A stretch of 64,000 bases of DNA from Desulfovibrio piger ATCC 29098 (GTDB lineage: Bacteria; Desulfobacterota; Desulfovibrionia; Desulfovibrionales; Desulfovibrionaceae): positions 257,570-321,569 of the forward strand of contig NZ_DS996359.1 of the NCBI RefSeq assembly GCF_000156375.1, in the 5' to 3' direction. A program made the position numbers and the translations under genes. Shown piece by piece: positions 1 to 64,000 of the stretch. Position 1 is the stretch's first letter; every line of letters starts with the position of its first letter. The notes under the pieces are model-generated. The model saw only the letters and a list, made by a program, of their open reading frames with translations, was not told the DNA's origin and searched no databases.

Positions 1-468
1 CCCCCGGTCGCTGGTCGCCACTAGCTCGCGATCCAGGGCGGCAAGTTCACCGTCCAGCATATCTACCAGCAGGCCGTCCGCATTGCCCGGCAGGGACAGA
101 CGGTCACGGAGCAGGGGCAGCAGTTCACCGGCCACGGCCCGCACACCACGCAGGGCGTCCCGGTACTCATGAAGGGCATGGGCCGCCGCTTTCAGGTCAT
201 CCAGGGCGGCTTGTGCGTGGCGCTCCAGCTTGCCCCGCTCATCCGGCAAGGACTGTTGAGCGCACCAGTTCAACACATGCCGAAAACTGAATCCGGGCAG
301 ATCATGCAGGGATTCCTCTCCCCAGTCCGCCAGCAGGTCTTGCAGCAGCGCCTCATAGCGGGCCGCCGGTTCTTGTCCGCAAGGATTCTCCGCAGCGGCG
401 ACGTGAAGGGCAGCATTGATGGCGGCAATCTGGGATTCAGTCAGCAGAACGACATCAGCGTTACGCAT
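1..468 (-). CDS. Hypothetical element protein, truncated by window edge
   Basis: An open frame of 156 codons starts at ATG 466-468 and has no stop before the window edge, so the C terminus is missing. The visible part is Ala/Leu-rich and probably helical, with a few Cys and Trp residues (for example NWCAQQ near residue 71). I do not recognise a family. Its start overlaps the stop of the preceding frame by 8 nt (ATGCGTAA), and the GGAGG-type ribosome-binding site lies inside the last codons of that frame. This implies translational coupling to the upstream antisense-regulated frame. In phages P1 and P4 the gene placed like this is the effector controlled by the antisense RNA; that role here is inference only. 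Confidence 0.7.
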   Translation of the reverse strand, partial: MRNADVVLLTESQIAAINAALHVAAAENPCGQEPAARYEALLQDLLADWGEESLHDLPGFSFRHVLNWCAQQSLPDERGKLERHAQAALDDLKAAAHALHEYRDALRGVRAVAGELLPLLRDRLSLPGNADGLLVDMLDGELAALDRELVATSDRG

Positions 469-886
469 GGCGCACCTCCCCGGCAGGAATGAGGTTGCAG
501 GGAAGGGCCGCGACGGTGTGCCGCAGGGCGGCGGGGATGAAAGGAATCATGGGGGCCTCGTGAGATTGGGGATGATGGAAAACAAAAAAGGCAGGGCGTA
601 ACGCTCCCCGGCTCTCACATAGCCGCCGGTCCTCACGGATACCGGACGTTACAACCCTGCCAATATGCGAAAGCAGCCCGCCGGGCATACGTCCGGCAGG
701 AGCTCCAACAGCAAAAGCAGTCTGTGTGACACGACTTCTTCCGGCATTGGGGATGCTGGAAAGGCGCGTGTGACGCCTTGTGAGATTTGGGGCCACCAGA
801 AGGCCACAGAGGCCCGCAAAAGTCAAGGGGCGGCCACCGGCAAGGGGGCGGCTCATTTCATGCCGGAGAAGGGAACTACGCAGCAT
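461..886 (-). CDS. Ash/Icd-like overlapping frame A
   Basis: A 141-codon frame that opens inside the end of the previous frame (start ATG 884-886, 11-nt overlap) and closes 8 nt into the next one. Its middle part (motifs LSSIPNAGRS, GRMPGGLL, GRVVTS) is nearly identical to frame B at 876-1382 and resembles the short Ash/Icd-like proteins annotated beside antisense RNAs in P4- and P1-like elements. The conserved stretch is the coding shadow of the structured RNA at 590-661, so part of its protein conservation may really be RNA conservation. A second start, ATG 548-550 with its own GAGG site, would give only 29 residues ending GEVRHA. That internal start is the predicted antisense target. Whether the long or the short product is made cannot be decided from sequence. 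Confidence 0.45.
   Translation of the reverse strand: MLRSSLLRHEMSRPLAGGRPLTFAGLCGLLVAPNLTRRHTRLSSIPNAGRSRVTQTAFAVGAPAGRMPGGLLSHIGRVVTSGIREDRRLCESRGALRPAFFVFHHPQSHEAPMIPFIPAALRHTVAALPCNLIPAGEVRHA
548..566 (-). promoter_or_regulatory. Antisense-target ribosome-binding site, unit A
   Basis: Read on the minus strand this is TCTCAC, then GAGG, then five C and ATG (start at 550). The TCTCAC stretch is complementary to the terminal-hairpin loop of the adjacent structured RNA (590-661), which carries GTGAGA. A second copy of the target, TCTCACAAGG, lies on the other side of the RNA at about 776-785 and pairs over 7 nt. This is the arrangement of C4-type antisense control, in which the RNA covers a ribosome-binding site on its own transcript. 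Confidence 0.6.
581..776. repeat. Long direct repeat, copy A
   Basis: This 196-bp stretch matches 1101-1296 at a constant offset of 520 bp with substitutions only. It contains the structured RNA and most of the Ash/Icd-like reading frame. Similarity continues less cleanly on the left through the GGGGGCCTCG ribosome-binding region near 551. The differences cluster in RNA stems and loops, not randomly. Confidence 0.9.
590..661 (-). ncRNA. C4-like antisense RNA, copy A
   Basis: The 72-nt minus-strand RNA folds with an outer stem GGCAGGG/CCCTGCC, a second stem GTAACG/CGTTAC, and two inner hairpins. The first is CCGGT/ACCGG closing the loop ATCCGTGAGG; the second is CGGCT/AGCCG closing ATGTGAG. 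The 3' end runs into CTTTTTTGTTTT, a terminator-like or processing boundary. The second copy (1110-1181) keeps every stem by compensatory changes. The loop GTGAGA pairs with the downstream ribosome-binding site at 556-565. The layout matches what I know of the C4 antisense RNA family (phage P1 C4, P4 CI). A covariance-model search against that family would settle the name. Confidence 0.7.
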
Positions 887-1382
887 GGCGCACCTCCTCC
901 ACGGTCAGGACGTTGCCGAGCATGGCCCAGCGCACACGGGCCGACGTGGACAGCGACGTGCCCAGCAGGGCCACAAGGGCGGCAGTTTCACCGGCACGGG
1001 CCAGCTTGCGAAGAAGGAAGGACAGGGACGCACGGCCACCGCAGGACGCGGGGCGGAAAAGGGGGATGGAATGCATGGGGGCCTCGCAAAGTTTGGGGAA
1101 AACAAAAAAGGCAGGGTATAACGCTCCCCGGCCTTTGCGAAGCCGCCAGTCCTCACGGATACTGGACGTTACAACCCTGCCAATATGTGCAAGCAGCCCG
1201 CCGGGCATACGTCCGGCAGGAGCATTGACAGCAAAAGCAGTCTGCGCGGCAAGACTTCTTCCGGCATTGGGGATGCTGGAAAGGCGCTTGCTACGCCTCG
1301 CAAAGTTTGGGAACTCAACCATGCCCAAAGCCAGGGCGCGCGTCAAGGGCCGCAAAGATCCAGCGGTATTGCTACGCAGCAT
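876..1382 (-). CDS. Ash/Icd-like overlapping frame B
   Basis: A 168-codon frame starting at ATG 1380-1382 inside the end of the previous gene (overlap ATGCTGCGTAG) and ending EVRHAA 11 nt into frame A. The central segment is a paralogue of frame A and overlaps the structured RNA at 1110-1181. An internal ATG at 1074-1076 has a GCGAGG ribosome-binding site followed by five C. It would give a 66-residue product beginning MHSIPLF and containing a Leu/Ala-rich stretch. That internal start is the predicted antisense target. By analogy with P1 icd the short form may be the functional product. The last codons contain the GGAGG that serves the next frame, a coupling arrangement seen at three successive junctions here. 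Confidence 0.5.
   Translation of the reverse strand: MLRSNTAGSLRPLTRALALGMVEFPNFARRSKRLSSIPNAGRSLAAQTAFAVNAPAGRMPGGLLAHIGRVVTSSIREDWRLRKGRGALYPAFFVFPKLCEAPMHSIPLFRPASCGGRASLSFLLRKLARAGETAALVALLGTSLSTSARVRWAMLGNVLTVEEVRHAA
1074..1092 (-). promoter_or_regulatory. Antisense-target ribosome-binding site, unit B
   Basis: The minus strand reads CTTTGCG, AGG, five C, ATG (start 1076). CTTTGCG is a perfect 7-nt complement of CGCAAAG in the terminal-hairpin loop of the RNA at 1110-1181. The same CTTTGCGAGG occurs again upstream of the RNA at 1297-1305. In unit A both targets and the loop are changed together to the CTCAC/GTGAG version, which supports real base pairing. Confidence 0.65.
1101..1296. 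repeat. Long direct repeat, copy B
   Basis: Partner of 581-776 at a fixed 520-bp offset. The copy includes the structured RNA and the flanking target motif on both sides. No inverted ends or transposase are associated with it, so local tandem duplication within the element is the simplest origin. Confidence 0.9.
1110..1181 (-). ncRNA. C4-like antisense RNA, copy B
   Basis: Same 72-nt fold as copy A. Outer stem GGCAGGG/CCCTGCC is unchanged. GTAACG pairs with CGTTAT (one G-C became G.U). CCAGT pairs with ACTGG, replacing CCGGT/ACCGG. The terminal hairpin is CGGCTT/AGGCCG with loop CGCAA, replacing CGGCT/AGCCG. Loop ATCCGTGAGG of the first hairpin is identical in both copies. The RNA is followed by CTTTTTTGTTTT. 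Its loop CGCAAAG is complementary to CTTTGCG at both flanking target sites. Confidence 0.7.
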
Positions 1383-1818
1383 GGCAGCCCTCCTTCACCT
1401 TGAAGCCGGGGCAGAGGACAGGCCAGCCGCGACCGTCCGGCAGGTAATGGGAACGGCATCCCACAAGGCCGATGATGGCGGCCCGGAAGGACGGCACGAT
1501 GCCATGCCTACAGACACGGCAGAGCCAGCTTTGACGGGGGGCCGGTGCAGGATCGGCCCAGGTCTCTTCCCACTTGCCGGGCGCGAACAGGTCACACCAC
1601 CCGGCGGCGGTACGGAGCTTTTCGCCGGTCATCATGCAGAGCTTGCGATCATGGCCGGAGGCCAGGGCCACAATACGGAAAAACTGGCAGCAGGAGCAGC
1701 ATTCGGATTGCGAGGAGCGGGGCGGTGTGGCAGAATAAGGGCAAGCAAGATCCCTCACCTTGCCGCCTTTTTTACCTGCCCCCACCGCCGCCAAGCTGGG
1801 GGCTTTTTTATTACGCAT
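1372..1818 (-). CDS. Cys-rich hypothetical element protein
   Basis: A 148-residue frame beginning MRNKKAPS at ATG 1816-1818, which overlaps the alpA stop by 8 nt (ATGCGTAA). Cysteines occur in clusters (CCSCCQFF near residue 41; CRVCRHG near 104; later single Cys), suggesting a metal-binding or zinc-finger-like fold, but I recognise no family. A segment around GEKLRTAAGWCDLF reads like authentic protein. Its last codons (GAGGGC) provide the ribosome-binding site for the next overlapping frame. It belongs to the alpA transcription unit. Function unknown; codon use is compatible with coding but homology would be needed to confirm it. Confidence 0.5.
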   Translation of the reverse strand: MRNKKAPSLAAVGAGKKGGKVRDLACPYSATPPRSSQSECCSCCQFFRIVALASGHDRKLCMMTGEKLRTAAGWCDLFAPGKWEETWADPAPAPRQSWLCRVCRHGIVPSFRAAIIGLVGCRSHYLPDGRGWPVLCPGFKVKEGCHAA

Positions 1819-2047
1819 TGACAGCCCCCTCACCGGCATTGAGACGGTCGATCAGGGCGCGCACATCTTCCACACGATAGCCGCGGGCACGCTTGCCCAG
1901 GGCCACGGGCTGGGGGAAATCCCCGGAGCGTACGCCGTTGTACCAGGCTGTCTTGCAGACGGGCACGAGCTTCAGCACATCGGCCAGGCGCAGAAACCCG
2001 GTTTCCGGCAGGACAGGGGCGGAAGGCTTTTGGACAGTAGCGGGCAT
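1811..2047 (-). CDS. AlpA-family transcriptional regulator
   Basis: A 78-residue DNA-binding protein of the AlpA/excisionase-like winged-helix family. It shows the typical pattern: FLRLADVLKLVPV, then KTAWYNGVRSGDFPQPV, then LGKRARGYRVEDVRALID. AlpA proteins in P4-like elements activate excision or delayed genes. Here it heads a chain of at least four overlapping genes running left. The start at 2047 is supported by AAGGAGG 7 nt upstream, but that site lies in the 3' arm of a perfect hairpin (2053-2088), so expression is probably controlled at the leader. Family assignment is secure; the target genes are not known. Confidence 0.88.
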   Translation of the reverse strand: MPATVQKPSAPVLPETGFLRLADVLKLVPVCKTAWYNGVRSGDFPQPVALGKRARGYRVEDVRALIDRLNAGEGAVNA

Positions 2048-2088
2048 GAAAAAACCTCCTTGCAGGTTGATGAATTTGCAAGGAGGTT
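2048..2088 (-). promoter_or_regulatory. alpA leader hairpin sequestering the Shine-Dalgarno
   Basis: On the minus strand AACCTCCTTGCA (2077-2088) and TGCAAGGAGGTT (2053-2064) form a perfect 12-bp stem with a 12-nt loop. The 3' arm contains the alpA ribosome-binding site AAGGAGG and is followed by a run of T (six, two of them in the stem) and then C-ATG. The structure has the features of an intrinsic terminator and of a translation-blocking hairpin at once. Opening it would be required for alpA translation. Confidence 0.7.
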
Positions 2089-2116
2089 AGCGCACCGTGC
2101 GGTGTGGTAAGCAAGC

Positions 2117-2180
2117 GGGGTAAGGCGTGGTATTTTCGTCTGTGAGGTATGGTATTTTGCCCGGCAAGGTGGGGTAAGGC
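2117..2180. repeat. Short direct repeats upstream of the alpA leader
   Basis: GGGGTAAGGC occurs at 2117-2126 and 2171-2180, and TGGTATTTT at 2128-2136 and 2150-2158, with further GGTA words between. A small palindrome CGCACCGTGCG sits at 2091-2101. Position just upstream of the alpA leader on its promoter side suggests regulator-binding sites. Confidence 0.5.
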
Positions 2181-2890
2181 CTACCACGGCAAGGTCTTGG
2201 TGCTGCCGTTGAACAGATCCTTGCCGTACTGCTGCCAGTCTTTGATATCCCCTTGAGGATGCATCAGGCCGCCGATCATTGCCCAGGAGGCCCCGCGCTC
2301 TTTCAAACAGGCCGCCGTCTCTTGGGGGGTCTTGCCCTCCTTCCGGCTCTGTTCCACCACGGCAATCAGGCCGTACCACTCCAAACACTGGCCTTCACCC
2401 TGCCGGACCTTCTCCAGTTCCGCCTTGGTATTCTCTAGCTCCGCTTGCAAGACGGCATTCTCTTGCCGGGCCTGCTCAAGTTCCGCTTTCAGAGCGGCAA
2501 GCTGACCTTCCAGATCGGCAATACGGTCTTCCGTGGTCTCAACGGCTACAGGGCAATTCCCCTGGTGGCAAATCTTGATATGCGTTTCAATTGCATAGGC
2601 CGGCAGCCCAACGTCTTTGATGAGCTTTCTTTCAAAATCTTTGCAGCGGATGAGGTAAGCGCCTGTCTCTTTGGTGAATGGGCGCTTGTATATTATTTTA
2701 CAGTCTGTATTTGGCGGAATTCTTAAACTCCACTCATCAGTTTTTGACATGCATTCCCATAGCATGAGTATGGGAAGTCCATAAAATTCTTCCAGCTCGA
2801 CAGCCGAGAAGAAATATTTGTCGGGGGAAACCCTCCGTATTTTCTGATTCGTTCTATAGCTTTTCGGGATTCTTCAGGGGATAGCTGCAT
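2181..2890 (-). pseudogene. Frameshifted coiled-coil element protein
   Basis: Two pieces of one protein appear to be joined by a 1-nt frameshift. The N-terminal piece starts at ATG 2888-2890 with a strong GGGAGA site and reads MQLSPEESRKAIERIRKYGG. After the run GGGTTTCCCCC (about 2822-2832) the frame must change to continue SPDKYFFSAVELEEFYGLP and then the long downstream frame to the stop at 2181. The downstream part contains a coiled coil with repeated ELEQARQE/ELENTKAELEKV heptads around residues 115-150 and a conserved-looking tail ending TKTLPW. Without the shift the N-terminal frame runs on to stop at 2723. Function unknown. A sequencing error in the homopolymer is possible; internal ATGs at 2750 or 2765 could give a shorter intact protein. 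Confidence 0.55.
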
Positions 2891-3502
2891 ATCGTCTCCC
2901 TTGCTGCTCTCTTGTTGGTTAACCGGCAGGGTGGCAAAGGCAGGATTGTCCACGCCTAGCCGGGGAAAAGTCCAATCGTTCCAGCTACGGCCCATCACCG
3001 CAGCGGCCTGCCGTAGCCCCCACATTTGGGTTCTACGAAGATGCCAGCAGCTTACGGGCGGCGCGCCCAATTTGGGCCGACCGAATCCGACGCCCTCAGA
3101 TTTGAGGCGGCCGAAGATTCCAGGGGGTTACATTTAACGCGCTGAATTTTCAGCTGGTTGTCCTCAAGGCTGCTGCGCTGATATTTCAGCTCAGGGCCAT
3201 AATCGGACTATGCCCCCACAATGCCGGAGCATCCCGCAAGCAATGCCCGGAGCATAGCCAACGCCCCCAGATCTGGTTTGGTTGGCGCTCAGCCCAAAGT
3301 TGGGCGCAGTGCCCAGGGGGCTGCATATTGCGCAGATCCTTTGCCGGGCAATAGAAGGGGGTGCATCGGATGCACACCCCTGGCAGCAACTCAGGCCACC
3401 TTTTCCGGCAAGGAGAGGGGCAGGCCGTCCTTGCATCCCGCCGCTTCCCATCCAAGACAGGCCAGCCACACATGCCGAGGGATGGGCTTCCGGGCCGTGC
3501 GG
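2891..3502. other. Gap with a cluster of short palindromes
   Basis: I see no convincing gene here, although the frame of the pseudogene's first part stays open upstream to 3070. The stretch holds several short palindromes: GCCCAA-t-TTGGGC near 3067, CCTCA-gatt-TGAGG near 3094, GCTGAA-tt-TTCAGC near 3142, GCTGA-tatt-TCAGC near 3178, CCAGATCTGG near 3269, GCCCAA-ag-TTGGGC near 3292 and GTGCAT-cgg-ATGCAC near 3361. They could be operators or an origin-type region. Confidence 0.45.
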
Positions 3503-3817
3503 TCATGCCTCACACAGCGCCCGCCGCACCACGTCCGGGGCGACCTCGATAACACGCAGATAGGCCCGTGCCGCCGGATCGGGCTGCCGTCTGCCCTGTT
3601 CCCAGTTGCGCAGGGTATAGAGGGACAGACCAAAGGCAGCGGCAAAGACGGCTTGAGAAAGGCCAAGCTTTTGCCGGATGGCCTTCACGTCCACCCGTTC
3701 GGGAGCACTGGCCGGGGGAAAGTCATGTACGCCGTATTGCGCCCTGTCTGCCGTCCCGTCCATGTAGCCTACAGCTTCAGTCAGACCGGCAATGATTTCT
3801 TGTCCTATCGTGCTCAT
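3503..3817 (-). CDS. HigA/NadS-like antitoxin, XRE family
   Basis: A 104-residue protein with a C-terminal helix-turn-helix of the Cro/CI type: KAIRQKLGLSQAVFAAAFGL, followed by LYTLRNWEQGRRQPD, the classic HigA-type recognition region, then a proline-and-alanine stretch. It is the antitoxin partner of the preceding RelE/HigB-like gene; the toxin stop and antitoxin start share ATGA. Toxin-first order is characteristic of higBA modules. The antitoxin probably represses the shared promoter at 4171-4198. Such modules stabilise integrated elements. Assignment to the family is firm; the exact subfamily is not. Confidence 0.85.
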   Translation of the reverse strand: MSTIGQEIIAGLTEAVGYMDGTADRAQYGVHDFPPASAPERVDVKAIRQKLGLSQAVFAAAFGLSLYTLRNWEQGRRQPDPAARAYLRVIEVAPDVVRRALCEA

Positions 3818-4149
3818 GGCTTTTGTCTCCCATATGCTGCAAGCAGCGCCGTCAGTCGGCGCATATCATTCTTTTCGGCTTGCGTCAGATTCGCTTTTTC
3901 GTTCTTCCCGTATATCAGCAGGGCAAACAGGGGAATGCGCTCGGAATGAAAGTAGTAGATCACCCTGTAGCCGCCGCTCTTGCCTTCTCCTTCTCTTGCC
4001 CATCGCAGCTTGCGAACGCCGCCCGTGCCTTCCATGACCTTTCCACTGTCGGGATGTTCGGCCAGGTAGGCCACCAAATCGGCCCGCTCCGCTTCGGAGA
4101 GAATCCCCTTGGCCCTGCGCAAAAAGGCGGGGGTTTCAATAACGGTCAT
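3814..4149 (-). CDS. RelE/HigB-like toxin
   Basis: A roughly 111-residue toxin of the RelE/ParE superfamily beginning MTVIETPAFLRRAK. Family features are GGVRKLRWA, GGYRVIYYF and the C-terminal YGKNEKANLTQAEKN signature, common in HigB-like ribosome-dependent mRNA endonucleases. I chose ATG 4147-4149. An upstream ATG at 4180-4182 lies upstream of the -10 element of the predicted promoter and so cannot be on the main transcript. ATG 4162-4164 would be at the predicted transcript start and nearly leaderless. No clear Shine-Dalgarno precedes any of these. The gene overlaps the antitoxin by 4 nt. Confidence 0.83.
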   Translation of the reverse strand: MTVIETPAFLRRAKGILSEAERADLVAYLAEHPDSGKVMEGTGGVRKLRWAREGEGKSGGYRVIYYFHSERIPLFALLIYGKNEKANLTQAEKNDMRRLTALLAAYGRQKP

Positions 4150-4170
4150 AGGTGGTGTGTTCATGGTTCT

Positions 4171-4198
4171 ATTGTAAGTCATTGGCTTATAAGGTCAA
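4171..4198 (-). promoter_or_regulatory. Promoter of the toxin-antitoxin operon
   Basis: On the minus strand TTGACC (4193-4198), a 16-nt spacer, and TACAAT (4171-4176) match a sigma70-type promoter well. The predicted transcript start is near 4164, which decides against the longest toxin frame. Confidence 0.65.
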
Positions 4199-4271
4199 GA
4201 GGCAATTCACCGGCAAGGGTAGGGGCTTGAGGTCCCAATTGGGGGCAATCGCTTACACCTTTACACCTTCC

Positions 4272-4498
4272 TTCGTGTTACGGAACACGTTCGTGTTACC
4301 GTTCGTGTTACCTGTAAAGCCTTGTGGCTGTAGGGCCGTAACACGAGTAACACGAGTAACACGTCAAAAGCGGGCTAGGTAGGGGAAGCATTCCGGCAGG
4401 GGCAGGGGCTTGTAACCGCTGTAACCAATGCATTCGGAAAGTGGTTACGCCACAAATCCTTGTGGCTGTAGGCTGTAACCGGTGTAACCATTGTAACC
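4272..4498. repeat. Iteron-like repeat region
   Basis: TTCGTGTTAC occurs three times (4272, 4290, 4302). The inverted word GTAACACGA then occurs three times in tandem with 9-bp period (4338-4363, last copy one base short). A second word, GTAACC preceded by T/C/G, occurs at about 4411, 4421, 4474, 4483 and 4492, with an inverted GGTTAC at 4443. A 15-bp direct repeat CCTTGTGGCTGTAGG (4320-4334 and 4458-4472) precedes each GTAAC cluster. There is no convincing gene in 4183-4522. Iterons next to an integrase suggest an origin, arm-type recombinase sites or regulator sites. Confidence 0.8.
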
Positions 4499-4522
4499 GC
4501 GTTTTTCGGCATGGTGAGGGGC

Positions 4523-5728
4523 TCATTCTTCGTTATCCCCTTCACCGTCCCGCAAGCTGTCCAGATAGTCGGCCCACTCCTGCATCATGCGGCGGCGCTC
4601 TTCCACATACTGGGCGCGGTTGTAGGCATCCCGCACGCTGTTCCTTTCGGCATGGGCAAGCTGTGCCTCGATCACGTCAGGGCGGTAGCCCATTTCATTC
4701 AGCCGGGTAGAGGCCATGCTGCGGAAGCCGTGGACGGTCATTTCATCCCTGCCGTAGCCAAGGCGGCGCAGGGCGTTGAGCAGGCCAACATCAGATATGC
4801 AGCGCGTGACGGAAGCCGTGCCGGGAAAGACAAGCTCCCTGTTGCCGGTGATGGCGTGTAGGGCGCGGAACATCCCCACCACTTGCCGGGCAAGCGGGAC
4901 AAGGTGGGGCCGCCGCATCTTCATGCGTTCGGCAGGTATCAGCCATTCCGCCCTGTCCAGGTCGATTTCCGCCCAGGTGGCCCGCCGCAGCTCGCTGGAG
5001 CGGACAAAGACATACGGCATGATCTTCAGGGCGAAGGAGACGGACACGTCCCCCGGATAGTCATCTATGGCCCGGAGCAGGGCGCCTATCTCCCGCGGTT
5101 CGGTGATGGCGGCATGGAGGCGCACCGGCTTTGTGGTCAGGGCTTCGGTCAGATGGCTTGCCGGATCGGCGACGATCATCCCGGCAAGGCGTGCGTAGCG
5201 CGTCACCTGTCCGCATATCTGGGCAAGGCGGCGGGCTGTCTCCAGGTGGCCTTGCCGCTCCACCTTGCCCAGCACAGCCAGGAAGTCAGGCGCGCCAAGC
5301 TCGGCAATGGGCCTGCTGCCAAGATCAGGAAAGGCCAGGGTCTCCAGCCGCCGGATAATCTGCCGGGCATGGTTGGGCGTCCAGCCCGCCAGCTTCTTCT
5401 TGTGCCATTCCCGCGCCACCACTTCAAAGGTACGGCTCCTGGCGATGGCTTCCGCCTTGGCGGCCTTGCGTGCGGCGCACGGGTCCACGCCACGGGCGAT
5501 CATTTCCTTTGCCGTGACAGCCCTGGCCCGCGCCTCCTTGAGGGAAACGGCAGGATAGGTGCCGATGGCAAAAAGACGTTCCTTCCCCTCAAAGCGGTAC
5601 TTGAGGCGCCAGAGCTTGCCGCCGCCTGGATTGACCAGCACATACAGCCCGCCGCTGTCCGCCATCTTGTAGGGCTTTTCCTTGGGCTTCGCCGTCCTGA
5701 TGGCGGTATCCGTCAGCTTCTTGGGCAT
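4523..5728 (-). CDS. int: P4-type tyrosine recombinase (integrase)
   Basis: A 401-residue site-specific recombinase that would integrate and excise the element at tRNA-Ser. The N terminus has the DUF4102-type arm-binding domain (LTDTAIRTAKPKEKPYKMAD, GGLYVLVNPGG, IGTYPAVSLKEAR). A SAM-like core-binding domain follows, then the catalytic domain with RSSELRRATW, the HGFRSM box, LAHAERNSVRDAYNR and a final tyrosine (RAQY). All expected catalytic residues are visible. The start at 5728 (MPKKLTDT) has AGGAG 8 nt upstream; a longer frame from 5749 would put that site inside the gene. It faces away from the tRNA, with its promoter in the short gap containing GGGGGTA repeats. Confidence 0.95.
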   Translation of the reverse strand: MPKKLTDTAIRTAKPKEKPYKMADSGGLYVLVNPGGGKLWRLKYRFEGKERLFAIGTYPAVSLKEARARAVTAKEMIARGVDPCAARKAAKAEAIARSRTFEVVAREWHKKKLAGWTPNHARQIIRRLETLAFPDLGSRPIAELGAPDFLAVLGKVERQGHLETARRLAQICGQVTRYARLAGMIVADPASHLTEALTTKPVRLHAAITEPREIGALLRAIDDYPGDVSVSFALKIMPYVFVRSSELRRATWAEIDLDRAEWLIPAERMKMRRPHLVPLARQVVGMFRALHAITGNRELVFPGTASVTRCISDVGLLNALRRLGYGRDEMTVHGFRSMASTRLNEMGYRPDVIEAQLAHAERNSVRDAYNRAQYVEERRRMMQEWADYLDSLRDGEGDNEE

Positions 5729-5729
5729 T

Positions 5730-5788
5730 GGGGGTACTCCTGACTTCAAGGGGGTATGTTTTTTTCAGATACCCCCGAAAGTACCCCC
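5730..5788. repeat. GGGGGTA repeats, direct and inverted
   Basis: GGGGGTAC (5730-5737) and GGGGGTAT (5750-5757) are followed by inverted ATACCCCC (5769-5776) and GTACCCCC (5781-5788). Farther right, GAACTTTG[GA]CG occurs at 5808 and 5881. These lie between the integrase start and the tRNA, where arm-type recombinase or excisionase sites are expected. Confidence 0.6.
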
Positions 5789-5901
5789 TCTTTTTGCGGC
5801 TGTCTATGAACTTTGGCGGACTTCAACGGACATCAAAAACGAAGAAAGTCCGCTCAGCTCAAGGCTTTGCGGACTTCTACGAACTTTGACGAACTATAGT
5901 T

Positions 5902-5991
5902 TGGCGGAGGGGGAGGGATTTGAACCCCCGGAAGGCGTGAACCTTCAGCGGTTTTCAAGACCGCCGCAATCAACCACTCTGCCACCCCTCC
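5902..5991 (-). tRNA. tRNA-Ser (UGA)
   Basis: A 90-nt tRNA with long variable arm. Acceptor GGAGGGG pairs with CCCCTCC, discriminator G and encoded CCA at 5902-5904. The anticodon stem-loop GCGGTCT-TGA-AAACCGC gives anticodon TGA. The T arm GGGTTCAAATCCC is intact. The 3' end faces the integrase, making it the probable attachment site; the gene stays complete, as usual for P4-type integration. Confidence 0.96.
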
Positions 5992-6176
5992 GTGCGGAGC
6001 AGACCGCGCCGTCACCTGCAGCCACCCTGCGGGCGGCGATCATGGCCGGGGACGGTGTTTCGTCTGCGGGCTGCCGGGCCGCGGCACAGGGCCTGCCCGT
6101 CAGAACAGCCAGAAGCATATAGCATTTTGGGCCCCGGAGCGTAAAGGGAAAGCTGCCGACGGGCCCGCCGGACCAT

Positions 6177-6209
6177 AAAAAAAGCGGCGCCCCCAGAAGA
6201 GGACGCCGC
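6177..6209 (-). terminator. Terminator of the HU gene
   Basis: On the minus strand GCGGCG...CGCCGC with a G-rich interior is followed by seven T. It lies about 20 bp beyond the HU stop codon. Confidence 0.75.
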
Positions 6210-6229
6210 CGGATCCGCTGAGCGAAATA

Positions 6230-6505
6230 CTACTTGATGGCGTCCTTCAGACCCTTGCCGGGGGTGAACTTGGCAACCTTGCTGGCAGGGATGGTGATCT
6301 CCTTGCCGGTGCGGGGATTGCGACCCTTGCGGGCGGCGCGCTCAACCACCTTGAAGCTGCCGAAACCGGTGAAGGTCACGGATTCGCCGGAAGCAAGGGC
6401 TTCGCGCAGCGCAGCCACGACGGCGTCGAGGGCTTCTTCGGCCTTGGCTTTGGTGGGCAGGCCGGCCTTGGCATGGATCTTTTCAACAAGCTCAGCTTTG
6501 GTCAT
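6230..6505 (-). CDS. hup: DNA-binding protein HU
   Basis: A 91-residue histone-like protein of the HU/IHF family, a nucleoid-associated DNA-bending dimer. The typical pattern is complete: MTKAELVEKI, a dimerisation helix, GSFKVVERAARKGRNPRTG with the beta-arm, EITIPASKVAKFTPGKGLKDA. Length matches HU. GGAG precedes the start by about 9 nt. It is a single-gene unit with its own terminator. Which HU paralogue it is (hupA or hupB type) cannot be said. Confidence 0.96.
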   Translation of the reverse strand: MTKAELVEKIHAKAGLPTKAKAEEALDAVVAALREALASGESVTFTGFGSFKVVERAARKGRNPRTGKEITIPASKVAKFTPGKGLKDAIK

Positions 6506-6695
6506 AGTTATACTCCAAAAAAAGAGTTTCGGGTTTCAATCTGTAGGCCAGACAGGGCATCCATACGTTATGGGCTTGGCCCGTGTCAATGGAAAATGCC
6601 CATATATCAAAGTTTTCCGGGCATCAGCACCTTTGGGGGGACGCGCTTCGCATCCCCTGCGGGCGGAGCGCCCGCCATGATGCATCCGCGGGTGG

Positions 6696-7526
6696 TCAGG
6701 AAAGATCCACCAGGCTGACTTCGGCGCTCTTGAGCGGGTGCCCCAGGAAAAGGCTGCCGGTACGGATGAAGCGCAGCACGTTGTCCGTGGTCATGAAGCG
6801 GTGGGTACCGGGGGCGTCTTCCCGGCGCAGCAGGTCCAGCTCGCGCAGGCGGTCCTCCACGGCCACGGCGGCCGTCTCGGCCGAATCCACGATGCGCACG
6901 TCCTCGCCCACCACATGGCGCAGGGCCTCCCGGAACAGGGGGAAGTGCGTGCAGCCCAGCACCAGGGTATCGGGCCTGTCGGGACGCTCCGGGGAGAACA
7001 GGTCGCCCAGATAGCGGCTGGCGATGCCCTCGACGATGGGGCCGTCCATCCAGCCTTCCTCGGCCAGGGGCACGAAAAGGGTGCAGGCCCTGCCCTGGAC
7101 GCGGGCCTCGGGGCACAGGGAGGCGATGGCCTGCTGGTAGGCGCCGCCGGCGATGGTGGCCTCGGTGGCGATGACCACGATGCGCTTGTTGCGGCTGGCG
7201 GCCACGGCGGCCTCGGCACCGGGGCGCACGACCCCGAGGACGGGCAGGGGCGCGAAGTGTTCGCGCAGTTCCGGCAGGGCGGCGGAAGTGGCGGTGTTGC
7301 AGGCCACCACCAGCATCTTGACGCCCTCGTCCACCAGACGGCCCGCAGCCTTGAGCGTGTAGCGGATGATGGTGTCACGGCTTTTGGTGCCGTAGGGCAG
7401 GCGGGCCGTATCACCAAGATAGAGCAGGTTCTCGCCGGGCAGGCGGCCGGAGATGGCTTTGAGCACGGTCAGGCCGCCCATGCCGGAATCAAAGATGCCG
7501 ATGGGCAGGGAAGCAGAGGGGTTCAT
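6696..7526 (-). CDS. murI: Glutamate racemase
   Basis: A 276-residue enzyme that interconverts L- and D-glutamate for peptidoglycan. Both catalytic cysteines are in their motifs: VVACNTATSAALP in the N-terminal half and VLGCTHFPLF in the C-terminal half. The N-terminal signature GIFDSGMGGLTVL is present, as is the substrate-binding LPYGTKS. The start at 7526 (MNPSASLPIG) has AAGGAA a few bases upstream; an open frame continues farther upstream without a good ribosome-binding site. About 260 bp without a recognisable gene separate it from the next gene. Confidence 0.96.
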   Translation of the reverse strand: MNPSASLPIGIFDSGMGGLTVLKAISGRLPGENLLYLGDTARLPYGTKSRDTIIRYTLKAAGRLVDEGVKMLVVACNTATSAALPELREHFAPLPVLGVVRPGAEAAVAASRNKRIVVIATEATIAGGAYQQAIASLCPEARVQGRACTLFVPLAEEGWMDGPIVEGIASRYLGDLFSPERPDRPDTLVLGCTHFPLFREALRHVVGEDVRIVDSAETAAVAVEDRLRELDLLRREDAPGTHRFMTTDNVLRFIRTGSLFLGHPLKSAEVSLVDLS

Positions 7527-7791
7527 GACGTTCCTTCGATGGGGGACGGCCCCGGTGGGGCCTCCCCGGGCTGGCACGTTGTGGGGACGGAAGGGCGCAA
7601 GGCGCCCCTGCCTGCCGGTAGGACGGGACGTGCCGCTTCCGGATGCGGCGGCATCCGATCAGGGGCATCATGTCCCGACTGCGGAAGGATGGCTTTTTTC
7701 ACGCGGCAGGGCAAGGGAAAACGGGTGCCGGAGGCTTGGAGGCCGTCCTTCCCCTGTCCCTTCAGGTTCCCGGGCCGGGCGTCGCGGGCCG

Positions 7792-8670
7792 CTAGAGGCC
7801 CTGCCACAGATAGCGCAGGGACGTGAAGAGCAGGATCAGGGCCAGTCCCCACTTGATGCGACGCGCGGGCACGAAGCGCTGGCAGCGCGCCCCCAGATAG
7901 CTGCCCATGAGCCCGCCCAGGCCCAGCAGCAGGCCCAGCAGGGGATCGGCGCCGATGCCGTCCAGCGAGGAGAACAGGCCCAGGAAGCCATAGCCCAGCA
8001 CCCCGGCCAGCGAGGCCAGGAAGGTGCCCAGCAGCAGGGCCCCGGCGATGGCGTGGACGGGCAGGCCGAAGATACTGACCAGGAAGGGGGAAAGGATGGC
8101 GCCGCCGCCGATGCCGTAGATGCCGCCTGCCAGACCGATGCCCAGGCTGAGGGCCGCCAGGCGCGGGCAGCTGACGGAATACCGTGCCTCACCGAACGTG
8201 AAGACCAGACGGGAACGGTCCCAGCGCTCCACATGGGTCCGGGCCATGCCGCCGCCCTTGCGGGCGGGCGCGGCGGGTCTGCGCAGGTCGCGGAACATGC
8301 GCCAGAAGATCCAGAGCAGCAGCAGACCGGCAAAGACCTTGAAACGGCTCTCGTCCGGCAGCCAGTAGACGCGGATCAGCGAACCCAGCACGATGCCGGG
8401 CAGGGTGCCCACGGCCACGGTCAGGGCCAGCGGCCAGAGCAGGCGCCCCTCGCGGGCGTAGCGCATGATGCCTCCGGGACAGGCCAGCACGTTGAAAAGA
8501 TGGTTGGTGGCGCTGACGCCGGGGCTGGTGTAGCCCAGGAAGCTCATCTGGAAGGGGAGGAGCAGGAAGGCTCCCGACAGGCCACCCATGGACGTGACGA
8601 ACGAGATGCCCATGGCCGCCAGGACGGGTACCAGGGGGTGACACTCGATACCGGAAACGGGGAAGTACAT
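7792..8670 (-). CDS. TauE/SafE-family sulfite exporter-like permease
   Basis: A 292-residue inner-membrane protein with about eight hydrophobic segments and the family's two-repeat layout: SFVTSMGGLSGAFLLLPFQ in the first half and GIGLAGGIYGIGGGAILSPF in the second. A basic cytoplasmic loop separates the halves. The family exports sulfite, sulfoacetate or related organosulfur anions; the substrate here is unknown, though sulfur compounds suit a sulfate reducer. The start at 8670 has GGAGG upstream. Upstream DNA is very A+T-rich and contains a perfect 10-bp inverted repeat at 8804-8831. Confidence 0.85.
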   Translation of the reverse strand: MYFPVSGIECHPLVPVLAAMGISFVTSMGGLSGAFLLLPFQMSFLGYTSPGVSATNHLFNVLACPGGIMRYAREGRLLWPLALTVAVGTLPGIVLGSLIRVYWLPDESRFKVFAGLLLLWIFWRMFRDLRRPAAPARKGGGMARTHVERWDRSRLVFTFGEARYSVSCPRLAALSLGIGLAGGIYGIGGGAILSPFLVSIFGLPVHAIAGALLLGTFLASLAGVLGYGFLGLFSSLDGIGADPLLGLLLGLGGLMGSYLGARCQRFVPARRIKWGLALILLFTSLRYLWQGL

Positions 8671-8803
8671 GGACCACCTCCACAGGTTGTGCGACGGGGT
8701 AAAGGCAGAGTAAACTGATATGGATATTTTTGTCACGTTTTATTTGTTTTCTAACATATAGAAAATAAAGAAATAAAATAAACGTGATTTTTAGGAGTAT
8801 TTA

Positions 8804-8831
8804 AATCACTATTTTATACATAATAGTGATT
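8804..8831. promoter_or_regulatory. Perfect inverted repeat, operator-like
   Basis: AATCACTATT and AATAGTGATT form perfect 10-bp arms around an 8-nt TTATACAT spacer. It sits in an A+T-rich gap between the TauE/SafE-like gene (134 bp from its start) and hisH (147 bp from its start). The symmetry and spacing suggest a dimeric regulator site; the regulator is unknown. Confidence 0.55.
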
Positions 8832-8977
8832 GAATGGGGCATGCGGTGGCTCTCCGGCCCCGCAGGGCCGGGCCTGCGGCCCGGTCACGCAGCGTGGTCC
8901 CCGGGGTGCATTGCCTGTGACGGACGAAACGCGTATATTTCAGGCTTTCCCATCACCGTGCAGCAAAGGATTTCTTC

Positions 8978-9616
8978 ATGCTCGCCATCCTCGAATACAA
9001 GGCAGGCAACCAGACCAGCGTGCGTCGCGCGCTGGAACATTTGGGCATCCCCTGCCGCATCACTGCCGATCCTGCGGAACTGGAGCAGGCCCAGGGCATC
9101 ATCTTTCCCGGTGTGGGCGCCGCCGGGCAGGCCATGGAGGCCCTGACCTCCGCCGGTCTGGACAGCGTGCTGCGCCGTGCCGTGGCCGAAGGCCAGCCCC
9201 TGCTGGGCATCTGCCTGGGCTGCCAGATCCTGCTGGAACACAGCGAAGAGAACGACGTGCGCACCCTGGGCATCGTGCCCGGCCGCTGCGTGCGTTTCCC
9301 CGATCATATGAAGGAAGAGGACGGCAGCCCCGCCCCTGTGCCACACATGGGCTGGAACAGCCTCGATGTGGTGCGCCCGGGCCGGCTGCTGCACGGCATC
9401 GAACCCGGTGCTGAATTCTATTTCGTCCACAGCTACTATGTGGAGCCCGCTCCCGAACTGGTCATGGCCACCACGGTCTACGGGAAGGAGTTCTGCTCGG
9501 TCTACGGCCGCGACGGCCTGTGGGCCGTGCAGTGCCATCTGGAAAAGAGCGGCCGCCCCGGCCTGACCGTGCTGCGCAATTTCTACGATTACTGCGACGA
9601 GGTGCGCCATGCTTAG
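8978..9616 (+). CDS. hisH: Imidazole glycerol phosphate synthase, glutaminase subunit
   Basis: A 212-residue class I glutamine amidotransferase. With HisF it makes imidazole glycerol phosphate and AICAR in histidine synthesis. The nucleophile motif is [15 protein letters not shown], and the catalytic His-Glu pair is in [11 protein letters not shown]. That motif has Leu where Pro is usual and Cys where Met is common after [14 protein letters not shown] is the oxyanion region. The start at 8978 has AAGGA upstream. The gene overlaps hisF by 8 nt, so the two subunits are translated together. Confidence 0.95.
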
Positions 9617-10388
9617 CAAACGAGTCATCCCCTGCCTGGACGTGCGCGCCGGCCGCCTGACCAAGGGCATCAAATTCCAGGGCAACGTGGACATCGGCGA
9701 CCCCGTGGAGAGCGCCCGCCGCTACTATGAGGAAGGCGCGGACGAGATCGTCTTTTACGACATCACGGCCTCGGCCGAGGAACGTGGCATCTTCCTGGAC
9801 GTGGTGGAGCGCGTGGCCTCGCAGATCTTCATCCCCTTCAGCGTGGGCGGCGGCATCTCGTCCGTGGCCGACATGCGCGCCGTGCTCAATGCCGGGGCCG
9901 AAAAGGTCTCCATCAACTCCGCGGCCGTGCGCAATCCCGACCTGGTGGCCGACGGCGCGGCGGCCTTCGGCTCGCAGGCCATCGTGGTGGGCATGGACGT
10001 GCTGCGCGTGCCCGTGAGCGAGAGCATCCCCTCCGGCTACGAGATCGTCATCCAGGGCGGCCGCCGTCGCATGGGCATCGACGCCATCGAATGGGCGCGC
10101 CAATGCCAGGAGCTGGGTGCGGGCGAGCTCTGCGTCAACTCCATCGACGCCGACGGCACCCGTGACGGCTACGAGCTGACCCTGACCCGGGCCATCGTGG
10201 ACGCCGTGTCCATCCCGGTCATCGCTTCCGGCGGCGCGGGCGCGCCCGAGCATATGTACGATGCCGTGAGCAAGGGCGGCGCCTCGGCGGCGCTCATCGC
10301 TTCCATCGTACACTACGGGCAGTACACCATCCGCCAGTGCAAGGAAGTCATGGCCGAAAAGGGCGCCAAGGTCCGCCTGATGTGGTAG
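9609..10388 (+). CDS. hisF: Imidazole glycerol phosphate synthase, cyclase subunit
   Basis: A 259-residue TIM-barrel protein. The start [19 protein letters not shown] is typical, with the first catalytic Asp in CLDV and the second in [14 protein letters not shown]. Phosphate-binding motifs GGGISS and [11 protein letters not shown] are present. The stretch [11 protein letters not shown] is the conserved ammonia-channel side. It partners HisH, whose gene it overlaps. The 3' end overlaps the likely GTG start of the LarE-like gene. Confidence 0.97.
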
Positions 10389-11158
10389 CTCCCGAAGCCC
10401 GCTGGCAGGCCCTGCTGCCCGTGCTGCGGCCCTGGCCTCTGGCCGTGGCCTTTTCCGGCGGGCTGGACAGCCGTTTCCTCTGTTTTTCCCTGCGGCGTGC
10501 GGGCTGCGACGTGCTGGCCCTGCACGCCACGGGGCCGCATGTGCCGCAGGCCGAGAGTGCGGCGGCGCGGCGCTGGGCCCGGGCGCAGGGGCTGCCCCTG
10601 CTGGAAGTGCGGCACGATCCCCTATCCCTTCCCGAAGTGGCGGTGAACAGCCGGGAGCGCTGTTATGCCTGCAAGCGGGCCCTCATGCGCCGTCTGCGTG
10701 AGGCACTGGCCGCCGTGGGCAGCTGCCGCATCCTTTGTGACGGCAGCAACGCCGACGATCTGACTGCCTTCCGGCCCGGACAGCGGGCCGTGCGCGAGGC
10801 GGGCGTGCTCTCGCCCCTGGCGCTGGCCGGGCTCCGCAAACAGGAGCTGCGCGATCTGGGCGCGTCCTGGGGCCTGGACGATCCGCAGCAGGCCGCCCGG
10901 CCCTGTCTGCTGACCCGTCTGGCCTACGGCATGCATCCCGAACCGGCCTTGCTGGCCCGTCTGGCCGCTACTGAGGCCGATCTGGCGGCCTTGTCCGGGC
11001 TGGGGGATTTTCGCCTGCGCCTGACGCCGGAGCCCGTCCTGCAGGCGGCCGTGCTGCCTGACGGCCTGCGCCCGCAGGTGATGCGGGTGCTGGATGCCCA
11101 TGGCTTTGGCGGGGCCGGGATGGTGGAAGGGGCGGTCAGCGGCTTTTTTGACCGCTGA
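10382..11158 (+). CDS. LarE-like PP-loop sulfur-transfer protein
   Basis: A PP-loop ATP pyrophosphatase of about 258 residues related to LarE, the ATP-dependent sulfur transferase that builds the nickel-pincer cofactor in other bacteria. Seen: [13 protein letters not shown] (PP-loop), the [14 protein letters not shown] motif with a CxxC pair, and [10 protein letters not shown], which corresponds to the LarE CLASRIPYG region with the Cys conserved. I chose GTG 10382, which overlaps the hisF stop; the frame is open farther upstream inside hisF. No larB or larC is nearby, so it may serve another sulfur-insertion pathway. Its place behind hisHF suggests cotranscription only. Confidence 0.75.
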
Positions 11159-11318
11159 GATGATGTTTTTGGGAGGGGCTCCCCATTCCTGCTGCCGATG
11201 CCCGCAGCTTTCTGCATCGTGCAACGGGTACGGCCTTTTGGTCCCGGTCGCTGCCGGTACACGAAGGCCTTCCCCGGCGCCCTGATAAAGGGGGGGAGGA
11301 TATTTTCTTCGGAAAAAA

Positions 11319-11363
11319 TAAAACGCGCCCGCGAGACAAATTCTCGCAGGCGCGTTTGTTTTT
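11319..11363. terminator. Bidirectional intrinsic terminator
   Basis: AAACGCGCC-c-GCGAG, a short loop, and CTCGC-a-GGCGCGTTT are flanked by an A-rich left side and TTTGTTTTT on the right. It separates the plus-strand his/larE unit from the minus-strand mltG unit. Confidence 0.8.
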
Positions 11364-11431
11364 GACGGGGATATGCCCTCCAATGCGCTGGAGGGATGTC
11401 CTGTCATGAAAGCGCGCTGGGGAAGGGGGAG

Positions 11432-11551
11432 TTTGAGGGGGGAACCCCTCTCGCGCTAGCAGCGACCGGATGGCGGCCCGCAGGGCCGTGCCCGTTGCGA
11501 CGCAGGAAGCTACGGGCATCGACAGCAGAGATGAGGGGTTCCCCCCTCAAA
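11432..11551. repeat. Long inverted repeat, hairpin family member a
   Basis: Arms 11432-11450 and 11533-11551 are perfect 19-bp inverted copies (TTTGAGGGGGGAACCCCTC and its complement) around an 82-nt interior that begins with CGCGCTAGC. The sequence just before the left arm (GAAAGCGCGCTGGGGAAGG) recurs before the hairpin at 59296. Confidence 0.85.
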
Positions 11552-11581
11552 GATTCCTCCCCGTCCTTCGCAGATATGGCC

Positions 11582-11818
11582 TTACCGAACGCGCAGTGCC
11601 TCGGTGATGATGGCCGCGTCTTCCTCCGGCCGGGCTTTGACATTGAGTTCGGCGTTGCCGCCGTGGCAGACGAAGCCCTCGGGGCCGTGTTCCACCACAC
11701 CGGCGGAGATGACCTGCCCGTAGGGGAGCTGGTCGCGCATGTCGGCGTGGTCCACGCGGCGGGGAAAGATGAAGGGCACGGGCTGGCCGGAAAAATCTTC
11801 CATGATCAAATACTTCAT
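11582..11818 (-). CDS. Conserved-looking small hypothetical protein
   Basis: A 78-residue soluble protein with no signal peptide or membrane segment. It has a compact, mixed composition (PFIFPRRVDHADM, GVVEHGPEGFVCHGGN). AGGCAGG precedes the start, and the gene lies 14 bp after mltG on the same strand, so it is probably the last gene of the trpS-ruvX-mltG unit. I do not recognise a family. The good ribosome-binding site and operon position argue that it is real. Confidence 0.7.
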   Translation of the reverse strand: MKYLIMEDFSGQPVPFIFPRRVDHADMRDQLPYGQVISAGVVEHGPEGFVCHGGNAELNVKARPEEDAAIITEALRVR

Positions 11819-11832
11819 GACCTGCCTTCCTG

Positions 11833-12879
11833 TTATTGCTGGCGCTGGGCGCGACGGTTCTTGAGGTACTGGCGCACGGCGCGGTTATGATCGTCAAGGT
11901 TGGTGGAAAAAGCGTGGCGGCCGCCATCGGTGATGGCCACGAAATAGAGGTACTTGTGCTCTTCGGGCGTGATGGCCGCGGCCAGGGCGCTGGCGCCGAA
12001 CGAGCAGATGGGGCCGGGCGGCAGACCGGGACGCTGGTAGGTGTTGTAGATGTTGTTGGCGTCGTCCAGATGGCGGCGGCGCAGGTTGCCGTCAAAGTTG
12101 GGCCCCAGCCCGTAGATGACCGTGGGGTCGGCCTGGAGCGCCATGTTGATGCGCAGGCGGTTGGCATAGACGCCGGCCACGCGCGGTCGCTCGTCGGCAA
12201 AGGCGGTCTCCTTCTCCACCACGGAGGCCAGGATCACCAGACGGCGCAGCTCGTCACGGGACGGCCGTTTGCCGTCGGGCCAGAGGGCGTCGCCCTTGCG
12301 CCAGAAGTTGTCCACCATGCGGCCGGCCACGGCACGGGCCTGGGCCTTGTCGGGCACGTCGGCCTTTTTGAGCAGATAGGTGTCCGGCATGAGGAAGCCC
12401 TCGGCCGAATCGAAGGGGATGCCGTAGTGACGCAAAAAGGCCGGGTCCGTGATGACGGCCCGGAAATCCTCGAAGCGCACCAGCCCGGCGTCTTCCAGCA
12501 CCTTGGCGGTCTGCCACCAGGTCAGGCCCTCGGGCACGGTGACACGGAACAGCACCGGCTGGCCGTTGACCAGGGTATCCAGCACCTGTTCCGGCAGCCA
12601 GCCCGTATTGAGGGCAAAGCGTCCGGCCTGCAGGCGGCTGTCCCATTTTTTGTAGCGGGCCAGCAGCAGGAACTTGCGCGCATCGGTGATGAGCCCGCGC
12701 TCTTCCAGTTTGTCGGCCACACGGCGCACGCTGGCGCCGGGCTCCACGTCGAAAAAGGCCTCCTGCCCCGGTGTGGCCGGGGGCGTCTTGAGGAAGGTCC
12801 AGGCCTCGTATCCGACCCAGCCGGCAGCGGCCGCCGCCAGCAGGACAAGGACAGCCACGATGCGCAGTGCGGTCTTCAT
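11833..12879 (-). CDS. mltG: Endolytic murein transglycosylase MltG
   Basis: A 348-residue inner-membrane lytic transglycosylase (YceG family) that cleaves nascent glycan strands and helps set their length. It has one N-terminal membrane anchor (residues 5-25), a LysM-like region (FFDVEPGASVRRVADKLEE) and the catalytic domain with LASVVEKETAFADE, containing the catalytic Glu. The signature LQADPTVIYGLG follows. Length is typical. The start overlaps the ruvX stop by ATGA, and this pairing with ruvX is common in bacteria. Confidence 0.94.
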   Translation of the reverse strand: MKTALRIVAVLVLLAAAAAGWVGYEAWTFLKTPPATPGQEAFFDVEPGASVRRVADKLEERGLITDARKFLLLARYKKWDSRLQAGRFALNTGWLPEQVLDTLVNGQPVLFRVTVPEGLTWWQTAKVLEDAGLVRFEDFRAVITDPAFLRHYGIPFDSAEGFLMPDTYLLKKADVPDKAQARAVAGRMVDNFWRKGDALWPDGKRPSRDELRRLVILASVVEKETAFADERPRVAGVYANRLRINMALQADPTVIYGLGPNFDGNLRRRHLDDANNIYNTYQRPGLPPGPICSFGASALAAAITPEEHKYLYFVAITDGGRHAFSTNLDDHNRAVRQYLKNRRAQRQQ

Positions 12880-13313
12880 GCCGGTCTCCGCTGGTCAGGG
12901 CTGAGGGAAAGGAAGGACTCCAGGATGCGCACGGCGGCCTGCTGGTCCAGCACGGCCTTGCAGCGGCGGCCCGTGCGGCCCACCTCGCGCAGTTCGCGCT
13001 CGGCGGCCTCGGAGCTGAGCAGCTCGGACATGAAGTAGAAGGGCAGGGGCACGCGGCGCTTGAGGCGCTCGGTGACGTTGCGCACCTGCCGGGTGGTCAT
13101 GCTCTCGGTGCCGTCGGTGAGCAGGGGCAGGCCCATGACCACGGCATCGGGGCGCTCCTCGAGGATCCGCCCGGCCAGCGCCGCCAGGAACTCCTTGCGG
13201 TTGGCGTAGTCGGCCAGGCGGATGGTGGTCAGCGGATAGGCCATGATGCCTTCCGGGTCGGTGGCGGCCAGGCCCGTGCGGGCCAGGCCGTAATCAATAC
13301 CTACCCATTTCAA
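12876..13313 (-). CDS. ruvX: Holliday junction resolvase-like protein RuvX
   Basis: A YqgF/RuvX-family RNase H-fold protein of 145 residues, implicated in pre-16S rRNA 5'-end maturation. Motifs: WVGIDYGLARTGLA (first catalytic Asp), VVMGLPLLTDGTE, and FYFMSELLSSEAAE. The normal RuvX start matches TTG at 13311-13313, 5 bp after the trpS stop; a longer frame reaching into trpS lacks support. The 3' end overlaps mltG by 4 nt. Confidence 0.88.
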   Translation of the reverse strand: MKWVGIDYGLARTGLAATDPEGIMAYPLTTIRLADYANRKEFLAALAGRILEERPDAVVMGLPLLTDGTESMTTRQVRNVTERLKRRVPLPFYFMSELLSSEAAERELREVGRTGRRCKAVLDQQAAVRILESFLSLSPDQRRPA

Positions 13314-13318
13314 GGCGT

Positions 13319-14311
13319 TTACAGCCCCATCTTGGCGCGCACTTCGGCCAGCGTGGCGGAGGCGAAGGCACGGGCGCGTTCGTTGCCGGCGGCCAGGATC
13401 TCGGCCACGGCACCGGGACGGGCCGACAGGGCGGCGCGGCGTTCCTGCAGGGGAGCCAGGAAGGCTTCCAGGTTTTTCAGGAAGCGCTTCTTGCATTCCA
13501 CACAGCCGAAGCTGGCGCCGGTACAGCCGGTGCGGATCTCGGCCTGCTCTTCGGGGCTGGCCAGCAGCACATGGTAGGGGAAGAGGTTGCAGACGTCCGG
13601 GTTGCCGGGATCGCTCTTGCGCAGGCGGGCCGGGTCGGTGAACATGCCGCGCACCTTGGGCTCGATGTCGGCCATGGTGTCACGCAGGAAGATGCCGTTG
13701 TTGTAGCTCTTGGACATCTTGCGGCCGTCCAGGCCGGGGCACTTGGCAGCGGGGGTGAGCATGGCCTGCGGCTCGGGGAAGAAGTTGCCGCCGTAAAGGT
13801 AGTTGAAGCGGCGGGCGATCTCGCGGGTCAGCTCCATGTGGGGCAGCTGGTCTTCACCCACGGGCACGCCGTGGGGGCGGTACATGAGGATGTCCGCGGC
13901 CATGAGCACGGGGTAGCAGAGGAAGCCCGCGTTGCCCAGGTCCTTGTTGGTGATCTGCTGCTGCTGTTCCTTGTAGGTGGGGTTGCGTTCCAGCCAGGAG
14001 ACAGGGGTGATCATGGAGAGCAGCAGGCTCAGCTCGGCGTGTTCCTTGACCGCGCTCTGGCGGAAGATGACGCACTTTTCGGGATCCAGCCCGGCGGCCA
14101 CCCAGTCCTTGACCATCTCTTCCACGTTGGTGGCGATGTTGGAGGGGTCGGCATAATCGCTGGTCAGGGCGTGCCAGTCGGCCACGAAGAAGTAGGCTTC
14201 CTCGGTGTGCTGGAGTCCCACCCAGTTCTTGAGGACGCCGAAGTAGTGACCCAGATGGAGCGGCCCGGTGGGACGCATGCCCGAAACCGTACGCGGACGA
14301 ACAGTGCTCAT
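13319..14311 (-). CDS. trpS: Tryptophanyl-tRNA synthetase
   Basis: A 330-residue class Ic synthetase that charges tRNA-Trp. The HIGH-equivalent is GPLHLGHYFG near residue 16 and the KMSKS loop is GRKMSKSYNN near residue 195. The dimer-interface and Trp-binding regions (YPVLMAADILMYRP, VPVGEDQLPHMELTRE) are present. Cysteines occur in CTGASFGCVECKK toward the C terminus. AAGGAA precedes the start. It heads the unit with ruvX, mltG and the small hypothetical gene. Confidence 0.96.
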   Translation of the reverse strand: MSTVRPRTVSGMRPTGPLHLGHYFGVLKNWVGLQHTEEAYFFVADWHALTSDYADPSNIATNVEEMVKDWVAAGLDPEKCVIFRQSAVKEHAELSLLLSMITPVSWLERNPTYKEQQQQITNKDLGNAGFLCYPVLMAADILMYRPHGVPVGEDQLPHMELTREIARRFNYLYGGNFFPEPQAMLTPAAKCPGLDGRKMSKSYNNGIFLRDTMADIEPKVRGMFTDPARLRKSDPGNPDVCNLFPYHVLLASPEEQAEIRTGCTGASFGCVECKKRFLKNLEAFLAPLQERRAALSARPGAVAEILAAGNERARAFASATLAEVRAKMGL

Positions 14312-14339
14312 TTCAAGATTCCTTTAGAAGTTCCGTTAC

Positions 14340-15002
14340 TTACTTGATACCGACAAGCGAAAGCAGCAGATCGCTGCCCCCGCCGATGAGAGGCCCGAGG
14401 ATGTGCCCCAACAGGCCCGTGGCCAGCAGGAGCACCAGGATGATGAAGCCGTAGCGCCCGGCGCTCATATAGGCCCAGGCGGCGCGCGGCGGCAGGAAAT
14501 AGGCCACGATCTTGCTGCCGTCCAGCGGCGGGATGGGCAGCAGGTTGATCCAGGCAAGGCAGAGGTTGATGTTCACCCCGGCCACCAGCATGAGCAGGAA
14601 ATAGCGCGTGGTGTCCGAGATGTCGGGGCTGGGCAGCATGGCCACCACGGCGCCCAGGGCAAGGGCAAAGCCGATGGCCAGCAGGAAGTTGGTCACGGGC
14701 CCGGCCAGGGCCACCCACATCATGTCGCGGGCGGGGTCGCGCAGGTTGCGCACGTTGACCGGCACCGGCTTGGCCCAGCCGAAGATGAAGCCCGTGCCCA
14801 GGCTGGTGAGCAGGAACACGGCCGCGCCCAGGGCGTCGAAATGCGAGACGGGATTGAGGGTCAGGCGGCCCATGAAGCGGGCGGTCTGGTCGCCCCTGCG
14901 GGAGGCCATCCAGCCGTGGGCCACTTCATGCATGATGATGCCGAGCAGGGTGGGGATCAGGTAGACAGCGAAGCGCTGTGCGTTGAATGCAAAATCGAAC
15001 AT
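14340..15002 (-). CDS. Site-2 protease family membrane metalloprotease
   Basis: A 220-residue M50-family intramembrane protein with the zinc motif HEVAHGWMA (HExxH) near residue 25 and a second motif NLLPIPPLDGSKI carrying the third ligand Asp. Five to six hydrophobic segments are visible. The short form without PDZ domain is the type often found beside trpS in bacteria; the substrate is unknown. I used ATG 15000-15002 (MFDFAFN); TTG three codons upstream is possible, and neither has a strong Shine-Dalgarno. Confidence 0.88.
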   Translation of the reverse strand: MFDFAFNAQRFAVYLIPTLLGIIMHEVAHGWMASRRGDQTARFMGRLTLNPVSHFDALGAAVFLLTSLGTGFIFGWAKPVPVNVRNLRDPARDMMWVALAGPVTNFLLAIGFALALGAVVAMLPSPDISDTTRYFLLMLVAGVNINLCLAWINLLPIPPLDGSKIVAYFLPPRAAWAYMSAGRYGFIILVLLLATGLLGHILGPLIGGGSDLLLSLVGIK

Positions 15003-15092
15003 CTGCCGCAAGTACCATGCAACGGGTCAAATGTCGATATGAGGGGCGGGAAGGGCAGGGCTTCCCCGGCCCGGCCCCGTCCCCGAAAGTCA

Positions 15093-15491
15093 TCACGCGA
15101 GGGGCATCCGGCCACGGAGGGGGCCGGTACGCCCGCCGCCGGTCAGGGCGTGGCTCTCGTCGATGAGCGCGAACAGCTCTCCGGGGGTGATGCCCCCGTC
15201 CAGAAGGATGGAGACCCAGTGCCTTTTATCCATATGATAGGCGGGCAGGATGCCCGGCGTGCCGCTGATGAGCAGATCCAGGACGCCATCGGACTTCAGG
15301 TTGATGATCTCCACCGGTCCGTCCCCGTCCAGGCCCAGCCTGTTCCCGGGCACGTCCATGATCAGGCCGTACCACTTCCGTCCCTGCCGGTGCCGCAGGA
15401 CCGCGTAGTGCGGATACCGGGTCCAGGGGTATTCCGGTTCCGTACCGAACTTTTCCCTGACGTAGGCGAAGATGTCTCCACGCGCGGGCAT
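15093..15491 (-). CDS. MmcQ/YjbR family protein
   Basis: A 132-residue protein of the MmcQ/YjbR double-wing fold. Typical motifs are FGTEPEYPWTRYPHYAVLRH near the N terminus, KWYGLIMDVP, VEIINLKSD, and the C-terminal HMDKRHWVSILLDGG. Family members are believed to bind DNA, but a physiological role is not established. Nineteen bases separate it from the downstream end of the small beta-grasp gene, so the two are probably cotranscribed. Confidence 0.85.
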   Translation of the reverse strand: MPARGDIFAYVREKFGTEPEYPWTRYPHYAVLRHRQGRKWYGLIMDVPGNRLGLDGDGPVEIINLKSDGVLDLLISGTPGILPAYHMDKRHWVSILLDGGITPGELFALIDESHALTGGGRTGPLRGRMPLA

Positions 15492-15510
15492 GACCGGCCT
15501 CCGCGGGGAT

Positions 15511-15762
15511 TTAGCCCACGCTGGCGACTTTGCGGACCAGCAGTTCGTCGTTGGGCCAGATCTGGCGGTCGGGGGTGAGCAGTTCGCCGTCGCGGGCCAC
15601 CAGGGCGCATTCTTCGGCCAGCCCCAGGGCCGTCAGCAGCTGGCGGGAGGTCTTGGGGCGGGGGATGGAGAGCCAGTGGTCCTCGGGCTGGAGGCGTACG
15701 GTGACGCGCGCGCCGGTGTGTTCGGGTTTGACGCAGTGGATGTGGCGGGGAGTCTCGCTCAT
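15511..15762 (-). CDS. Small beta-grasp (MoaD/ThiS-like) protein
   Basis: An 83-residue protein whose second half matches the ubiquitin-like beta-grasp pattern of sulfur carriers: SRQLLTALGLAEECALVARDG, then LLTPDRQIWPNDELLVRKVASVG. Sulfur carriers end in Gly-Gly; this one ends Val-Gly, so activation as a thiocarboxylate is uncertain. No E1-like or partner enzyme gene is adjacent. Alternatives are a structural beta-grasp protein or a carrier processed differently. Confidence 0.65.
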   Translation of the reverse strand: MSETPRHIHCVKPEHTGARVTVRLQPEDHWLSIPRPKTSRQLLTALGLAEECALVARDGELLTPDRQIWPNDELLVRKVASVG

Positions 15763-16165
15763 GGCTAGTTCCTTCGGGGCCTGTTGCCGGGACCTCGCGG
15801 CCGCACCGGCAAAGCCCGTTCTGCAGTGACGTCCCGGGCGGCGGGGCGGCCCTCCCGGGATGGATCTCCGGGAAAGACGCGGGGCCGGGGACAGGAAAGC
15901 TCAGCATACATACGTTGTTCTGTCCGTCTTGTCCATGTGCCGGGCATGCGCTGGGCGTCAGGGATCCTGCAAGGCAGCGGATCTTTTTGCAGTTTTCGAG
16001 GAATCAGGAATCAGCCTTGCGGACAGTGGAATAAAAAAATAAATAAATACACTATGTTATAATCAAATCATAAATTTTTCTCTCGTGGCCATATTGACAT
16101 TGAATTTCATTTTCATCATATACTTGAGTTGTGCGGGGCCTACCTGCCGCTGAGGAGGATCTTGT
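15763..16165. other. Gap between beta-grasp gene and feoA
   Basis: No gene is supported. The left half is G+C-rich. The right half becomes A+T-rich from about 16030 and contains the feo promoter and Fur-like site at 16094-16124. Confidence 0.6.
16094..16124 (+). promoter_or_regulatory. feo promoter with Fur-like box
   Basis: TTGACA (16094-16099) is followed by the palindromic TGAATTTCATTTTCA (16101-16115; TGAA-N7-TTCA, the 7-1-7 Fur core type) and TATACT (16119-16124). The stretch TTGACATTGAATTTC is repeated exactly in the promoter region at 23508-23522 on the opposite strand. Iron-dependent repression of feoAB is the natural reading. Confidence 0.7.
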
Positions 16166-16408
16166 ATGACTCTTGACGACGTCCACTCCATGTCCCGGTG
16201 CACGGTAAAACGGGTCACGGCAAAAGGTATGCTGGGGCAACGTCTCAGTGACATGGGATTTTGTCCGGGTATCTGCTTTCTGTTTGTAAGGCGTGCACCA
16301 CTCCAGGATCCTATCCACGTGCAGATCGGATCCTATCATGTGGCACTTCGCAGGGGTGAGGCCAGGCATATAGAGCTGGATTCCTGCTCTCCGTGCCCGG
16401 CAAGGTAA
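16166..16408 (+). CDS. feoA: Ferrous iron transport accessory protein FeoA
   Basis: An 80-residue SH3-like cytoplasmic protein that acts with FeoB in Fe(II) import. The family pattern is clear: a short first strand, GMLGQRLSDMGFCPG, VRRAPLQDPIHVQIGSYHVALRR. Cysteines at both ends (MSRC, CSPCPAR) are extra. GGAGG precedes the start. The feoB start lies 11 bp after its stop. Confidence 0.92.
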   Translation: MTLDDVHSMSRCTVKRVTAKGMLGQRLSDMGFCPGICFLFVRRAPLQDPIHVQIGSYHVALRRGEARHIELDSCSPCPAR

Positions 16409-16419
16409 GGAGCCAAGTC

Positions 16420-18885
16420 ATGGAACAGATCCTTACCGTTCTGGCCGGGCAGCCCAATTGCGGCAAATCGACCATCTTCAACATGCTCACCGGCGCCCGC
16501 CAGTATGTGGCCAATTACCCCGGTGTGACCGTCGAGAAAAAGGCGGGAAGTTTCGTGTGCGGCGACACTCGCGTCGAGCTGGTGGACCTGCCCGGGACGT
16601 ACAGCCTGGCTTCCTGGTCGCCGGAGGAGATGGCCGCCCGGCAGTTCATCGTGGAAGAGGATCCGGCACAGATCGTGGCGGTGCTCGATGCCTCGACGCT
16701 GGAAAAAAGCCTGTATCTTTGCCTGCAGCTTCTGGAGATGCGTCGGCCCACCCTGGCCGTGCTGAACATGATGGACGTGGCGGCGAAGCGGGGGATACGG
16801 GTGGATGCCGATGCCCTTTCCCGGGCGCTGGGCATCCCGGTCATCCGGGCCCAGGCCAGCAAGGGGATCGGGAAGCAGGAATTGTACAGCGCCATCACCG
16901 CGCGTCACGGCCGTTCCGGCAGCGCGGAGATCGTCGATTACGGCGAGCTGGAAACGGATATCCGGGAAATCACACGCCTGCTGCCCCGGCAAGGGGTCAA
17001 GGGCTATCCTTCCCGCTGGTTTGCCATCAAGCTGCTGGAGCAGGACAGCCTTGCCGAGGGGCTGCTCGCTTCCGTGGATACGGAAGATGGCCGCATCGCC
17101 GCCCTGATCCGCCAATGCCGCGAGTCCTGGGCGACGCGGCACGGTGAGGATATGGTCAGGAGCATCGCCCATGCCCGTTTCGCCCAGGCGCGGGACATCG
17201 CGGCACGCTGCTCGGAACGCCTGGAGTTCGTCACCTCGGTGACGGAAAAGGTGGATGCCGTCCTCTGCCACCGTTTCTGGGGCCCGCTCATCCTGCTGGG
17301 GATACTGTTCGTTTTTTACCAGGCCTCCGTCACGCTGGGCAATTATCTGGCCGCCCAGGTCTGGCCGGTCTGGGGCAAGCTGGAGGTCTGGGCCGCCGCC
17401 GTCCTGCCGCAGCAGGGCTTTCTGGAAGATCCCGTCCTGACGGCGCTGGGGTTGTGGATCGTCAAAAGCATCACGGCAGTGCTGAACTACCTGCCCATCT
17501 TCGTCATCATGTTCGCCCTGGTGGCCATCCTTGAGGATTCCGGCTACATGGCGCGCATCGCCTTCATCCTCGACAGGATCTTCCACCGTTTCGGCCTGCA
17601 CGGCCAGTCCACGCTGCCCCTGATCCTCGGCGGTGTCTATGTGGGCGGTTGCGCCATCCCCGGCGTCATCGCCACGCGTGCCATCCCCGATGAGCGGGCC
17701 AGGATGGCCACCATCCTCATCGTGCCCATGATGAACTGTCTGGCCAAAGTCCCGCTGTATCTGCTGCTGGTGGGGGCCTTTTTCAGCAGCCACGCGGGCT
17801 GGGCCATGTTCTTCATCGGGACGGTGACGCTGCTCATGGGCCTCATCGTGGCCAAGATCCTTTCCCTGACCCTGCTGCGCGGGCACAACCCCGCCCCGTT
17901 CATCATCGAGCTGCCCATCTACCACATGCCGTCGGTCTACGGGGTCATCCGCCAGACCGTGGACCGCATCTGGATGTTCCTGCGCAAGATCGGTTCCGTT
18001 GTGGTGGCCGTGGCCGTCATCATCTTCGCCCTCATCAATTTTCCCGATCTGCCGGCCGAACGGCTCGCCCATTATGAGGGGCAGCAGAAGGCCCTTGAGC
18101 AGGCCTTCCTGGCAGCGGTGGACAAGACCTCGTTCAAGGGGCGTCTTGAGGCCGCGGACATCGTACCGCTCCTGCTCTATCAGGAGGATCTTCGCGAGCG
18201 GAAACGCGGTCTGACGCAGGCCGAGGCCAATGCCGTCAACCAGGCCGCCCTGGAAGAGAACCCCGTCTATGCCGCCGTGGCCCTGCGCCAGGGCAAGGAC
18301 GGCAAGCTGCTGGCCGGGGAATTGCGCAAGATCGACGGCAAACGCAAGACCCTGCGGCGCGAGATCCGCCAGGAACGTTTCGAGGACAGCTTCCTGGGAC
18401 GTGCCGGCAAGGCGCTGGAAAGCGTCACTGCCGGAGCTGGCTTCACCTGGCGCATCAACGTGGCCCTGCTTTCCGCCCTGGCTGCCAAGGAGAACAGTGC
18501 CGCGACGCTGGGCGCCATCTATGGCCTGGACGGGATGAGCATCGGCGAAGGCATGGCCTCGGTGAGCGGTTTCACGCCCCTGCATGCCCTGGCGCTCATG
18601 CTGTTCATGGCTCTTTACCCGCCGTGCGTGCCTGCGGCCATCATGGTGAAGACACAGACGCTGTCCACGCGCTGGATGCTCTTTTCCATCCTTTTCCAGA
18701 TGACCGTCGGCCTTATGGTGGCCACCCTGGTGTTCACAGGCGGATCCTGGCTCGGCCTGAGCGGCTTTGAAGCCATGTGGGCCTACTACGGTTTCTGCCT
18801 TGTCCTGCTGTTGCTCCTGGCACTGGTACCGGCTGGGGAGGAACAGCAAAAGCCCGGCCCCGTTGCCGGCCCCGCCCGTCCATAA
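16420..18885 (+). CDS. feoB: Ferrous iron permease FeoB
   Basis: An 821-residue Fe(II) transporter with an N-terminal G domain (GQPNCGKST near residue 8; DLPGTYSL switch II; NMMD) and a helical regulatory domain, then a membrane domain of two Gate repeats. The membrane motifs GCAIPGVIATR and LSALAAKENSAATLG are recognisable. Between the halves, at about residues 541-657, lies a long charged segment rich in Gln, Glu and Lys, which makes the protein longer than typical FeoB. The start at 16420 has AAGGAG; upstream in-frame codons overlap feoA. It is followed by two genes for secreted proteins. Confidence 0.96.
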   Translation: MEQILTVLAGQPNCGKSTIFNMLTGARQYVANYPGVTVEKKAGSFVCGDTRVELVDLPGTYSLASWSPEEMAARQFIVEEDPAQIVAVLDASTLEKSLYLCLQLLEMRRPTLAVLNMMDVAAKRGIRVDADALSRALGIPVIRAQASKGIGKQELYSAITARHGRSGSAEIVDYGELETDIREITRLLPRQGVKGYPSRWFAIKLLEQDSLAEGLLASVDTEDGRIAALIRQCRESWATRHGEDMVRSIAHARFAQARDIAARCSERLEFVTSVTEKVDAVLCHRFWGPLILLGILFVFYQASVTLGNYLAAQVWPVWGKLEVWAAAVLPQQGFLEDPVLTALGLWIVKSITAVLNYLPIFVIMFALVAILEDSGYMARIAFILDRIFHRFGLHGQSTLPLILGGVYVGGCAIPGVIATRAIPDERARMATILIVPMMNCLAKVPLYLLLVGAFFSSHAGWAMFFIGTVTLLMGLIVAKILSLTLLRGHNPAPFIIELPIYHMPSVYGVIRQTVDRIWMFLRKIGSVVVAVAVIIFALINFPDLPAERLAHYEGQQKALEQAFLAAVDKTSFKGRLEAADIVPLLLYQEDLRERKRGLTQAEANAVNQAALEENPVYAAVALRQGKDGKLLAGELRKIDGKRKTLRREIRQERFEDSFLGRAGKALESVTAGAGFTWRINVALLSALAAKENSAATLGAIYGLDGMSIGEGMASVSGFTPLHALALMLFMALYPPCVPAAIMVKTQTLSTRWMLFSILFQMTVGLMVATLVFTGGSWLGLSGFEAMWAYYGFCLVLLLLLALVPAGEEQQKPGPVAGPARP

Positions 18886-18918
18886 CCCCAAACCCTGTTT
18901 GTGCATGAGGAGGAATCT

Positions 18919-19236
18919 ATGTTCAGGTTGTTTGCTTCCCTGGCCCTGGCCGCCGCGGTGGCCCTGCCCGGCGCGGCTTTTGCCCACAGCGCCATTTTCG
19001 ACTGCTTCGACAATGGTGACGGGACCGTTTCGTGCCAGGGGGGATATTCTGACGGCTCGTCCGCTTCGGGCGTGAGCATCAAGATCAAGGACGCCAAGGG
19101 CGACGTGCTGCGGGAGCTCAAGCTGGACAGCAACAGCGAGGTCTCCTTCCCGAAGCCCGAAGGGGACTACAAGGTCATGTTCGATGGCGGTGAAGGCCAT
19201 TCCATCGAGCTCGACGGCAAGAAGATCGTGCAGTAG
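18919..19236 (+). CDS. Small secreted protein of the feo locus (copy 1)
   Basis: A 105-residue precursor with signal peptide MFRLFASLALAAAVALPGAA and cleavage predicted after AFA, leaving His as residue 1 (HSAIFDCFDNGDGTVSCQGG). The mature protein has two Cys, a probable disulfide, and a compact beta-rich sequence ending in GGEGHSIELDGKK. A paralogue (23548-23868) keeps the CFDN-DGT--CQGGYSDGSSA motif and LDSNSEV. GAGGAGG precedes the start. Position directly after feoB under a Fur-like promoter suggests a periplasmic iron-related role. I know no characterised family member. Confidence 0.85.
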   Translation: MFRLFASLALAAAVALPGAAFAHSAIFDCFDNGDGTVSCQGGYSDGSSASGVSIKIKDAKGDVLRELKLDSNSEVSFPKPEGDYKVMFDGGEGHSIELDGKKIVQ

Positions 19237-19272
19237 CCCGGATCGTCCCACAGAAACATAAGCGAGGTTGCT

Positions 19273-20100
19273 ATGAAAAAAATGTCCTTTGCCGCGCTGG
19301 GCCTTGCCGGCGCCCTGCTGCTTGCCGCCCCCGCCCAGGCCCATTTCATGATGGCCTATACGCCGCAGACCGCTCTGGAAAAAGCCGCCGATCTGGATTT
19401 CCGCATCGTCTTCACCCACCCTGCCGAAGCCGGCCACATGATGGACATGGGGGGCGTGAAGGAATTCTATGCCCTGCACCAGCGCGGTGACGGTGAGGCC
19501 AAAAAGATCGACTTCAAACCCCTGTTGAAGGAGATCACCTGGAAGAACCCGGACTCCAGCGCCCCGGCCTTCTCCGCCCTGGTGCCGCGCAAGGAGCTGC
19601 GCAGCATGGGTGACTACATGTTCGTCATGGTGCCCGGCTACTATTATGAGAAGGAAGAAGACGTCTACATGCAGCAGATCACCAAGCTGCTGGTGAACGT
19701 GGGCGGCATCCCCGGCAACTGGAACACGCCGGCGGGCCTGCCGTGCGAGATCGTGCCCCTGGCCAAGCCTTACGGCCTGTGGACGGGCAATGTCTTCCAG
19801 GGCCAGGTGCTTTCCAACGGCAAGCCCGTGGCCGGTGCCGAGGTGGAAGTGGAATACATGAGCCATGAGCCGAACCTCAAGAAGAACGGCCTGTCGGCCA
19901 AGTCTTCCGTCAAGTATCCCAATGGCGTCATGGTGACGCAGGCCATCATGACGGATGCCAACGGCGTCTTCACCTTCGGCATCCCCAAGGCCGGCTGGTG
20001 GGGCTTCGCGGCCCTCGGTGTCGGTCCCGACAAGAAGCACGACGGCAAGGAACTGTCCCAGGATGCTGTGATCTGGGTACAGGCCGTCGACATGAAGTAG
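19273..20100 (+). CDS. DUF4198-type periplasmic protein
   Basis: A 275-residue precursor with a signal peptide (MKKMSFAALGLAGALLLAAP) cut after AQA to give a mature N terminus HFMMAYTP. This matches the DUF4198 family, whose members are secreted and often sit with nickel, cobalt or other metal transporters. A C-terminal Ig-like/transthyretin-like domain is suggested by GQVLSNGKPVAGAEVEVEY and TDANGVFTFGIPKAGWW. HPAEAGHMMDM near residue 48 offers further possible metal ligands. It is probably cotranscribed with feoAB, so a periplasmic Fe(II) capture or delivery role is plausible but not shown. Confidence 0.78.
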   Translation: MKKMSFAALGLAGALLLAAPAQAHFMMAYTPQTALEKAADLDFRIVFTHPAEAGHMMDMGGVKEFYALHQRGDGEAKKIDFKPLLKEITWKNPDSSAPAFSALVPRKELRSMGDYMFVMVPGYYYEKEEDVYMQQITKLLVNVGGIPGNWNTPAGLPCEIVPLAKPYGLWTGNVFQGQVLSNGKPVAGAEVEVEYMSHEPNLKKNGLSAKSSVKYPNGVMVTQAIMTDANGVFTFGIPKAGWWGFAALGVGPDKKHDGKELSQDAVIWVQAVDMK

Positions 20101-20171
20101 CTCATCCGAGCACAGCACTCATTCGCAAGGGGTACGGGTGGTCCGTGCCCCGACTGCAAACCTTCCTTCAG

Positions 20172-20207
20172 AAAAGGCCGGAGCAGGGACCCCGCTCCGG
20201 CCTTTTT
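20172..20207 (+). terminator. Terminator of the feo unit
   Basis: AAAGGCCGGAGC and GCTCCGGCCTTT form a perfect stem followed by further T residues, 72 bp after the DUF4198 gene. Confidence 0.88.
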
Positions 20208-20461
20208 GCCGTCGTGGCGGAAGATTGCAGTGGTGGGAAAACGTACTCGGCGGACGGATGCCCCGGATGCGCGCAAGGGCGTTCGCGCCGTCTTATGGCC
20301 GTGGTTCCGTCCGGCAGTCCCGGCCGCATCCGACGAAGGCGGTGTCCGTCTGCCTCTCCGGTACCGTTCGGACAGGCTCCCGGGGCGGCAGAGCGCCCGG
20401 CAGTTCGGCAAGCGGAGATAGAAGGTGCCGCCTTTACGCTTCCACGGGGCGTTACGGCCGG

Positions 20462-20499
20462 CAAAAGAAAGGCGGGACAGCCAGGCTGTCCCGCCTTTC
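20462..20499 (-). terminator. Terminator of the ABC/DUF4857-like unit
   Basis: GAAAGGCGGGACAGC and GCTGTCCCGCCTTTC form a perfect 15-bp stem with a short loop, followed on the minus strand by TTTTGC. Confidence 0.82.
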
Positions 20500-20523
20500 A
20501 GGAACAGGGGGCCCCTGCCGGCA

Positions 20524-21849
20524 TCAGCTCCGTTCGTCAAGGAGCAGCAGAGGGATCAGGCTGAAGATGCCGCCCCCCAGGACCATGCCGACCTCAAGCC
20601 AGCGGCTGCCCGTGAGTTCATGCCGCCGTGCGAGACGCAGGCCATGGAGCAGGGCCAGTACCAGGCAGAACGGCAGGGCAAGGGAAGCCCAGCGGGGAGA
20701 GAGCGTGATCTCGGGCGAGAAGGACTCCCGGTCTTCATGGGTGAACGTCAGGCGGAAGGGGAAGATGGTGTCGGCAAGGTGATGCTGCCAGACGCGTTGG
20801 GCACGGGACATGTGGTGCGAAAAGGTCCGTAACGGGAGAAGCGGCGTGTCCGTCAGTGCCTGCGGCAGCCTGTAGACAGCGGCATGCAGGTGTGTCGCGT
20901 CCGATACGACGGCCGTGAGGTAGAGGGGATCGAAGATGAGCTTGCAATCCATGCTGTCAGGCTCGTAATGCGGTATGGACAGCGGCAGCAATGCCGGCGG
21001 CAGTCCGGCTCCGCGCTCCTTCATGAGCCAGACGGTCTTCTCATCATCCAGCATCAGTCCCAGCCAGCGACGTTCCCGGCTTTCGGATACCAGAACGTGG
21101 CGGGGCGTGACGCCGGACGGTAATGGCACGGCCGTCACTCGCGGCTGGTCATGGTATCGCAGCAGGTGGAAGAGCGCCCCTGTCCCGTCCACCAGAAAGA
21201 CGCCCCCCTCATATGGCTTGAAGGTGGTGAAGTTCCCCCCTACATGTCGGGCGGGAAAACGGAATCCCGCCGCGAGCAGAGCGTCGGTAAAACGCCTGCT
21301 CAGGCCCTGGTCCGGTGTGTTGCTGTCGGCGTTGAGGAACTGCATCCCTGTTGCCGTCAGGCGGAAGCGGTCGTCCGGGTAGACCAGCGCCACCTGTCCA
21401 GGATCGGCTTCCAGCAGGGGCAGATATTCCCGTGCAGGCCCCTTGCCGTCAAGCTGGCGTGCGGGCAGTTCCAGGACCCGTCGTGAGCGCTCGATATCCT
21501 CACGTTGCAGGATCCTGCCTTCAAGGCGGACGGGGAGCAGCCCGCGGGCCTCCATATTGCGGAAATAGATGAAGGGCAGGGCCGCCTCGAATTCCAGCCG
21601 GTCATGGTAACCGCCGTCTTCGTCCTTGTAGACGATATCGGCATGGTGCCCGTCGGATTTTTGGGCGGCTTTTTCGTCCTCGCCGTGGACCTGTTCCGTA
21701 TAAATGAATTTTTTCAGCACGGGACTGAAGAAGGCATGTGTTTTGTCCAGCGATTTGAGCAGGGCCATGTCATAGAGCTGTGGCAGGCCCCAGGACAGGA
21801 TAAGAACGGACATTAGGGTAAGGCAGAGCAGGGCTGCGGCACGCATCAT
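20524..21849 (-). CDS. Membrane-anchored periplasmic protein, DUF4857-like
   Basis: A 441-residue protein with an N-terminal membrane anchor (LLCLTLMSVLILSWGLPQL), a large extracytoplasmic region, and two C-terminal hydrophobic segments (WASLALPFCLVLALLHGL and VGMVLGGGIFSLIPLLLL). The extracytoplasmic part contains GGVFLVDGTGALFHLL and similar segments that could be beta-propeller blades. Layout and context resemble the DUF4857 family that accompanies ABC genes near feo loci; that assignment is from memory. Start ATG 21847-21849 overlaps the permease stop. It is the last gene of a three-gene unit and probably part of the complex. Confidence 0.65.
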   Translation of the reverse strand: MMRAAALLCLTLMSVLILSWGLPQLYDMALLKSLDKTHAFFSPVLKKFIYTEQVHGEDEKAAQKSDGHHADIVYKDEDGGYHDRLEFEAALPFIYFRNMEARGLLPVRLEGRILQREDIERSRRVLELPARQLDGKGPAREYLPLLEADPGQVALVYPDDRFRLTATGMQFLNADSNTPDQGLSRRFTDALLAAGFRFPARHVGGNFTTFKPYEGGVFLVDGTGALFHLLRYHDQPRVTAVPLPSGVTPRHVLVSESRERRWLGLMLDDEKTVWLMKERGAGLPPALLPLSIPHYEPDSMDCKLIFDPLYLTAVVSDATHLHAAVYRLPQALTDTPLLPLRTFSHHMSRAQRVWQHHLADTIFPFRLTFTHEDRESFSPEITLSPRWASLALPFCLVLALLHGLRLARRHELTGSRWLEVGMVLGGGIFSLIPLLLLDERS

Positions 21850-22526
21850 TCGATTCTCCTGTGCCGGTAGTTCAGGGCGGGCAGCAGCAGGCCCGTGGCC
21901 AGGACAGGCAGGCCTGCTGCGAAGAAGGGCAGGCTGGGGGCGAAGGCTCCGGGAGCTGCCCGGGCAAGCAGGAGGGGGCAGATGCCCGCCGCCAGCATCA
22001 CGCCGAGGAGCCGGGCCTTGCGTTGGGGTTCCAGAAGGCAGAAGGCAAGGCACAGATAGGCATACAGGCCCGCGAGGAACCAGGGGGCAGTCGTCAGCAG
22101 GGCCAGGCGGGCCGCCTCAGGAGGGAACGCACTATGGCAGAGGAGGACGAGAACGAGGGCATCGAGGCCATAGAGCAGCGTCAGAAAAAGGAGCCCGAAC
22201 AGCAGATGGGCCAGTATCAGGGGAGCCATGCCGCAGGGAAGATGCAGGGAGATGCGGAATCGCTCGTCACGCATTTCCGGCAGGAACTGGAAGCAGCAGA
22301 AGACAAGGGCGCTGCACAGGGGAAGGTAGGCCAGAGGCGCGTAGGGGATCTGACCCAGGTCCAGCACCCTGTACCAGACGATTTCGGGATGGTCCTGCAG
22401 GAAAAGACGGCGGATGGCCAGCCAAAGCCAGGTCATGAAGGCCAGATTTCCCGCGCACAGCAGGGCCATGCCCGCGCGGGTCTTGAGAAATTCCTTGAAA
22501 AAGATGCTTCGCAGCAAAAGTATCAT
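21846..22526 (-). CDS. ABC-2-type permease-like membrane protein
   Basis: A 226-residue integral membrane protein with about six hydrophobic segments and no ATPase motifs. It lies between an ABC ATPase gene (4 bp upstream) and the DUF4857-like gene (overlap ATGA). The N terminus MILLLRSIFFKEFLKTRAGM is typical of ABC-2 permeases, which start with a cytoplasmic amphipathic helix before the first membrane span. GGAGG precedes the start. A single permease gene suggests a homodimer, possibly with the neighbouring membrane protein as partner. Confidence 0.72.
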   Translation of the reverse strand: MILLLRSIFFKEFLKTRAGMALLCAGNLAFMTWLWLAIRRLFLQDHPEIVWYRVLDLGQIPYAPLAYLPLCSALVFCCFQFLPEMRDERFRISLHLPCGMAPLILAHLLFGLLFLTLLYGLDALVLVLLCHSAFPPEAARLALLTTAPWFLAGLYAYLCLAFCLLEPQRKARLLGVMLAAGICPLLLARAAPGAFAPSLPFFAAGLPVLATGLLLPALNYRHRRIE

Positions 22527-22530
22527 CCCG

Positions 22531-23466
22531 CTACCTCCTGCCGGTATAGCCGATGAAGGCATCTTCGAGGTTCATGGCTGTCGGGATCATGGTTGCCGGG
22601 GACAGGGACAGGCCAGTGCGGGCCAGGGCCTCGGCCATGCCGGAGGCCGTGACGAAGCCGAACAGTTCATAATGGTCACTGTGGGCTTCTGCATTGATGA
22701 GACCATCGGGCAGGGGATGCCTGCCGCAGGCCAGGGCGTCCAGCCGGTCACGGGCAGTGGCGTCAGGAACGTCCCGGTGCTGCAGGCGATAGCTGCGGAA
22801 CGTGTCCATGAAATCCCGAAGGGGCAGTTTCAGGGCATCGCCGCCGCGCCGGAGAAAGATGGCTTCATCCACAAATCGGTCCATGTCCTGGATGACATGG
22901 GACGTAAGGATGACCGTATGCCGCCCGTCACGCAAAAATTCGCACAGGCAGTCCACAAAGAGACGCCGGTAACCGGCATCAAGGCCCAGTGAGTAGTCGT
23001 CCAGTACCAGCAGGTCCGGATCCTGGGCCAGCATGAGCCCCAAAACGACCTGTGAGCGCTGCCCTTCGCTCATATGGGCGATGCGATGCGTGGAGGGCAG
23101 GCCCAGGACATCCACAAGGGCATGATAACGTTCCGCTTTCCAGCGGGGATAAAAAGCCGCCATAAAGCGTTCGACCTGGGCAATGGTGAAGAAATCATAG
23201 GCAAGGTGGCGCTCAAAAAGCAGGCCTACCCTCTCCCGGGTAGCGGGCCGTATGGCATGGGCGGGGTCCCCGAAGATACGGCAGCTGCCGCCCAGCGGCT
23301 TGAGAAAGCCCATGATTATCTTGATCAGCGTCGTCTTGCCAACGCCATTCTTGCCCAGCAGACCGTAAATCTTGCCCATCTCAAAAGAGAGCGACAGATC
23401 TTCATAGACCTTGTGCTTTCCATAGGCGTGCCGGAGATGCTCCACGCAGACCGGGGGAAATCGCAT
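22531..23466 (-). CDS. ABC transporter ATP-binding protein
   Basis: A 311-residue ATPase. Walker A GLLGKNGVGKTTLIK, Q-loop region GLLFERHLAYDFF, signature MSEGQRSQV in place of LSGGQ, Walker B DLLVLDDYSLGLDAG with Asp where the catalytic Glu is normally found, and H-loop LTSHV. The catalytic Glu-to-Asp change and the altered signature are unusual. About 80 residues after the nucleotide-binding domain form a C-terminal extension common in ABC-2 exporters. The start at 23466 has GGAGG. It heads the operon and is divergent from the second small secreted protein. Confidence 0.9.
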   Translation of the reverse strand: MRFPPVCVEHLRHAYGKHKVYEDLSLSFEMGKIYGLLGKNGVGKTTLIKIIMGFLKPLGGSCRIFGDPAHAIRPATRERVGLLFERHLAYDFFTIAQVERFMAAFYPRWKAERYHALVDVLGLPSTHRIAHMSEGQRSQVVLGLMLAQDPDLLVLDDYSLGLDAGYRRLFVDCLCEFLRDGRHTVILTSHVIQDMDRFVDEAIFLRRGGDALKLPLRDFMDTFRSYRLQHRDVPDATARDRLDALACGRHPLPDGLINAEAHSDHYELFGFVTASGMAEALARTGLSLSPATMIPTAMNLEDAFIGYTGRR

Positions 23467-23494
23467 ACCTCCTCCTTGCTCTTTTTTTGACAAG

Positions 23495-23522
23495 TCTATA
23501 TGAAAAAGAAATTCAATGTCAA
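23495..23522 (-). promoter_or_regulatory. Promoter of ABC unit with Fur-like box in its spacer
   Basis: On the minus strand TTGACA (23517-23522), a 16-nt spacer and TATAGA (23495-23500) form a good promoter. The spacer is occupied by the palindrome TGAA-N7-TTCA (23501-23515), as in the feo promoter. The same site would also lie in the promoter of the divergent plus-strand gene, for which TTGACA at 23487-23492 is a candidate -35. Confidence 0.72.
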
Positions 23523-23547
23523 TAATACGAGCATAGGAGGAGGAACA

Positions 23548-23868
23548 ATGAAGAATCTTCTCTTCATTCTGGCAGTAGCGGCCCTGTTGGGGGCACAGGC
23601 ATCGCCTGCGGCAGCGCACAGTGCCCTGCTGAACTGTTTTGACAACGCTGATGGGACGTTCACCTGCCAGGGCGGTTACTCGGACGGTTCGTCGGCAACG
23701 GGTATCAGGATCGTGGTACGGGACAGCAGCGGCGTTGTTTTGCAAGAGGCCCGTCTGGACTCCAACAGTGAGGTGACCCTGAACAGGCCACAGGGGGATT
23801 TTTCGGTATTGTTCGACGGTGGGGCCGGTCATTCCGTAGAGGTACGCGGCGATTCTCTTGTGCGTTAG
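23548..23868 (+). CDS. Small secreted protein of the feo locus (copy 2)
   Basis: A 106-residue paralogue of the protein at 18919. Signal peptide MKNLLFILAVAALLGAQASP, cleavage after AAA, mature N terminus HSALLNCFDNADGTFTCQGG. The two Cys, the GYSDGSSATG motif, LDSNSEV and the C-terminal FDGGAGHSVEV are conserved between the copies, while the signal peptides differ. GGAGGAGG precedes the start. It is divergent from the ABC operon and shares its Fur-like control region, so the two copies are likely co-expressed under iron limitation. Confidence 0.85.
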   Translation: MKNLLFILAVAALLGAQASPAAAHSALLNCFDNADGTFTCQGGYSDGSSATGIRIVVRDSSGVVLQEARLDSNSEVTLNRPQGDFSVLFDGGAGHSVEVRGDSLVR

Positions 23869-24198
23869 AAGGGGGACTCCGCCCTGTCATCCGGCTCTCC
23901 GGCAGGCAGGATGTGAAGGACGGCAGGAAGGACAGGGCATACCGAGAGCCCCTGGCGGCACAGTCCGGCCACTATGGCAAAGAATGCCGGGCGGGCGATG
24001 CCTTGAGCCATATGCGCGCTGGTGTCTTTCCGGAGCCCGGAGGGCAGACAATACCTGTCTCGGTATGAAGGAAAGGCAGGCTGTCTTTCTCCTCTCTTGC
24101 CCCTGCTGAAAGTTTTGGGAAGGGAGAGGGGGAGCACGAGGGGGAGAGGGAGAACCGTTTTCCAAAACGGTTTCCTTCTCCCCCTCGTCTGTTCCTTA
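23869..24198. other. Gap with hairpin repeat
   Basis: No gene is supported. The only structure I see is the long hairpin at 24137-24187. Confidence 0.6.
24137..24187. repeat. Hairpin family member b
   Basis: CGAGGGGGAGA...AACCGTTTT pairs across two bases with AAAACGGTT...TCTCCCCCTCG. Preceded by GAAAGTTTTGGGAAGGG, a variant of the lead-in seen at the other family members. It lies just beyond the stop of the minus-strand gene and may terminate it. Confidence 0.75.
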
Positions 24199-25185
24199 CT
24201 AAAACGCCACCCACCAGTACAGCAGGGTGACCACGGCCATGCTGACGGCGCGCAGGCCCTGGTTGGCCAGGATGAGGCGCAGGGCCAGGGCCGGGCGGTA
24301 GAAACCGGCGTAGGCGGGCAGCTGGTGGCGGATGGCCCGCATGGGCGTGGACAATATGTTGCCCACCATCAGGGCCAGCACCACGTCGCGGGCCTCGAGG
24401 CCGCCGGTCTGGAGCACGCTGCCTGCGGCGCCCAGGGCCGCGCCCAGCTCGGCGGCCAGATGCAGCACGATGATGCCCATGGCCTGGGGCTTGAGGAAGG
24501 CCAGCCATTCCATGTGCATGGCCAGCCACTCCTCGGCGGCGGTGAACAGGCCGTAGCGCTGCAACAGATACATGATGATGTAGACGGGCACCGTGAAGCA
24601 GACCAGTTTGGGCACGCGGCGGCGGAAGCGCTTCCAGGCCTTGCGGGCGGCGGCGCGCCAGCCGGTCTCGCCGTCGGCGGCGGTCGTGCAGGCCAGGCAG
24701 CCCTGCGGCGGTGCGGGCAGCAGGCGGCGGGAAAAGGCGATGGTCAGGCCGGTACGGCCCACGGCGGCCAGCAGGGTCAGGCCCACATAGACCACGGCGG
24801 GCCAGCCCAGCACGGGCCAGGTGAGCAGGAAGATGGTGGGCGTGTGGACCAGATAGGCCGGGAAGCTGTTGAACAGATTGGCCAGCATGAGTTCCCGGCC
24901 GTCGATCTCGCCTTTCTGGTGGCTTTCGGAAAGCAGGCCGTTGGCCGCTGCCGGGGAGACGAAGGCCAGGGAGAAGGCCGCGCCCGCCACGTCGCGCAGA
25001 TGGGCGGCCCGGGCCAGCGGGGTGGCCAGGCGGGCCAGATGGCGCGTCCAGCGCAGGGCCTCCAGCAGATTGGCCAGCAGCAGGCCCACGCACAGGCCCA
25101 GCAGCAGACGCAGCAGAGGCCAGAGCAGGCCTTTCCAGAGCAGGGCCAGGGAATGCAGGCTGTCGGGGGAAAGGATATCGTTCAT
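24199..25185 (-). CDS. Nucleoside-recognition (Gate) domain membrane protein
   Basis: A 328-residue inner-membrane protein with two Gate-type repeats: AGAAFSLAFVSPAAANGLLS with NLFNSFPAYLVHTPT in the first half, and a similar arrangement (LHLAAELGAALGAAGSVLQ, GNILSTPMRAIRH) in the second. A Cys pair (CLACTT) and a basic loop separate them. Gate proteins are related to transporters of small solutes or nucleosides, but no substrate is known for this type. Fifteen base pairs separate it from rnhA upstream on the same strand. Confidence 0.75.
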   Translation of the reverse strand: MNDILSPDSLHSLALLWKGLLWPLLRLLLGLCVGLLLANLLEALRWTRHLARLATPLARAAHLRDVAGAAFSLAFVSPAAANGLLSESHQKGEIDGRELMLANLFNSFPAYLVHTPTIFLLTWPVLGWPAVVYVGLTLLAAVGRTGLTIAFSRRLLPAPPQGCLACTTAADGETGWRAAARKAWKRFRRRVPKLVCFTVPVYIIMYLLQRYGLFTAAEEWLAMHMEWLAFLKPQAMGIIVLHLAAELGAALGAAGSVLQTGGLEARDVVLALMVGNILSTPMRAIRHQLPAYAGFYRPALALRLILANQGLRAVSMAVVTLLYWWVAF

Positions 25186-25200
25186 GGGCGGGGCGCGGGA

Positions 25201-25680
25201 TCAGGCCTGGGCGGCCGTGAAGCCCGTGTCCTCGGGCAGGTCGGGACCGGCGGCGAAGGCGCGGGCCAGCTCGTCGCAGCGTTCGTTCTCGCGGTGCCCG
25301 GCATGGCCGCGCAGCCAGTGGAAGGTGACCTTGTGGGTGCGCAGCAGGGGCAGGAGCTGTTTCCAGAGGTCCACGTTGAGCACGGGCTTCTTGTCGCTCT
25401 TGATCCAGTTGCGCTTTTGCCAGCCGGCCAGCCAGCCTTTTTCCACAGCGTCGCAGACGTATTTGGAATCGGTGTAGATGTCCACCTCGCAGGCTTCGCG
25501 TAGGGCGGAGAGGGCCGCGATGACGCCGCCCAGTTCCATGCGGTTGTTGGTGGTCAGGCGGGCGCCGCCCACCAGCTCGCGGCGGGCCGTGCTGCCCACC
25601 AGGCAGAGGATGGCGGCCCAGCCGCCCCGGCCGGGATTGCCCAGGCAGGAACCGTCCGTATAGATGATGACTTTCTTCAT
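25201..25680 (-). CDS. rnhA: Ribonuclease HI
   Basis: A 159-residue enzyme that cleaves RNA in RNA-DNA hybrids. Catalytic residues: Asp in IYTDGSCLGNPG, Glu in NNRMELGGVIAAL, Asp in DIYTDSKYVCDA, and Asp late in ENERCDELAR. The basic protrusion region KRNWIKSDKKPVLN and HWLRGHAGH are present, so this is the full bacterial type. ATG 25678-25680 has AAGGAA; the preceding TTG is unlikely. Confidence 0.97.
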   Translation of the reverse strand: MKKVIIYTDGSCLGNPGRGGWAAILCLVGSTARRELVGGARLTTNNRMELGGVIAALSALREACEVDIYTDSKYVCDAVEKGWLAGWQKRNWIKSDKKPVLNVDLWKQLLPLLRTHKVTFHWLRGHAGHRENERCDELARAFAAGPDLPEDTGFTAAQA

Positions 25681-26179
25681 CAAGAATTCCTTTGTGGTTT
25701 GAGACCTCCCCCTTCAGGGGGAAAAGGGAATTTGACAAGACGGCGAAGCCGATGAAATCCTTTTCCGCAACTTCTCCCTTCAGGGAGGGGCGATCTGCAC
25801 GCCCCCTATCCGCCGGTCGCGGAGGCGGTAGCCGTTGCCCGCACCAGCGGGCTTACGGATAGCGACAGCGCTTTCATGGGCTGTCTTGCCGCGTAACACA
25901 TTGCTGTCTTTATCCGTAGCTTCCTGCGTCGCAACGGCTAAAGCTCATTCGGCGGATGGGGCGACTGTGGATTGAAACATGACCGCGCAGTGTAGGCAAG
26001 AAGCGGAGCGCTGGCAACGGGGCCTTCCCGGGTGTGCCCGCGCGCACAGGGCGGGCCGCAAGGCAGGGATGGCGCGGGCAGGGGCGTGGTCTTCGTTCTG
26101 CACGCTGGACTTTGCGGAACCTTTGGGATATGCTTTTCTACCAAAAATTAATGGGGGCATCACCCCCGTGGAGGACATC
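25681..26179. other. Gap with REPIN-like element
   Basis: No gene is supported. It contains the imperfect inverted repeat at 25829-25940 and, near 25968, a lone GTGGATTGAAAC that is not part of an array. Confidence 0.6.
25829..25940. repeat. Imperfect long inverted repeat
   Basis: TAGCCGTTGC (25829-25838) pairs with GCAACGGCTA (25931-25940), TTACGGATA region (25853-25861) with TATCCGTAG (25911-25919), and GACAGC (25864-25869) with GCTGTC (25903-25908). The right arm shares a 24-bp identical stretch with 11492-11515 on the opposite strand, so this is a dispersed element. Confidence 0.7.
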
Positions 26180-26287
26180 ATGGCTCACAAGAAAATTGAG
26201 CGTAAAAAGGAACTGGATCGCCGCCGTCATCGTCGCGCTGAACGTCTGAAGCAGCGCGTGCGTGAAGCCAAGGCCGCCAAGGCCTAG
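26180..26287 (+). CDS. Small highly basic protein (35 aa)
   Basis: A 35-residue protein MAHKKIERKKELDRRRHRRA... that is mostly Lys, Arg, Glu and Ala and is probably one helix. GGAGG lies 6 nt before the ATG. Its charge resembles ribosome- or RNA-associated small proteins. I recall similar short lysine-arginine-rich proteins in other deltaproteobacteria, but no function. A longer in-frame opening upstream exists but lacks a ribosome-binding site. Confidence 0.75.
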   Translation: MAHKKIERKKELDRRRHRRAERLKQRVREAKAAKA

Positions 26288-26398
26288 TTTCCGCGGACAG
26301 TTCATTGCCGGTTCCCTGCGGGGAGCCGCGAATTTCAGCACAACGGCCGATGGCCCCGTATCTCAGGGGCTGTCGTGGCCGTTCTTGGCGTTATAGCT

Positions 26399-26728
26399 AT
26401 GCCCATCTACGAATATCAGTGTCCCAACTGTCAGAAAGTCTTTGAAGAATGGACCCATGTGACCGACATGCAGGCCCAGGAGCCCTGCCCTGATTGCGGC
26501 ACCCCCTCGCCGCGGGTCATGTCGCACACGTCTTTCGTGCTCAAGGGCGGCGGCTGGTATGTCAGCGATTACGGCTACCGCAAGGGCATCAAGGACGAGA
26601 ACAGCACGTCCACCCCTTCTTCTTCCGCCTCCTCGTCGACGAGTTCCACTTCTTCCGGCAGCACTGCCAGCAGCACTTCCGGAGGCTCGGGTTCTTCCGC
26701 CTCCTCTTCGTCGACCCCTTCCGCGTGA
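26399..26728 (+). CDS. FmdB-family zinc ribbon protein
   Basis: A 109-residue protein with the FmdB zinc ribbon MPIYEYQCPNCQKVFEEW and CPDCGTPSPRVMS, i.e. two CxxC knuckles. The C-terminal third is almost entirely Ser, Thr and Gly, a low-complexity tail. I chose ATG 26399 because the family begins MPxYEY; no clear Shine-Dalgarno is present, and an ATG eight codons upstream is in frame. FmdB proteins are putative regulators with no settled role. Only 8 bp separate it from purB. Confidence 0.85.
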   Translation: MPIYEYQCPNCQKVFEEWTHVTDMQAQEPCPDCGTPSPRVMSHTSFVLKGGGWYVSDYGYRKGIKDENSTSTPSSSASSSTSSTSSGSTASSTSGGSGSSASSSSTPSA

Positions 26729-26736
26729 GGTAACCT

Positions 26737-28032
26737 ATGATTGAGCGCTACACCCGGCCCGCCATGGGCCGCATCTGGACCCTGGAGAACCGTTACCGCG
26801 CCTGGCTGGCCGTGGAAGTGGCCGTGTGCGAAGCCTGGGCCGAACTGGGCCGCGTGCCCGCCGAGGCCGTGAAGACCATCCGGGAAAAGGCCGACATCGA
26901 CGTGGACCGCATCCTCGAGATCGAGCAGACCACCCGTCACGACGTCATCGCCTTCCTTACCTCGCTGGAAGAAAAGGTGGGCCCCGACGCCCGCTACATC
27001 CATCTGGGCTGCACTTCTTCCGACATCGTGGACACCGCCAACGGTTATCTGTTCATGCAGGCCGGCAAGCTCATCGTGGAAGACATCGAAAAGGTGCTGG
27101 CTTCTCTGGAAGCCCTGGCCCGCAAGCACAAGGGCGTGCTCTGCATGGGCCGCACCCACGGCATCCATGCCGAACCCACCAGCTTCGGCCTCAAGATGAC
27201 CGGCTTCCACGCCGAGTTCCAGCGCCATCTGGAACGCGTCAAGGCCGGTATCGAGAGCGTGCGCGTGGGCAAGATCTCCGGCGCCGTGGGCACCTACGCC
27301 TTCCTTTCCCCCGAACTGGAGGAAAAGGCCCTGGCCCGTCTGGGCCTGGCCGTGGATCCGCACTCCACCCAGATCGTGCAGCGTGACCGCTATGCCCACT
27401 TCTTCACCTCCCTGGCCATCCTGGCCGGCGGCATCGAGCGCCTGTGCGTGGAACTGCGCCACCTGCAGCGCACCGAAGTGCTGGAAGTGGAAGAAGGTTT
27501 CGCCAAGGGCCAGAAGGGCTCCTCGGCCATGCCGCACAAGAAGAACCCCATCTCCGCCGAGAACATGGCCGGTCTTGCCCGCCTGATCCGCAGCAATGCC
27601 GTGGCTTCCATGGAGAATCAGGCCCTGTGGCACGAGCGCGACATCAGCCATTCGTCCGTGGAACGCGTCATCATGCCCGACTCCACCATCCTGGCTGACT
27701 ACGTGCTCAACCGTCTGTGCCGCCTGCTGGACGGCCTGGTGGTCAAGCCCGAGCGCATGAAGGAGAACATGGAACGTTCCTACGGCCTGTACTTCTCCCA
27801 GCGCGTGCTCACCGCCCTCATCGCCACCGGCCTGCCGCGCCAGAAGGCCTATGAGGCCGTGCAGCGCCTGGCCATGCAGAGCTGGGAGACCCGCAAGCCC
27901 TTCCCCGAGCTGGTGTGCGCCGACCCCGACATGCATGAACGTCTGGGCGATGCCCAGCTGGCCGAACTTTTCGATCCCACCTACTACCTTAAATACGAAG
28001 ACGTCATCTACAAGCGCGTCTTCGGCAATTAG
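26737..28032 (+). CDS. purB: Adenylosuccinate lyase
   Basis: A 431-residue fumarase/aspartase-superfamily enzyme that splits SAICAR and adenylosuccinate in purine synthesis. Motifs: HLGCTSSDIVDTA, GRTHGIHAEPTSFG, and the signature loop GSSAMPHKKNPI. The catalytic His and Ser lie in these. Sequence is full length. Followed after 9 bp by pyrE, so purine and pyrimidine genes are cotranscribed. Confidence 0.97.
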   Translation: MIERYTRPAMGRIWTLENRYRAWLAVEVAVCEAWAELGRVPAEAVKTIREKADIDVDRILEIEQTTRHDVIAFLTSLEEKVGPDARYIHLGCTSSDIVDTANGYLFMQAGKLIVEDIEKVLASLEALARKHKGVLCMGRTHGIHAEPTSFGLKMTGFHAEFQRHLERVKAGIESVRVGKISGAVGTYAFLSPELEEKALARLGLAVDPHSTQIVQRDRYAHFFTSLAILAGGIERLCVELRHLQRTEVLEVEEGFAKGQKGSSAMPHKKNPISAENMAGLARLIRSNAVASMENQALWHERDISHSSVERVIMPDSTILADYVLNRLCRLLDGLVVKPERMKENMERSYGLYFSQRVLTALIATGLPRQKAYEAVQRLAMQSWETRKPFPELVCADPDMHERLGDAQLAELFDPTYYLKYEDVIYKRVFGN

Positions 28033-28041
28033 GAGGCTCCC

Positions 28042-28614
28042 GTGCAGCAGTCCATCCTGGAGATCAAGCGTCGTCTGGCCCGCCTGCTGGTGGAAAAGTC
28101 CTACCGTGAAGGCGACTTCGTCCTGGCTTCCGGCCGCCGCAGCGACTATTACTTCGATTGCCGCGTGACCGCCCTGCATGCCGAAGGTTCCTGGCTCATC
28201 GGTACGCTGTTCAACGACCTGCTCAAGGACGTGCCCGTGGTGGGCGTGGGCGGCATGACCATGGGCGCCGACCCGCTGGTCTCCGCCACCACCGCCATCT
28301 CGCACGAACTGGGCCGTCCCCTCAACGGCCTGCTGGTGCGCAAGGAAGCCAAGGACCACGGTACCGGCCAGTTCGTGGAAGGCCTGGGCAACTTCAAACC
28401 CGGCGACAAAGTGGCCATGCTGGAAGACGTGGTGACCACCGGCGGCTCCCTGCTCAAGGCCTGTGACCGCGTGCGCGCCGCCGGCCTGGACATCGTGGCC
28501 GTGTGCTGCATCCTGGACCGCGAAGAAGGCGGCCGCGAAAAGCTGAAGGAAGCCGGTTACGAACTGCACTCCCTCTTCACCCGCAAGGAGCTGGTGGAGA
28601 TGGCCCGCTCCTAG
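28042..28614 (+). CDS. pyrE: Orotate phosphoribosyltransferase
   Basis: A 190-residue type I phosphoribosyltransferase that makes OMP from orotate and PRPP. The PRPP-binding motif is MLEDVVTTGGSLLKAC, and the flexible loop LLVRKEAKDHGTG holds the catalytic Lys. The start is GTG 28042 with GGAGG upstream. Last gene of the fmdB-purB-pyrE unit; a terminator follows at 28720. Confidence 0.95.
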   Translation: MQQSILEIKRRLARLLVEKSYREGDFVLASGRRSDYYFDCRVTALHAEGSWLIGTLFNDLLKDVPVVGVGGMTMGADPLVSATTAISHELGRPLNGLLVRKEAKDHGTGQFVEGLGNFKPGDKVAMLEDVVTTGGSLLKACDRVRAAGLDIVAVCCILDREEGGREKLKEAGYELHSLFTRKELVEMARS

Positions 28615-29062
28615 GAGCGTCCCTGCTGGAGCGCTCCCGGCAGTTCCGGGCGTATGGCGGGCCTTCCCCGCATGCTTCCCGCTCCAGATCCGTCCCGGAC
28701 CGGGGATACACCGATCGATAAAGGGCAGCCTTCGGGCTGCCCTTTTTGTACGCTTTTATCCGGTTCGGATCGGGAGCCTGGTCAGAATGACACGGAAATG
28801 ATGCGGGGCTCCATGCTCAGCGGGACATAGTGATAGAGTTTCCAGCAGAGCAGATAATACAGACTGCCGATAAGGACAGGCGTGTTCGCAAAATGCAGCT
28901 TTGAGAAGCAGGCCGGAAAAAAGAAAGAACCAGCTCAGAGCAAGAAAATTACCGGTAGACTGGCGCATACAAAAGACCCTCTGTCATGGGGCAGCGTGAT
29001 CGTATCGTTGTCTGTCCCTGTGCCCTGGCGCTATAAGGCGGAGACATGCAAGGAGACAACAG
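28615..29062. other. Gap with terminator and possible gene relic
   Basis: It holds the pyrE terminator. On the minus strand between 28968 and about 28785, a hydrophobic frame (MRQSTGNFLALSWFFLF) and a second frame (KLHFANTPVLIGSLYYLLCW, ending IISVSF) would join through a 1-nt shift at a T6 run. This could be a relic of a small membrane protein, but evidence is weak. Confidence 0.3.
28720..28747 (+). terminator. Terminator after pyrE
   Basis: AAAGGGCAGCC, loop TTCG, GGCTGCCCTTTTT: a perfect stem with tetraloop and T run. Confidence 0.92.
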
Positions 29063-30010
29063 ATGAAACTGCTTTCCCTGATCGTTCCGGTCCTTAATGA
29101 AGAAGAGGCCATTCCGCTGTTCTATGAGGCCGTGCAGGAAGTCTTGCATGACGAGCCCTATGAGCTGGAGATCCTGTTCGTCGATGACGGCAGTACGGAC
29201 AGGACCCTGGAGATCATCGAAGGTCTCCATGCCCGGGATCCGCGGGTCCGCGCTATCTCCTTTTCCCGTAATTTCGGCAAGGAACTGGCGTTGGCCGCCG
29301 GATTGCAGGCGGCCCGCGGGGATGCCGTCGTCCCTATGGACGTGGATCTGCAGGATCCGCCAGCTCTTTTGCAACAGTTCCTGCGCCTGTGGGAACAGGG
29401 ATATGAAACGGTCATAGGTGTGCGTTCCCGGCGTGATGCGGACAGCTGGGCAAAGCGCGTGAGCGCGGGCCTCTTCTACCGACTGTTCAACCGGTTGACC
29501 AGGGGACGTGTCGTTCCCAATGCCGGGGATTACCGGCTCATGGATCGTGTGGTGGTGGACGCCCTGAATGCCTTGCCCGAGCGTGTGCGTTTCACCAAGG
29601 GGCTGTATGGCTGGGTGGGCTTCCGCAGTGCCGTCGTGGAATACGAACGTCCGGCCCGAGTGGCCGGCAGCAGCAAGTGGCCGGGGTGGAAGCTGTGGAA
29701 CTTTGCTTTGGACGGCATCACCTCCTTCAGCACGCTGCCGCTGCGCTTGTGGAGCTATCTGGGAATGCTCGTGGCCCTGGTCGGCTTTTTCTATGCCGGA
29801 TACCTTATTTTCAAAACGCTTGTCTGGGGCGTGGATGTCCCCGGGTATGCCTCGCTGATGGTGGTGATCCTGTGTCTTGGCGGCCTGATATTGTGCTCGC
29901 TGGGGATCGTGGGGGAATACCTCGGGCGTGTGTTCCAGGAGGTCAAGGGACGGCCCCAGTATGTCGTCCGTCGCCGTATCGGCCTGGAAAATGCCCCAAA
30001 AAGACCGTAG
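29063..30010 (+). CDS. GtrB-like polyprenyl-phosphate glycosyltransferase
   Basis: A 315-residue GT2 enzyme of the DPM1/GtrB type. The catalytic domain shows VPVLNEEEAIP, LFVDDGSTD, FSRNFGKELALAAG, and the DxD-like MDVDLQDPP. Two C-terminal membrane spans follow (residues 235-295), as in enzymes that load a sugar onto undecaprenyl phosphate. AAGGAG precedes the start. No GtrA flippase or GtrC enzyme gene is adjacent. The sugar is unknown. Confidence 0.88.
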   Translation: MKLLSLIVPVLNEEEAIPLFYEAVQEVLHDEPYELEILFVDDGSTDRTLEIIEGLHARDPRVRAISFSRNFGKELALAAGLQAARGDAVVPMDVDLQDPPALLQQFLRLWEQGYETVIGVRSRRDADSWAKRVSAGLFYRLFNRLTRGRVVPNAGDYRLMDRVVVDALNALPERVRFTKGLYGWVGFRSAVVEYERPARVAGSSKWPGWKLWNFALDGITSFSTLPLRLWSYLGMLVALVGFFYAGYLIFKTLVWGVDVPGYASLMVVILCLGGLILCSLGIVGEYLGRVFQEVKGRPQYVVRRRIGLENAPKRP

Positions 30011-30509
30011 GAAAAAATTTTTTGAAATTTTTTTCAGGAAATTTTTCCAGAGGGACCCGGAAAATGTGATGACGTGGAGCTGCCGGGGATGTGCAGGCTG
30101 AAAAACTTTGTCACATTGATGGTAGAGATGGCTGGACGCATATCGATTTTAATTTGTGATGTACTTTTGACGCAGTAACACAAAAAATTAAAGTATATTT
30201 TGCTTTATATGCAGTTTGATGATGTTTATTTATTTGGCTTGTTCGTTATTTCTTAAAGTGTATGGAAACTCTCGTGACTGTTTGTGTGAACAGTCATGGC
30301 GGGACTATGTGCATTGCGTAACAAAGTGCGCGTTTTACCGTGTAAAACCGGCGTAAAGCAGAGCCCGGCCCTTTGCAGCGATGCTGAAAGCGTGCTAGCG
30401 TGTTTTTGTGCCATCCGCTGTGGCACGGGCATTCCGGTCGGATGCAGAGGGCTGTCCGGGCGGAAGATATCAACGAGAGGACAGGGGCGAGCCCCGGGAG
30501 GATGGAAAA
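30011..30509. other. A+T-rich gap upstream of the symporter
   Basis: No gene is supported. The region is clearly more A+T-rich than its surroundings and begins with runs of A and T that may end the glycosyltransferase transcript. An operator-like inverted repeat lies at 30275-30296. Confidence 0.6.
30275..30296. promoter_or_regulatory. Operator-like inverted repeat
   Basis: TGACTGTT and AACAGTCA form perfect 8-bp arms around TGTGTG, in the gap before the symporter gene. A dimeric repressor or activator site is possible. Confidence 0.45.
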
Positions 30510-31865
30510 GTGGAGCTTTACAAGCTTTTGGAAACCTTTAACGGCTTTTTGTGGTGCCCGGTCATGCTGGTGCTGCTGGTAGGCACGGGCATCTATCTGA
30601 ATATAGCGCTACGCTTTTTCTCCTTCCGCAATTGGGTACGAGCTTACAAGTGCCTGTGGCAGGGGCGGTCCCATCAGTCCGAACACGGCGAGATCTCGCC
30701 GTGGAATGCCCTCATGACTGCTCTGGCCGCAGATATCGGTACCGGTAACGTGGTGGGCGTGGCCCTGGCCATCGCCGTGGGCGGCCCCGGCGCCCTGTTC
30801 TGGATGTGGGTCACGGCCCTGGTGGGCATGATGACCAAGTTCAGCGAAGTGCTGCTTTCCGTGCACTTCCGTGAAAAGACCCCCGCCGGCAACTGGGTGG
30901 GCGGCGCCATGTATTTCATCAAGAACGGCCTGGGCCCCAAATGGGTCTGGCTGGGCACCAGTTTTGCCGTGTTCGGCATCTGCGCCTGTATCGGTACGGG
31001 CGGCATGGTGCAGGCCAAGGCCATCACGGACAATATCTCCGGCACCTTCGGCCTGCCCGCGTGGCTGTGCGGCCTGATCCTGGTGGGCCTGTGCGTGGCC
31101 GTGCTGCTGGGCGGCGTGCGCCGCATCGGCGCCGTGGCGGGCAAGATCGTGCCCTTCATGGCCATCATGTATGTCTTCATGTGCCTGCTCATCATCGGCA
31201 TGAACATCGAAAAGGTCCCCTCCGTGTTCTGGTGGGTGATCTCCGATGCCTTCCAGCCCACGGCGGCCACCGGCGGCTTTGTGGGCGCCACGGTGATGAT
31301 GGCCATCCGTCAGGGCATGGCCCGCGGTATCTTCTCCAACGAAGCCGGCCTGGGTACCGCTCCCATGGCCCACGCGGCCTCCACGGCCGAGACCCCGCTG
31401 GTGCAGGCCTCCATCGGCATGCTCGACGTCTTCATCGATACCATCATCGTCTGCAGCATGACGGGCTTCGTGATCCTGGTGACGGGCACCTGGACCGCCG
31501 GTTCCTCCGCCGCCAGCATGATGACCTCCATGGCTTTCGAACAGGCGCTGCCTGGTGTGGGCCAGTTCGCGGTCACCATCTGCCTGACCTTCTTCGCCTT
31601 CACCACCATCCTCGGCTGGTGCGTGTACGGTGAACGCTGCGCCATCTACCTGTTCGGCGACCGTGCCCAGATGGTCTTCCGCCTGGTCTACTGCCTGGCG
31701 GTGGGCGTGGGCTCCGTCCTGGCCCTGGATGCCGTGTGGCTCCTGGCCGATACCTGCAACGCCCTTATGGCGCTGCCCAACCTTACCGGCGTCCTGCTGC
31801 TGAGCCCCGTGCTGTTCAAGATCGTACGGGACGAGGTGGCCCGGGACGACCGTTTCGTCGTGTAG
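30510..31865 (+). CDS. Sodium:alanine symporter family protein
   Basis: A 451-residue secondary transporter of the AGCS family, importing alanine or glycine with sodium. About ten membrane segments are visible. Family motifs: NALMTALAADIGTGNVVGVA, GGPGALFWMW, NEAGLGTAPMAHAAS. The start is GTG 30510 with GGAGG upstream; a longer frame without such a site exists. The downstream GC-rich palindrome (about 31872-31897) may end transcription. Confidence 0.93.
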   Translation: MELYKLLETFNGFLWCPVMLVLLVGTGIYLNIALRFFSFRNWVRAYKCLWQGRSHQSEHGEISPWNALMTALAADIGTGNVVGVALAIAVGGPGALFWMWVTALVGMMTKFSEVLLSVHFREKTPAGNWVGGAMYFIKNGLGPKWVWLGTSFAVFGICACIGTGGMVQAKAITDNISGTFGLPAWLCGLILVGLCVAVLLGGVRRIGAVAGKIVPFMAIMYVFMCLLIIGMNIEKVPSVFWWVISDAFQPTAATGGFVGATVMMAIRQGMARGIFSNEAGLGTAPMAHAASTAETPLVQASIGMLDVFIDTIIVCSMTGFVILVTGTWTAGSSAASMMTSMAFEQALPGVGQFAVTICLTFFAFTTILGWCVYGERCAIYLFGDRAQMVFRLVYCLAVGVGSVLALDAVWLLADTCNALMALPNLTGVLLLSPVLFKIVRDEVARDDRFVV

Positions 31866-32138
31866 GCAACCGGGGGCGGGCCCCGGGCCCGCCCCTTGCA
31901 ACATATCCATGACATAGCCTGAGGAAGGCAGCCTTCGGGCCGGCGCTCTCCGTCTGCGGGGAGCGGGTCTTGGTGCTCACCCTGAAAACGGCCTTTTCCA
32001 TGGAAAAAGACCGCAGGGAGAAGGCTGCGGAGCTGGCAAGGGCGCAGCGGCGCCTCCGTGACGGTCCGGCATGACGGACTGCCGGCCGGAACGCCGGAGG
32101 CTCCCATCCCGTTCACCTTTTGGAAGAGGGGCAAGGCA

Positions 32139-32951
32139 TTGCAAAAACGTTACCTTTCCATCGCCATCCTGACGGCCGTCCTGGCCGTGACGGGGATCGC
32201 CGGCTATCTGTTGCCGGCGGGCCCGGTCGCGGGGGACAAGGAACCTGCCACGCGTCGCATCCTGTTCGACAATGCGGGCGGTCCCGTGGTCTTCGACCAT
32301 CAGAAGCACAGCCGTCTGCTCAAGGAAGATTGCGCCACCTGCCACCACGAGAGCCTGCAGAAGACGCCCGACAAGGCCATGGCCTGTGCCAGCTGCCACG
32401 GCGTGGCCCTGGACGATGCCTTCAAGGCGGGGCACGCCAAGAGCTATCCGGCGGAAAGCTGTGTGACCTGCCACCATTACACGCTGGCGGCCAAGGACTG
32501 GGGGCATCAGCAGCACAGCGAGGAGTTCGGCGTGGACTGCACCTCCTGCCACCATGCCGATACGGACATCGAGCCCGAACCGCAGAGCTGCGCCAACTGC
32601 CATGAGGCCGGGGCCCGGCCCACCAACAAGGCCGCCGAGCCCGGCACGCCGCCGGTGCTGGCCGATGCCGTGCACGCGCGCTGCGTGGCCTGCCACCAGG
32701 ATCTGTTCGGCAAGGCCAAGAACTGCGCTTCCTGCCATGAGCTGAAGCCCACGCGCAAGGATGAGGCCGCCGTGAAGGGCAAGGTGAACACCCTGTATGC
32801 CGACTGCACGGTCTGCCATGTGAAGAAGACGCCGGACAAGCTGATCCCCGGCCGTATGGACGCCTTCCACGGCCAGTGCATGGGCTGTCATGAAAAGCTC
32901 GGCAAGGGCCCCTTCGGCAAGGACAAGTGCGCCCAGTGCCATACCAAGTAG
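32139..32951 (+). CDS. Decaheme cytochrome c of the Rnf locus
   Basis: A 270-residue multiheme cytochrome with ten CxxCH sites (for example CATCHH, CVTCHH, CANCHE, CAQCHT). The N-terminal hydrophobic segment YLSIAILTAVLAVTGIAGYL is a signal or anchor. I chose TTG 32139 (LQKRYLS) because GAGGGG lies upstream and the signal then begins the protein; an ATG at 32058 would add 27 residues. Genes of this type precede rnfC in Desulfovibrio and are thought to link the membrane Rnf complex with the periplasmic cytochrome c pool. RnfC begins 10 bp later. Confidence 0.92.
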   Translation: MQKRYLSIAILTAVLAVTGIAGYLLPAGPVAGDKEPATRRILFDNAGGPVVFDHQKHSRLLKEDCATCHHESLQKTPDKAMACASCHGVALDDAFKAGHAKSYPAESCVTCHHYTLAAKDWGHQQHSEEFGVDCTSCHHADTDIEPEPQSCANCHEAGARPTNKAAEPGTPPVLADAVHARCVACHQDLFGKAKNCASCHELKPTRKDEAAVKGKVNTLYADCTVCHVKKTPDKLIPGRMDAFHGQCMGCHEKLGKGPFGKDKCAQCHTK

Positions 32952-32961
32952 CGAGGCGGGT

Positions 32962-34233
32962 ATGAAAGAAGTATTCCAAATGTTGAAGGACCCGCGTTTC
33001 CACCTGGTGTACGGGGTGACGCAACGGTACAGCAACGGCCCGGAACCGCGCCGTGTGCGCCTCAACCGCGAGGGCTACAAGCTCGTGGAAGGCGTGACCA
33101 AAAAAGCCCTGGTCTACCCGCGCATGCGCCTGGCGGTGCACCCCTCGCCGCTCAAGGGGGACGCGTTCTCGCCCATCTTCGGCCGCATCACCGACGTGAC
33201 CGAGCGCAGCCTCTTCGTGGAGGCCATCGAGCCCGACGAGGCCCTGCGCGCCCTGGCCGACAGCGTGGAGAAGGTGGACCTGATCAATGACGAACGCACG
33301 GGCCAGGAGCTGGCCGTGCTGCTCAAGAGCCTGGGCCTGAACACCAAGAGCCTGGGGCAGCAGTGCGAGACCCTGATCATCAACGGCCTCAACCCCGACC
33401 CCGGCGTCACTTGGGCCGAGCCCATGCTGCTGACCCATCAGGGCACGCTGCGGGCCGGTCTGTCCGTGCTGCGCCGCCTTTCCCCGGCCAAACGCATCCT
33501 GCTGGCCGTACCGCGCGAGATGCACCTGCATTTCGACGACGTGGAAGTGGTGCGCGTGACGGCCCGCTATCCGGCCAGCGTCAACGCCCTGCTGGTCAAG
33601 AGCGTCACCGGCAAGGAGAACCCCGAAGGCGTGGGCGTGGTGGGGCTCCACAATGTCTGGAGCCTGGGCCGCGTGGCCCGCACGGGCCTGCCGCTCATCG
33701 AGTCGGTCATCACCCTGGGCAGCTACACCCACTCCGGCAACTATATCGTCAAGGAAGGCAGCATGCTGGGCGAGCTGCTGGAATTCGCCCACATCAAGCT
33801 CAACAGCGGCGACACCCTGGTGCGCGGCGGCCCGCTGCGCGGCGAGAGCATCGACCGCCTGGACCGCAGCATCACCAAGGGGGCCACGGGCGTCTTCGTG
33901 GTGGAGGCCGGTACCGTGCCGCCCATGGAAGGCCACAGCCCCTGCATCAACTGCGGCGCCTGCGTGCTGATCTGCCCCGCGCGCCTGAGCCCCAGCATGC
34001 TGAGCCGTAACGCGGAATTCGCCCTGCACGAGCGCTGCCGCGACGAACACGTGGACTGCTGTCTGGAATGCGGCCTGTGCGGCTATGTCTGCATCGCCCG
34101 CCGTCCGGTCCTGCAATACATCCGTCTGGCCAAGCACAAGCTGGCCCAGGCCGATGAGGCCCGCCGTCTGAAAGAACGGGAGCTGCGTCCCGCGGCGCAG
34201 TCTGCCGCCGAAGCCAAGGAAGGAGAAAACTGA
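32962..34233 (+). CDS. rnfC: Rnf complex subunit RnfC
   Basis: A 423-residue cytoplasmic subunit that binds NAD(H), FMN and two [4Fe-4S] clusters in the ferredoxin:NAD oxidoreductase. The N-terminal part is RnfC/NqrF-like. The flavin/NAD domain precedes the cluster motifs CINCGACVLICPARLSP and CLECGLCGYVCIARRP near residues 330-380. It overlaps rnfD by 1 nt. The C-terminal tail is Ala/Glu-rich. Confidence 0.94.
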   Translation: MKEVFQMLKDPRFHLVYGVTQRYSNGPEPRRVRLNREGYKLVEGVTKKALVYPRMRLAVHPSPLKGDAFSPIFGRITDVTERSLFVEAIEPDEALRALADSVEKVDLINDERTGQELAVLLKSLGLNTKSLGQQCETLIINGLNPDPGVTWAEPMLLTHQGTLRAGLSVLRRLSPAKRILLAVPREMHLHFDDVEVVRVTARYPASVNALLVKSVTGKENPEGVGVVGLHNVWSLGRVARTGLPLIESVITLGSYTHSGNYIVKEGSMLGELLEFAHIKLNSGDTLVRGGPLRGESIDRLDRSITKGATGVFVVEAGTVPPMEGHSPCINCGACVLICPARLSPSMLSRNAEFALHERCRDEHVDCCLECGLCGYVCIARRPVLQYIRLAKHKLAQADEARRLKERELRPAAQSAAEAKEGEN

Positions 34234-35192
34234 TGCCCGCTGCCGCTCAATCTTCCGTTTTGCTGGCCATGAGCGCCCCGCCGTACTGGCATTGCGGGCG
34301 CACCGTGCGCCGCCAGAGCCTGATGACCCTCGCGGCCCTGCTGCCTGCCGTCATCGGGGCCGTCTGGACCTGGGGCCTGCCCGCCGTGCGCGTCATGTCC
34401 CTGTGCGTGGCCGTGGCCGTGCTCACCGAGGCCGCCTGTCAGAAACTCATGGGCCGCGAGCTGGCCATCGACGATTACACGGCCGTCTGTTCCGGCCTGC
34501 TGCTGTCCTTCATGCTGCCGGCCGACGCCCCCTGGTGGATCGCGGTCATGGCGCCGCTCATCGCCATCAGCCTGGGCAAGATGGCCTTCGGCGGCTTGGG
34601 CGCCAACCCGGTCAACACCTCCGTGGTGGGCTGGGCCGTGCTCTTCGTCTCCTTCCCCCTGTTCATGGAACCCAATGCCGTGCAGCTCAATGCCGCGTCC
34701 ATGGTGGACCCGCTGGTGCGGCTCAAATTCTTCGGCTGGGCCGATGCCGGCCGCATCCCCCTGCAGGACCTGCTGCTGGGCCAGCAGATCAACGGCCTCG
34801 GCGCCGGGCAGGTGGGGGCGCTCTTCCTGGGCGGCTCCCTGCTGGCGGCCCGCGGCATCATCCGCTGGCAGATCGCCCTGGGCTTCTTTGCCGGGGTGGC
34901 CGGTCTGGCCGCGCTCTTCTATATGAACAGCCCCGCCACCGACGCGTCGCCCCTGTTCCACCTGTGCACGGGCTCGGTCATGCTGGGCGGTTTCTTCCTC
35001 ATCACCGATCCGGCCAACGCGCCGTCGCGCCCCCTGCCCATGTTCCTGTACGGCCTGCTGGGCGGCGCGCTGGTGATGACCATCCGCAAGTACGGCATCT
35101 ACCTTGACGGTGTGCCCTTTGCCATCCTGCTGGCCAATCTGGTGGCCCCGCTGCTGGATTCCATCCGGCCCAAACCTTTTGGAGTGCGCTAG
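34233..35192 (+). CDS. rnfD: Rnf complex subunit RnfD
   Basis: A 319-residue membrane subunit with about nine spans. The family motifs LGKMAFGGLGANPVNTSVVG and GGFFLITDP are present. In RnfD of other bacteria FMN is bound covalently through Thr in an S-x-A-T motif ahead of the central spans. The aligned stretch here reads AASMVDPLVRLKF and lacks that Thr. The only SxAT is SPATD in a different loop. Flavinylation may therefore be absent or shifted. Confidence 0.92.
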   Translation: MPAAAQSSVLLAMSAPPYWHCGRTVRRQSLMTLAALLPAVIGAVWTWGLPAVRVMSLCVAVAVLTEAACQKLMGRELAIDDYTAVCSGLLLSFMLPADAPWWIAVMAPLIAISLGKMAFGGLGANPVNTSVVGWAVLFVSFPLFMEPNAVQLNAASMVDPLVRLKFFGWADAGRIPLQDLLLGQQINGLGAGQVGALFLGGSLLAARGIIRWQIALGFFAGVAGLAALFYMNSPATDASPLFHLCTGSVMLGGFFLITDPANAPSRPLPMFLYGLLGGALVMTIRKYGIYLDGVPFAILLANLVAPLLDSIRPKPFGVR

Positions 35193-35194
35193 CC

Positions 35195-35773
35195 ATGGCC
35201 GATATCCTGCGAATGATCGTCGTCCTGTCAGCCCTGTGCGGCCTTTCGGGCTTTGCCCTGTCCTACCTCAAGATGGTCACTGCGCCCGTCATCGAGGAAC
35301 AGGTGCTGACCTATGTGCAGGGACCGGCCATTGCCGGGGTGTTCACTGATATCGACAACCAGCCCATCGCCGACCGCAAGGCCTTCGAGACCGAAAAAGG
35401 CCGGGTGCTGGTCTTTCCCGCCATGCGTGACGGGAAGCTGGTGGGCGTGGCCCTGGAAGCCAAGGGCAAGGGCTACGGCGGTGACGTGGGCGTGATGGTG
35501 GGCTTCAATGTGGCCAACGACACGCTGGCGGGCATCGGCACCACCACCCTCAAGGAAACGCCCGGCCTGGGCATGCGTATCGCGGAGCCCGGCTTTACCG
35601 GGCAGTTCAGGGGCATCGCCGCGCCGGTGGGCCTCAAGAGCCAGGGGGGCAGCATCGACGGCATCTCCGGCGCCACCATCTCCTCTTCGGGAGCGGTGAC
35701 GGCCGTGAACCTGGCCGCCGAGGCCTACAAGGCCCTCAAGCCTGAAATCCTCAAGACCTGGGGCAACAAATAA
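35195..35773 (+). CDS. rnfG: Rnf complex subunit RnfG
   Basis: A 192-residue subunit with one N-terminal membrane span and a periplasmic FMN-binding domain. The flavinylation motif is DGISGATISSSGAV near residue 158, with the Thr of SGAT as the site normally modified by ApbE. GGDVGVMVGFN and LKETPGLGMRI are family signatures. The apbE gene at the end of this operon fits. Confidence 0.94.
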   Translation: MADILRMIVVLSALCGLSGFALSYLKMVTAPVIEEQVLTYVQGPAIAGVFTDIDNQPIADRKAFETEKGRVLVFPAMRDGKLVGVALEAKGKGYGGDVGVMVGFNVANDTLAGIGTTTLKETPGLGMRIAEPGFTGQFRGIAAPVGLKSQGGSIDGISGATISSSGAVTAVNLAAEAYKALKPEILKTWGNK

Positions 35774-35783
35774 GGAGCCGGCC

Positions 35784-36464
35784 ATGAGCAGCGTCATGCA
35801 AGAATTCACCAAGGGGCTGTGGAAGGATCTGCCTCCCTTCCGGCTGGTGCTTGGTCTGTGTCCCACGCTGGCGGTCACCAACTCCGCCAACAACGGCCTG
35901 GGCATGGGTGCGGCGGTCATCTTCGTGCTCGTGCTCTCCAACATGATCATTTCCATGGTGCGCGGCATCATCCCCAAGAAAGTGCGCATCGCCTGCTTCA
36001 TCGTCATCGCGGCCTCGCTGGTGGTGGCGGTGGAACTGCTCATGCAGGCCTATGCCTATCCGCTCTACCAGCAGCTGGGCATCTTCGTTCCGCTCATCGT
36101 GGTGAACTGCATCATCCTGGCCCGCGCCGAGGCCTTCGCCGCCAAGAACGGCGTGGCCGCCTCGGTGGCCGACGGCCTGGGCATCGGCCTGGGCTACACC
36201 ATGTCGCTGACCTTCCTGGGTTCGCTGCGCGAGATCCTGGGCAACGGCACCTGGTTCGACCATCCGGTCATGTGGGACGGTTTCCAGCCGTTCGCCATCA
36301 TGGTGCAGGCCCCCGGCGCCTTCATCTGCCTGGGCCTCATCCTGGCCATCATGAACGTCATCAATGTCTGGCAGGCGCGCCGCAAGGGCGGCCAGGTGGT
36401 GGAAACCTCCAGCTGCGGCGGCTGCAAGGCGTGCAGCATGCTCCAGCAGCGTCAGGAACAGTAG
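35784..36464 (+). CDS. rnfE: Rnf complex subunit RnfE
   Basis: A 226-residue membrane subunit with six spans. Motifs: LGLCPTLAVTNSANNGLGMG, LLMQAYAYPLYQQLGIFVPL, and AASVADGLGIGLGYT. The C terminus has a short Cys-rich tail (CGGCKACSM) that I would not expect in most RnfE and that could bind metal. GGAG precedes the start. Confidence 0.94.
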   Translation: MSSVMQEFTKGLWKDLPPFRLVLGLCPTLAVTNSANNGLGMGAAVIFVLVLSNMIISMVRGIIPKKVRIACFIVIAASLVVAVELLMQAYAYPLYQQLGIFVPLIVVNCIILARAEAFAAKNGVAASVADGLGIGLGYTMSLTFLGSLREILGNGTWFDHPVMWDGFQPFAIMVQAPGAFICLGLILAIMNVINVWQARRKGGQVVETSSCGGCKACSMLQQRQEQ

Positions 36465-36491
36465 CCCGCGGGCTTTCGCAAGGATGCGCGT

Positions 36492-37067
36492 ATGGATATC
36501 TTCCAGCTTTTCATCTCGGCCATCTTCGTCAACAACATCGTGCTGGCCCAGTACCTGGGCAACTGCCCCTACCTTGGCTGCTCCAAGGAAAAAGGCGTGG
36601 CCCTGGGCATGGGCGGCGCGGTGATCTTCGTCATCATCGTGGCCACGGCCTGCACCTGGCTCATGCAGCGTTACGTGCTGGAGCCCTTTGGCCTGGGCTA
36701 CCTGCAGACCATCGTCTTCATCGTGGTCATCGCCTCGCTGGTGCAGTTCGTGGAGATGTTCCTCAAGAAGATGGTGCCGCCCCTGTATGCGGCCCTGGGC
36801 ATCTTCCTGCCGCTGATCACCACCAACTGCGCCGTCATGGGCGTGGCCATCCTGGTGCAGCGCGAGGAATACGACCTGCTCACTTCCGTACTGTACGGCG
36901 CGGCCTCGGCCGTGGGCTTCACCCTGGCCCTCCTGCTCATGGCGGGCATCCGCGAGCGGTTGGATACCTGCCGTCTGCCCAAGGCCATGGCCGGGACGCC
37001 CATCGCCCTCATCATGGCCGGCCTGATGTCGCTGGCTTTCATGGGCTTCAAGGGCATGGCGCAATAA
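36492..37067 (+). CDS. rnfA: Rnf complex subunit RnfA
   Basis: A 191-residue membrane subunit homologous to RnfE, inserted in inverted topology. Motifs: NNIVLAQYLGNCPYLGCSKE and GIFLPLITTNCAVMGVA. The two conserved Cys of the RnfA/NqrE pair that hold an iron site are present (NCP, NCA). Length is standard. Confidence 0.95.
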   Translation: MDIFQLFISAIFVNNIVLAQYLGNCPYLGCSKEKGVALGMGGAVIFVIIVATACTWLMQRYVLEPFGLGYLQTIVFIVVIASLVQFVEMFLKKMVPPLYAALGIFLPLITTNCAVMGVAILVQREEYDLLTSVLYGAASAVGFTLALLLMAGIRERLDTCRLPKAMAGTPIALIMAGLMSLAFMGFKGMAQ

Positions 37068-37116
37068 CGCGGACTACGGGCTTTTGACTGCCGCTGGGCG
37101 GCAAGGAGAGGCATAT

Positions 37117-38049
37117 ATGGTTTTCGTTTCCATCATCACCCTGTTCGGATTGGGGCTCGTGGCCGCCATCCTGCTGTCCATCGCCTCGCGCGTCTTCTAC
37201 GTCAAGGAAGACCCGCGGGTGGAGGCCGTGCTGGAGGTCCTGCCCGGGGCCAACTGCGGTGGTTGCGGCTTTGCCGGCTGCGAAGGGTACGCCGCGGCCG
37301 TGGTCTCCGATCCCGACATCCCGGCCAACAAATGCTGCGCGGGCGGTGCCGATACGGCCATCGCCGTGGGCGAGCTGACCGGCAAGACCGTGGCCGAGGC
37401 GGAGCCCCTGTTCTCGCTGCGGCGCTGTGACAAGCTGGCCGGCAATGTGGCCCTGCGCTACCAGTATCAGGGCATGCCCTCCTGCGCGGCGGCGGCCATG
37501 CTGCGCGGCGGCACCGATACCTGCCACTGGTCCTGCATGGGCTTCGGTGACTGCGTGCAGGTCTGCCCCTTCGACGCCATGCAGGTCAAGGACGGCGTGG
37601 TGCGTGTGGACATGTCCCGCTGCACGGGCTGCGGCATGTGCGTTTCGGCCTGCCCGCGCGGGGTGCTGGAGCTGGTGCCGCGCCGCCATCGTGTGGCCGT
37701 GTTTTGCAATACGCGCGACAAGCTGCGCGCCGTGACCGAAGTCTGTGACGCGGGCTGCATCAATTGCGGCCGCTGTGCCAAGGCCTGCCCGGCCAAGGCG
37801 GTGAGCAACGTGGCCGGCCGCATGGTGGTGGACCAGATCAAGTGTGTTTCTTACGGGCCCGATTGCGGTGAGGCCTGCGTGGAGGCCTGTGCCCGCCACA
37901 TCCTGCGCCGTACCTGCCCCACGGGCATCGAGGCCGCCAATGTGGCCAGGATGAAGGATGACAGCGATGGCGACGGCGCTGCTGGGGGCGGCACCGTGCC
38001 TGTGACCGGAAAGAACGACCGCCCCGCACAGGAGAACTGCAATGCCTAA
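37117..38049 (+). CDS. rnfB: Rnf complex subunit RnfB, long form
   Basis: A 310-residue iron-sulfur subunit, the ferredoxin entry point. One N-terminal span is followed by the Cys motif LPGANCGGCGFAGCEGY, then further Cys motifs: CMGFGDCVQVCP, CTGCGMCVSACP and CINCGRCAKACP. Additional Cys lie near CVSYGPDCGEACVEACAR. AAGGAG precedes the start. It overlaps apbE by 8 nt. The Gly/Asp-rich C-terminal tail is probably disordered. Confidence 0.94.
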   Translation: MVFVSIITLFGLGLVAAILLSIASRVFYVKEDPRVEAVLEVLPGANCGGCGFAGCEGYAAAVVSDPDIPANKCCAGGADTAIAVGELTGKTVAEAEPLFSLRRCDKLAGNVALRYQYQGMPSCAAAAMLRGGTDTCHWSCMGFGDCVQVCPFDAMQVKDGVVRVDMSRCTGCGMCVSACPRGVLELVPRRHRVAVFCNTRDKLRAVTEVCDAGCINCGRCAKACPAKAVSNVAGRMVVDQIKCVSYGPDCGEACVEACARHILRRTCPTGIEAANVARMKDDSDGDGAAGGGTVPVTGKNDRPAQENCNA

Positions 38050-39070
38050 GACCTCTCGCCGAGATTTTTTGCGCTGGACGCTGGCCGGCAGCGGCCTGCT
38101 GCTGGCCGGTGCGGCCTCCGTCCTTGAGCCCGCGCCCGCTAGGGCCGTGACGCGCCTTGGCGCGCCCGCGCAGCAGACGGCCCTGTTCATGGGCACCATG
38201 GTGAGCATCACCGTGGCCTGTCCGTCGTCCACCCAGGCCCATGATGCCATGGATCTGGCCTTTGCCGAGGGGCGCCGTCTGGAAGCCCTGCTGACCCGGC
38301 ATGACGCGGCGGCCCCCCTGGGCGTGCTCAACAGCCAGGGCAGCCTGCGGGACGTGCCGCCCGAGCTGCTCAATGTCTGGCAGCGGGCCCACGGCATCTG
38401 CCACCTGACCGGCGGTGCCTTCGACGCCACGGTCCTGCCGCTGGTGCGCCTGCTGGAGAGCCGCAGCAATCCCGAAGGCGAGCTGGAGCTGGCCGAGAGC
38501 GATTTGCGCGAGGCCCTGGCCCTGGTGGATACCGATGCCGTCTATGCCGGTCGCGACGGGATGCGCCTGGAACGGCAGGGCATGGGCCTGACCCTGGACG
38601 GCATCGCCAAGGGGCATATCGTGGACGCCATGTCCGCCGTGCTGCTGCGCGCGGGCTGCGAGAACCACCTCATCAATGCCGGGGGCGACATCCTGGCGCG
38701 CGGCCACAAGGCCCCGGGCGTGTTCTGGCGCGTGGCCGTGGAAGACCCGGAAAAGCGCGGCCACTATCCGCAGGTGCTGGAGCTGTACAACCAGGCCATC
38801 GCCACGTCCGGCGGCTATGAGATGCACTATGACGCCGAGGGGCGCCATCACCACCTGCTGGATCCGTCCACCGGACGCAGCCCCGTGCTGGGCAGCATGA
38901 GCGTGCTGGCCGCCACCTGCATGCAGGCCGATGCGCTGGCCACCGGCCTGTCCGTCCTGCCCGCCGGGGAAGCCCTGACCCTGGCCGACAGCCTTTCGGG
39001 CTGCGCCTGCGGCCTGCTGCGCCGGGACGGCCGTTTGCAGGTCTCCCGCCGCTGGCCTGCGGAAGCCTGA
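38042..39070 (+). CDS. apbE: FAD:protein FMN transferase ApbE
   Basis: A 342-residue flavin transferase that attaches FMN to Thr of RnfG (and RnfD where the site exists). It has a Tat-type leader TSRRDFLRWTLAGSG, implying folded export. Catalytic-domain motifs: FMGTMVSITVAC, VTDADA-type segment ALVDTDAVY, DLDGIAKG equivalent TLDGIAKGHIVD, INAGGDILARG, ATSGGYEMHY, HHLLDPSTGRSP. Last gene of the operon, with a terminator at 39091. Confidence 0.94.
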   Translation: MPKTSRRDFLRWTLAGSGLLLAGAASVLEPAPARAVTRLGAPAQQTALFMGTMVSITVACPSSTQAHDAMDLAFAEGRRLEALLTRHDAAAPLGVLNSQGSLRDVPPELLNVWQRAHGICHLTGGAFDATVLPLVRLLESRSNPEGELELAESDLREALALVDTDAVYAGRDGMRLERQGMGLTLDGIAKGHIVDAMSAVLLRAGCENHLINAGGDILARGHKAPGVFWRVAVEDPEKRGHYPQVLELYNQAIATSGGYEMHYDAEGRHHHLLDPSTGRSPVLGSMSVLAATCMQADALATGLSVLPAGEALTLADSLSGCACGLLRRDGRLQVSRRWPAEA

Positions 39071-39090
39071 TGCCGATCGTTCATGGATGT

Positions 39091-39125
39091 AAAAAGCCCG
39101 TCCCCCGCAGGGGACGGGCTTTTTT
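39091..39125 (+). terminator. Terminator of the cytochrome-rnf-apbE operon
   Basis: AAAAAGCCCGTCCC and GGGACGGGCTTTTTT around loop CCGCAG. Confidence 0.92.
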
Positions 39126-39383
39126 CGTCTCCGTTTCCGGCCCTTCCGCCTCCCCCAAGCTCGTTCCCGCCTGCTGCGGCATCCTGTCGCCGGCTCCACG
39201 AAGGGATGCGGTCAAAGGTGGCAAGAGGATGAGGCAAGGCCGGCGACGTTTTCCCGGCCGCTGGCGGCCATCCGGGTGGAAGGTGACCTGATCCACCGCC
39301 GCATCTGATGTGCCGTCGCAAGGCATGAAAAAAGGGAGGACCATGTCCTCCCTTTTGGTTTGTCGTGGGTGCTGCCGTGGGGC
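39126..39383. other. Convergent gap after apbE
   Basis: Apart from the OsmC-gene terminator at 39328-39356 I see no gene or repeat here. Confidence 0.6.
39328..39356 (-). terminator. Terminator of the OsmC-family gene
   Basis: GGGAGGAC and GTCCTCCC form the stem; six T follow on the minus strand. Confidence 0.85.
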
Positions 39384-39794
39384 CTAGCGGCTCCACTTGA
39401 AGGTGAAGACCTGCTCGGTATCGGGGTGCAGGCTCAGATGCACGGGGCAGGTGTGGGCGGCCCGTTCGATCATGGTCTTTTCCTTTTCGGAGAAGTCACG
39501 GTCGGGCATGTTGAAGATGATCTCGATCTTGCCGATGCGGCGCGGGTTGGCGCTCATGGTCTTGCTGATCTCGATGATGGTGCCGGTCACGTCCACGCCG
39601 TGGTTCCGGCCGTAGATGCCGATGATGGTCATGGCGCAGGCGGCCAGGGCCGTGGCGCAGAGGTCGGTGGGGCAGAAGGCTTCGCCCTTGCCGTTGTTGT
39701 CCTTGGGGGCGTCGGTGACGAGCACGGTACCGCTCTGCTGGTGCACGCATTCCACGCGCAGGTCGCCGAGATATTTGGCGATGATGTCTGCCAT
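39384..39794 (-). CDS. OsmC-family peroxiredoxin-like protein
   Basis: A 136-residue OsmC/Ohr-fold protein. The two conserved cysteines are in CPTDLCATALAACAMTIIG and TCPVHLSLHP, the usual thiol peroxidase pair. An extra Cys pair lies in the first motif. GAAFCPTD-type context suggests the OsmC-like subgroup. Members reduce organic peroxides, useful for an anaerobe exposed to oxygen; direct function here is untested. AAGGAG precedes the start at 39794. Confidence 0.9.
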   Translation of the reverse strand: MADIIAKYLGDLRVECVHQQSGTVLVTDAPKDNNGKGEAFCPTDLCATALAACAMTIIGIYGRNHGVDVTGTIIEISKTMSANPRRIGKIEIIFNMPDRDFSEKEKTMIERAAHTCPVHLSLHPDTEQVFTFKWSR

Positions 39795-39946
39795 GAGGGA
39801 ACTCCTTTTTTTTGCCCCAGAATGCCCTGTCGGCTTCCCGGACGCAAGAGGTATGTCCATAGTCGGGGAAAACATTTTCGGGCCTTCCGGGGGCCTTGTG
39901 GCGTTATGGCGGGCCATGGCCCGGATGCCGGGCCGTTCCGCCCATG

Positions 39947-39972
39947 AAAAAAGGGGAGGCGGATGCCTCCCC
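39947..39972 (-). terminator. Terminator of the malic enzyme gene
   Basis: GGGGAGGC, loop of four, GCCTCCCC, followed by six T on the minus strand. Confidence 0.88.
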
Positions 39973-40003
39973 AACAAGCTCCCGGAGATGGGAGCAGTCT
40001 GTC

Positions 40004-41314
40004 TTAATCGTTGGCCAGGCGGGCGGCGTCGGCGCGGCGGCGCATGCGGGCCACGCGTTCGCGCAGACCGGCGCGGTAGGCGTCCAGGTCCTCGATGCGG
40101 GCGCGGGCCACGCCGCTTTCCATGGCGGCACGGGCCACGGCGGGCGTCACCCATTCGATGATGCGCGGATCCAGCGGGCTGGGGATGATGTAGTCGGGGC
40201 CGAAGCTGAACTTCTTGCCGCCGTAGGCCTTGCTTACTTCTTCGGGCACGTCTTCGCGGGCCAGCATGGCCAGGGCCTCGGCAGCGGCCAGCTTCATGGC
40301 TTCGTTGATCTCCGTGGCCTGCACGTCCAGGGCGCCGCGGAAGATGAAGGGGAAGCCGGACACGTTGTTGATCTGGTTGGGGCAGTCGGAGCGGCCGGTG
40401 CCCATGAGCAGGTCGTCACGGGCGGCCTTGGCTTCGGCATAGGTGATCTCGGGCACGGGGTTGGCGCAGGCGAAGATCACGGGATGCGAGGCCATGCTGC
40501 GCACCATGTCCTGCGTGACCAGACCGGGCTTGGACAGGCCCAGGAACACATGGGCGCCCTGCATGGCTTCGGCCAGGGTGGCGTCCTTTTCCTGCGCGAA
40601 GGCGGCCTTGGTGGGATGCAGCTTGTCCTGGCGGCCCTTGTGGATCAGGCCCTTGCTGTCGAACATCCAGATGTTCTCGCGCTTGACGCCCAGGCTGACG
40701 TAGAAGTTGGCGCAGGCGATGCCGGCGGCACCGGCGCCCACCACCACGACCTTCATGTCTTCCATCTTGCGGCCGGCGATGTGGGCCGCGTTGATGAGGC
40801 CCGCGCCGGAGATGACGGCGGTGCCGTGCTGGTCGTCATGGAAGACGGGGATGTTCATGATCTCCTTGAGCTTCTGTTCGATGTAGAAGCACTCGGGGGC
40901 CTTGATGTCTTCCAGGTTGATGCCGCCGAAGGTGGGCTCCAGGGTCTTGACCACGTTGATGAGCTCGTCGGGATCGGTGGTGGCCAGCTCCAGGTCGAAG
41001 ACGTCCACGTCGGCGAACATCTTGAAGAGCATGCCCTTGCCTTCCATGACGGGCTTGCCCGCCAGGGGGCCGATGTTGCCCAGGCCCAGCACGGCCGTAC
41101 CGTTGCTGACCACGGCCACCAGGTTGCTGCGGGCGGTGAGGCTGGCCGCGGCGGCGGGATCGGCCTCGATGGCGCGGCAGGCATCGGCCACGCCGGGCGA
41201 ATAGGCCAGGGTCAGGTCGTCCTGGGTCTCGCCCCGCTTGGAGGGCAGCACTTCCACCTTACCGGGGCGGGGCTCCGCATGATATTTCCAGACATCTTCC
41301 TTGGTATAGCTCAT
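40004..41314 (-). CDS. NADP-type malic enzyme
   Basis: A 436-residue oxidative decarboxylase of malate to pyruvate. Motifs: [45 protein letters not shown], and the dinucleotide-binding [16 protein letters not shown]. Length is that of the short bacterial form without the phosphotransacetylase-like C-terminal domain found in E. coli MaeB. GAGGA precedes the start. Whether NAD or NADP is used cannot be told confidently. Confidence 0.93.
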
Positions 41315-42020
41315 AGTATCCTCTGCTGCTCGGCTGGAGCGGTGAGATAGTGAAAAACGGGCCCGGACAGGCGCGTGGACAGCGTTCTCCCGTTCTTCTG
41401 GCCCGGAAGTCGGGACAGGGGAGGAACGCGCGCTCCCGCGTCATGACGGGCCTTCTCGGCCCCGGGCCGCGGGGCATGGCTGTGTGCCATGCGGTCGCCC
41501 GGCCAACACATGATTATAAAAATCCGTTGCTGCTTTCGCAAGTGCGGGCAGGAGGGCGGGTGTCGCCGGTTTCGGGGGAAGGAGGGACCCTTGGCCGGCG
41601 CGCAGGGGGCCCTCCTTCCCCCCGGCCCCCATCCTCCCCCCAACGCGCTTTTTTCAGGGAGATGGGCAGGCGCTGTGGCGCGACAGGTTGCGCGCGTCTC
41701 AAGGGGCCCCCGGTGCGGCGGGAGAGTGGGGCGGCAGGAAAAAATGCGGGCAAGGCACGGAGGATTCCCGTGCCGTGGGCAAAAGACATGGGAAGAGGGC
41801 GCGAAGGAACGGCTGAGCATGATCCGCAGGCACGCTGCCCTGGCATACGGACGGGCGTCGGAGGGCGGGGAAGGAACCGTCAGGCTCCTTGTGGGCAGCC
41901 TTCGAAGGGGAGGAGGGCATGAGGAGAAGGGACGTTTCGCCGCCGGGGCCGTCCCGTCACGACGGGGGCGCCATGGGCAAGCAGCGGTGGCCCCTTCCCC
42001 CTCATGTCAGAACGGTATGT
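41315..42020. other. Long gap without recognised gene
   Basis: About 700 bp with only low-quality, strongly G+C-biased frames. It contains hairpin family member c (41574-41623) and, at about 41872-41960, a decayed copy of the sequence preceding hairpin d (shared words CCGTCAGGCTCC and GAGGGCATGAGG). A+T-rich ATGATTATAAAAATCC near 41510 could be a promoter for malic enzyme if read on the minus strand. Confidence 0.55.
41574..41623. repeat. Hairpin family member c
   Basis: GGGGGAAGGAGGGACCC and GGGCCCTCCTTCCCCC-type arms, one wobble position, around a 16-nt G+C-rich loop. Confidence 0.7.
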
Positions 42021-42524
42021 CTAGCCGATCCATTCCTGGCCGGTGGCCATGTCCATGATGACGAATTCCGTGCCGTCGTCCTTGGCGGCCACGCGGTATT
42101 CCAGCTTTTCGGCCACGCGGTTGGGCAGTTCGCCGCTCTGGTCGAAGGTCAGCACGCGGCAGGAAAAGCCATCATGATAGTCGCTGACGGGGATCTCGCG
42201 GGAAGAGGCCACGATGATCTCGTCGCCCACCTGACAGGTACGGGCCGCGGCACCGTTGAGGCAGACCACGCCGCTACCGCGCGGACCGGGAAGCACATAG
42301 GTCTCGATGCGGGAACCGCTGTGCTTGTTCCAGATATAGACGTATTCCAGCGGCAGTAGACGGGCCGCTTCGAGGATGTCGGTGTCGATGGTGATGGAGC
42401 CGTGGTAGTTGAGCTTGGATTCCGTGACCACGATGCCGTGCAGCTTGGCGCCTACGACGCGGATGGTGCCCTGCCCCTGGGGCTGGACACCCACCAGCAT
42501 GTGGGTGACTTCCTTTCTTTCCAT
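42021..42524 (-). CDS. panD: Aspartate 1-decarboxylase, extended form
   Basis: The core sequence AKLHGIVVTESKLNYHGSITID carries the Gly-Ser self-cleavage site (YHGSIT) that generates the pyruvoyl cofactor. The following VYIWNKHSGSRIETYVLPG and GSGVVCLNGAAARTCQVGDEIIVAS match PanD. The enzyme makes beta-alanine for pantothenate and coenzyme A. At 167 residues it is about 40 longer than the usual form, with an N-terminal extension of about 14 and a C-terminal tail beyond VLTFD. The start at 42524 has GGAA upstream. Confidence 0.88.
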   Translation of the reverse strand: MERKEVTHMLVGVQPQGQGTIRVVGAKLHGIVVTESKLNYHGSITIDTDILEAARLLPLEYVYIWNKHSGSRIETYVLPGPRGSGVVCLNGAAARTCQVGDEIIVASSREIPVSDYHDGFSCRVLTFDQSGELPNRVAEKLEYRVAAKDDGTEFVIMDMATGQEWIG

Positions 42525-42627
42525 GGCGATTCCTTTGGTCTGTCCGTCATGCGGCAGAGCGTACCGACGGGCAGGGTCTGGAGGAGCCGTCAGGCTCCCG
42601 TAAGCGGTTTTGAAGGGTGGGGGGAGC

Positions 42628-42679
42628 ATGAGGGGGGAAGGGGACTTTTTCCGCTGGAAAAGTCCCCTTCCCCCCTCAT
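42628..42679. repeat. Hairpin family member d
   Basis: ATGAGGGGGGAAGGGGACTTTT and its complement form a near-perfect stem of over 20 bp around CCGCTGG. It lies 26 bp beyond the stop of the minus-strand dehydrogenase gene and may act as its terminator. Confidence 0.82.
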
Positions 42680-42704
42680 ATCATTTCATCGTCATCATTC
42701 CCGT

Positions 42705-45700
42705 CTAGCACTGGACGATGCGCACGTCGCCGCGGGTCTCGTTGGCGCGGCGGCGGAAGCGCTGGCGGCGGTCCTCACCGTCCACCTGGTTGGCCAGCCA
42801 TTCCAGCACATGCAACACGGGGTGCTTTTCCTTGAGCTGGATGAGGCAGCGGGCGATGCCGATCTTGCAGGACGGGCAACCCACCAGGATGGGCCCGGCG
42901 TAGCAGGCGCCGGTCTGGGGCTGGGGCTCGAAGGCCTGGGCCAGACGTTCCTTTTTGCGGGCGCGCAGCAGGTTGTAGATGGTGGGGGAGGTCACGGCGC
43001 CCATGCCGGACTCGCCGCAGCAGCCGGGGATGGTGGAGACCTTGACCTTGCAGAGCTGTTCCAGGGCGCCGGTGAGCTGGGCCTGTCCCTTGAGGGTGGG
43101 CACGCCCGCCCATTCGCAGTGGCAGGCCGCATGGTAGAGCACATTGGTGCCGGGGGCCACCGGGGCTTCCATGCTCTCGTGCTGGAGCAGGGGCAGGACG
43201 ATCTGGCTCACGTCCTTCTGTTCCAGCTGCGGGAACTGCTCGTTGAGCTTCATGCGGGCCAGGCTGTCGCGGCAGGAACCGCAGGCCGTGGCCAGATAGC
43301 GCACATCGAAGCCCTGCTTGATGAGGTTGCGCAGCATGGAGGCCAGATACTGGCGGTTCTGGGCCATGTTGTCTTCGTATTCGGTATCCATGCCCGCGGC
43401 CAGCAGGGGATAGCCGCAGCACAGGTGGCGCGGCGGCACGGCCACGGCATGGCCGGTGTGCAGCAGCAGCATGATGGCGGCCAGGCCGATGCGGTCATAG
43501 AAGAGCGAACCGCCGCAGCCGGGGAAGTAGAGCACGCAGGGCATGCCCGGCGTCACTTCCTTGGGCGCGAACACGGAGCCGCGGTGCAGGCGCAGGGATT
43601 CGTACAGGTTGGTGTAGCCCATCTTGGGGCCGCTGCCCGCGAAGATGGGGCTCTGCATGCGCTTCTTCCACACCGAGGGCACCACGCCCAGCAGCTTGTT
43701 CTGCACCTTCTGGCCCAGTGAGGCCATCTTGGCCGCCTTGGGCACGCGGGACGACACGTCATGCACCAGCCATTCCAGGGCACGCTTCTTGATGGGATGG
43801 CCGCCGGCGTTCTCGTGCTCCAGCAGGGAGCGCAGGGTCAGGGCCACTTCGCCGGACGGGATCTTGACCGGGCAGTTGGCCAGGCAGCGGCCGCAGGCCG
43901 TGCAGTGTTCCACCAGGTCGCGCATCCAGCGCAGCAGGTTGTCGTCGATGGCGCCCTTGTTGACCTGCGAGTAATAGACGGCCTCCAGCAGCATGCCCAG
44001 CACCATGTTCTTGTTGCGGGGATGGTACTGCATGGAGCGCTCGGGATAGCACATGGAGCAGACCTGCTTGCACTTGCCGCAGCGGGTGCAGACCTGCACC
44101 GTGGACAGCAGGCTGATGAGCTTTTCCTTGTCCGGCAGGCCGCTGGCGTGGATGTCGTTGATGAGCCGGTTGAAGGAGAAGGTGAAGGGACGCACGGGCA
44201 GCTCGCGATGCACCAGCTTGGCCGGGTTCATGACGTCGCGGGGGTCCACGCGTTCCTTGAAGGCGCGCAGGGCGTCCATCTTGCTCTTGCCGAGGAAGGA
44301 GATCTTGGTGATGCCGATGCCGTGCTCACCGGAGACCTCGCCGCCCATCTCCTGGCATTCGGCCATGACGCGGGCCGCGGTCTCTTCGGCCTCTTCCAGC
44401 ATGTGGGCGTCGTTGGAGTTGACCGGGATGTTCACATGGCAGTTGCCGTCACCGGCATGCATGTGACTGGCCACCACGATGCGGCTGGCTTCCATGTAAT
44501 CGCGGATCTTGCCGATCTTCTTGTCCAGATGGGCGTACTTCTGGCCCATGCCGGCCAAAAAGGCCTCGGCGCGCTTCCAGAGCTCGGTATCGGAAAGTTC
44601 GGCCTGCGGGTTCTCGCCGGACGCCACCTTGGAGGCAAAGGAGAATTCACGGTTGAATTCCTTGTCTTCCATGGGGAAGCCGGGCAGGCGCCCCACTTCC
44701 TGCAGGGCGTAGCGGTAGGCCTGGGCCGTGCACTCCAGGTTGAGCTGTTCGAGGAAGAGGGCGAAGTCCGGGATGCGGTCCATGGGGATGACCACGTCCT
44801 CGTTGAGCTTGAAGCCGGAGGTGCGCTTGGCGATGGCCGACAGGCGGTGCCGGTCTTCCCAGAAGCGTTCGCCTTCCTTGTCGTCCTGGGCCACGATGAT
44901 GTCCACGTTGTCCTGTTCTTCCACCACGCAGACGATGTCGTTGACGCACTTGTCCAGCAGGTAGGGGTCGTCGCCGTCCACCTGGAGGATGATGACCGAG
45001 ATGGGCAGGCCCTCATACTTCTGGGACTTGCGCTTGTACTCGATGGCCTGCACGTACTTGGCATTGAATTCTTCCAGGGCGGACAGGTGGGCGTAGTCGC
45101 CTTCCTGACGGATGCGGTTGCGCAGGCCCACCAGCTCGCGCACCACCACGGCGGCGGGGTGCATGGAGCGGCCGAAGAATTCCAGCACCATGACGCGCTT
45201 GAACTTGGGCTTGGGGTGGATGATGAAGCAGGCCTCGGTGATGATGCCGTCCACGCCTTCCTTCTGCATGCCGGGCAGGCCGCCCAGGGCCTTGTTGGTC
45301 ACGTCCTTGCCCAGGCCGGGCAGGCGGATCTCGTCGCCGCGCAGATGGATGACGTTGCGCACGCCGCCGCTGATGTCCTTGACCACGAACACGGCCGTTT
45401 CTTCAGGCAGGATCTTGTGGCGGGGATGGTTCTCGCGTTCCACGCTGATGATCTCGCCCGTGGGGGTGACCATGCGCCACCAGAGCAGGTTGTCCAGGGT
45501 GGTGCCGTATTCGAAGGCGCTGGGGCCGCCGGCGTTCTCGGAGACGTTGCCGCCGATGGACGAGGCCTGCTTGGAGGCCGGGTCCACGGAGAAGAGCGCC
45601 CCGGCCGCGTCCACGGCCTTGATGACGTTCTGGGTGATGGCGCCGGCTTCCACGGTGACGGTCATGTTCTCAAGGTCGATGGGGCCGATCTTGGTCAGGC

Positions 45701-46271
45701 GGGTGAGGCTGACGATGACCGTACGCTTGCGGGCCGGCACGGCGCCGCCGGTCATGCCGGAACCGCCGCCGCGCGGGATGAGGGCGAACTTCATGTCATT
45801 GGCCAGCTTCACCAGGGCGGCCACCTGTTCGGCGCTGTCGGGCTCCACCACCAGCAGGGGCAGTTCCATGCGCAGGTCCGTGGCGTCCGTGGCCGAGGCC
45901 ACCAGGGCGGAGGGCGAGGAAAGGATGCACTCGCCGGGCAGGATGTTGCGCAGGGCGGAGATCAGCTCTTCGCGGAAGCTGCGTTCGGCCTCGTAGGCGG
46001 ACCAGAACATGGTGATGCCTTCGCCGATGGCGTTGGCGAAATAGTGGGCCAGGGCCATGGATTCCCGTTCGAAGCGGGCGTGCACGCTGTGGCGCACGGT
46101 CTCCACGTTGATGAAGGGGTTGTAGGCCACCAGGAACAGTTCTTCGGCAATGGCAATGGCCAGATGCCGCACAGACTCGGGCCACTCCGCGAAGTCGTCG
46201 ATATTGATACGCAGGATGCGGTTGACCACATAGTCAGGTGAGATGGATATGTGCGGACCCTTGTGAGCCAT
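42705..46271 (-). CDS. FAD- and Fe-S-containing lactate-type dehydrogenase
   Basis: An 1188-residue flavoprotein that combines the functions of GlcD/Dld and GlcF. In order: FAD-binding PCMH domain (PRGGGSGMTGG near residue 165; SSIGGNVSENAGG near 240), FAD-oxidase C-terminal domain (HMHAGDGNCHVNIPVN near 605, VSGEHGIGI), two [4Fe-4S] motifs (CTRCGKCKQVCSMCYPE near 725; CTACGRCLANCPVKIP near 790), and two CCG domains (PGCGGS with CCGYP; HAACHCEW with CCGESG). It resembles E. coli YdiJ. D-lactate or 2-hydroxyglutarate-type substrates are likely but not provable here. The start at 46271 (MAHKGPH) has GAGGT upstream. Confidence 0.9.
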   Translation of the reverse strand: MAHKGPHISISPDYVVNRILRINIDDFAEWPESVRHLAIAIAEELFLVAYNPFINVETVRHSVHARFERESMALAHYFANAIGEGITMFWSAYEAERSFREELISALRNILPGECILSSPSALVASATDATDLRMELPLLVVEPDSAEQVAALVKLANDMKFALIPRGGGSGMTGGAVPARKRTVIVSLTRLTKIGPIDLENMTVTVEAGAITQNVIKAVDAAGALFSVDPASKQASSIGGNVSENAGGPSAFEYGTTLDNLLWWRMVTPTGEIISVERENHPRHKILPEETAVFVVKDISGGVRNVIHLRGDEIRLPGLGKDVTNKALGGLPGMQKEGVDGIITEACFIIHPKPKFKRVMVLEFFGRSMHPAAVVVRELVGLRNRIRQEGDYAHLSALEEFNAKYVQAIEYKRKSQKYEGLPISVIILQVDGDDPYLLDKCVNDIVCVVEEQDNVDIIVAQDDKEGERFWEDRHRLSAIAKRTSGFKLNEDVVIPMDRIPDFALFLEQLNLECTAQAYRYALQEVGRLPGFPMEDKEFNREFSFASKVASGENPQAELSDTELWKRAEAFLAGMGQKYAHLDKKIGKIRDYMEASRIVVASHMHAGDGNCHVNIPVNSNDAHMLEEAEETAARVMAECQEMGGEVSGEHGIGITKISFLGKSKMDALRAFKERVDPRDVMNPAKLVHRELPVRPFTFSFNRLINDIHASGLPDKEKLISLLSTVQVCTRCGKCKQVCSMCYPERSMQYHPRNKNMVLGMLLEAVYYSQVNKGAIDDNLLRWMRDLVEHCTACGRCLANCPVKIPSGEVALTLRSLLEHENAGGHPIKKRALEWLVHDVSSRVPKAAKMASLGQKVQNKLLGVVPSVWKKRMQSPIFAGSGPKMGYTNLYESLRLHRGSVFAPKEVTPGMPCVLYFPGCGGSLFYDRIGLAAIMLLLHTGHAVAVPPRHLCCGYPLLAAGMDTEYEDNMAQNRQYLASMLRNLIKQGFDVRYLATACGSCRDSLARMKLNEQFPQLEQKDVSQIVLPLLQHESMEAPVAPGTNVLYHAACHCEWAGVPTLKGQAQLTGALEQLCKVKVSTIPGCCGESGMGAVTSPTIYNLLRARKKERLAQAFEPQPQTGACYAGPILVGCPSCKIGIARCLIQLKEKHPVLHVLEWLANQVDGEDRRQRFRRRANETRGDVRIVQC

Positions 46272-46535
46272 GGCGTAGGTACCTCGTTGTCTTCTGCATT
46301 TTCCTTGTGCGCGTGCCCGGGCGGGCCGGATGCACAAGTGGAGAAACCTTGTTTTTTACTGCTATTGGCCGCGCAAGGCAAGCACGCCCCCATACTGGGG
46401 GCGCTGTCTTCACCAGGAAGGAAAAATGCGTCAGGAACGATTCCTGTCATGCCTGTCATGCCTTGTCCTCTTTACATTTTGGCGAAGTTGAAAGATGCTG
46501 TGCGCCACACCTGATCCCCGGAAAGGAGACTCCCC

Positions 46536-47639
46536 ATGCTGCTCAAGCTGCAATGGCTCACAGATATTTTTGACTGGTTGCACCACAATTGGGAGCGTAC
46601 CCACGTCCAGCGCAAGGTGGCGCTGGTCATCTTCTGGATCTACGTGGCGGCTCTGTGCTGCGTGGAGCTCAAACGGCAGGGCATGCTGCCGCCCGCCCTG
46701 GCCCAGCTGACGCCCCACAGCCACTTCAGCGCCATCCAGCTGGCCTTCACCCTGATCCTGGGCCTGGAGGTCATGAGCCTGATCTTCATCATCTCCACGT
46801 CCTTTTCACGGTCCGTGGGCAAACAGTTCGAGATCCTGGCCCTGATCCTGCTGCGCAATGCCTTCAAGGAACTGGCGCACCTGCCCGAGCCGGTGAGCAT
46901 CGCCGGCAACCTCGATCCCGTCATCCATATCGCGGTCACGGCGCTGGGGGCCCTGGGCATCTTCGTGGCCCTGGGCATCTACGGGAAGCTGGCCTCCAGC
47001 TATGCCTACATCCAGAGCCCGGAGATGCGCATGCGTTTCGTCATCAGCAAAAAGCTGCTCTCGCTGACGCTGTTCGTCATCTTTTTGGGCATCGGCATCC
47101 GGGATGCCTGGATCCACATCCACACCGGCGAGGACATGCGCTTTTTCGAGACCATCTACACGGTGCTGATCTTCGCCGACATCGCGCTGGTCCTCATCTC
47201 GCAGCGCTACATGCCGTCCTTCCATGCCGTGTTCCGCAACTCCGGCTTCGTCATCGGCACGTTGATGATGCGTCTGGCCCTTTCGGCCACCCCGCCGTGG
47301 GACACGGCCGCCAGCCTGTTCGCGGCCGCCTACGTGCTGGCCCTGACCTGGGCCACCAGATACTTCCGGCCCGCGGCCCTGCGGGGGCCCCAGCTGCCCG
47401 CCTCCTCCCGCGAGACGGAGCATCTGCCCCCGTCCTACGGCAAGGTGCCGGAAGCCACGGAACCGCGTGAGGGCGTGCTCTACGGCAAGCCGCATCTGGA
47501 AGCCTGGCGGCAGCGCCGCAAGAACCGTGAGGCGGCCTTGCCCGTGGCGCGGGAAGAATGCGTGTTCGGCGCTGCGGAACGCCGGGCCCGGCGCACGATG
47601 CCCCGTCCTCCGGCCGGGAAAAAGAAAGCCGCCAACTGA
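46536..47639 (+). CDS. Unknown integral membrane protein
   Basis: A 367-residue protein with about seven hydrophobic segments in residues 25-290 and a basic, proline-rich cytoplasmic tail of about 90 residues. Motif-like stretches: LRNAFKELAHLPEP, GIFVALGIYGKLASSYAYI, HIHTGEDMRFFETIY. AAGGAG precedes the start. I do not recognise the family. It sits alone between divergent and convergent neighbours, with a terminator at 47713. Confidence 0.75.
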   Translation: MLLKLQWLTDIFDWLHHNWERTHVQRKVALVIFWIYVAALCCVELKRQGMLPPALAQLTPHSHFSAIQLAFTLILGLEVMSLIFIISTSFSRSVGKQFEILALILLRNAFKELAHLPEPVSIAGNLDPVIHIAVTALGALGIFVALGIYGKLASSYAYIQSPEMRMRFVISKKLLSLTLFVIFLGIGIRDAWIHIHTGEDMRFFETIYTVLIFADIALVLISQRYMPSFHAVFRNSGFVIGTLMMRLALSATPPWDTAASLFAAAYVLALTWATRYFRPAALRGPQLPASSRETEHLPPSYGKVPEATEPREGVLYGKPHLEAWRQRRKNREAALPVAREECVFGAAERRARRTMPRPPAGKKKAAN

Positions 47640-47712
47640 CGGACTGTGCCGAGAGGTGGACACTGGCCGGCGGGCGCCTGTCCATCCCCGGTCACGTCCG
47701 GTCGTGATGCAT

Positions 47713-47748
47713 GAAAAAAGGCCACCCTGATGAAGGGTGGCCTTTTTT
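47713..47748. terminator. Bidirectional terminator
   Basis: AAAAAAGGCCACCC and GGGTGGCCTTTTTT flank a short loop, serving the convergent membrane-protein and lepA genes. Confidence 0.92.
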
Positions 47749-47769
47749 CGTCCGTACAAAAAACGCTGT

Positions 47770-49575
47770 TTATTCGTCGCCCACCTTGAGGGCGGCCAGG
47801 AAGGCTTCCTGCGGCAGCTCCACGTTGCCCATGCGCTTCATGCGCTTTTTGCCTTCCTTCTGCTTTTCCAGCAGCTTGCGCTTACGGGTGATGTCACCGC
47901 CGTAACACTTGGCAGTCACGTCCTTGCGGAAGGCGGACACGGTCTCGCGGGCGATGATCTTCTGGCCGATGGCCGCCTGGATGGCCACCTGGAAGAGCTG
48001 GCGCGGGATGGTGCGCTTGAGCTTGAGGGCCAGCGAGCGGCCGTAGGTGTAGGCGCGGTCGCGGTGCACGATGACGGCCAGGGCGTCCACGGGCTCGCTG
48101 TTGAGCAGGATGTCCAGGCGCACCAGGTCGGACTCGCGGTAGTCGATGGGCTGGTAGTCCATGCTGGCGTAGCCGCGCGTGCAGGACTTGAGCCGGTCGA
48201 AGAAGTCATAGACGATCTCGGCAAAGGGCAGCTCGTAGGTCACCACCACGCGGTTGGCGGCCAGGTAGTGCAGGTTCTTCTGGGTGCCGCGCTTGTCCTC
48301 GCAGAGCTTCATGACGTTGCCCACGTATTCGTTGGGCACGTGGATGTCCATGCTCACATAGGGCTCGTAGAGGGCCTTGATCTTGGTGGAGTCGGGCAGG
48401 TGGGCCGGGTTGTCGATCTCCAGCGTCTTGCCGTCGGTGGTGTCCACCCGGTAGATGACCGAGGGCGCCGTGGCGATGAGGTCCACCTCGAATTCGCGTT
48501 CCAGGCGTTCCTGGATGATCTCCATGTGCAAGAGGCCCAGGAAGCCGCAGCGGAAACCGAAGCCCAGGGCCTGGGAGGTCTCGGGCTCGAAGCTGAAGGC
48601 GGCGTCGTTGAGCTGGAGCTTTTCCAGCGCGGCCTTGAGGTTCTCGTAATCGTCGGATTCCGAGGGGTAGAGGCCGCAGAACACCATGGGCTTCACTTCC
48701 TTGAAGCCGGGCACGGGCTCGGTGGCCGGATTGGCCGCCAGGGTGATGGTATCGCCCACGCGGGCGTCGCCCAGGGATTTGATGCTGCCGCAAAGGAAGC
48801 CCACCTCACCGGCGAGCAGTTCCTTCACGTCCGTGGCCTCGGGCGAGAACACGCCCAGGCGCAGCACTTCATATTCCTTGCCGGTGCTCATGAGACGCAC
48901 CATGTCGCCCAGCTTCACCCGGCCGTCCACCACGCGGAAGAGCACCACCACGCCTTGGTAGCTGTCGTACCAGGAGTCGAAGATCAGGGCCTTGAGGGGG
49001 GCGTCCAGGTCGCCGCCCGGCGCGGGCAGACGGTGGACGATGGCTTCCAGCACGGCGTCCACGCCCAGGCCGGTCTTGGCGGACACGGGCAGGGCATCGG
49101 TGCAGTCCAGACCGATGGCCTCCTCGATCTCTTCCTTGACGCGGTCCACTTCGGCGCTGGGCAGGTCGATCTTGTTCAGCACGGGCACGATCTCGTGGTC
49201 GTGGTCCAGCGCCAGATAGACGTTGGCCAGGGTCTGGGCCTCCACGCCCTGGGTGGCGTCCACCACCAGCAGCGCGCCTTCGCAGGCGGCCAGGGAGCGC
49301 GACACTTCGTAGTTGAAGTCCACGTGTCCGGGCGTGTCGATGAGGTTCAGCTCATATTCCTCTCCGTTGGCAGCCACATAGGGGATGCGCACGGTCTGCG
49401 CCTTGATGGTGATGCCGCGCTCGCGTTCCAGATCCATCTTGTCCAGGTACTGCTGGCGGGCCTCACGCTGGCTGACGACCTTGGTCAGCTCAAGGATGCG
49501 GTCGGCAAGGGTGGACTTGCCATGGTCGATATGGGCGATGATGCAGAAATTGCGAATATGATCCAGACTGGGCAT
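47770..49575 (-). CDS. lepA: Elongation factor 4 (LepA)
   Basis: A 601-residue translational GTPase that back-translocates or aids ribosome function under stress. G motifs: [31 protein letters not shown]. Domain II and the EF-G-like domains III and V follow, with the LepA-specific C-terminal domain ([33 protein letters not shown]). The start matches the family ([17 protein letters not shown]); the frame extends upstream without homology. Confidence 0.97.
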
Positions 49576-49875
49576 GGGACTCGTGACTGTGACCGCGCCG
49601 AAAGCCGCGGGAAGAGGTGCAGGCAGGGCCGTGCCCTGCCGGAAAAGTGCAATATTATATCGGCAACCGGCGGCAAAGTCCATGGCCCGGCATCGGGAGG
49701 GATGGAGAAGGGGGAGGCGCAGGGATGATGCCTGCCATGATGACCGTCCGTGGCAATGCCGCTGGCGATGCCCCGGGCGACCGCGGCAAGGATGCCGGGA
49801 GGGCAGACCCCGCAAGACGCGAAAAGGGGCCGGAAGTTTCCTTCCGGCCCCTTTGTTTATCGGATCAGGGAGGCG
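49576..49875. other. Gap between lepA and atpC
   Basis: No gene is supported. It holds the atp operon terminator at 49821-49858. Confidence 0.6.
49821..49858 (-). terminator. Terminator of the atp operon
   Basis: AGGGGCCGGAAG and CTTCCGGCCCCT around a 4-nt loop, followed by TTTTC on the minus strand. Confidence 0.82.
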
Positions 49876-50277
49876 CTAGCGCAACTGGGCCACATGCAGG
49901 CGCTCGACGGCGCGCTGCAGAGCGGCTTCCGCTCTGGCATGGTCCACATCATCGGCCTGGCTGGCCAGGCGCTTTTCGGCGCGCTCCTTGGCGGCCTGGG
50001 CGCGGGCGGTATCGATATCTTCGGCCAGTTCGGCCGATTCCGCCAGCACGGTCAGGACCTTGTTGTTCACATCGGCAAAGCCGCCGGAGATGAACACGTT
50101 GTGCTGCTTGCCGCCTTCAGTATAGCGCAGGTTGCCAATCTTGAGGGCAGAGAGCAGGGAGACGTGATGCGGCAGCACGCCAAACTCACCCATGACGCCG
50201 GGGCACACGGCCATTTCCACCTGAGCGCTGACAACGGTCTTGTCAGGTGTCACCACTTCCAGTTGCAGCATGCTCAT
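49876..50277 (-). CDS. atpC: ATP synthase epsilon subunit
   Basis: A 133-residue central-stalk subunit. The N-terminal beta barrel reads LQLEVVTPDKTVVSAQVEMA and PGVMGEFGVLPHHVSLLSAL, followed by the helical C-terminal domain rich in Ala and Arg. It is the last gene of the operon, 9 bp after atpD. Confidence 0.96.
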   Translation of the reverse strand: MSMLQLEVVTPDKTVVSAQVEMAVCPGVMGEFGVLPHHVSLLSALKIGNLRYTEGGKQHNVFISGGFADVNNKVLTVLAESAELAEDIDTARAQAAKERAEKRLASQADDVDHARAEAALQRAVERLHVAQLR

Positions 50278-50286
50278 GGGCGCTCC

Positions 50287-51720
<1,434 letters not shown>

Positions 51721-52605
51721 TTACCCGTTCAGCGCTTCTGCGCCGCCGACGATGTCGATGAGTTCGCTGGTGATGGAAGCCTGCCGTGTCTTGTTGTAGA
51801 GCAGGGTCAACGTATTGATCATCTCGTTACAGTTACGCGTCGCGTTGTCCATAGCGGCCATGCGCGCAGCGTGTTCACTGGCAGACGTATCCAGCATTCC
51901 CCGGTAGACCTGAACCTTGATGTAGCGGGGGAGCAGCTCGGCCAGAAGGGCTTCTTCCTGCGGTTCGTAAACGTACTCGCAGTGGGCGGCTTCTTCCTGA
52001 CCTTCTTCCGCTTCCGCCTCAGGGGCAGCCAGGGGCAGCAGGCTCAGTGTGCGCGGGGGCTGATGCCCCATGGACACAAACTCGCCGTACACCATCCAGA
52101 CTTCATCAAAAGCAAAGGTTTCGTAGCCGTGAATGACTTCCTGCGCGATGGAGCTGGCCAGCGAAAAGTCCAGGCTGCCCATACGGTCACCGTAAGCGAC
52201 CGAGATGTCGTAGCCGGCCTTGCGCACAGCGTCGCGTCCTTTGCGGCCCATGCAGGCGAAGGTGACCTTCATACCGGCATTGGTTTTTTCAGCAGCGAGC
52301 TTCAGGGCCGTGGTGATGATGTTGCCGTTGAAGCTGCCGCACAGACCACGATCGGACGTAACCAGCACGATGGCGCAGTTTTTCTTTTCCTCATGCTCGG
52401 CCAGCAGCGGATGGGCAGTACCCTCCACCTTGCGGGCAAGCTCGGCCAGAACCTGGCGATACTTGCCGGCATACGGCCGGAAGCGTTCGATGCGGGCCTG
52501 CGCGCCGCGCAGTTTCGCCGAGGCCACCATGTTCATGGCCTTGGTGATCTGCTTGGTCTTGCCGACCCCCACGATTTTCATTTTTACGTCTTTGAGTGAA
52601 GGCAT
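51721..52605 (-). CDS. atpG: ATP synthase gamma subunit
   Basis: The 294-residue rotor shaft. The N-terminal helix reads MKIVGVGKTKQITKAMNMVA and the C-terminal helix NATRNCNEMINTLTLLYNKT. An Ala/Glu-rich insertion (EAEAEEGQEEAAH) near residue 205 makes it somewhat different from typical gamma and might be a regulatory loop. It lies between atpA and atpD in the usual order. Confidence 0.97.
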   Translation of the reverse strand: MPSLKDVKMKIVGVGKTKQITKAMNMVASAKLRGAQARIERFRPYAGKYRQVLAELARKVEGTAHPLLAEHEEKKNCAIVLVTSDRGLCGSFNGNIITTALKLAAEKTNAGMKVTFACMGRKGRDAVRKAGYDISVAYGDRMGSLDFSLASSIAQEVIHGYETFAFDEVWMVYGEFVSMGHQPPRTLSLLPLAAPEAEAEEGQEEAAHCEYVYEPQEEALLAELLPRYIKVQVYRGMLDTSASEHAARMAAMDNATRNCNEMINTLTLLYNKTRQASITSELIDIVGGAEALNG

Positions 52606-52622
52606 ATGGGTATCCCCCGGCG

Positions 52623-54131
<1,509 letters not shown>

Positions 54132-54134
54132 GTG

Positions 54135-54686
54135 CTATTCACCCCTCTTGAATGTCTCCCGAAGGATCGCCAACTGCGCGCGCAGACTTGCGTCCAGCAC
54201 TCGATCACCAACCTTGAGCACCACGCCCCCAAGGATGGAAGCATCCACATCAAAGGCAAGCTCGATGCTCGCCCCCGCCTTCTTTTCAAGCTCGGCCTTG
54301 AGTTCGGCCCGCTTGTTATCCGTAAGCTCCACGGCGGTAGTGAGCGTACCACGGATAATTCCTTTGGCGTCGTCAAGCAACTTGCCATACCAGCCGACAA
54401 TCTCGCCGAGATAAGCCAGACGTTCTTTGTCGGCCAACAGCAGGCAGAAGTTGCTGACGGTTTTGTCCGCCTTGATTTTCTTAAGCAGCTTGCCCATCAC
54501 AGCCTTTTTTTCATCGATGCTGATGACCGGGCTTTTCAGCGCGGCGTCCAGCTTCGGCGAGGCGGCAAGCATGTCTCCCAGCGCGGCGAGATCGCTCCCG
54601 TAACGCGAGAGGGCCTCATCCCCTTGTTGTTTGCCCAGCGCGAATATGGCGCCGGCATATCTGCGAGCAACTATCGCGTCCGTCAA
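54135..54686 (-). CDS. atpH: ATP synthase delta subunit
   Basis: A 183-residue peripheral-stalk subunit joining F1 to b/b'. N-terminal helical domain begins MTDAIVARRYAGAIFALGK; C-terminal part contains LTTAVELTDNKRAELKAELEK and GGVVLKVGDRVLDASLRAQL, both typical. It overlaps atpF by 4 nt. Confidence 0.95.
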   Translation of the reverse strand: MTDAIVARRYAGAIFALGKQQGDEALSRYGSDLAALGDMLAASPKLDAALKSPVISIDEKKAVMGKLLKKIKADKTVSNFCLLLADKERLAYLGEIVGWYGKLLDDAKGIIRGTLTTAVELTDNKRAELKAELEKKAGASIELAFDVDASILGGVVLKVGDRVLDASLRAQLAILRETFKRGE

Positions 54687-55270
54687 TGGAGCACCACCTT
54701 GTTGAGGGAGTTGGTAATGAGCTTTTCATGCTCGGCGGCGGTCAGCTTTTCAGCCAGGACCTTTTCCGCTGCGTCCACAATCTCATCGGCAATGGCGGCG
54801 CGCACTTCGGCCAGCATGGCGCGGCCTTCGTTCTCGGCAGTGCGACGAGCCTGTTGCACAATCTGTTCGGCCTGACGCTTGGCTTCTTCGACGACGGCCT
54901 GCTTCACGCTTTCGGCCTGAGCGAGGCTTTCATCGAGGAGGGCCTTGCGTTCGGACTCAAGGTTGCTGATGCGCTTTTCCACTTCATCCAGGCGCTTCTG
55001 GGCTTCAGCGCGGCGGGCTTCCAGATCCTGGAGGTCCTGGCTGATGCGGGCGCGGCGGCCGGAGAAGAACTTGCGGGCCAGACCGCCCACGAAGTACCAC
55101 AGGATACCGGCGAAGATGATGAAGTTGAGCACACGCCAGCCAAAGTCGCCCCAGCGCGGCGCGTCATGCCCTTCAGAGGCCTGCGCCCCCACGGCGAAAA
55201 GCAGCGTAAGCGCAAGGACAGGCACCATAACTCGCGTCAAGCCCAGCCCAGCGTGTTTCCATTTGCTCAA
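54683..55270 (-). CDS. atpF: ATP synthase b subunit
   Basis: A 195-residue stator subunit with a hydrophobic N-terminal region and one main membrane span (WRVLNFIIFAGILWYFVGG), followed by a long charged coiled coil. A leading hydrophobic segment LALTLLFAVGAQA may be a cleaved signal peptide. I chose TTG 55270 because GGGGGTGGG precedes it; a longer frame begins at 55393 but overlaps the region just after the b' gene, and an internal ATG would give a shorter form. Confidence 0.9.
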   Translation of the reverse strand: MSKWKHAGLGLTRVMVPVLALTLLFAVGAQASEGHDAPRWGDFGWRVLNFIIFAGILWYFVGGLARKFFSGRRARISQDLQDLEARRAEAQKRLDEVEKRISNLESERKALLDESLAQAESVKQAVVEEAKRQAEQIVQQARRTAENEGRAMLAEVRAAIADEIVDAAEKVLAEKLTAAEHEKLITNSLNKVVLH

Positions 55271-55376
55271 AGCCCACCCCCTTGATTGGGTTTCTCTTGA
55301 TTCTTTACCCTCGCGGTCCGAGGACCGCCCGAAAAACCACCGAGCTCGCGCGTGGCACAGTGGCAGAAACGGCGTA

Positions 55377-55796
55377 CTAGCCACGCAGCACACGCTCGGC
55401 CAGCTGGCCGGAGAGCGTGGCGACCTGACCGCGCAGTTCCTTCAGGGAAGCATCGGCTTCGGCCTGCAGGTTGCGACGGGTCTCGGCAATGATCTCCTGG
55501 GCGCGCTTCTGGGCTTCAGCCACCAGGCTGGCCTGTTCGGCGGCGCCGGCTTCGCGGGCCTTTTCACGGTTCTGGCCTGCATCCTGACGGGCGCGGGTCA
55601 GCTGGTTGTCATAGTCGGAAAGGCGCTGTTCGGCCTGGTATTCGTAGGATTCGGATTCGCCGGACATATCGTCCATGACGGCTTTGCGTTTACGGATGAT
55701 TTCGCGGATGGGGCGAATCAGAAGGAGGTTCAGCACGTACAGTGCAATGAAGAAGTTCACCAACTGGAAAACCAAGGTGATATTAAGGTCCAACAT
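55377..55796 (-). CDS. atpF: ATP synthase b' subunit
   Basis: A 139-residue second b-type subunit with one N-terminal span (ITLVFQLVNFFIALYVLNLL) and a coiled coil. The start IRPIREIIRKRKAVMDDM is typical of b/b'. Two different stator genes in tandem are known from photosynthetic bacteria and Desulfovibrio. GGGAGG precedes the start. The a and c subunits must be encoded elsewhere. Confidence 0.92.
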   Translation of the reverse strand: MLDLNITLVFQLVNFFIALYVLNLLLIRPIREIIRKRKAVMDDMSGESESYEYQAEQRLSDYDNQLTRARQDAGQNREKAREAGAAEQASLVAEAQKRAQEIIAETRRNLQAEADASLKELRGQVATLSGQLAERVLRG

Positions 55797-56099
55797 TACC
55801 GTATCCTCCCTCTGGACGGTGTGATGTTCAAAGCTTTTATAAAATACCCTCAACAAGGGGTTATGTCAAAGGGTATTGGTGACAAAATTCGCAAAGTCTT
55901 CGCATCTGCACAAACAATTTTATGATATTTTTTATATGCTTTCATAAAAAACAAATTATTTCAAATTGTTATCTAAAAACTAAAAATACCGTTCCGCCTG
56001 GGAAAAATGCATGGCCGTCAGGAGGAAAGGCCGCGGGACGCGGCAGGAGCCGTCAATTTTTGGACATCCGCTCACGCTTCGGGGGCGATCCGGGACCTC
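55797..56099. other. Upstream region of the atp operon
   Basis: Contains the promoter at 55841-55869 and A+T-rich sequence beyond it (55915-55990). No other feature is evident. Confidence 0.6.
55841..55869 (-). promoter_or_regulatory. Promoter of the atp operon
   Basis: TTGACA (55864-55869), exactly 17 nt, and TATTTT (55841-55846) on the minus strand. This is nearly a consensus housekeeping promoter, 45 bp upstream of the b' start. Confidence 0.8.
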
Positions 56100-57161
56100 T
56101 CAGACCAGCAGCCACTGCTCCGGACTGTAGCCGGCGTCAGCCAGCCAGCGGGCGGCGTCTTCGTCGGCGCCGTGGGCGGTGAGGGCGTTGAGCAGGAAAC
56201 AGCGCCCCGGCCCGGGCAGGCCGTCCCGGCCGATGACCGGCACACCGTGCACCTTCTGCCCGATCTTTTTGGGATCGATGTCCACGAAAGCGGCCACCCG
56301 CACGCCCTTTTCCCACAGCGGTGCCAGACGGCGGCGCGCCACCTTGCCCGCGCCCAGCAGATAGACCTGCGGATGCCAGGGGTTATGGCGCTCCAGCCAG
56401 CGGGCCAGCCAGAGGGCACGCAGCTGGTTGTTGGCAGCCTCGCAATAGCGGCTGTCGCTGCGGGTGGCCCGGCGCGGCGGGTCGTTCCAGACCAGCAGTT
56501 CCTGCGGCAGCTTGGCCATGCGTACTCCGGCATGCAGCCAGCGCAGCCACAGCTCCCAGTCCTCGGCGAAAAAGCCGTCGGCATAGCCGCCGTGCAGCCG
56601 GGGCAGCTCGCGCCGGAACATGACCGAAGGATGGCTGACGGGCGTATCGCGGAAACGGTTGCGGCTGATGGCCTCATGATCCAGCAGGCCGTTCTGCCAG
56701 TCCACGAAGTGGGCAAAACCGCGCGCGGTCTCGCGGTCGCCGCCAAAATGCACCCGCGTGGCCAGCAGGCCCGTTTCGGGATGATCCGCCATCCAGGCGG
56801 CCTGCAGGGCCAGACGCTGCGGATGGCAGACATCATCGGCATCCATGCGGGCGATGAGTTCGCCCCGGGCGGCCTCCAGACCGGCATTGAGCGCCCCGGG
56901 CAGGCCCTCATGAGGCCGGTGCAGGACGCGCAGGCAGGGATATTCCGCCGCCAGGGCATCCAGCAGGGCCGCCGTGCCATCGGTGGAACCGTCATCCACG
57001 GCCAGCACCTCGAAGTCCGGTACGGGAGCTCCCGGCGCGGCTTCCTGGCGGGCCAGGGAACGGATGGCCACGCGCAGGGGCTCTTCCCCCTCTGCCGTCA
57101 GGGGCAGGGAAGCACCGTTCCAGACGGGCAGCAGGACGGTCACCAGCGGGCTAGCAGGCAT
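56100..57161 (-). CDS. GT2 glycosyltransferase with C-terminal Rossmann-like domain
   Basis: A 353-residue protein. The first 230 residues form a GT-A domain: VTVLLPVWNG, VLAVDDGSTDGTAALLD, LNAGLEAARGELIARMDADDV with the DxD motif, and FFAEDWELWLRWL. The last 100 residues resemble a nucleotide-binding fold: VYLLGAGKVARRRLAPLWEKG, then VAAFVDIDPKKIGQKVHGVPVIG. Such a C-terminal extension is like the PglD-type N-terminal domain and is unusual on a glycosyltransferase. The start at 57161 has GGAGG; upstream codons are not supported. Confidence 0.83.
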   Translation of the reverse strand: MPASPLVTVLLPVWNGASLPLTAEGEEPLRVAIRSLARQEAAPGAPVPDFEVLAVDDGSTDGTAALLDALAAEYPCLRVLHRPHEGLPGALNAGLEAARGELIARMDADDVCHPQRLALQAAWMADHPETGLLATRVHFGGDRETARGFAHFVDWQNGLLDHEAISRNRFRDTPVSHPSVMFRRELPRLHGGYADGFFAEDWELWLRWLHAGVRMAKLPQELLVWNDPPRRATRSDSRYCEAANNQLRALWLARWLERHNPWHPQVYLLGAGKVARRRLAPLWEKGVRVAAFVDIDPKKIGQKVHGVPVIGRDGLPGPGRCFLLNALTAHGADEDAARWLADAGYSPEQWLLV

Positions 57162-57180
57162 GTCTCCTCCCAAAAAACGC

Positions 57181-57224
57181 ACGGGGAGCGCACCAGGCCG
57201 TTGCGGGCGTGGCACGCTCCCCGT
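57181..57224 (-). terminator. Terminator of the shikimate kinase gene
   Basis: ACGGGGAGCG and CGCTCCCCGT arms, followed on the minus strand by GCG and six T. Confidence 0.78.
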
Positions 57225-57229
57225 GATGA

Positions 57230-57748
57230 TCAATGACGCAGCAGGGTCCGCACGGCCAGGCACAGATCTGTGATGCTCTGGCGGGCGTCCAGTTCGTGGT
57301 GGGCGGCGTCCCGGTACAGGGGCAGGCGGGCTTCCAGTACCTCGCGCACCTCATCGTCCAGACTCTTGCCGGTGAGGCTGGGGCGCTGGGCCTCCAGCGG
57401 ATTGCGCCGCAGACGGGCGGCCAGCACCTCCGCCGGGGCGGACAAAAAAAAGACCCGGCCATGCTCGCGCATGTAGCGCCGGTTGGCCTCCGCCAGCACC
57501 ATGCCGCCGCCTGTGGCCACCACGCCACGGCCCTCCAGCTCCTCGCTGGCCAGACGCAGGGATTCGCTTTCGCGGCTGCGGAAGCCCTCCCAGCCCCAGC
57601 GCTCCACCATGGTCGCCACGTCCATGCCCAGACGCTGACAAAGGTGGTGGTCCGTATCGCAGTAGGGCACGTCCAGCACTTCGGACAGGGCCTTGCCCAG
57701 CGTGGTCTTGCCGCAGGCCCTCGGGCCCACAAGATAGATCAGGGACAT
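57230..57748 (-). CDS. aroL: Shikimate kinase
   Basis: A 172-residue kinase that phosphorylates shikimate in the aromatic pathway. P-loop GPRACGKTTLGKAL, shikimate-binding DTDHHLCQRLGMDVATM and RSRESESL, then VVATGGGMVL. The lid segment NPLEAQRPSLTG is intact. The form with GMD-containing N-terminal half resembles AroL more than AroK. Nine bases upstream lies the M24 peptidase stop. Confidence 0.93.
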   Translation of the reverse strand: MSLIYLVGPRACGKTTLGKALSEVLDVPYCDTDHHLCQRLGMDVATMVERWGWEGFRSRESESLRLASEELEGRGVVATGGGMVLAEANRRYMREHGRVFFLSAPAEVLAARLRRNPLEAQRPSLTGKSLDDEVREVLEARLPLYRDAAHHELDARQSITDLCLAVRTLLRH

Positions 57749-57757
57749 GGCGCCTCC

Positions 57758-58837
57758 CTACAGGATGCGGTTGCCGTCGGCCGTGATGAGCACCGTGTAT
57801 TCCCAGCGGATGCCGCCCCACTGCGGGTAGTAGAGGCCGGGCTCCACCGTGACCACCATGCCTTCCTGCAGGACCTTGTCGCCGCGACGGCCCAGGCTGG
57901 GGGCCTCATGCGTCTCCAGGCCCACGCCGTGGCCCAGACCGTGGGTGAAATACGCCTCCACTCCGGCTTTCTCGAACACGTTCCGCGCCAGGGTATAGGC
58001 CTCGTGCAGGGGCAGGCCCGGCCGCATCTTGTCCAGGGCGGCCTGCTGGGCGTCACGCACCAGCTTCATGGTCTCGCGGAATTCCTTGTGCGGGGCGTCG
58101 CCCACCCAGAAAGTGCGCGTCTGGTCGGAGCAGTACCCGTCCACGCGGCAGCCCACGTCCACCAGCACCAGACCGTTGTCCGGCAGCTTTTTCTCGCCGG
58201 GGATGGCGTGGGGCAGGGCCGCGTTCTGGTCCACGGCCACGATGGACGGGAAGGCCAGTTCCGAGGCGCCGTTGTCGCGGAAATATCTTTCGATGGCCCA
58301 GGCCAGCTCGGCTTCGCTGCGGCCCGGCTGCAGCTGGCTTTCCTCCAGCCAGCGCAGCATGGCGTGGTTGAGGGCGAAGGACCGTTCAAGCGCTTTGATC
58401 TCGTCCGCATCCTTGATGACGCGCAGCTCTTCCACCAGGCCGTCGGCGGCCTGCAGATGCGCGCCGCGTCCCACGGCACGGCCCAGAGAGCGGGCAAAAT
58501 TGAGGCTCACGATCTCCGCTTCCAGGCCCAGGCGGCTGCCGCAACGCCGCATGAGCCGGCCGATCTCCGTGGCGGCGTCCGGGCCGTAGATGAGGATGTG
58601 ATCCTCGTCCCAGAGCCGGGCCGCCGCATCCTTGTAGCGGGCGTCCGTGCAGAGCCAGTCCCGCCCGTCCGCGCAGATGACCAGGCGTCCCGCGCTCTCG
58701 TTGAGCTGCACGTCATGCAGCTCGAAGCCGGAAAGGTAAAAACGGTTGGCAGCGTGGCTCACCAGCAGGGCATCCAGACCACGGGCGCGCATCAGTTGGC
58801 GCAGGCGGTCGCGTCGGGCAGCATAGGGCGTATTCAT
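57758..58837 (-). CDS. Xaa-Pro aminopeptidase-like M24 peptidase
   Basis: A 359-residue pita-bread metallopeptidase. N-terminal creatinase-like domain (RDRLRQLMRARGLDALLVS, RFYLSGFELHD) and catalytic domain with metal ligands in LVDVGCRVDGYCSDQTRTF, THGLGHGVGLETHE, GMVVTVEPGLYYP, and a final Glu in RWEYTVLIT. Cleaves N-terminal residues before proline. The start at 58837 has AAGGAA; the longer frame is disfavoured. Confidence 0.93.
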   Translation of the reverse strand: MNTPYAARRDRLRQLMRARGLDALLVSHAANRFYLSGFELHDVQLNESAGRLVICADGRDWLCTDARYKDAAARLWDEDHILIYGPDAATEIGRLMRRCGSRLGLEAEIVSLNFARSLGRAVGRGAHLQAADGLVEELRVIKDADEIKALERSFALNHAMLRWLEESQLQPGRSEAELAWAIERYFRDNGASELAFPSIVAVDQNAALPHAIPGEKKLPDNGLVLVDVGCRVDGYCSDQTRTFWVGDAPHKEFRETMKLVRDAQQAALDKMRPGLPLHEAYTLARNVFEKAGVEAYFTHGLGHGVGLETHEAPSLGRRGDKVLQEGMVVTVEPGLYYPQWGGIRWEYTVLITADGNRIL

Positions 58838-58875
58838 GCGAGGTTCCTTTGCAGGGAAGGCAGAGAGGGATGCGC

Positions 58876-58917
58876 GGGGGAAGGGGACCTTTTTGGAAAA
58901 AGGTCCCCCTTCCCCCC
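58876..58917. repeat. Hairpin family member e
   Basis: GGGGGAAGGGGACCTTTTT and its complement (one extra C) enclose two bases. On the complementary strand it is preceded by AAAAGTTTTTGGAAGGG, the same lead-in type as member b. Confidence 0.78.
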
Positions 58918-59228
58918 GGACCCCCAACCCTTCCAAAAACTTTTATTCAGGCCGGTATGGCAGCTCCCCGTCTGGCGGACACAGGGCATGGCATCGTGCG
59001 CTGCCGTCGGGCGAGGCTTTGGGGACAAGGTGGCATCTTAGCCGCCGTCCGGCCTGGACGCAATGGTCCGTCCGTGGGAGAAGGGGCATGGAAGGGGAGC
59101 AGAGGACGTCGTTCTTGCCGGAAGACCATGCAGGGGCACAGACGGCTCTCCTCTGGTCTCGGCTGTGTGTCTGGGAAGGCGGTGGATCAGTCTGCCAGCC
59201 TTTTTTCCATGGATCTTTCCCCAAAAAA

Positions 59229-59261
59229 CAAAAAAGCCTGTGTCCCCGCAGGGACACAGGC
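59229..59261 (-). terminator. Terminator of the epimerase/ABC-F/mutT operon
   Basis: GCCTGTGTCCC and GGGACACAGGC around CGCA-type loop, followed on the minus strand by six T. Confidence 0.85.
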
Positions 59262-59295
59262 CGTGAAAGCGCGTTTGGGGAAGGAAGGGGGGAGT

Positions 59296-59354
59296 TTGAG
59301 GGGGGAAGGGAACCCCTTTGTGCGCTAGCCAAAGGGGTTCCCTTCCCCCCTCAA
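59296..59354. repeat. Hairpin family member f
   Basis: Arms of 25 bp (59296-59320 and 59330-59354) are perfect complements around the 9-nt loop TGCGCTAGC. The lead-in TGAAAGCGCGTTTGGGGAAGG and the loop are shared with member a at 11432. Confidence 0.88.
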
Positions 59355-59382
59355 CAAAATCACTGTTACAGAGCCTGACGCG

Positions 59383-59784
59383 CTACCGCGGCGCGCGGTC
59401 GGGCAGCGAGGCCACCAGATCGGCGTCGGCGGGCAGGAAGGGCAGGTCGCGGGCCTGGGCGGGCGTGACCCAGCGCAGTTCCTGGCGTTCCCGGGCGCAG
59501 GGCGTGCCGTCGAAGGCGGTGACGTGGAAGAAGTGCAGCTGCACGTGCAGGTCACGCTCGGCGTAGTCGTGCTCCACGATCTGCCAGAGCCGGCAGGCGC
59601 GCACGCTGATGCCCAGTTCCTCGCGCAGTTCGCGGCAAAGGGCCTGCTCGGCGGTCTCGCCGGGTTCGAGCTTGCCGCCGGGGAACTCCCAGTAACCGGC
59701 CATGGGCTTGCCTTGCGGACGCAGGGCGGCCAGCAGGTGGTCGTCCTGCCAGATGATGCCGCCGGCCACGACGATGGAGGTCAT
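59383..59784 (-). CDS. MutT-type nucleoside triphosphate pyrophosphohydrolase
   Basis: A 133-residue Nudix hydrolase. The Nudix box reads GGKLEPGETAEQALCRELREELG, preceded by YWEFP, exactly the MutT pattern. It probably removes 8-oxo-dGTP. The start ATG 59782-59784 overlaps the ABC-F stop (ATGA). A very long frame overlapping the ABC-F gene is an out-of-frame artefact and is not used. Confidence 0.93.
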   Translation of the reverse strand: MTSIVVAGGIIWQDDHLLAALRPQGKPMAGYWEFPGGKLEPGETAEQALCRELREELGISVRACRLWQIVEHDYAERDLHVQLHFFHVTAFDGTPCARERQELRWVTPAQARDLPFLPADADLVASLPDRAPR

Positions 59785-61787
59785 GCCAGATCCCCCATGC
59801 TGTCGATATCGGCGCGCTTGGCTTCGATGGCGGCGATCTGCTCTTCCAGGGCGGCCATGTCTTCCATGAGGCGTTCGGTCAGGTCGCGCAGATCGTTGAA
59901 GCGCTTGAGCAGCTCGGTAGAGCGGGCACCGTCGGCGTAGACGGCCGGATCGGCCAGCAGGGTCTCCACGTCGGACTGCTCGTTCATGGCCTTTTCCAGC
60001 TCGCCTTCCAGCGCGGCGTATTTCTGCTGCAGGGGCTTGAGCTCCTTGTGCAGGGCGTTGCGGCGTTCGGCCTGTTCGCGCTTGAGGCGCTTCTGCTCCT
60101 CGCGGGAGAGATTGGCGCGGGGCGCGTTCCCGGGCTTCTCGGCCTTGTTGGAGGCGTTGAGGCTGGGGCTGACGCTGCCGCTTTCCAGGGCGGCACGGCG
60201 GGCCGTGTCGTAGCTGGCGAAGTCGGGGTAGACGGTGATGCCTTTCTCGTCCAGGGCCCAGGCCTCGGCGCCCACCTGCGAGAGCAGCCAGCGGTCGTGG
60301 GCCACCATGAGCAGGGTGCCGTCGAACTTCTGCAGGGCCGTGCCCAGGGCCTCGCGGCTTTCGAGGTCCAGATGGTTGGTGGGTTCGTCCAGCAGCAGGA
60401 AGTTGCAGCGCTTGAGGAACAGGCTGGCCAGCACCAGGCGGCTCTTCTCGCCGCCGGAGAGCTTGCTCACCTGCCGGTCGAAGTATTCCTGCCCCAGCAG
60501 GAAGAGGCCCAGCACGCTCATGAGCTCCTCTTCGGTGGTGCGGGGGTCGGACAGGCGCCGGATCTCGCCCAGCACGGTGGTGTCCGGACGCAGGGTGTCC
60601 ATCTGGTGCTGGGTGTAGTAACCCAGGCGCATCTGGGGTGCGGTGACCACGTTGCCGCCGCAGCGTTCCAGGGTCCCGGCCAGCAGCTTGAGCAGGGTGG
60701 ACTTGCCGCAGCCGTTGTGGCCCACCAGGGCCACGCGCTGGCCGTTGTAGAGGGTGAAGGTCAGCGGCGGCCACATCTGCTTGCCGTCCGGGAAGTGGAA
60801 GGCAAGGTCGGCGGCGGCCAGCGCCACCTTTTCCATGTGCGGGGCTTCGGGCCAGGTGAAGTTCAGTTCCTTGCGCTTGGGCTCGGGACGGTAATCCTCC
60901 AGCTCCTTCTCCAGCTTTTTGGCCATCTTCTGGCGCGAACCGGCCTGACGGGCCTTGGTGGCCTTGGCGCGGAAGCGTTCCACGAAGGCCATCTTGCGGG
61001 CCAGTTCGTCCTGCAGGGCCTTGGCCTCGCGTTCACGCTGGGCGTTGTATTCCTCCTGAAGGGAGAGGAACTGGGTGTAGGTGGCCTTGCGGAAGACCGG
61101 GCGGGACAGGCCCAGATAGAGCACGTGCGTGCCCACGCGGTCCATGAACACACGGTCGTGGGCCACGAAGACCAGGGCGCCCTTGAAGTCCATGAGGAAG
61201 GACTCCAGCCATTCCACGGCTTCCATGTCCAGATGGTTGGTGGGTTCGTCCAGCAGCAGCACGTCGGCCCCGGCGGTGAGCACGCGGGCCAGCTTGGCGC
61301 GTTCGCGCCAGCCGCCGGAGAGCTCGCGCAGGGTGCGCAGCCACTTGCTTTCGGCAAAGCCCAGACCGGAGAGCACGGCCTTGGCGCGGTGTTCGGGATT
61401 GTAGCCGTGGGTGGCTTCCAGTTCGGCCTGGCGGTGCATGAGCTGGGTCAGGCGCGCCTCGTCCTTCTGCTGGGCGGCCTCTTCCCACTCGGCCCAGAAT
61501 TCGTTCCAGTCGTGGAGCACGTCCAGCACATAGGTCAGCAGGGGCGTGTCCAGGGCCTCTTCGGAAAGCTCCTGTTCCACGAAGCCCAGGCGGCAGCCCT
61601 TGGGCAGGATGACACGGCCGCCATCGGCGGGCTCCACGCCGGCCAGCAGGCGGAGGAGGGTGGATTTGCCGGTCCCGTTGGGGCCGCAGACGCACAGACG
61701 CACGCCGGAATCCACTTCCAGCGAGAAATTGTTGAAGATGTCCCGTCCGCCGAAGGACTTGGACAGTTCTTGGATGGTTATTTTCAC
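59781..61787 (-). CDS. ABC-F family ATPase
   Basis: A 668-residue soluble twin-ATPase protein of the ABC-F (Uup/EttA-like) group that acts at the ribosome. First nucleotide-binding domain: CGPNGTGKSTLLRLLAG, LSGGWRERAKLAR, LLLDEPTNHLD. Second: VGHNGCGKSTLLKLLAG, LSGGEKSRLVLA, LLLDEPTNHLD. A charged linker (residues 250-310) and a coiled-coil C-terminal arm (from about 560) are visible. Both neighbours overlap by 4 nt. Confidence 0.95.
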   Translation of the reverse strand: MKITIQELSKSFGGRDIFNNFSLEVDSGVRLCVCGPNGTGKSTLLRLLAGVEPADGGRVILPKGCRLGFVEQELSEEALDTPLLTYVLDVLHDWNEFWAEWEEAAQQKDEARLTQLMHRQAELEATHGYNPEHRAKAVLSGLGFAESKWLRTLRELSGGWRERAKLARVLTAGADVLLLDEPTNHLDMEAVEWLESFLMDFKGALVFVAHDRVFMDRVGTHVLYLGLSRPVFRKATYTQFLSLQEEYNAQREREAKALQDELARKMAFVERFRAKATKARQAGSRQKMAKKLEKELEDYRPEPKRKELNFTWPEAPHMEKVALAAADLAFHFPDGKQMWPPLTFTLYNGQRVALVGHNGCGKSTLLKLLAGTLERCGGNVVTAPQMRLGYYTQHQMDTLRPDTTVLGEIRRLSDPRTTEEELMSVLGLFLLGQEYFDRQVSKLSGGEKSRLVLASLFLKRCNFLLLDEPTNHLDLESREALGTALQKFDGTLLMVAHDRWLLSQVGAEAWALDEKGITVYPDFASYDTARRAALESGSVSPSLNASNKAEKPGNAPRANLSREEQKRLKREQAERRNALHKELKPLQQKYAALEGELEKAMNEQSDVETLLADPAVYADGARSTELLKRFNDLRDLTERLMEDMAALEEQIAAIEAKRADIDSMGDLA

Positions 61788-62836
61788 AGCAGGCCCTCGC
61801 GCCTGTAGCCTTCCACGGCTTCTTGCATGCCCTGGTCGAGCGTGAGGGCGGGGGCATAGCCGAGTTCCTCGCGCAGGCGCGACGCGTCGCAGGTCCAGCC
61901 GGACTGGCGGGCTTCGCGGTATTTGTCCAGATTCCAGTTGGGGGCGCGGCCCTTGCGTCCCAGCGCGGCCAGCAGGCTGCCGCCCAGGGTGGACAGCAGC
62001 GCGGTCAGGCCCAGGAAGCAGAGGGGCAGGCGCAGGATGCAGGCCTTTTTGCCCATGGCCCGGGCCATGGCGCGGTAAAAGTCGGCCATGGCGTAGCAGC
62101 CGCCGTCATTGACGTGATAGACGCCGTGCGCCTCGGGGCGGCAGCAGCAGACGATGGCGCGGCCCACGTCGCGACCGTGCACGGCCGAGACAGGGAAGCG
62201 GCGGAACATGCCGGGCGTGACGGCCACGCCGTAGCGCAGCCCCTGGAACACGGGCAGCAGGCCGCGGTCGCCGGAGCCGTAGATGATGGGCGGCCGCAGG
62301 GTGACCATGCGATCGCCCAGGGCACGGCCCAGGATCTGTTCCACCATGAGCTTGGACCAGCCGTAGGCGGACACGGGGGCGCCGGGGGCGTCGTCGCCCC
62401 TGCCGGCGGCAGTGTCGCAGGGGCCGCTGGCGGCCAGGCTGGAGACCAGCACCATGCGCTGCGGGGCCTGGCCCTGCGCGTCGAGGCGCTGCCAGGCAGT
62501 GGCCAGGGCGCGGGCGGCCTCGCTGTTGGCGCGCAGATAGTCCTGCCAGCCCAGACCGAAGAGCAGGGCGGCCATGTGGATGCAGATGTCCTGGCCGCGC
62601 AGGGCCTCTTCCAGCCCGGCGCCGCTGCGCAGGTCGGCGCGGACCACTTCCACCCCGGCGGGCAGGTGGTCGCGGCGGGATGTGGCGCGGGTGATGCAGG
62701 TGACGCGGGCCCCGGCGGCCAGTAGCTGGGGCAGCAGGTGACGGCCCACGAAGCCGGTGCCGCCGGTGACGACGATCTTTTTGCCGTCCAGCCAGGGAGC
62801 GGGCATGCCCAGGGGAGTATCGGCGCTATGGCTCAT
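61784..62836 (-). CDS. NAD-dependent epimerase/dehydratase
   Basis: A 350-residue extended short-chain dehydrogenase. Cofactor motif VVTGGTGFVGRHLLPQL, Ser in LVSSLAASG, and the YxxxK pair in SAYGWSKLMVEQ. The C-terminal half carries a hydrophobic segment (LPLCFLGLTALLSTLGGSLL) that may associate with the membrane. The substrate, a nucleotide sugar or sterol-like compound, is unknown. ATGA overlaps join it to both neighbours. Confidence 0.9.
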   Translation of the reverse strand: MSHSADTPLGMPAPWLDGKKIVVTGGTGFVGRHLLPQLLAAGARVTCITRATSRRDHLPAGVEVVRADLRSGAGLEEALRGQDICIHMAALLFGLGWQDYLRANSEAARALATAWQRLDAQGQAPQRMVLVSSLAASGPCDTAAGRGDDAPGAPVSAYGWSKLMVEQILGRALGDRMVTLRPPIIYGSGDRGLLPVFQGLRYGVAVTPGMFRRFPVSAVHGRDVGRAIVCCCRPEAHGVYHVNDGGCYAMADFYRAMARAMGKKACILRLPLCFLGLTALLSTLGGSLLAALGRKGRAPNWNLDKYREARQSGWTCDASRLREELGYAPALTLDQGMQEAVEGYRREGLL

Positions 62837-63966
62837 GACACGATCTCCTTGCGGTACAGGCGGTAACGTTTGGTGATCCGCCCGGAAAAGTCTTCGATGA
62901 GGTCATTGACGGCCATGTTGTCCTCCAGCACCCACGAGCCTTCCACCTGGCAGAACTCGGGATGGCGGCGGGCCTGTTCCAGCATGTAGTCCAGCAGGAG
63001 CAGGGGCAGGCCCAGCAGGCGGAACTCCTCGCGGATGCCGAAGAGGATCATGCGGTACTTGCCGCGCATCTCGCCGCGCGCCTGCCAGTAATGCCACAGG
63101 GCGCTCAGGCCCAGCTTGCCGTTGAGGCGCTTGAGCAGGGGATTGAAGTCCGGCAGGGCCACCATGCCCGCGGCGGGCTCGCCGTCATGGAAGAAGAGGA
63201 CGAAGAAATCGGGGTTGAGCAGGCCCTTGAGCTCCTTCACCAGCACGTCGGCCTCGCCGTCGGAAAGGGGCGCGAAGCCCCAATTGCCGGCCCACGAGAT
63301 GCGGTAAAGGTCCAGCATGATGCGGATGTCCTCAGTGAGGGTGGCCTTGGAGGAGACGCGGCAGGTGAAGCGCTTCTGCTCCTTGAGGTGGCGGATCTCG
63401 TCCTTGAGCCAGTCCTCCACGTGCAGCTTGTCGCGCTCGATGAGGTAGGCGAACAGGTCCTGTTCCTTGCGCATGTGCCAGGATTCCAGCAGGGCGGGAT
63501 AATAGGGCGGGTTCCAGGGCATCATGAGCGCGGGGGCCTCGTCGAAGCCGTCCACCAGCATGGCGCAGGTGTAGTTGGTGGACGGATTGAGGGGGCCGCG
63601 CATGAAGGCCATGCCCTGGCGGCGCAGCCAGTCATGGGCGGCCTGCAGCAGGGCGTGGGCGGCCTCGCGGTCATCCCGGCATTCGAAAAAGCCGAAGGCC
63701 CCGCAGCGTTCGCCGGCATAGGCGTTATATTTCTCGTCCACGATGGCCGCGATGCGGCCCACGGGACGGCCGTCGCGCAGGGCCAGGAACAGTTCGCGCC
63801 GGGCGGTCTTCCAGAAGGGGTGCTCGCCGGGCGAGAGCAGCTCGCGATCCTGTTTTTTCAGGTTGGGCACCCAGAGGGAATCCGGTGTGTAGATGCTCCA
63901 GGGCAGTTCCACGAAGCGGTCCAGGTCTTCTGCAGTGTTGACGGGGATGATGCTCAGTTCTGCCAC
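62833..63966 (-). CDS. GNAT-like acyltransferase
   Basis: A 377-residue protein with a GNAT-like fold in two halves, similar to YghO-type proteins. Motifs: VELPWSIYTPDSLWVPNL, PFWKTARRELFLALRDGRPV, FGFFECRDDREAAHALL, then RGPLNPSTNYTCAMLVDG. The C-terminal half has a second acetyl-transferase-like repeat. GTG 63966 has GGAGG 5 nt upstream and was preferred over ATG 63978. First gene seen of the operon with the epimerase. Confidence 0.78.
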   Translation of the reverse strand: MAELSIIPVNTAEDLDRFVELPWSIYTPDSLWVPNLKKQDRELLSPGEHPFWKTARRELFLALRDGRPVGRIAAIVDEKYNAYAGERCGAFGFFECRDDREAAHALLQAAHDWLRRQGMAFMRGPLNPSTNYTCAMLVDGFDEAPALMMPWNPPYYPALLESWHMRKEQDLFAYLIERDKLHVEDWLKDEIRHLKEQKRFTCRVSSKATLTEDIRIMLDLYRISWAGNWGFAPLSDGEADVLVKELKGLLNPDFFVLFFHDGEPAAGMVALPDFNPLLKRLNGKLGLSALWHYWQARGEMRGKYRMILFGIREEFRLLGLPLLLLDYMLEQARRHPEFCQVEGSWVLEDNMAVNDLIEDFSGRITKRYRLYRKEIVS

Positions 63967-64000
63967 GCGGGCCTCCATGGAGCAGACTTGCAGGGGCTGC

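What the first reader, a model, noticed from the sequence alone, without database searches (positions are those of the whole stretch)
461..1310. Tandem pair of C4-type antisense switches with co-varying loop and target
Two 72-nt RNAs (590-661 and 1110-1181, minus strand) share one fold. Stems change in a compensated way: CCGGT/ACCGG versus CCAGT/ACTGG, and CGGCT/AGCCG versus CGGCTT/AGGCCG. The terminal loop of each RNA is complementary to a target on both sides of it: TCTCAC in unit A, CTTTGCG in unit B. The downstream target overlaps the ribosome-binding site of an internal ATG (550 and 1076). Loop and both targets differ between units but always match within a unit. This looks like duplication followed by specificity divergence, giving two separately addressed antisense controls in one transcript.
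Basis: partly seen in the sequence, partly recalled or inferred. Interest (0 to 1): 0.88.

Follow-up and report, generated by a model that had tools for sequence, protein, structure and literature searches.

The report
Paired address-tagged phage-type antisense RNA switches
A mobile element in a Desulfovibrio-family genome carries two side-by-side RNA switches, each probably shutting off its own downstream gene through a short matching "address", and relatives show RNA loop and both matching sites changed together, so that dozens of different addresses exist.

Summary
Both RNAs fold into one three-way junction. A covariance model built from 18 such units finds related units in 36 of 288 genomes of the family. 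Among 77 analysed units there are 60 different P3 loops. The loop is complementary to a 5' target and to a 3' target at the ribosome-binding site; none of 20,000 loop/target permutations reaches the observed pairing on either side. Window unit B and a unit of another genome differ at 25 of 327 columns, 15 of which are three complete 5-nt blocks: loop and both targets. A TTGAC box lies upstream of the 5' target in 57 of 58 units, which suggests two transcription cassettes rather than two controls in one transcript. The logic is that of P4 CI RNA and P1 C4. By sequence the nearest Rfam family is c4-2 (RF02944), reached only below its cut-off and only by sister units; RF01695 does not match. Verdict: a divergent, hypervariable branch of C4-type antisense RNAs, here in tandem with two addresses. 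Function is inferred; I have no expression data.

The parts
1342..1346 (-). TTGAC, -35-like box of unit B
   Evidence: position; TTGAC lies within 75 nt upstream of the address in 57 of 58 units with a cognate 5' target and distinct upstream DNA, in 54 of these 57 at 39-45 nt
1296..1312 (-). unit B 5' target (TCCCAAACTTTGCGAGG)
   Evidence: complement of loop B (score 9.3) with a CCC box
1110..1181 (-). unit B antisense RNA, three-way junction
   Evidence: fold z -3.5; model R1 84.7 bits, but it is one of the 18 training sequences
1134..1140 (-). unit B P3 address loop UCGCAAA
1124..1129 (-). unit B J3/1 GGGGAG, probable second contact
   Evidence: complement of the CCC box of both targets
1104..1109 (-). 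U-run after P1 of unit B (terminator-like)
   Evidence: T run of 4 or more within 12 nt after P1 in 76 of 77 units
1082..1098 (-). unit B 3' target overlapping the Shine-Dalgarno GAGG
876..1076 (-). unit B target ORF, 66 aa, ATG 1076, ends ..EVRHAA
876..1382 (-). 168-aa frame read through unit B, in frame with the 66-aa ORF
   Evidence: such an open frame in 32 of 66 units only, so not a family rule
822..826 (-). TTGAC, -35-like box of unit A
776..792 (-). unit A 5' target (CCCCAAATCTCACAAGG)
   Evidence: score 7
590..661 (-). unit A antisense RNA, three-way junction
   Evidence: fold z -3.4; model R1 85.6 bits, but it is one of the 18 training sequences
614..620 (-). unit A P3 address loop AUGUGAG
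604..609 (-). unit A J3/1 GGGGAG, probable second contact
584..589 (-). U-run after P1 of unit A
556..572 (-). unit A 3' target overlapping the Shine-Dalgarno GAGG
   Evidence: score 6.3
461..550 (-). unit A target ORF, 29 aa, ATG 550, ends ..EVRHA
461..886 (-). 141-aa frame read through unit A, in frame with the 29-aa ORF
1811..2047 (-). AlpA-type regulator upstream in the element
   Evidence: PF05930 E 7.9e-6, 26.1 bits over cut-off 21
4523..5749 (-). tyrosine integrase beside a tRNA gene at 5905-5991
   Evidence: PF00589, PF22022, PF13356; tRNA

Best explanation
Two tandem C4/CI-type antisense cassettes of a P4-like integrative element. In each cassette a promoter starts a transcript at or just before the 5' target; the RNA after it folds into a three-way junction and ends at a U-run. 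The released RNA reads the 3' target through the P3 loop, which pairs with the 6-9 nt address beside the Shine-Dalgarno, and probably through J3/1, which pairs with the CCC box before it. This blocks translation (and by polarity probably transcription) of the small ORF and of the genes behind it, among them the Toprim/DUF927 gene. Pairing with the 5' target acts as a second control point or decoy, as seqA does in P4. Because the addresses differ, units A and B act separately. Shown: fold, loop complementarity to both sides, its covariation, conserved TTGAC box and U-run. Inferred: promoter activity, RNA ends, repression, immunity.
For: Fold: 94.6% of cells paired, 23 of 25 pairs with changes on both sides against 15.8 in shuffles; the rows were fitted to the model and 10 of the 91 are opposite-strand hits. 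Loop/target: 0 of 20,000 permutations reach the observed sum on either side; of 60 distinct loops 48 match on both sides and 54 on at least one, with an off-diagonal match rate of 11-12%; of all 77 units 58 match on both sides, 11 on one, 8 on neither. Concerted change: B against L005, 15 of 25 differences fill three 5-nt blocks (hypergeometric about 1e-19, blocks and pair chosen after seeing the alignment). Second contact: 64 of 65 5' targets and 58 of 62 3' targets found have a complement of 3 nt or more to J3/1 in the 10 nt before the address; shuffling J3/1 among units reaches the observed sum in 1 of 2000. TTGAC in 57 of 58. Known systems of the same logic: P1 C4 with annotated a1, b1, a2, b2, P4 CI RNA with seqA and seqC and premature termination (passage); by eye the P4 and P1 P3 loops match their SD-proximal targets. 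Element context: integrase, AlpA, Toprim/DUF927 gene downstream.
Against: No expression data. RF01695 is not met, and my models R1 and R2 do not find the P4 or P1 RNAs, so common descent with C4 is not shown by sequence. The target ORFs have no family match over a cut-off; 20 of 66 end in an xHA-type tail. The 5' target could pair with the loop in cis. 8 of 77 units have no local target at the threshold. The second contact is clear in L101, weaker elsewhere: of 11 targets in six units with another J3/1 the own J3/1 is strictly better than the common type in 7 and tied in 4. -10 boxes are weak.
Confidence: 0.8

Rival explanations
1. Cis-acting attenuator: the hairpin with its U-run is mainly a terminator in the leader, and the loop pairs with the 5' target of the same molecule to switch between folds; no trans-acting RNA exists.
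For: U-run after P1 in 76 of 77 units; the 5' target lies on the same presumed transcript about 90-140 nt upstream of P1.
Against: Cis switching does not explain why a second target at the Shine-Dalgarno beyond the U-run changes with the loop. C4 and CI RNAs are processed RNAs that act on separate targets in P1 and P4 (passages).
Confidence: 0.12
2. The hypervariable addresses work as exclusion tags between elements (heteroimmunity), and the tandem gives one element immunity to two groups. This is an extension of the best explanation rather than a contradiction.
For: 60 distinct loops among 77 units; P1 and P7 C4 with their targets differ by 4 nt and do not cross-react, as told in PMC5320573 (passage); six different loops in the window's own genome.
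Against: Identical loops are not rarer within genomes than expected: 2 of 87 within-genome pairs, 0.68 expected after shuffling. Loops without a local target do not match targets of other elements above background.
Confidence: 0.4
3. Repeated protein-coding sequence (long frames 461-886 and 876-1382) with incidental RNA structure.
For: Both long frames are open and overlap like coupled genes.
Against: The frame is open through the RNA in 32 of 66 units only, while stems, loop and targets covary; no protein family match for the long frames.
Confidence: 0.03

Closest known systems
c4-2 RNA, Rfam RF02944 (clan CL00128)
   Same: Three-way junction with bulged P2 and tetraloop; two sister units of the own genome score 36.8 and 32.6 bits, three relatives 39.0, 36.6 and 32.8 bits. 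Of the sub-threshold c4-2 hits of other genomes that I read correctly (L167, L168, L169, L170) a loop complement is found on both sides in L168 (7 nt) and L169 (6 nt), and by eye beside the ATG in L167 and L170.
   Different: No unit reaches the cut-off of 41 bits, 0 of 288 genomes; the window's own two units do not appear at all. The paper that describes c4-2 was not available to me.
CI RNA of satellite phage P4 (seqA, seqB, seqC)
   Same: RNA with targets on both sides (passage); by eye the P3 loop matches an SD-overlapping target and the small ORF ends VVEVSRA, like EVRHA here. Gene order ORF88, cI region, epsilon, ORF151, ORF106, alpha; that ORF88 is AlpA-like and alpha a replication protein is recalled.
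   Different: RF01695 finds P4 (74.9 bits) but not these units; here the two contact sites lie about 3 nt apart and a U-run follows P1.
C4 RNA of phages P1 and P7
   Same: Annotated targets a1, b1 upstream and a2, b2 at the icd start; P3 loop against GTTAGTGAGG before ATG, by eye.
   Different: a2 and b2 are 22 nt apart in P1. In P1/P7 and Acinetobacter the variable, specificity-giving part is a' (passage), which in P1 is J3/1; here the SD-proximal P3 loop is hypervariable and J3/1 nearly constant.
C4-like sRNAs of Acinetobacter baumannii (PMC5320573, passages read)
   Same: Many C4-like RNAs in one genome with variable specificity loops.
   Different: The main text does not contain the word tandem; in the passages I saw, chromosomal targets are proposed and local target covariation is not described.

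Membership tests
C4 antisense RNA RF01695 | match to the covariance model at gathering score 45 | tested here: not met
   no match in the window; own genome best 16.5 bits, elsewhere; positive controls P4 74.9 and P1 68.8 bits
c4-2 RNA RF02944 | match at gathering score 41 | tested here: not met
   own genome best 36.8 bits, in a sister element; 0 of 288 genomes over cut-off
c4-2 RNA RF02944 | significant similarity below the cut-off | tested here: inconclusive
   sister units E 4.1e-6 and 6.3e-5 for one genome, relatives E 3.5e-5 to 0.0021; the window's own two units are not matched
C4-type antisense mechanism | three-way junction P1/P2/P3 | tested here: met
C4-type antisense mechanism | targets upstream and downstream of the RNA, the downstream one at the start of a small ORF | tested here: met
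C4-type antisense mechanism | two contacts, P3 loop (b) and J3/1 (a) | tested here: inconclusive
   J3/1 complement beside the address in most targets, 1 of 2000 shuffles reaches the sum, 4 of 11 deviant targets tied with the common type
C4-type antisense mechanism | RNase P processing at the start of P1 and an RNA of about 77 nt | not testable with these tools
   ATT|GGC at the P1 start in 41 of 77 units; no RNA data
C4-type antisense mechanism | repression of the downstream ORF and immunity | not testable with these tools
   needs reporter and immunity assays
P4-like satellite | integrase, AlpA-like regulator, CI-type RNA, Toprim-type replication gene | tested here: met
P4-like satellite | defined ends (att repeats) and mobilisation by a helper | tested here: inconclusive
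   between window 5741-6100 and L003 1-14500 no direct 14-mer was shared, only one 16-nt match in inverted orientation inside the Toprim/DUF927 gene; helper not tested

The most novel reading that the evidence does not exclude
A diversifying address system: each cassette holds three linked copies of a short address (5' target, antisense loop, 3' target) that are rewritten together while the surrounding DNA stays about 97% identical, by an unknown route, so that mobile elements acquire new mutually blind immunity types; tandem cassettes let one element carry two types.
Probability: 0.35. Interest if true: 0.82.

Novelty: new variant of a known kind. Interest (0 to 1): 0.64.

Why it matters
Phages P1, P7 and P4 gave a few examples of antisense immunity addresses. 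Here is a family with 60 different addresses among 77 units, pairing kept on both sides in 58 of the 77, and a close pair that differs mostly in loop and two targets. That gives a natural data set for how RNA-RNA specificity evolves and stays orthogonal, a set of candidate orthogonal RNA regulators, and a testable question: how do three separated sites change together?

Tried and rejected
RF01695 in window and own genome: no match there. Protein search of the unit B frame in viral contigs and phages (two records of one Rhizobium phage at E 5), and the 72-nt RNA in phages (one chance hit at E 7) and plasmids (none). Families for four small ORFs and the two long frames: nothing over a cut-off; one ORF has weak ATP-synthase-epsilon hits, best E 0.011; the window's own 29- and 66-aa ORFs were scanned only as part of the long frames. 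att repeat search: only one 16-nt inverted match. Nested long frame as a family rule: rejected, 32 of 66 (11 of 77 units have no SD-ATG within 110 nt). Avoidance of equal addresses within a genome: not seen, 2 of 87 against 0.68 expected. Foreign targets for nine units with poor local targets: best exact runs 7-9, while 52 of 68 other loops reach 7 or more (25 with 7, 25 with 8, 2 with 9) against targets of different-loop units. A first all-against-all count of block identity was marred by gaps and by overlapping pairs of one locus; I used direct alignments instead. RNAalifold on the MAFFT alignment of 18 units recovered only part of the structure, 17 pairs. Labels winA and winB in alignment A2 are swapped: the first row is unit B. 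For L166 I read the wrong stretch, so its output says nothing. Literature: nine answered searches, several swamped by unrelated papers; none listed a paper on such RNAs in Desulfovibrio, one listed ncRNA paper on a relative was checked by terms only; the paper describing c4-2 is not held. I saw passages of PMC5320573, PMC2864571, PMC4825925, PMC11701678 and PMC11124144 and read none whole.

Rows dropped: of the 91 rows, 10 opposite-strand and 4 weak ones (under 30 bits) were left out, giving 77 units; the 60 distinct loops are each represented by the highest-scoring unit. The weak rows appear and enter the J3/1 counts (L111, L112); one search used all 91 rows. The TTGAC count left out units with under 220 nt upstream, without a 5' target of 6 nt or with repeated upstream DNA; 3 of its 57 distances (15, 24, 25) fall outside the cluster, one of them from a false target call.
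Full report
What was checked. On the minus strand of 461-1382 there are two copies of a module, 84% identical over about 240 nt. Each holds, 5' to 3', a TTGAC box, a target (CCC-AAA-address-AGG), about 100 nt, a 72-nt RNA with a closing helix P1, a P2 hairpin with a GUGA tetraloop and a P3 hairpin with a variable loop, a U-run, a second copy of the target that runs into the Shine-Dalgarno GAGG, and an ATG. Both RNAs fold alone into the three-way junction.

Is it more than chance. A model of 18 units (R1) finds related units in 36 of 288 genomes of the family, 13 of 44 genera. In a draw of 395 genomes of the phylum, family members included, 5 have a match, of which 2 lie outside the family. It also hits 7 viral contigs. 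From the 91 rows I kept 77 units with at least 36 bits. They have 60 distinct P3 loops. For each distinct loop I scored the pairing with its own 3' and 5' target window and with those of all others: own means 7.4 and 8.1, others 4.6 and 4.7; none of 20,000 permutations reaches the observed sum on either side; 48 of 60 match on both sides, 54 on at least one, 6 on neither. Over all 77 units it is 58 on both, 11 on one, 8 on neither. By a stricter ranking the own loop is not strictly beaten in 36 (3') and 43 (5') of 60 targets; addresses share GAG and CAAA surroundings, so orthogonality is not absolute.

Concerted change. Window unit B and the unit of genome G126 (L005) were aligned. In 327 columns there are 25 differences; 15 of them are all positions of three 5-nt blocks at 1301-1305 (5' target), 1133-1137 (loop and the first base of the P3 3' strand) and 1087-1091 (3' target); 10 lie in the other 312 columns, 4 of these just upstream of the 3' target. 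Pairing is intact in both. This is the closest non-overlapping pair with different loops, and the blocks were named after seeing it, so the hypergeometric value of about 1e-19 is descriptive. Other close pairs (L069/L080, L093/L104, the two units of L009) show differences gathered in loop and targets, with more differences elsewhere. Window unit A and unit 2 of the second element of the same genome (L113) differ at 64 of 440 columns, with the address replaced at loop and targets. Unit B and unit 1 of L113 share the small ORF with 4 of 201 nt different while leader and RNA differ strongly: the cassettes are mosaic.

Second contact. The sequence after P3 (J3/1, mostly GGGGAG) has a complement of 3 nt or more in the 10 nt before the address in 64 of 65 5' targets and 58 of 62 3' targets found. 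Since both parts are nearly constant this proves little by itself. In six units with another J3/1 the own J3/1 fits its 11 targets strictly better than the common type in 7 and equally in 4; it is clear for L101 (UUGGUA with UACCAA, both sides), weaker for L102, L105, L107, L108 and L111, the last a weak unit of 29 bits. Shuffling J3/1 among 71 units reaches the observed sum in 1 of 2000. This would be the two-site arrangement of P1 C4 (a and b sites as annotated), with the two sites about 3 nt apart instead of 22, and with the variable part moved: in P1, P7 and Acinetobacter the specificity lies in a' (passage), which in P1 is J3/1, whereas here it lies in the P3 loop.

Transcription. TTGAC lies within 75 nt upstream of the address in 57 of 58 units, in 54 of them at 39-45 nt; about 0.07 per unit is expected by chance. 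A weak -10-like stretch follows at about 17 nt. A transcript from it would begin at or just before the 5' target. A T-run follows P1 in 76 of 77 units. I infer a promoter and a terminator-like 3' end per unit; neither was tested.

Tandems. Ten loci have two or three units within about 1 kb on one strand, in 7 genomes; three of them lie in the window's own genome. In L003, L061, L113 and L009 both units have their own flanking targets. In the back-to-back arrays L012 and L063 mainly the first RNA matches the flanking targets and the second has drifted; L064, L067 and L077 look degenerate. A viral contig (L151) has three RNAs in a row; by eye the first matches the flanking targets and the others are diverged copies. 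Duplication followed by loop drift is thus seen.

Context. The element has an integrase beside a tRNA gene, an AlpA-type protein, and on the far side a 924-aa Toprim/DUF927 protein and an ERCC4-domain protein. This resembles P4, whose record shows ORF88, the cI region, epsilon, ORF151, ORF106 and alpha in order. In some relatives (L058, L061 unit 2, L070, L072) the ORF behind the 3' target looks by eye like the Toprim protein itself.

How it most likely works. By analogy with P4, where CI RNA pairs with seqA and seqC and leads to transcription termination (passage in PMC4825925), and with P1, where the b' loop partly occludes the ribosome-binding site (passage in PMC5320573), each RNA should silence its own downstream ORF and the genes behind it, and incoming elements with the same address. 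That step is inferred. Two results do not support an exclusion role: equal addresses are not rarer within genomes than expected (2 of 87 pairs, 0.68 expected), and loops without local targets do not point to other elements above background.

Membership. RF01695 is not met. c4-2 (RF02944, same clan) is the nearest family: sister units and relatives score below the cut-off with low E-values, the window's own units not at all; c4-2-like hits in other genomes of the family show loop complements, clearest in L168. I call these a divergent branch related to c4-2 that works like C4/CI RNA, without filing them as members. R1 and R2 do not find the P1 or P4 RNAs.

Novelty. Fold, two-sided targets and variable specificity parts are known from P1, P7 and P4 and, for the variable part, Acinetobacter. 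Not met in my searches (open-licence library only): the number of addresses, the concerted change at three sites, specificity in the P3 loop, the near-contiguous two-part target, and tandem cassettes with two addresses.

Noticed in passing
window 3503-4182, minus strand: A RelE-type gene (3814-4182, PF06296) followed by an HTH gene resembling NadS and MqsA antitoxins below cut-off (3503-3817): a toxin-antitoxin-like pair inside the element.
   Followed up: partly
window 1372-1839, minus strand: 155-aa ORF, cysteine-rich, with no family over a cut-off, overlapping the start of the unit B frame with the same GCCATGCTGCGTAG junction as between units B and A.
   Followed up: partly
L151:5380-5634 and L152:6383-6531 (viral contigs): Back-to-back arrays of three and two RNAs; by eye only the first matches the flanking targets, later copies have drifted loops.
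   Followed up: partly
window 729-771 and 1249-1291, minus strand: After the 5' target a small hairpin loop (ACACG in A, GCAAG in B) has a complement about 35 nt downstream (CGTGT, CTTGC) that differs between the units in a matching way; a possible further covarying pairing, seen by eye.
   Followed up: no
L167, L168, L169, L170: A sister branch scoring below cut-off with Rfam c4-2; TTGAC is seen upstream in L167, L168 and L169 (L170 has only 75 nt upstream), with loop complements near an ATG in L167, L168 and L170.
   Followed up: partly
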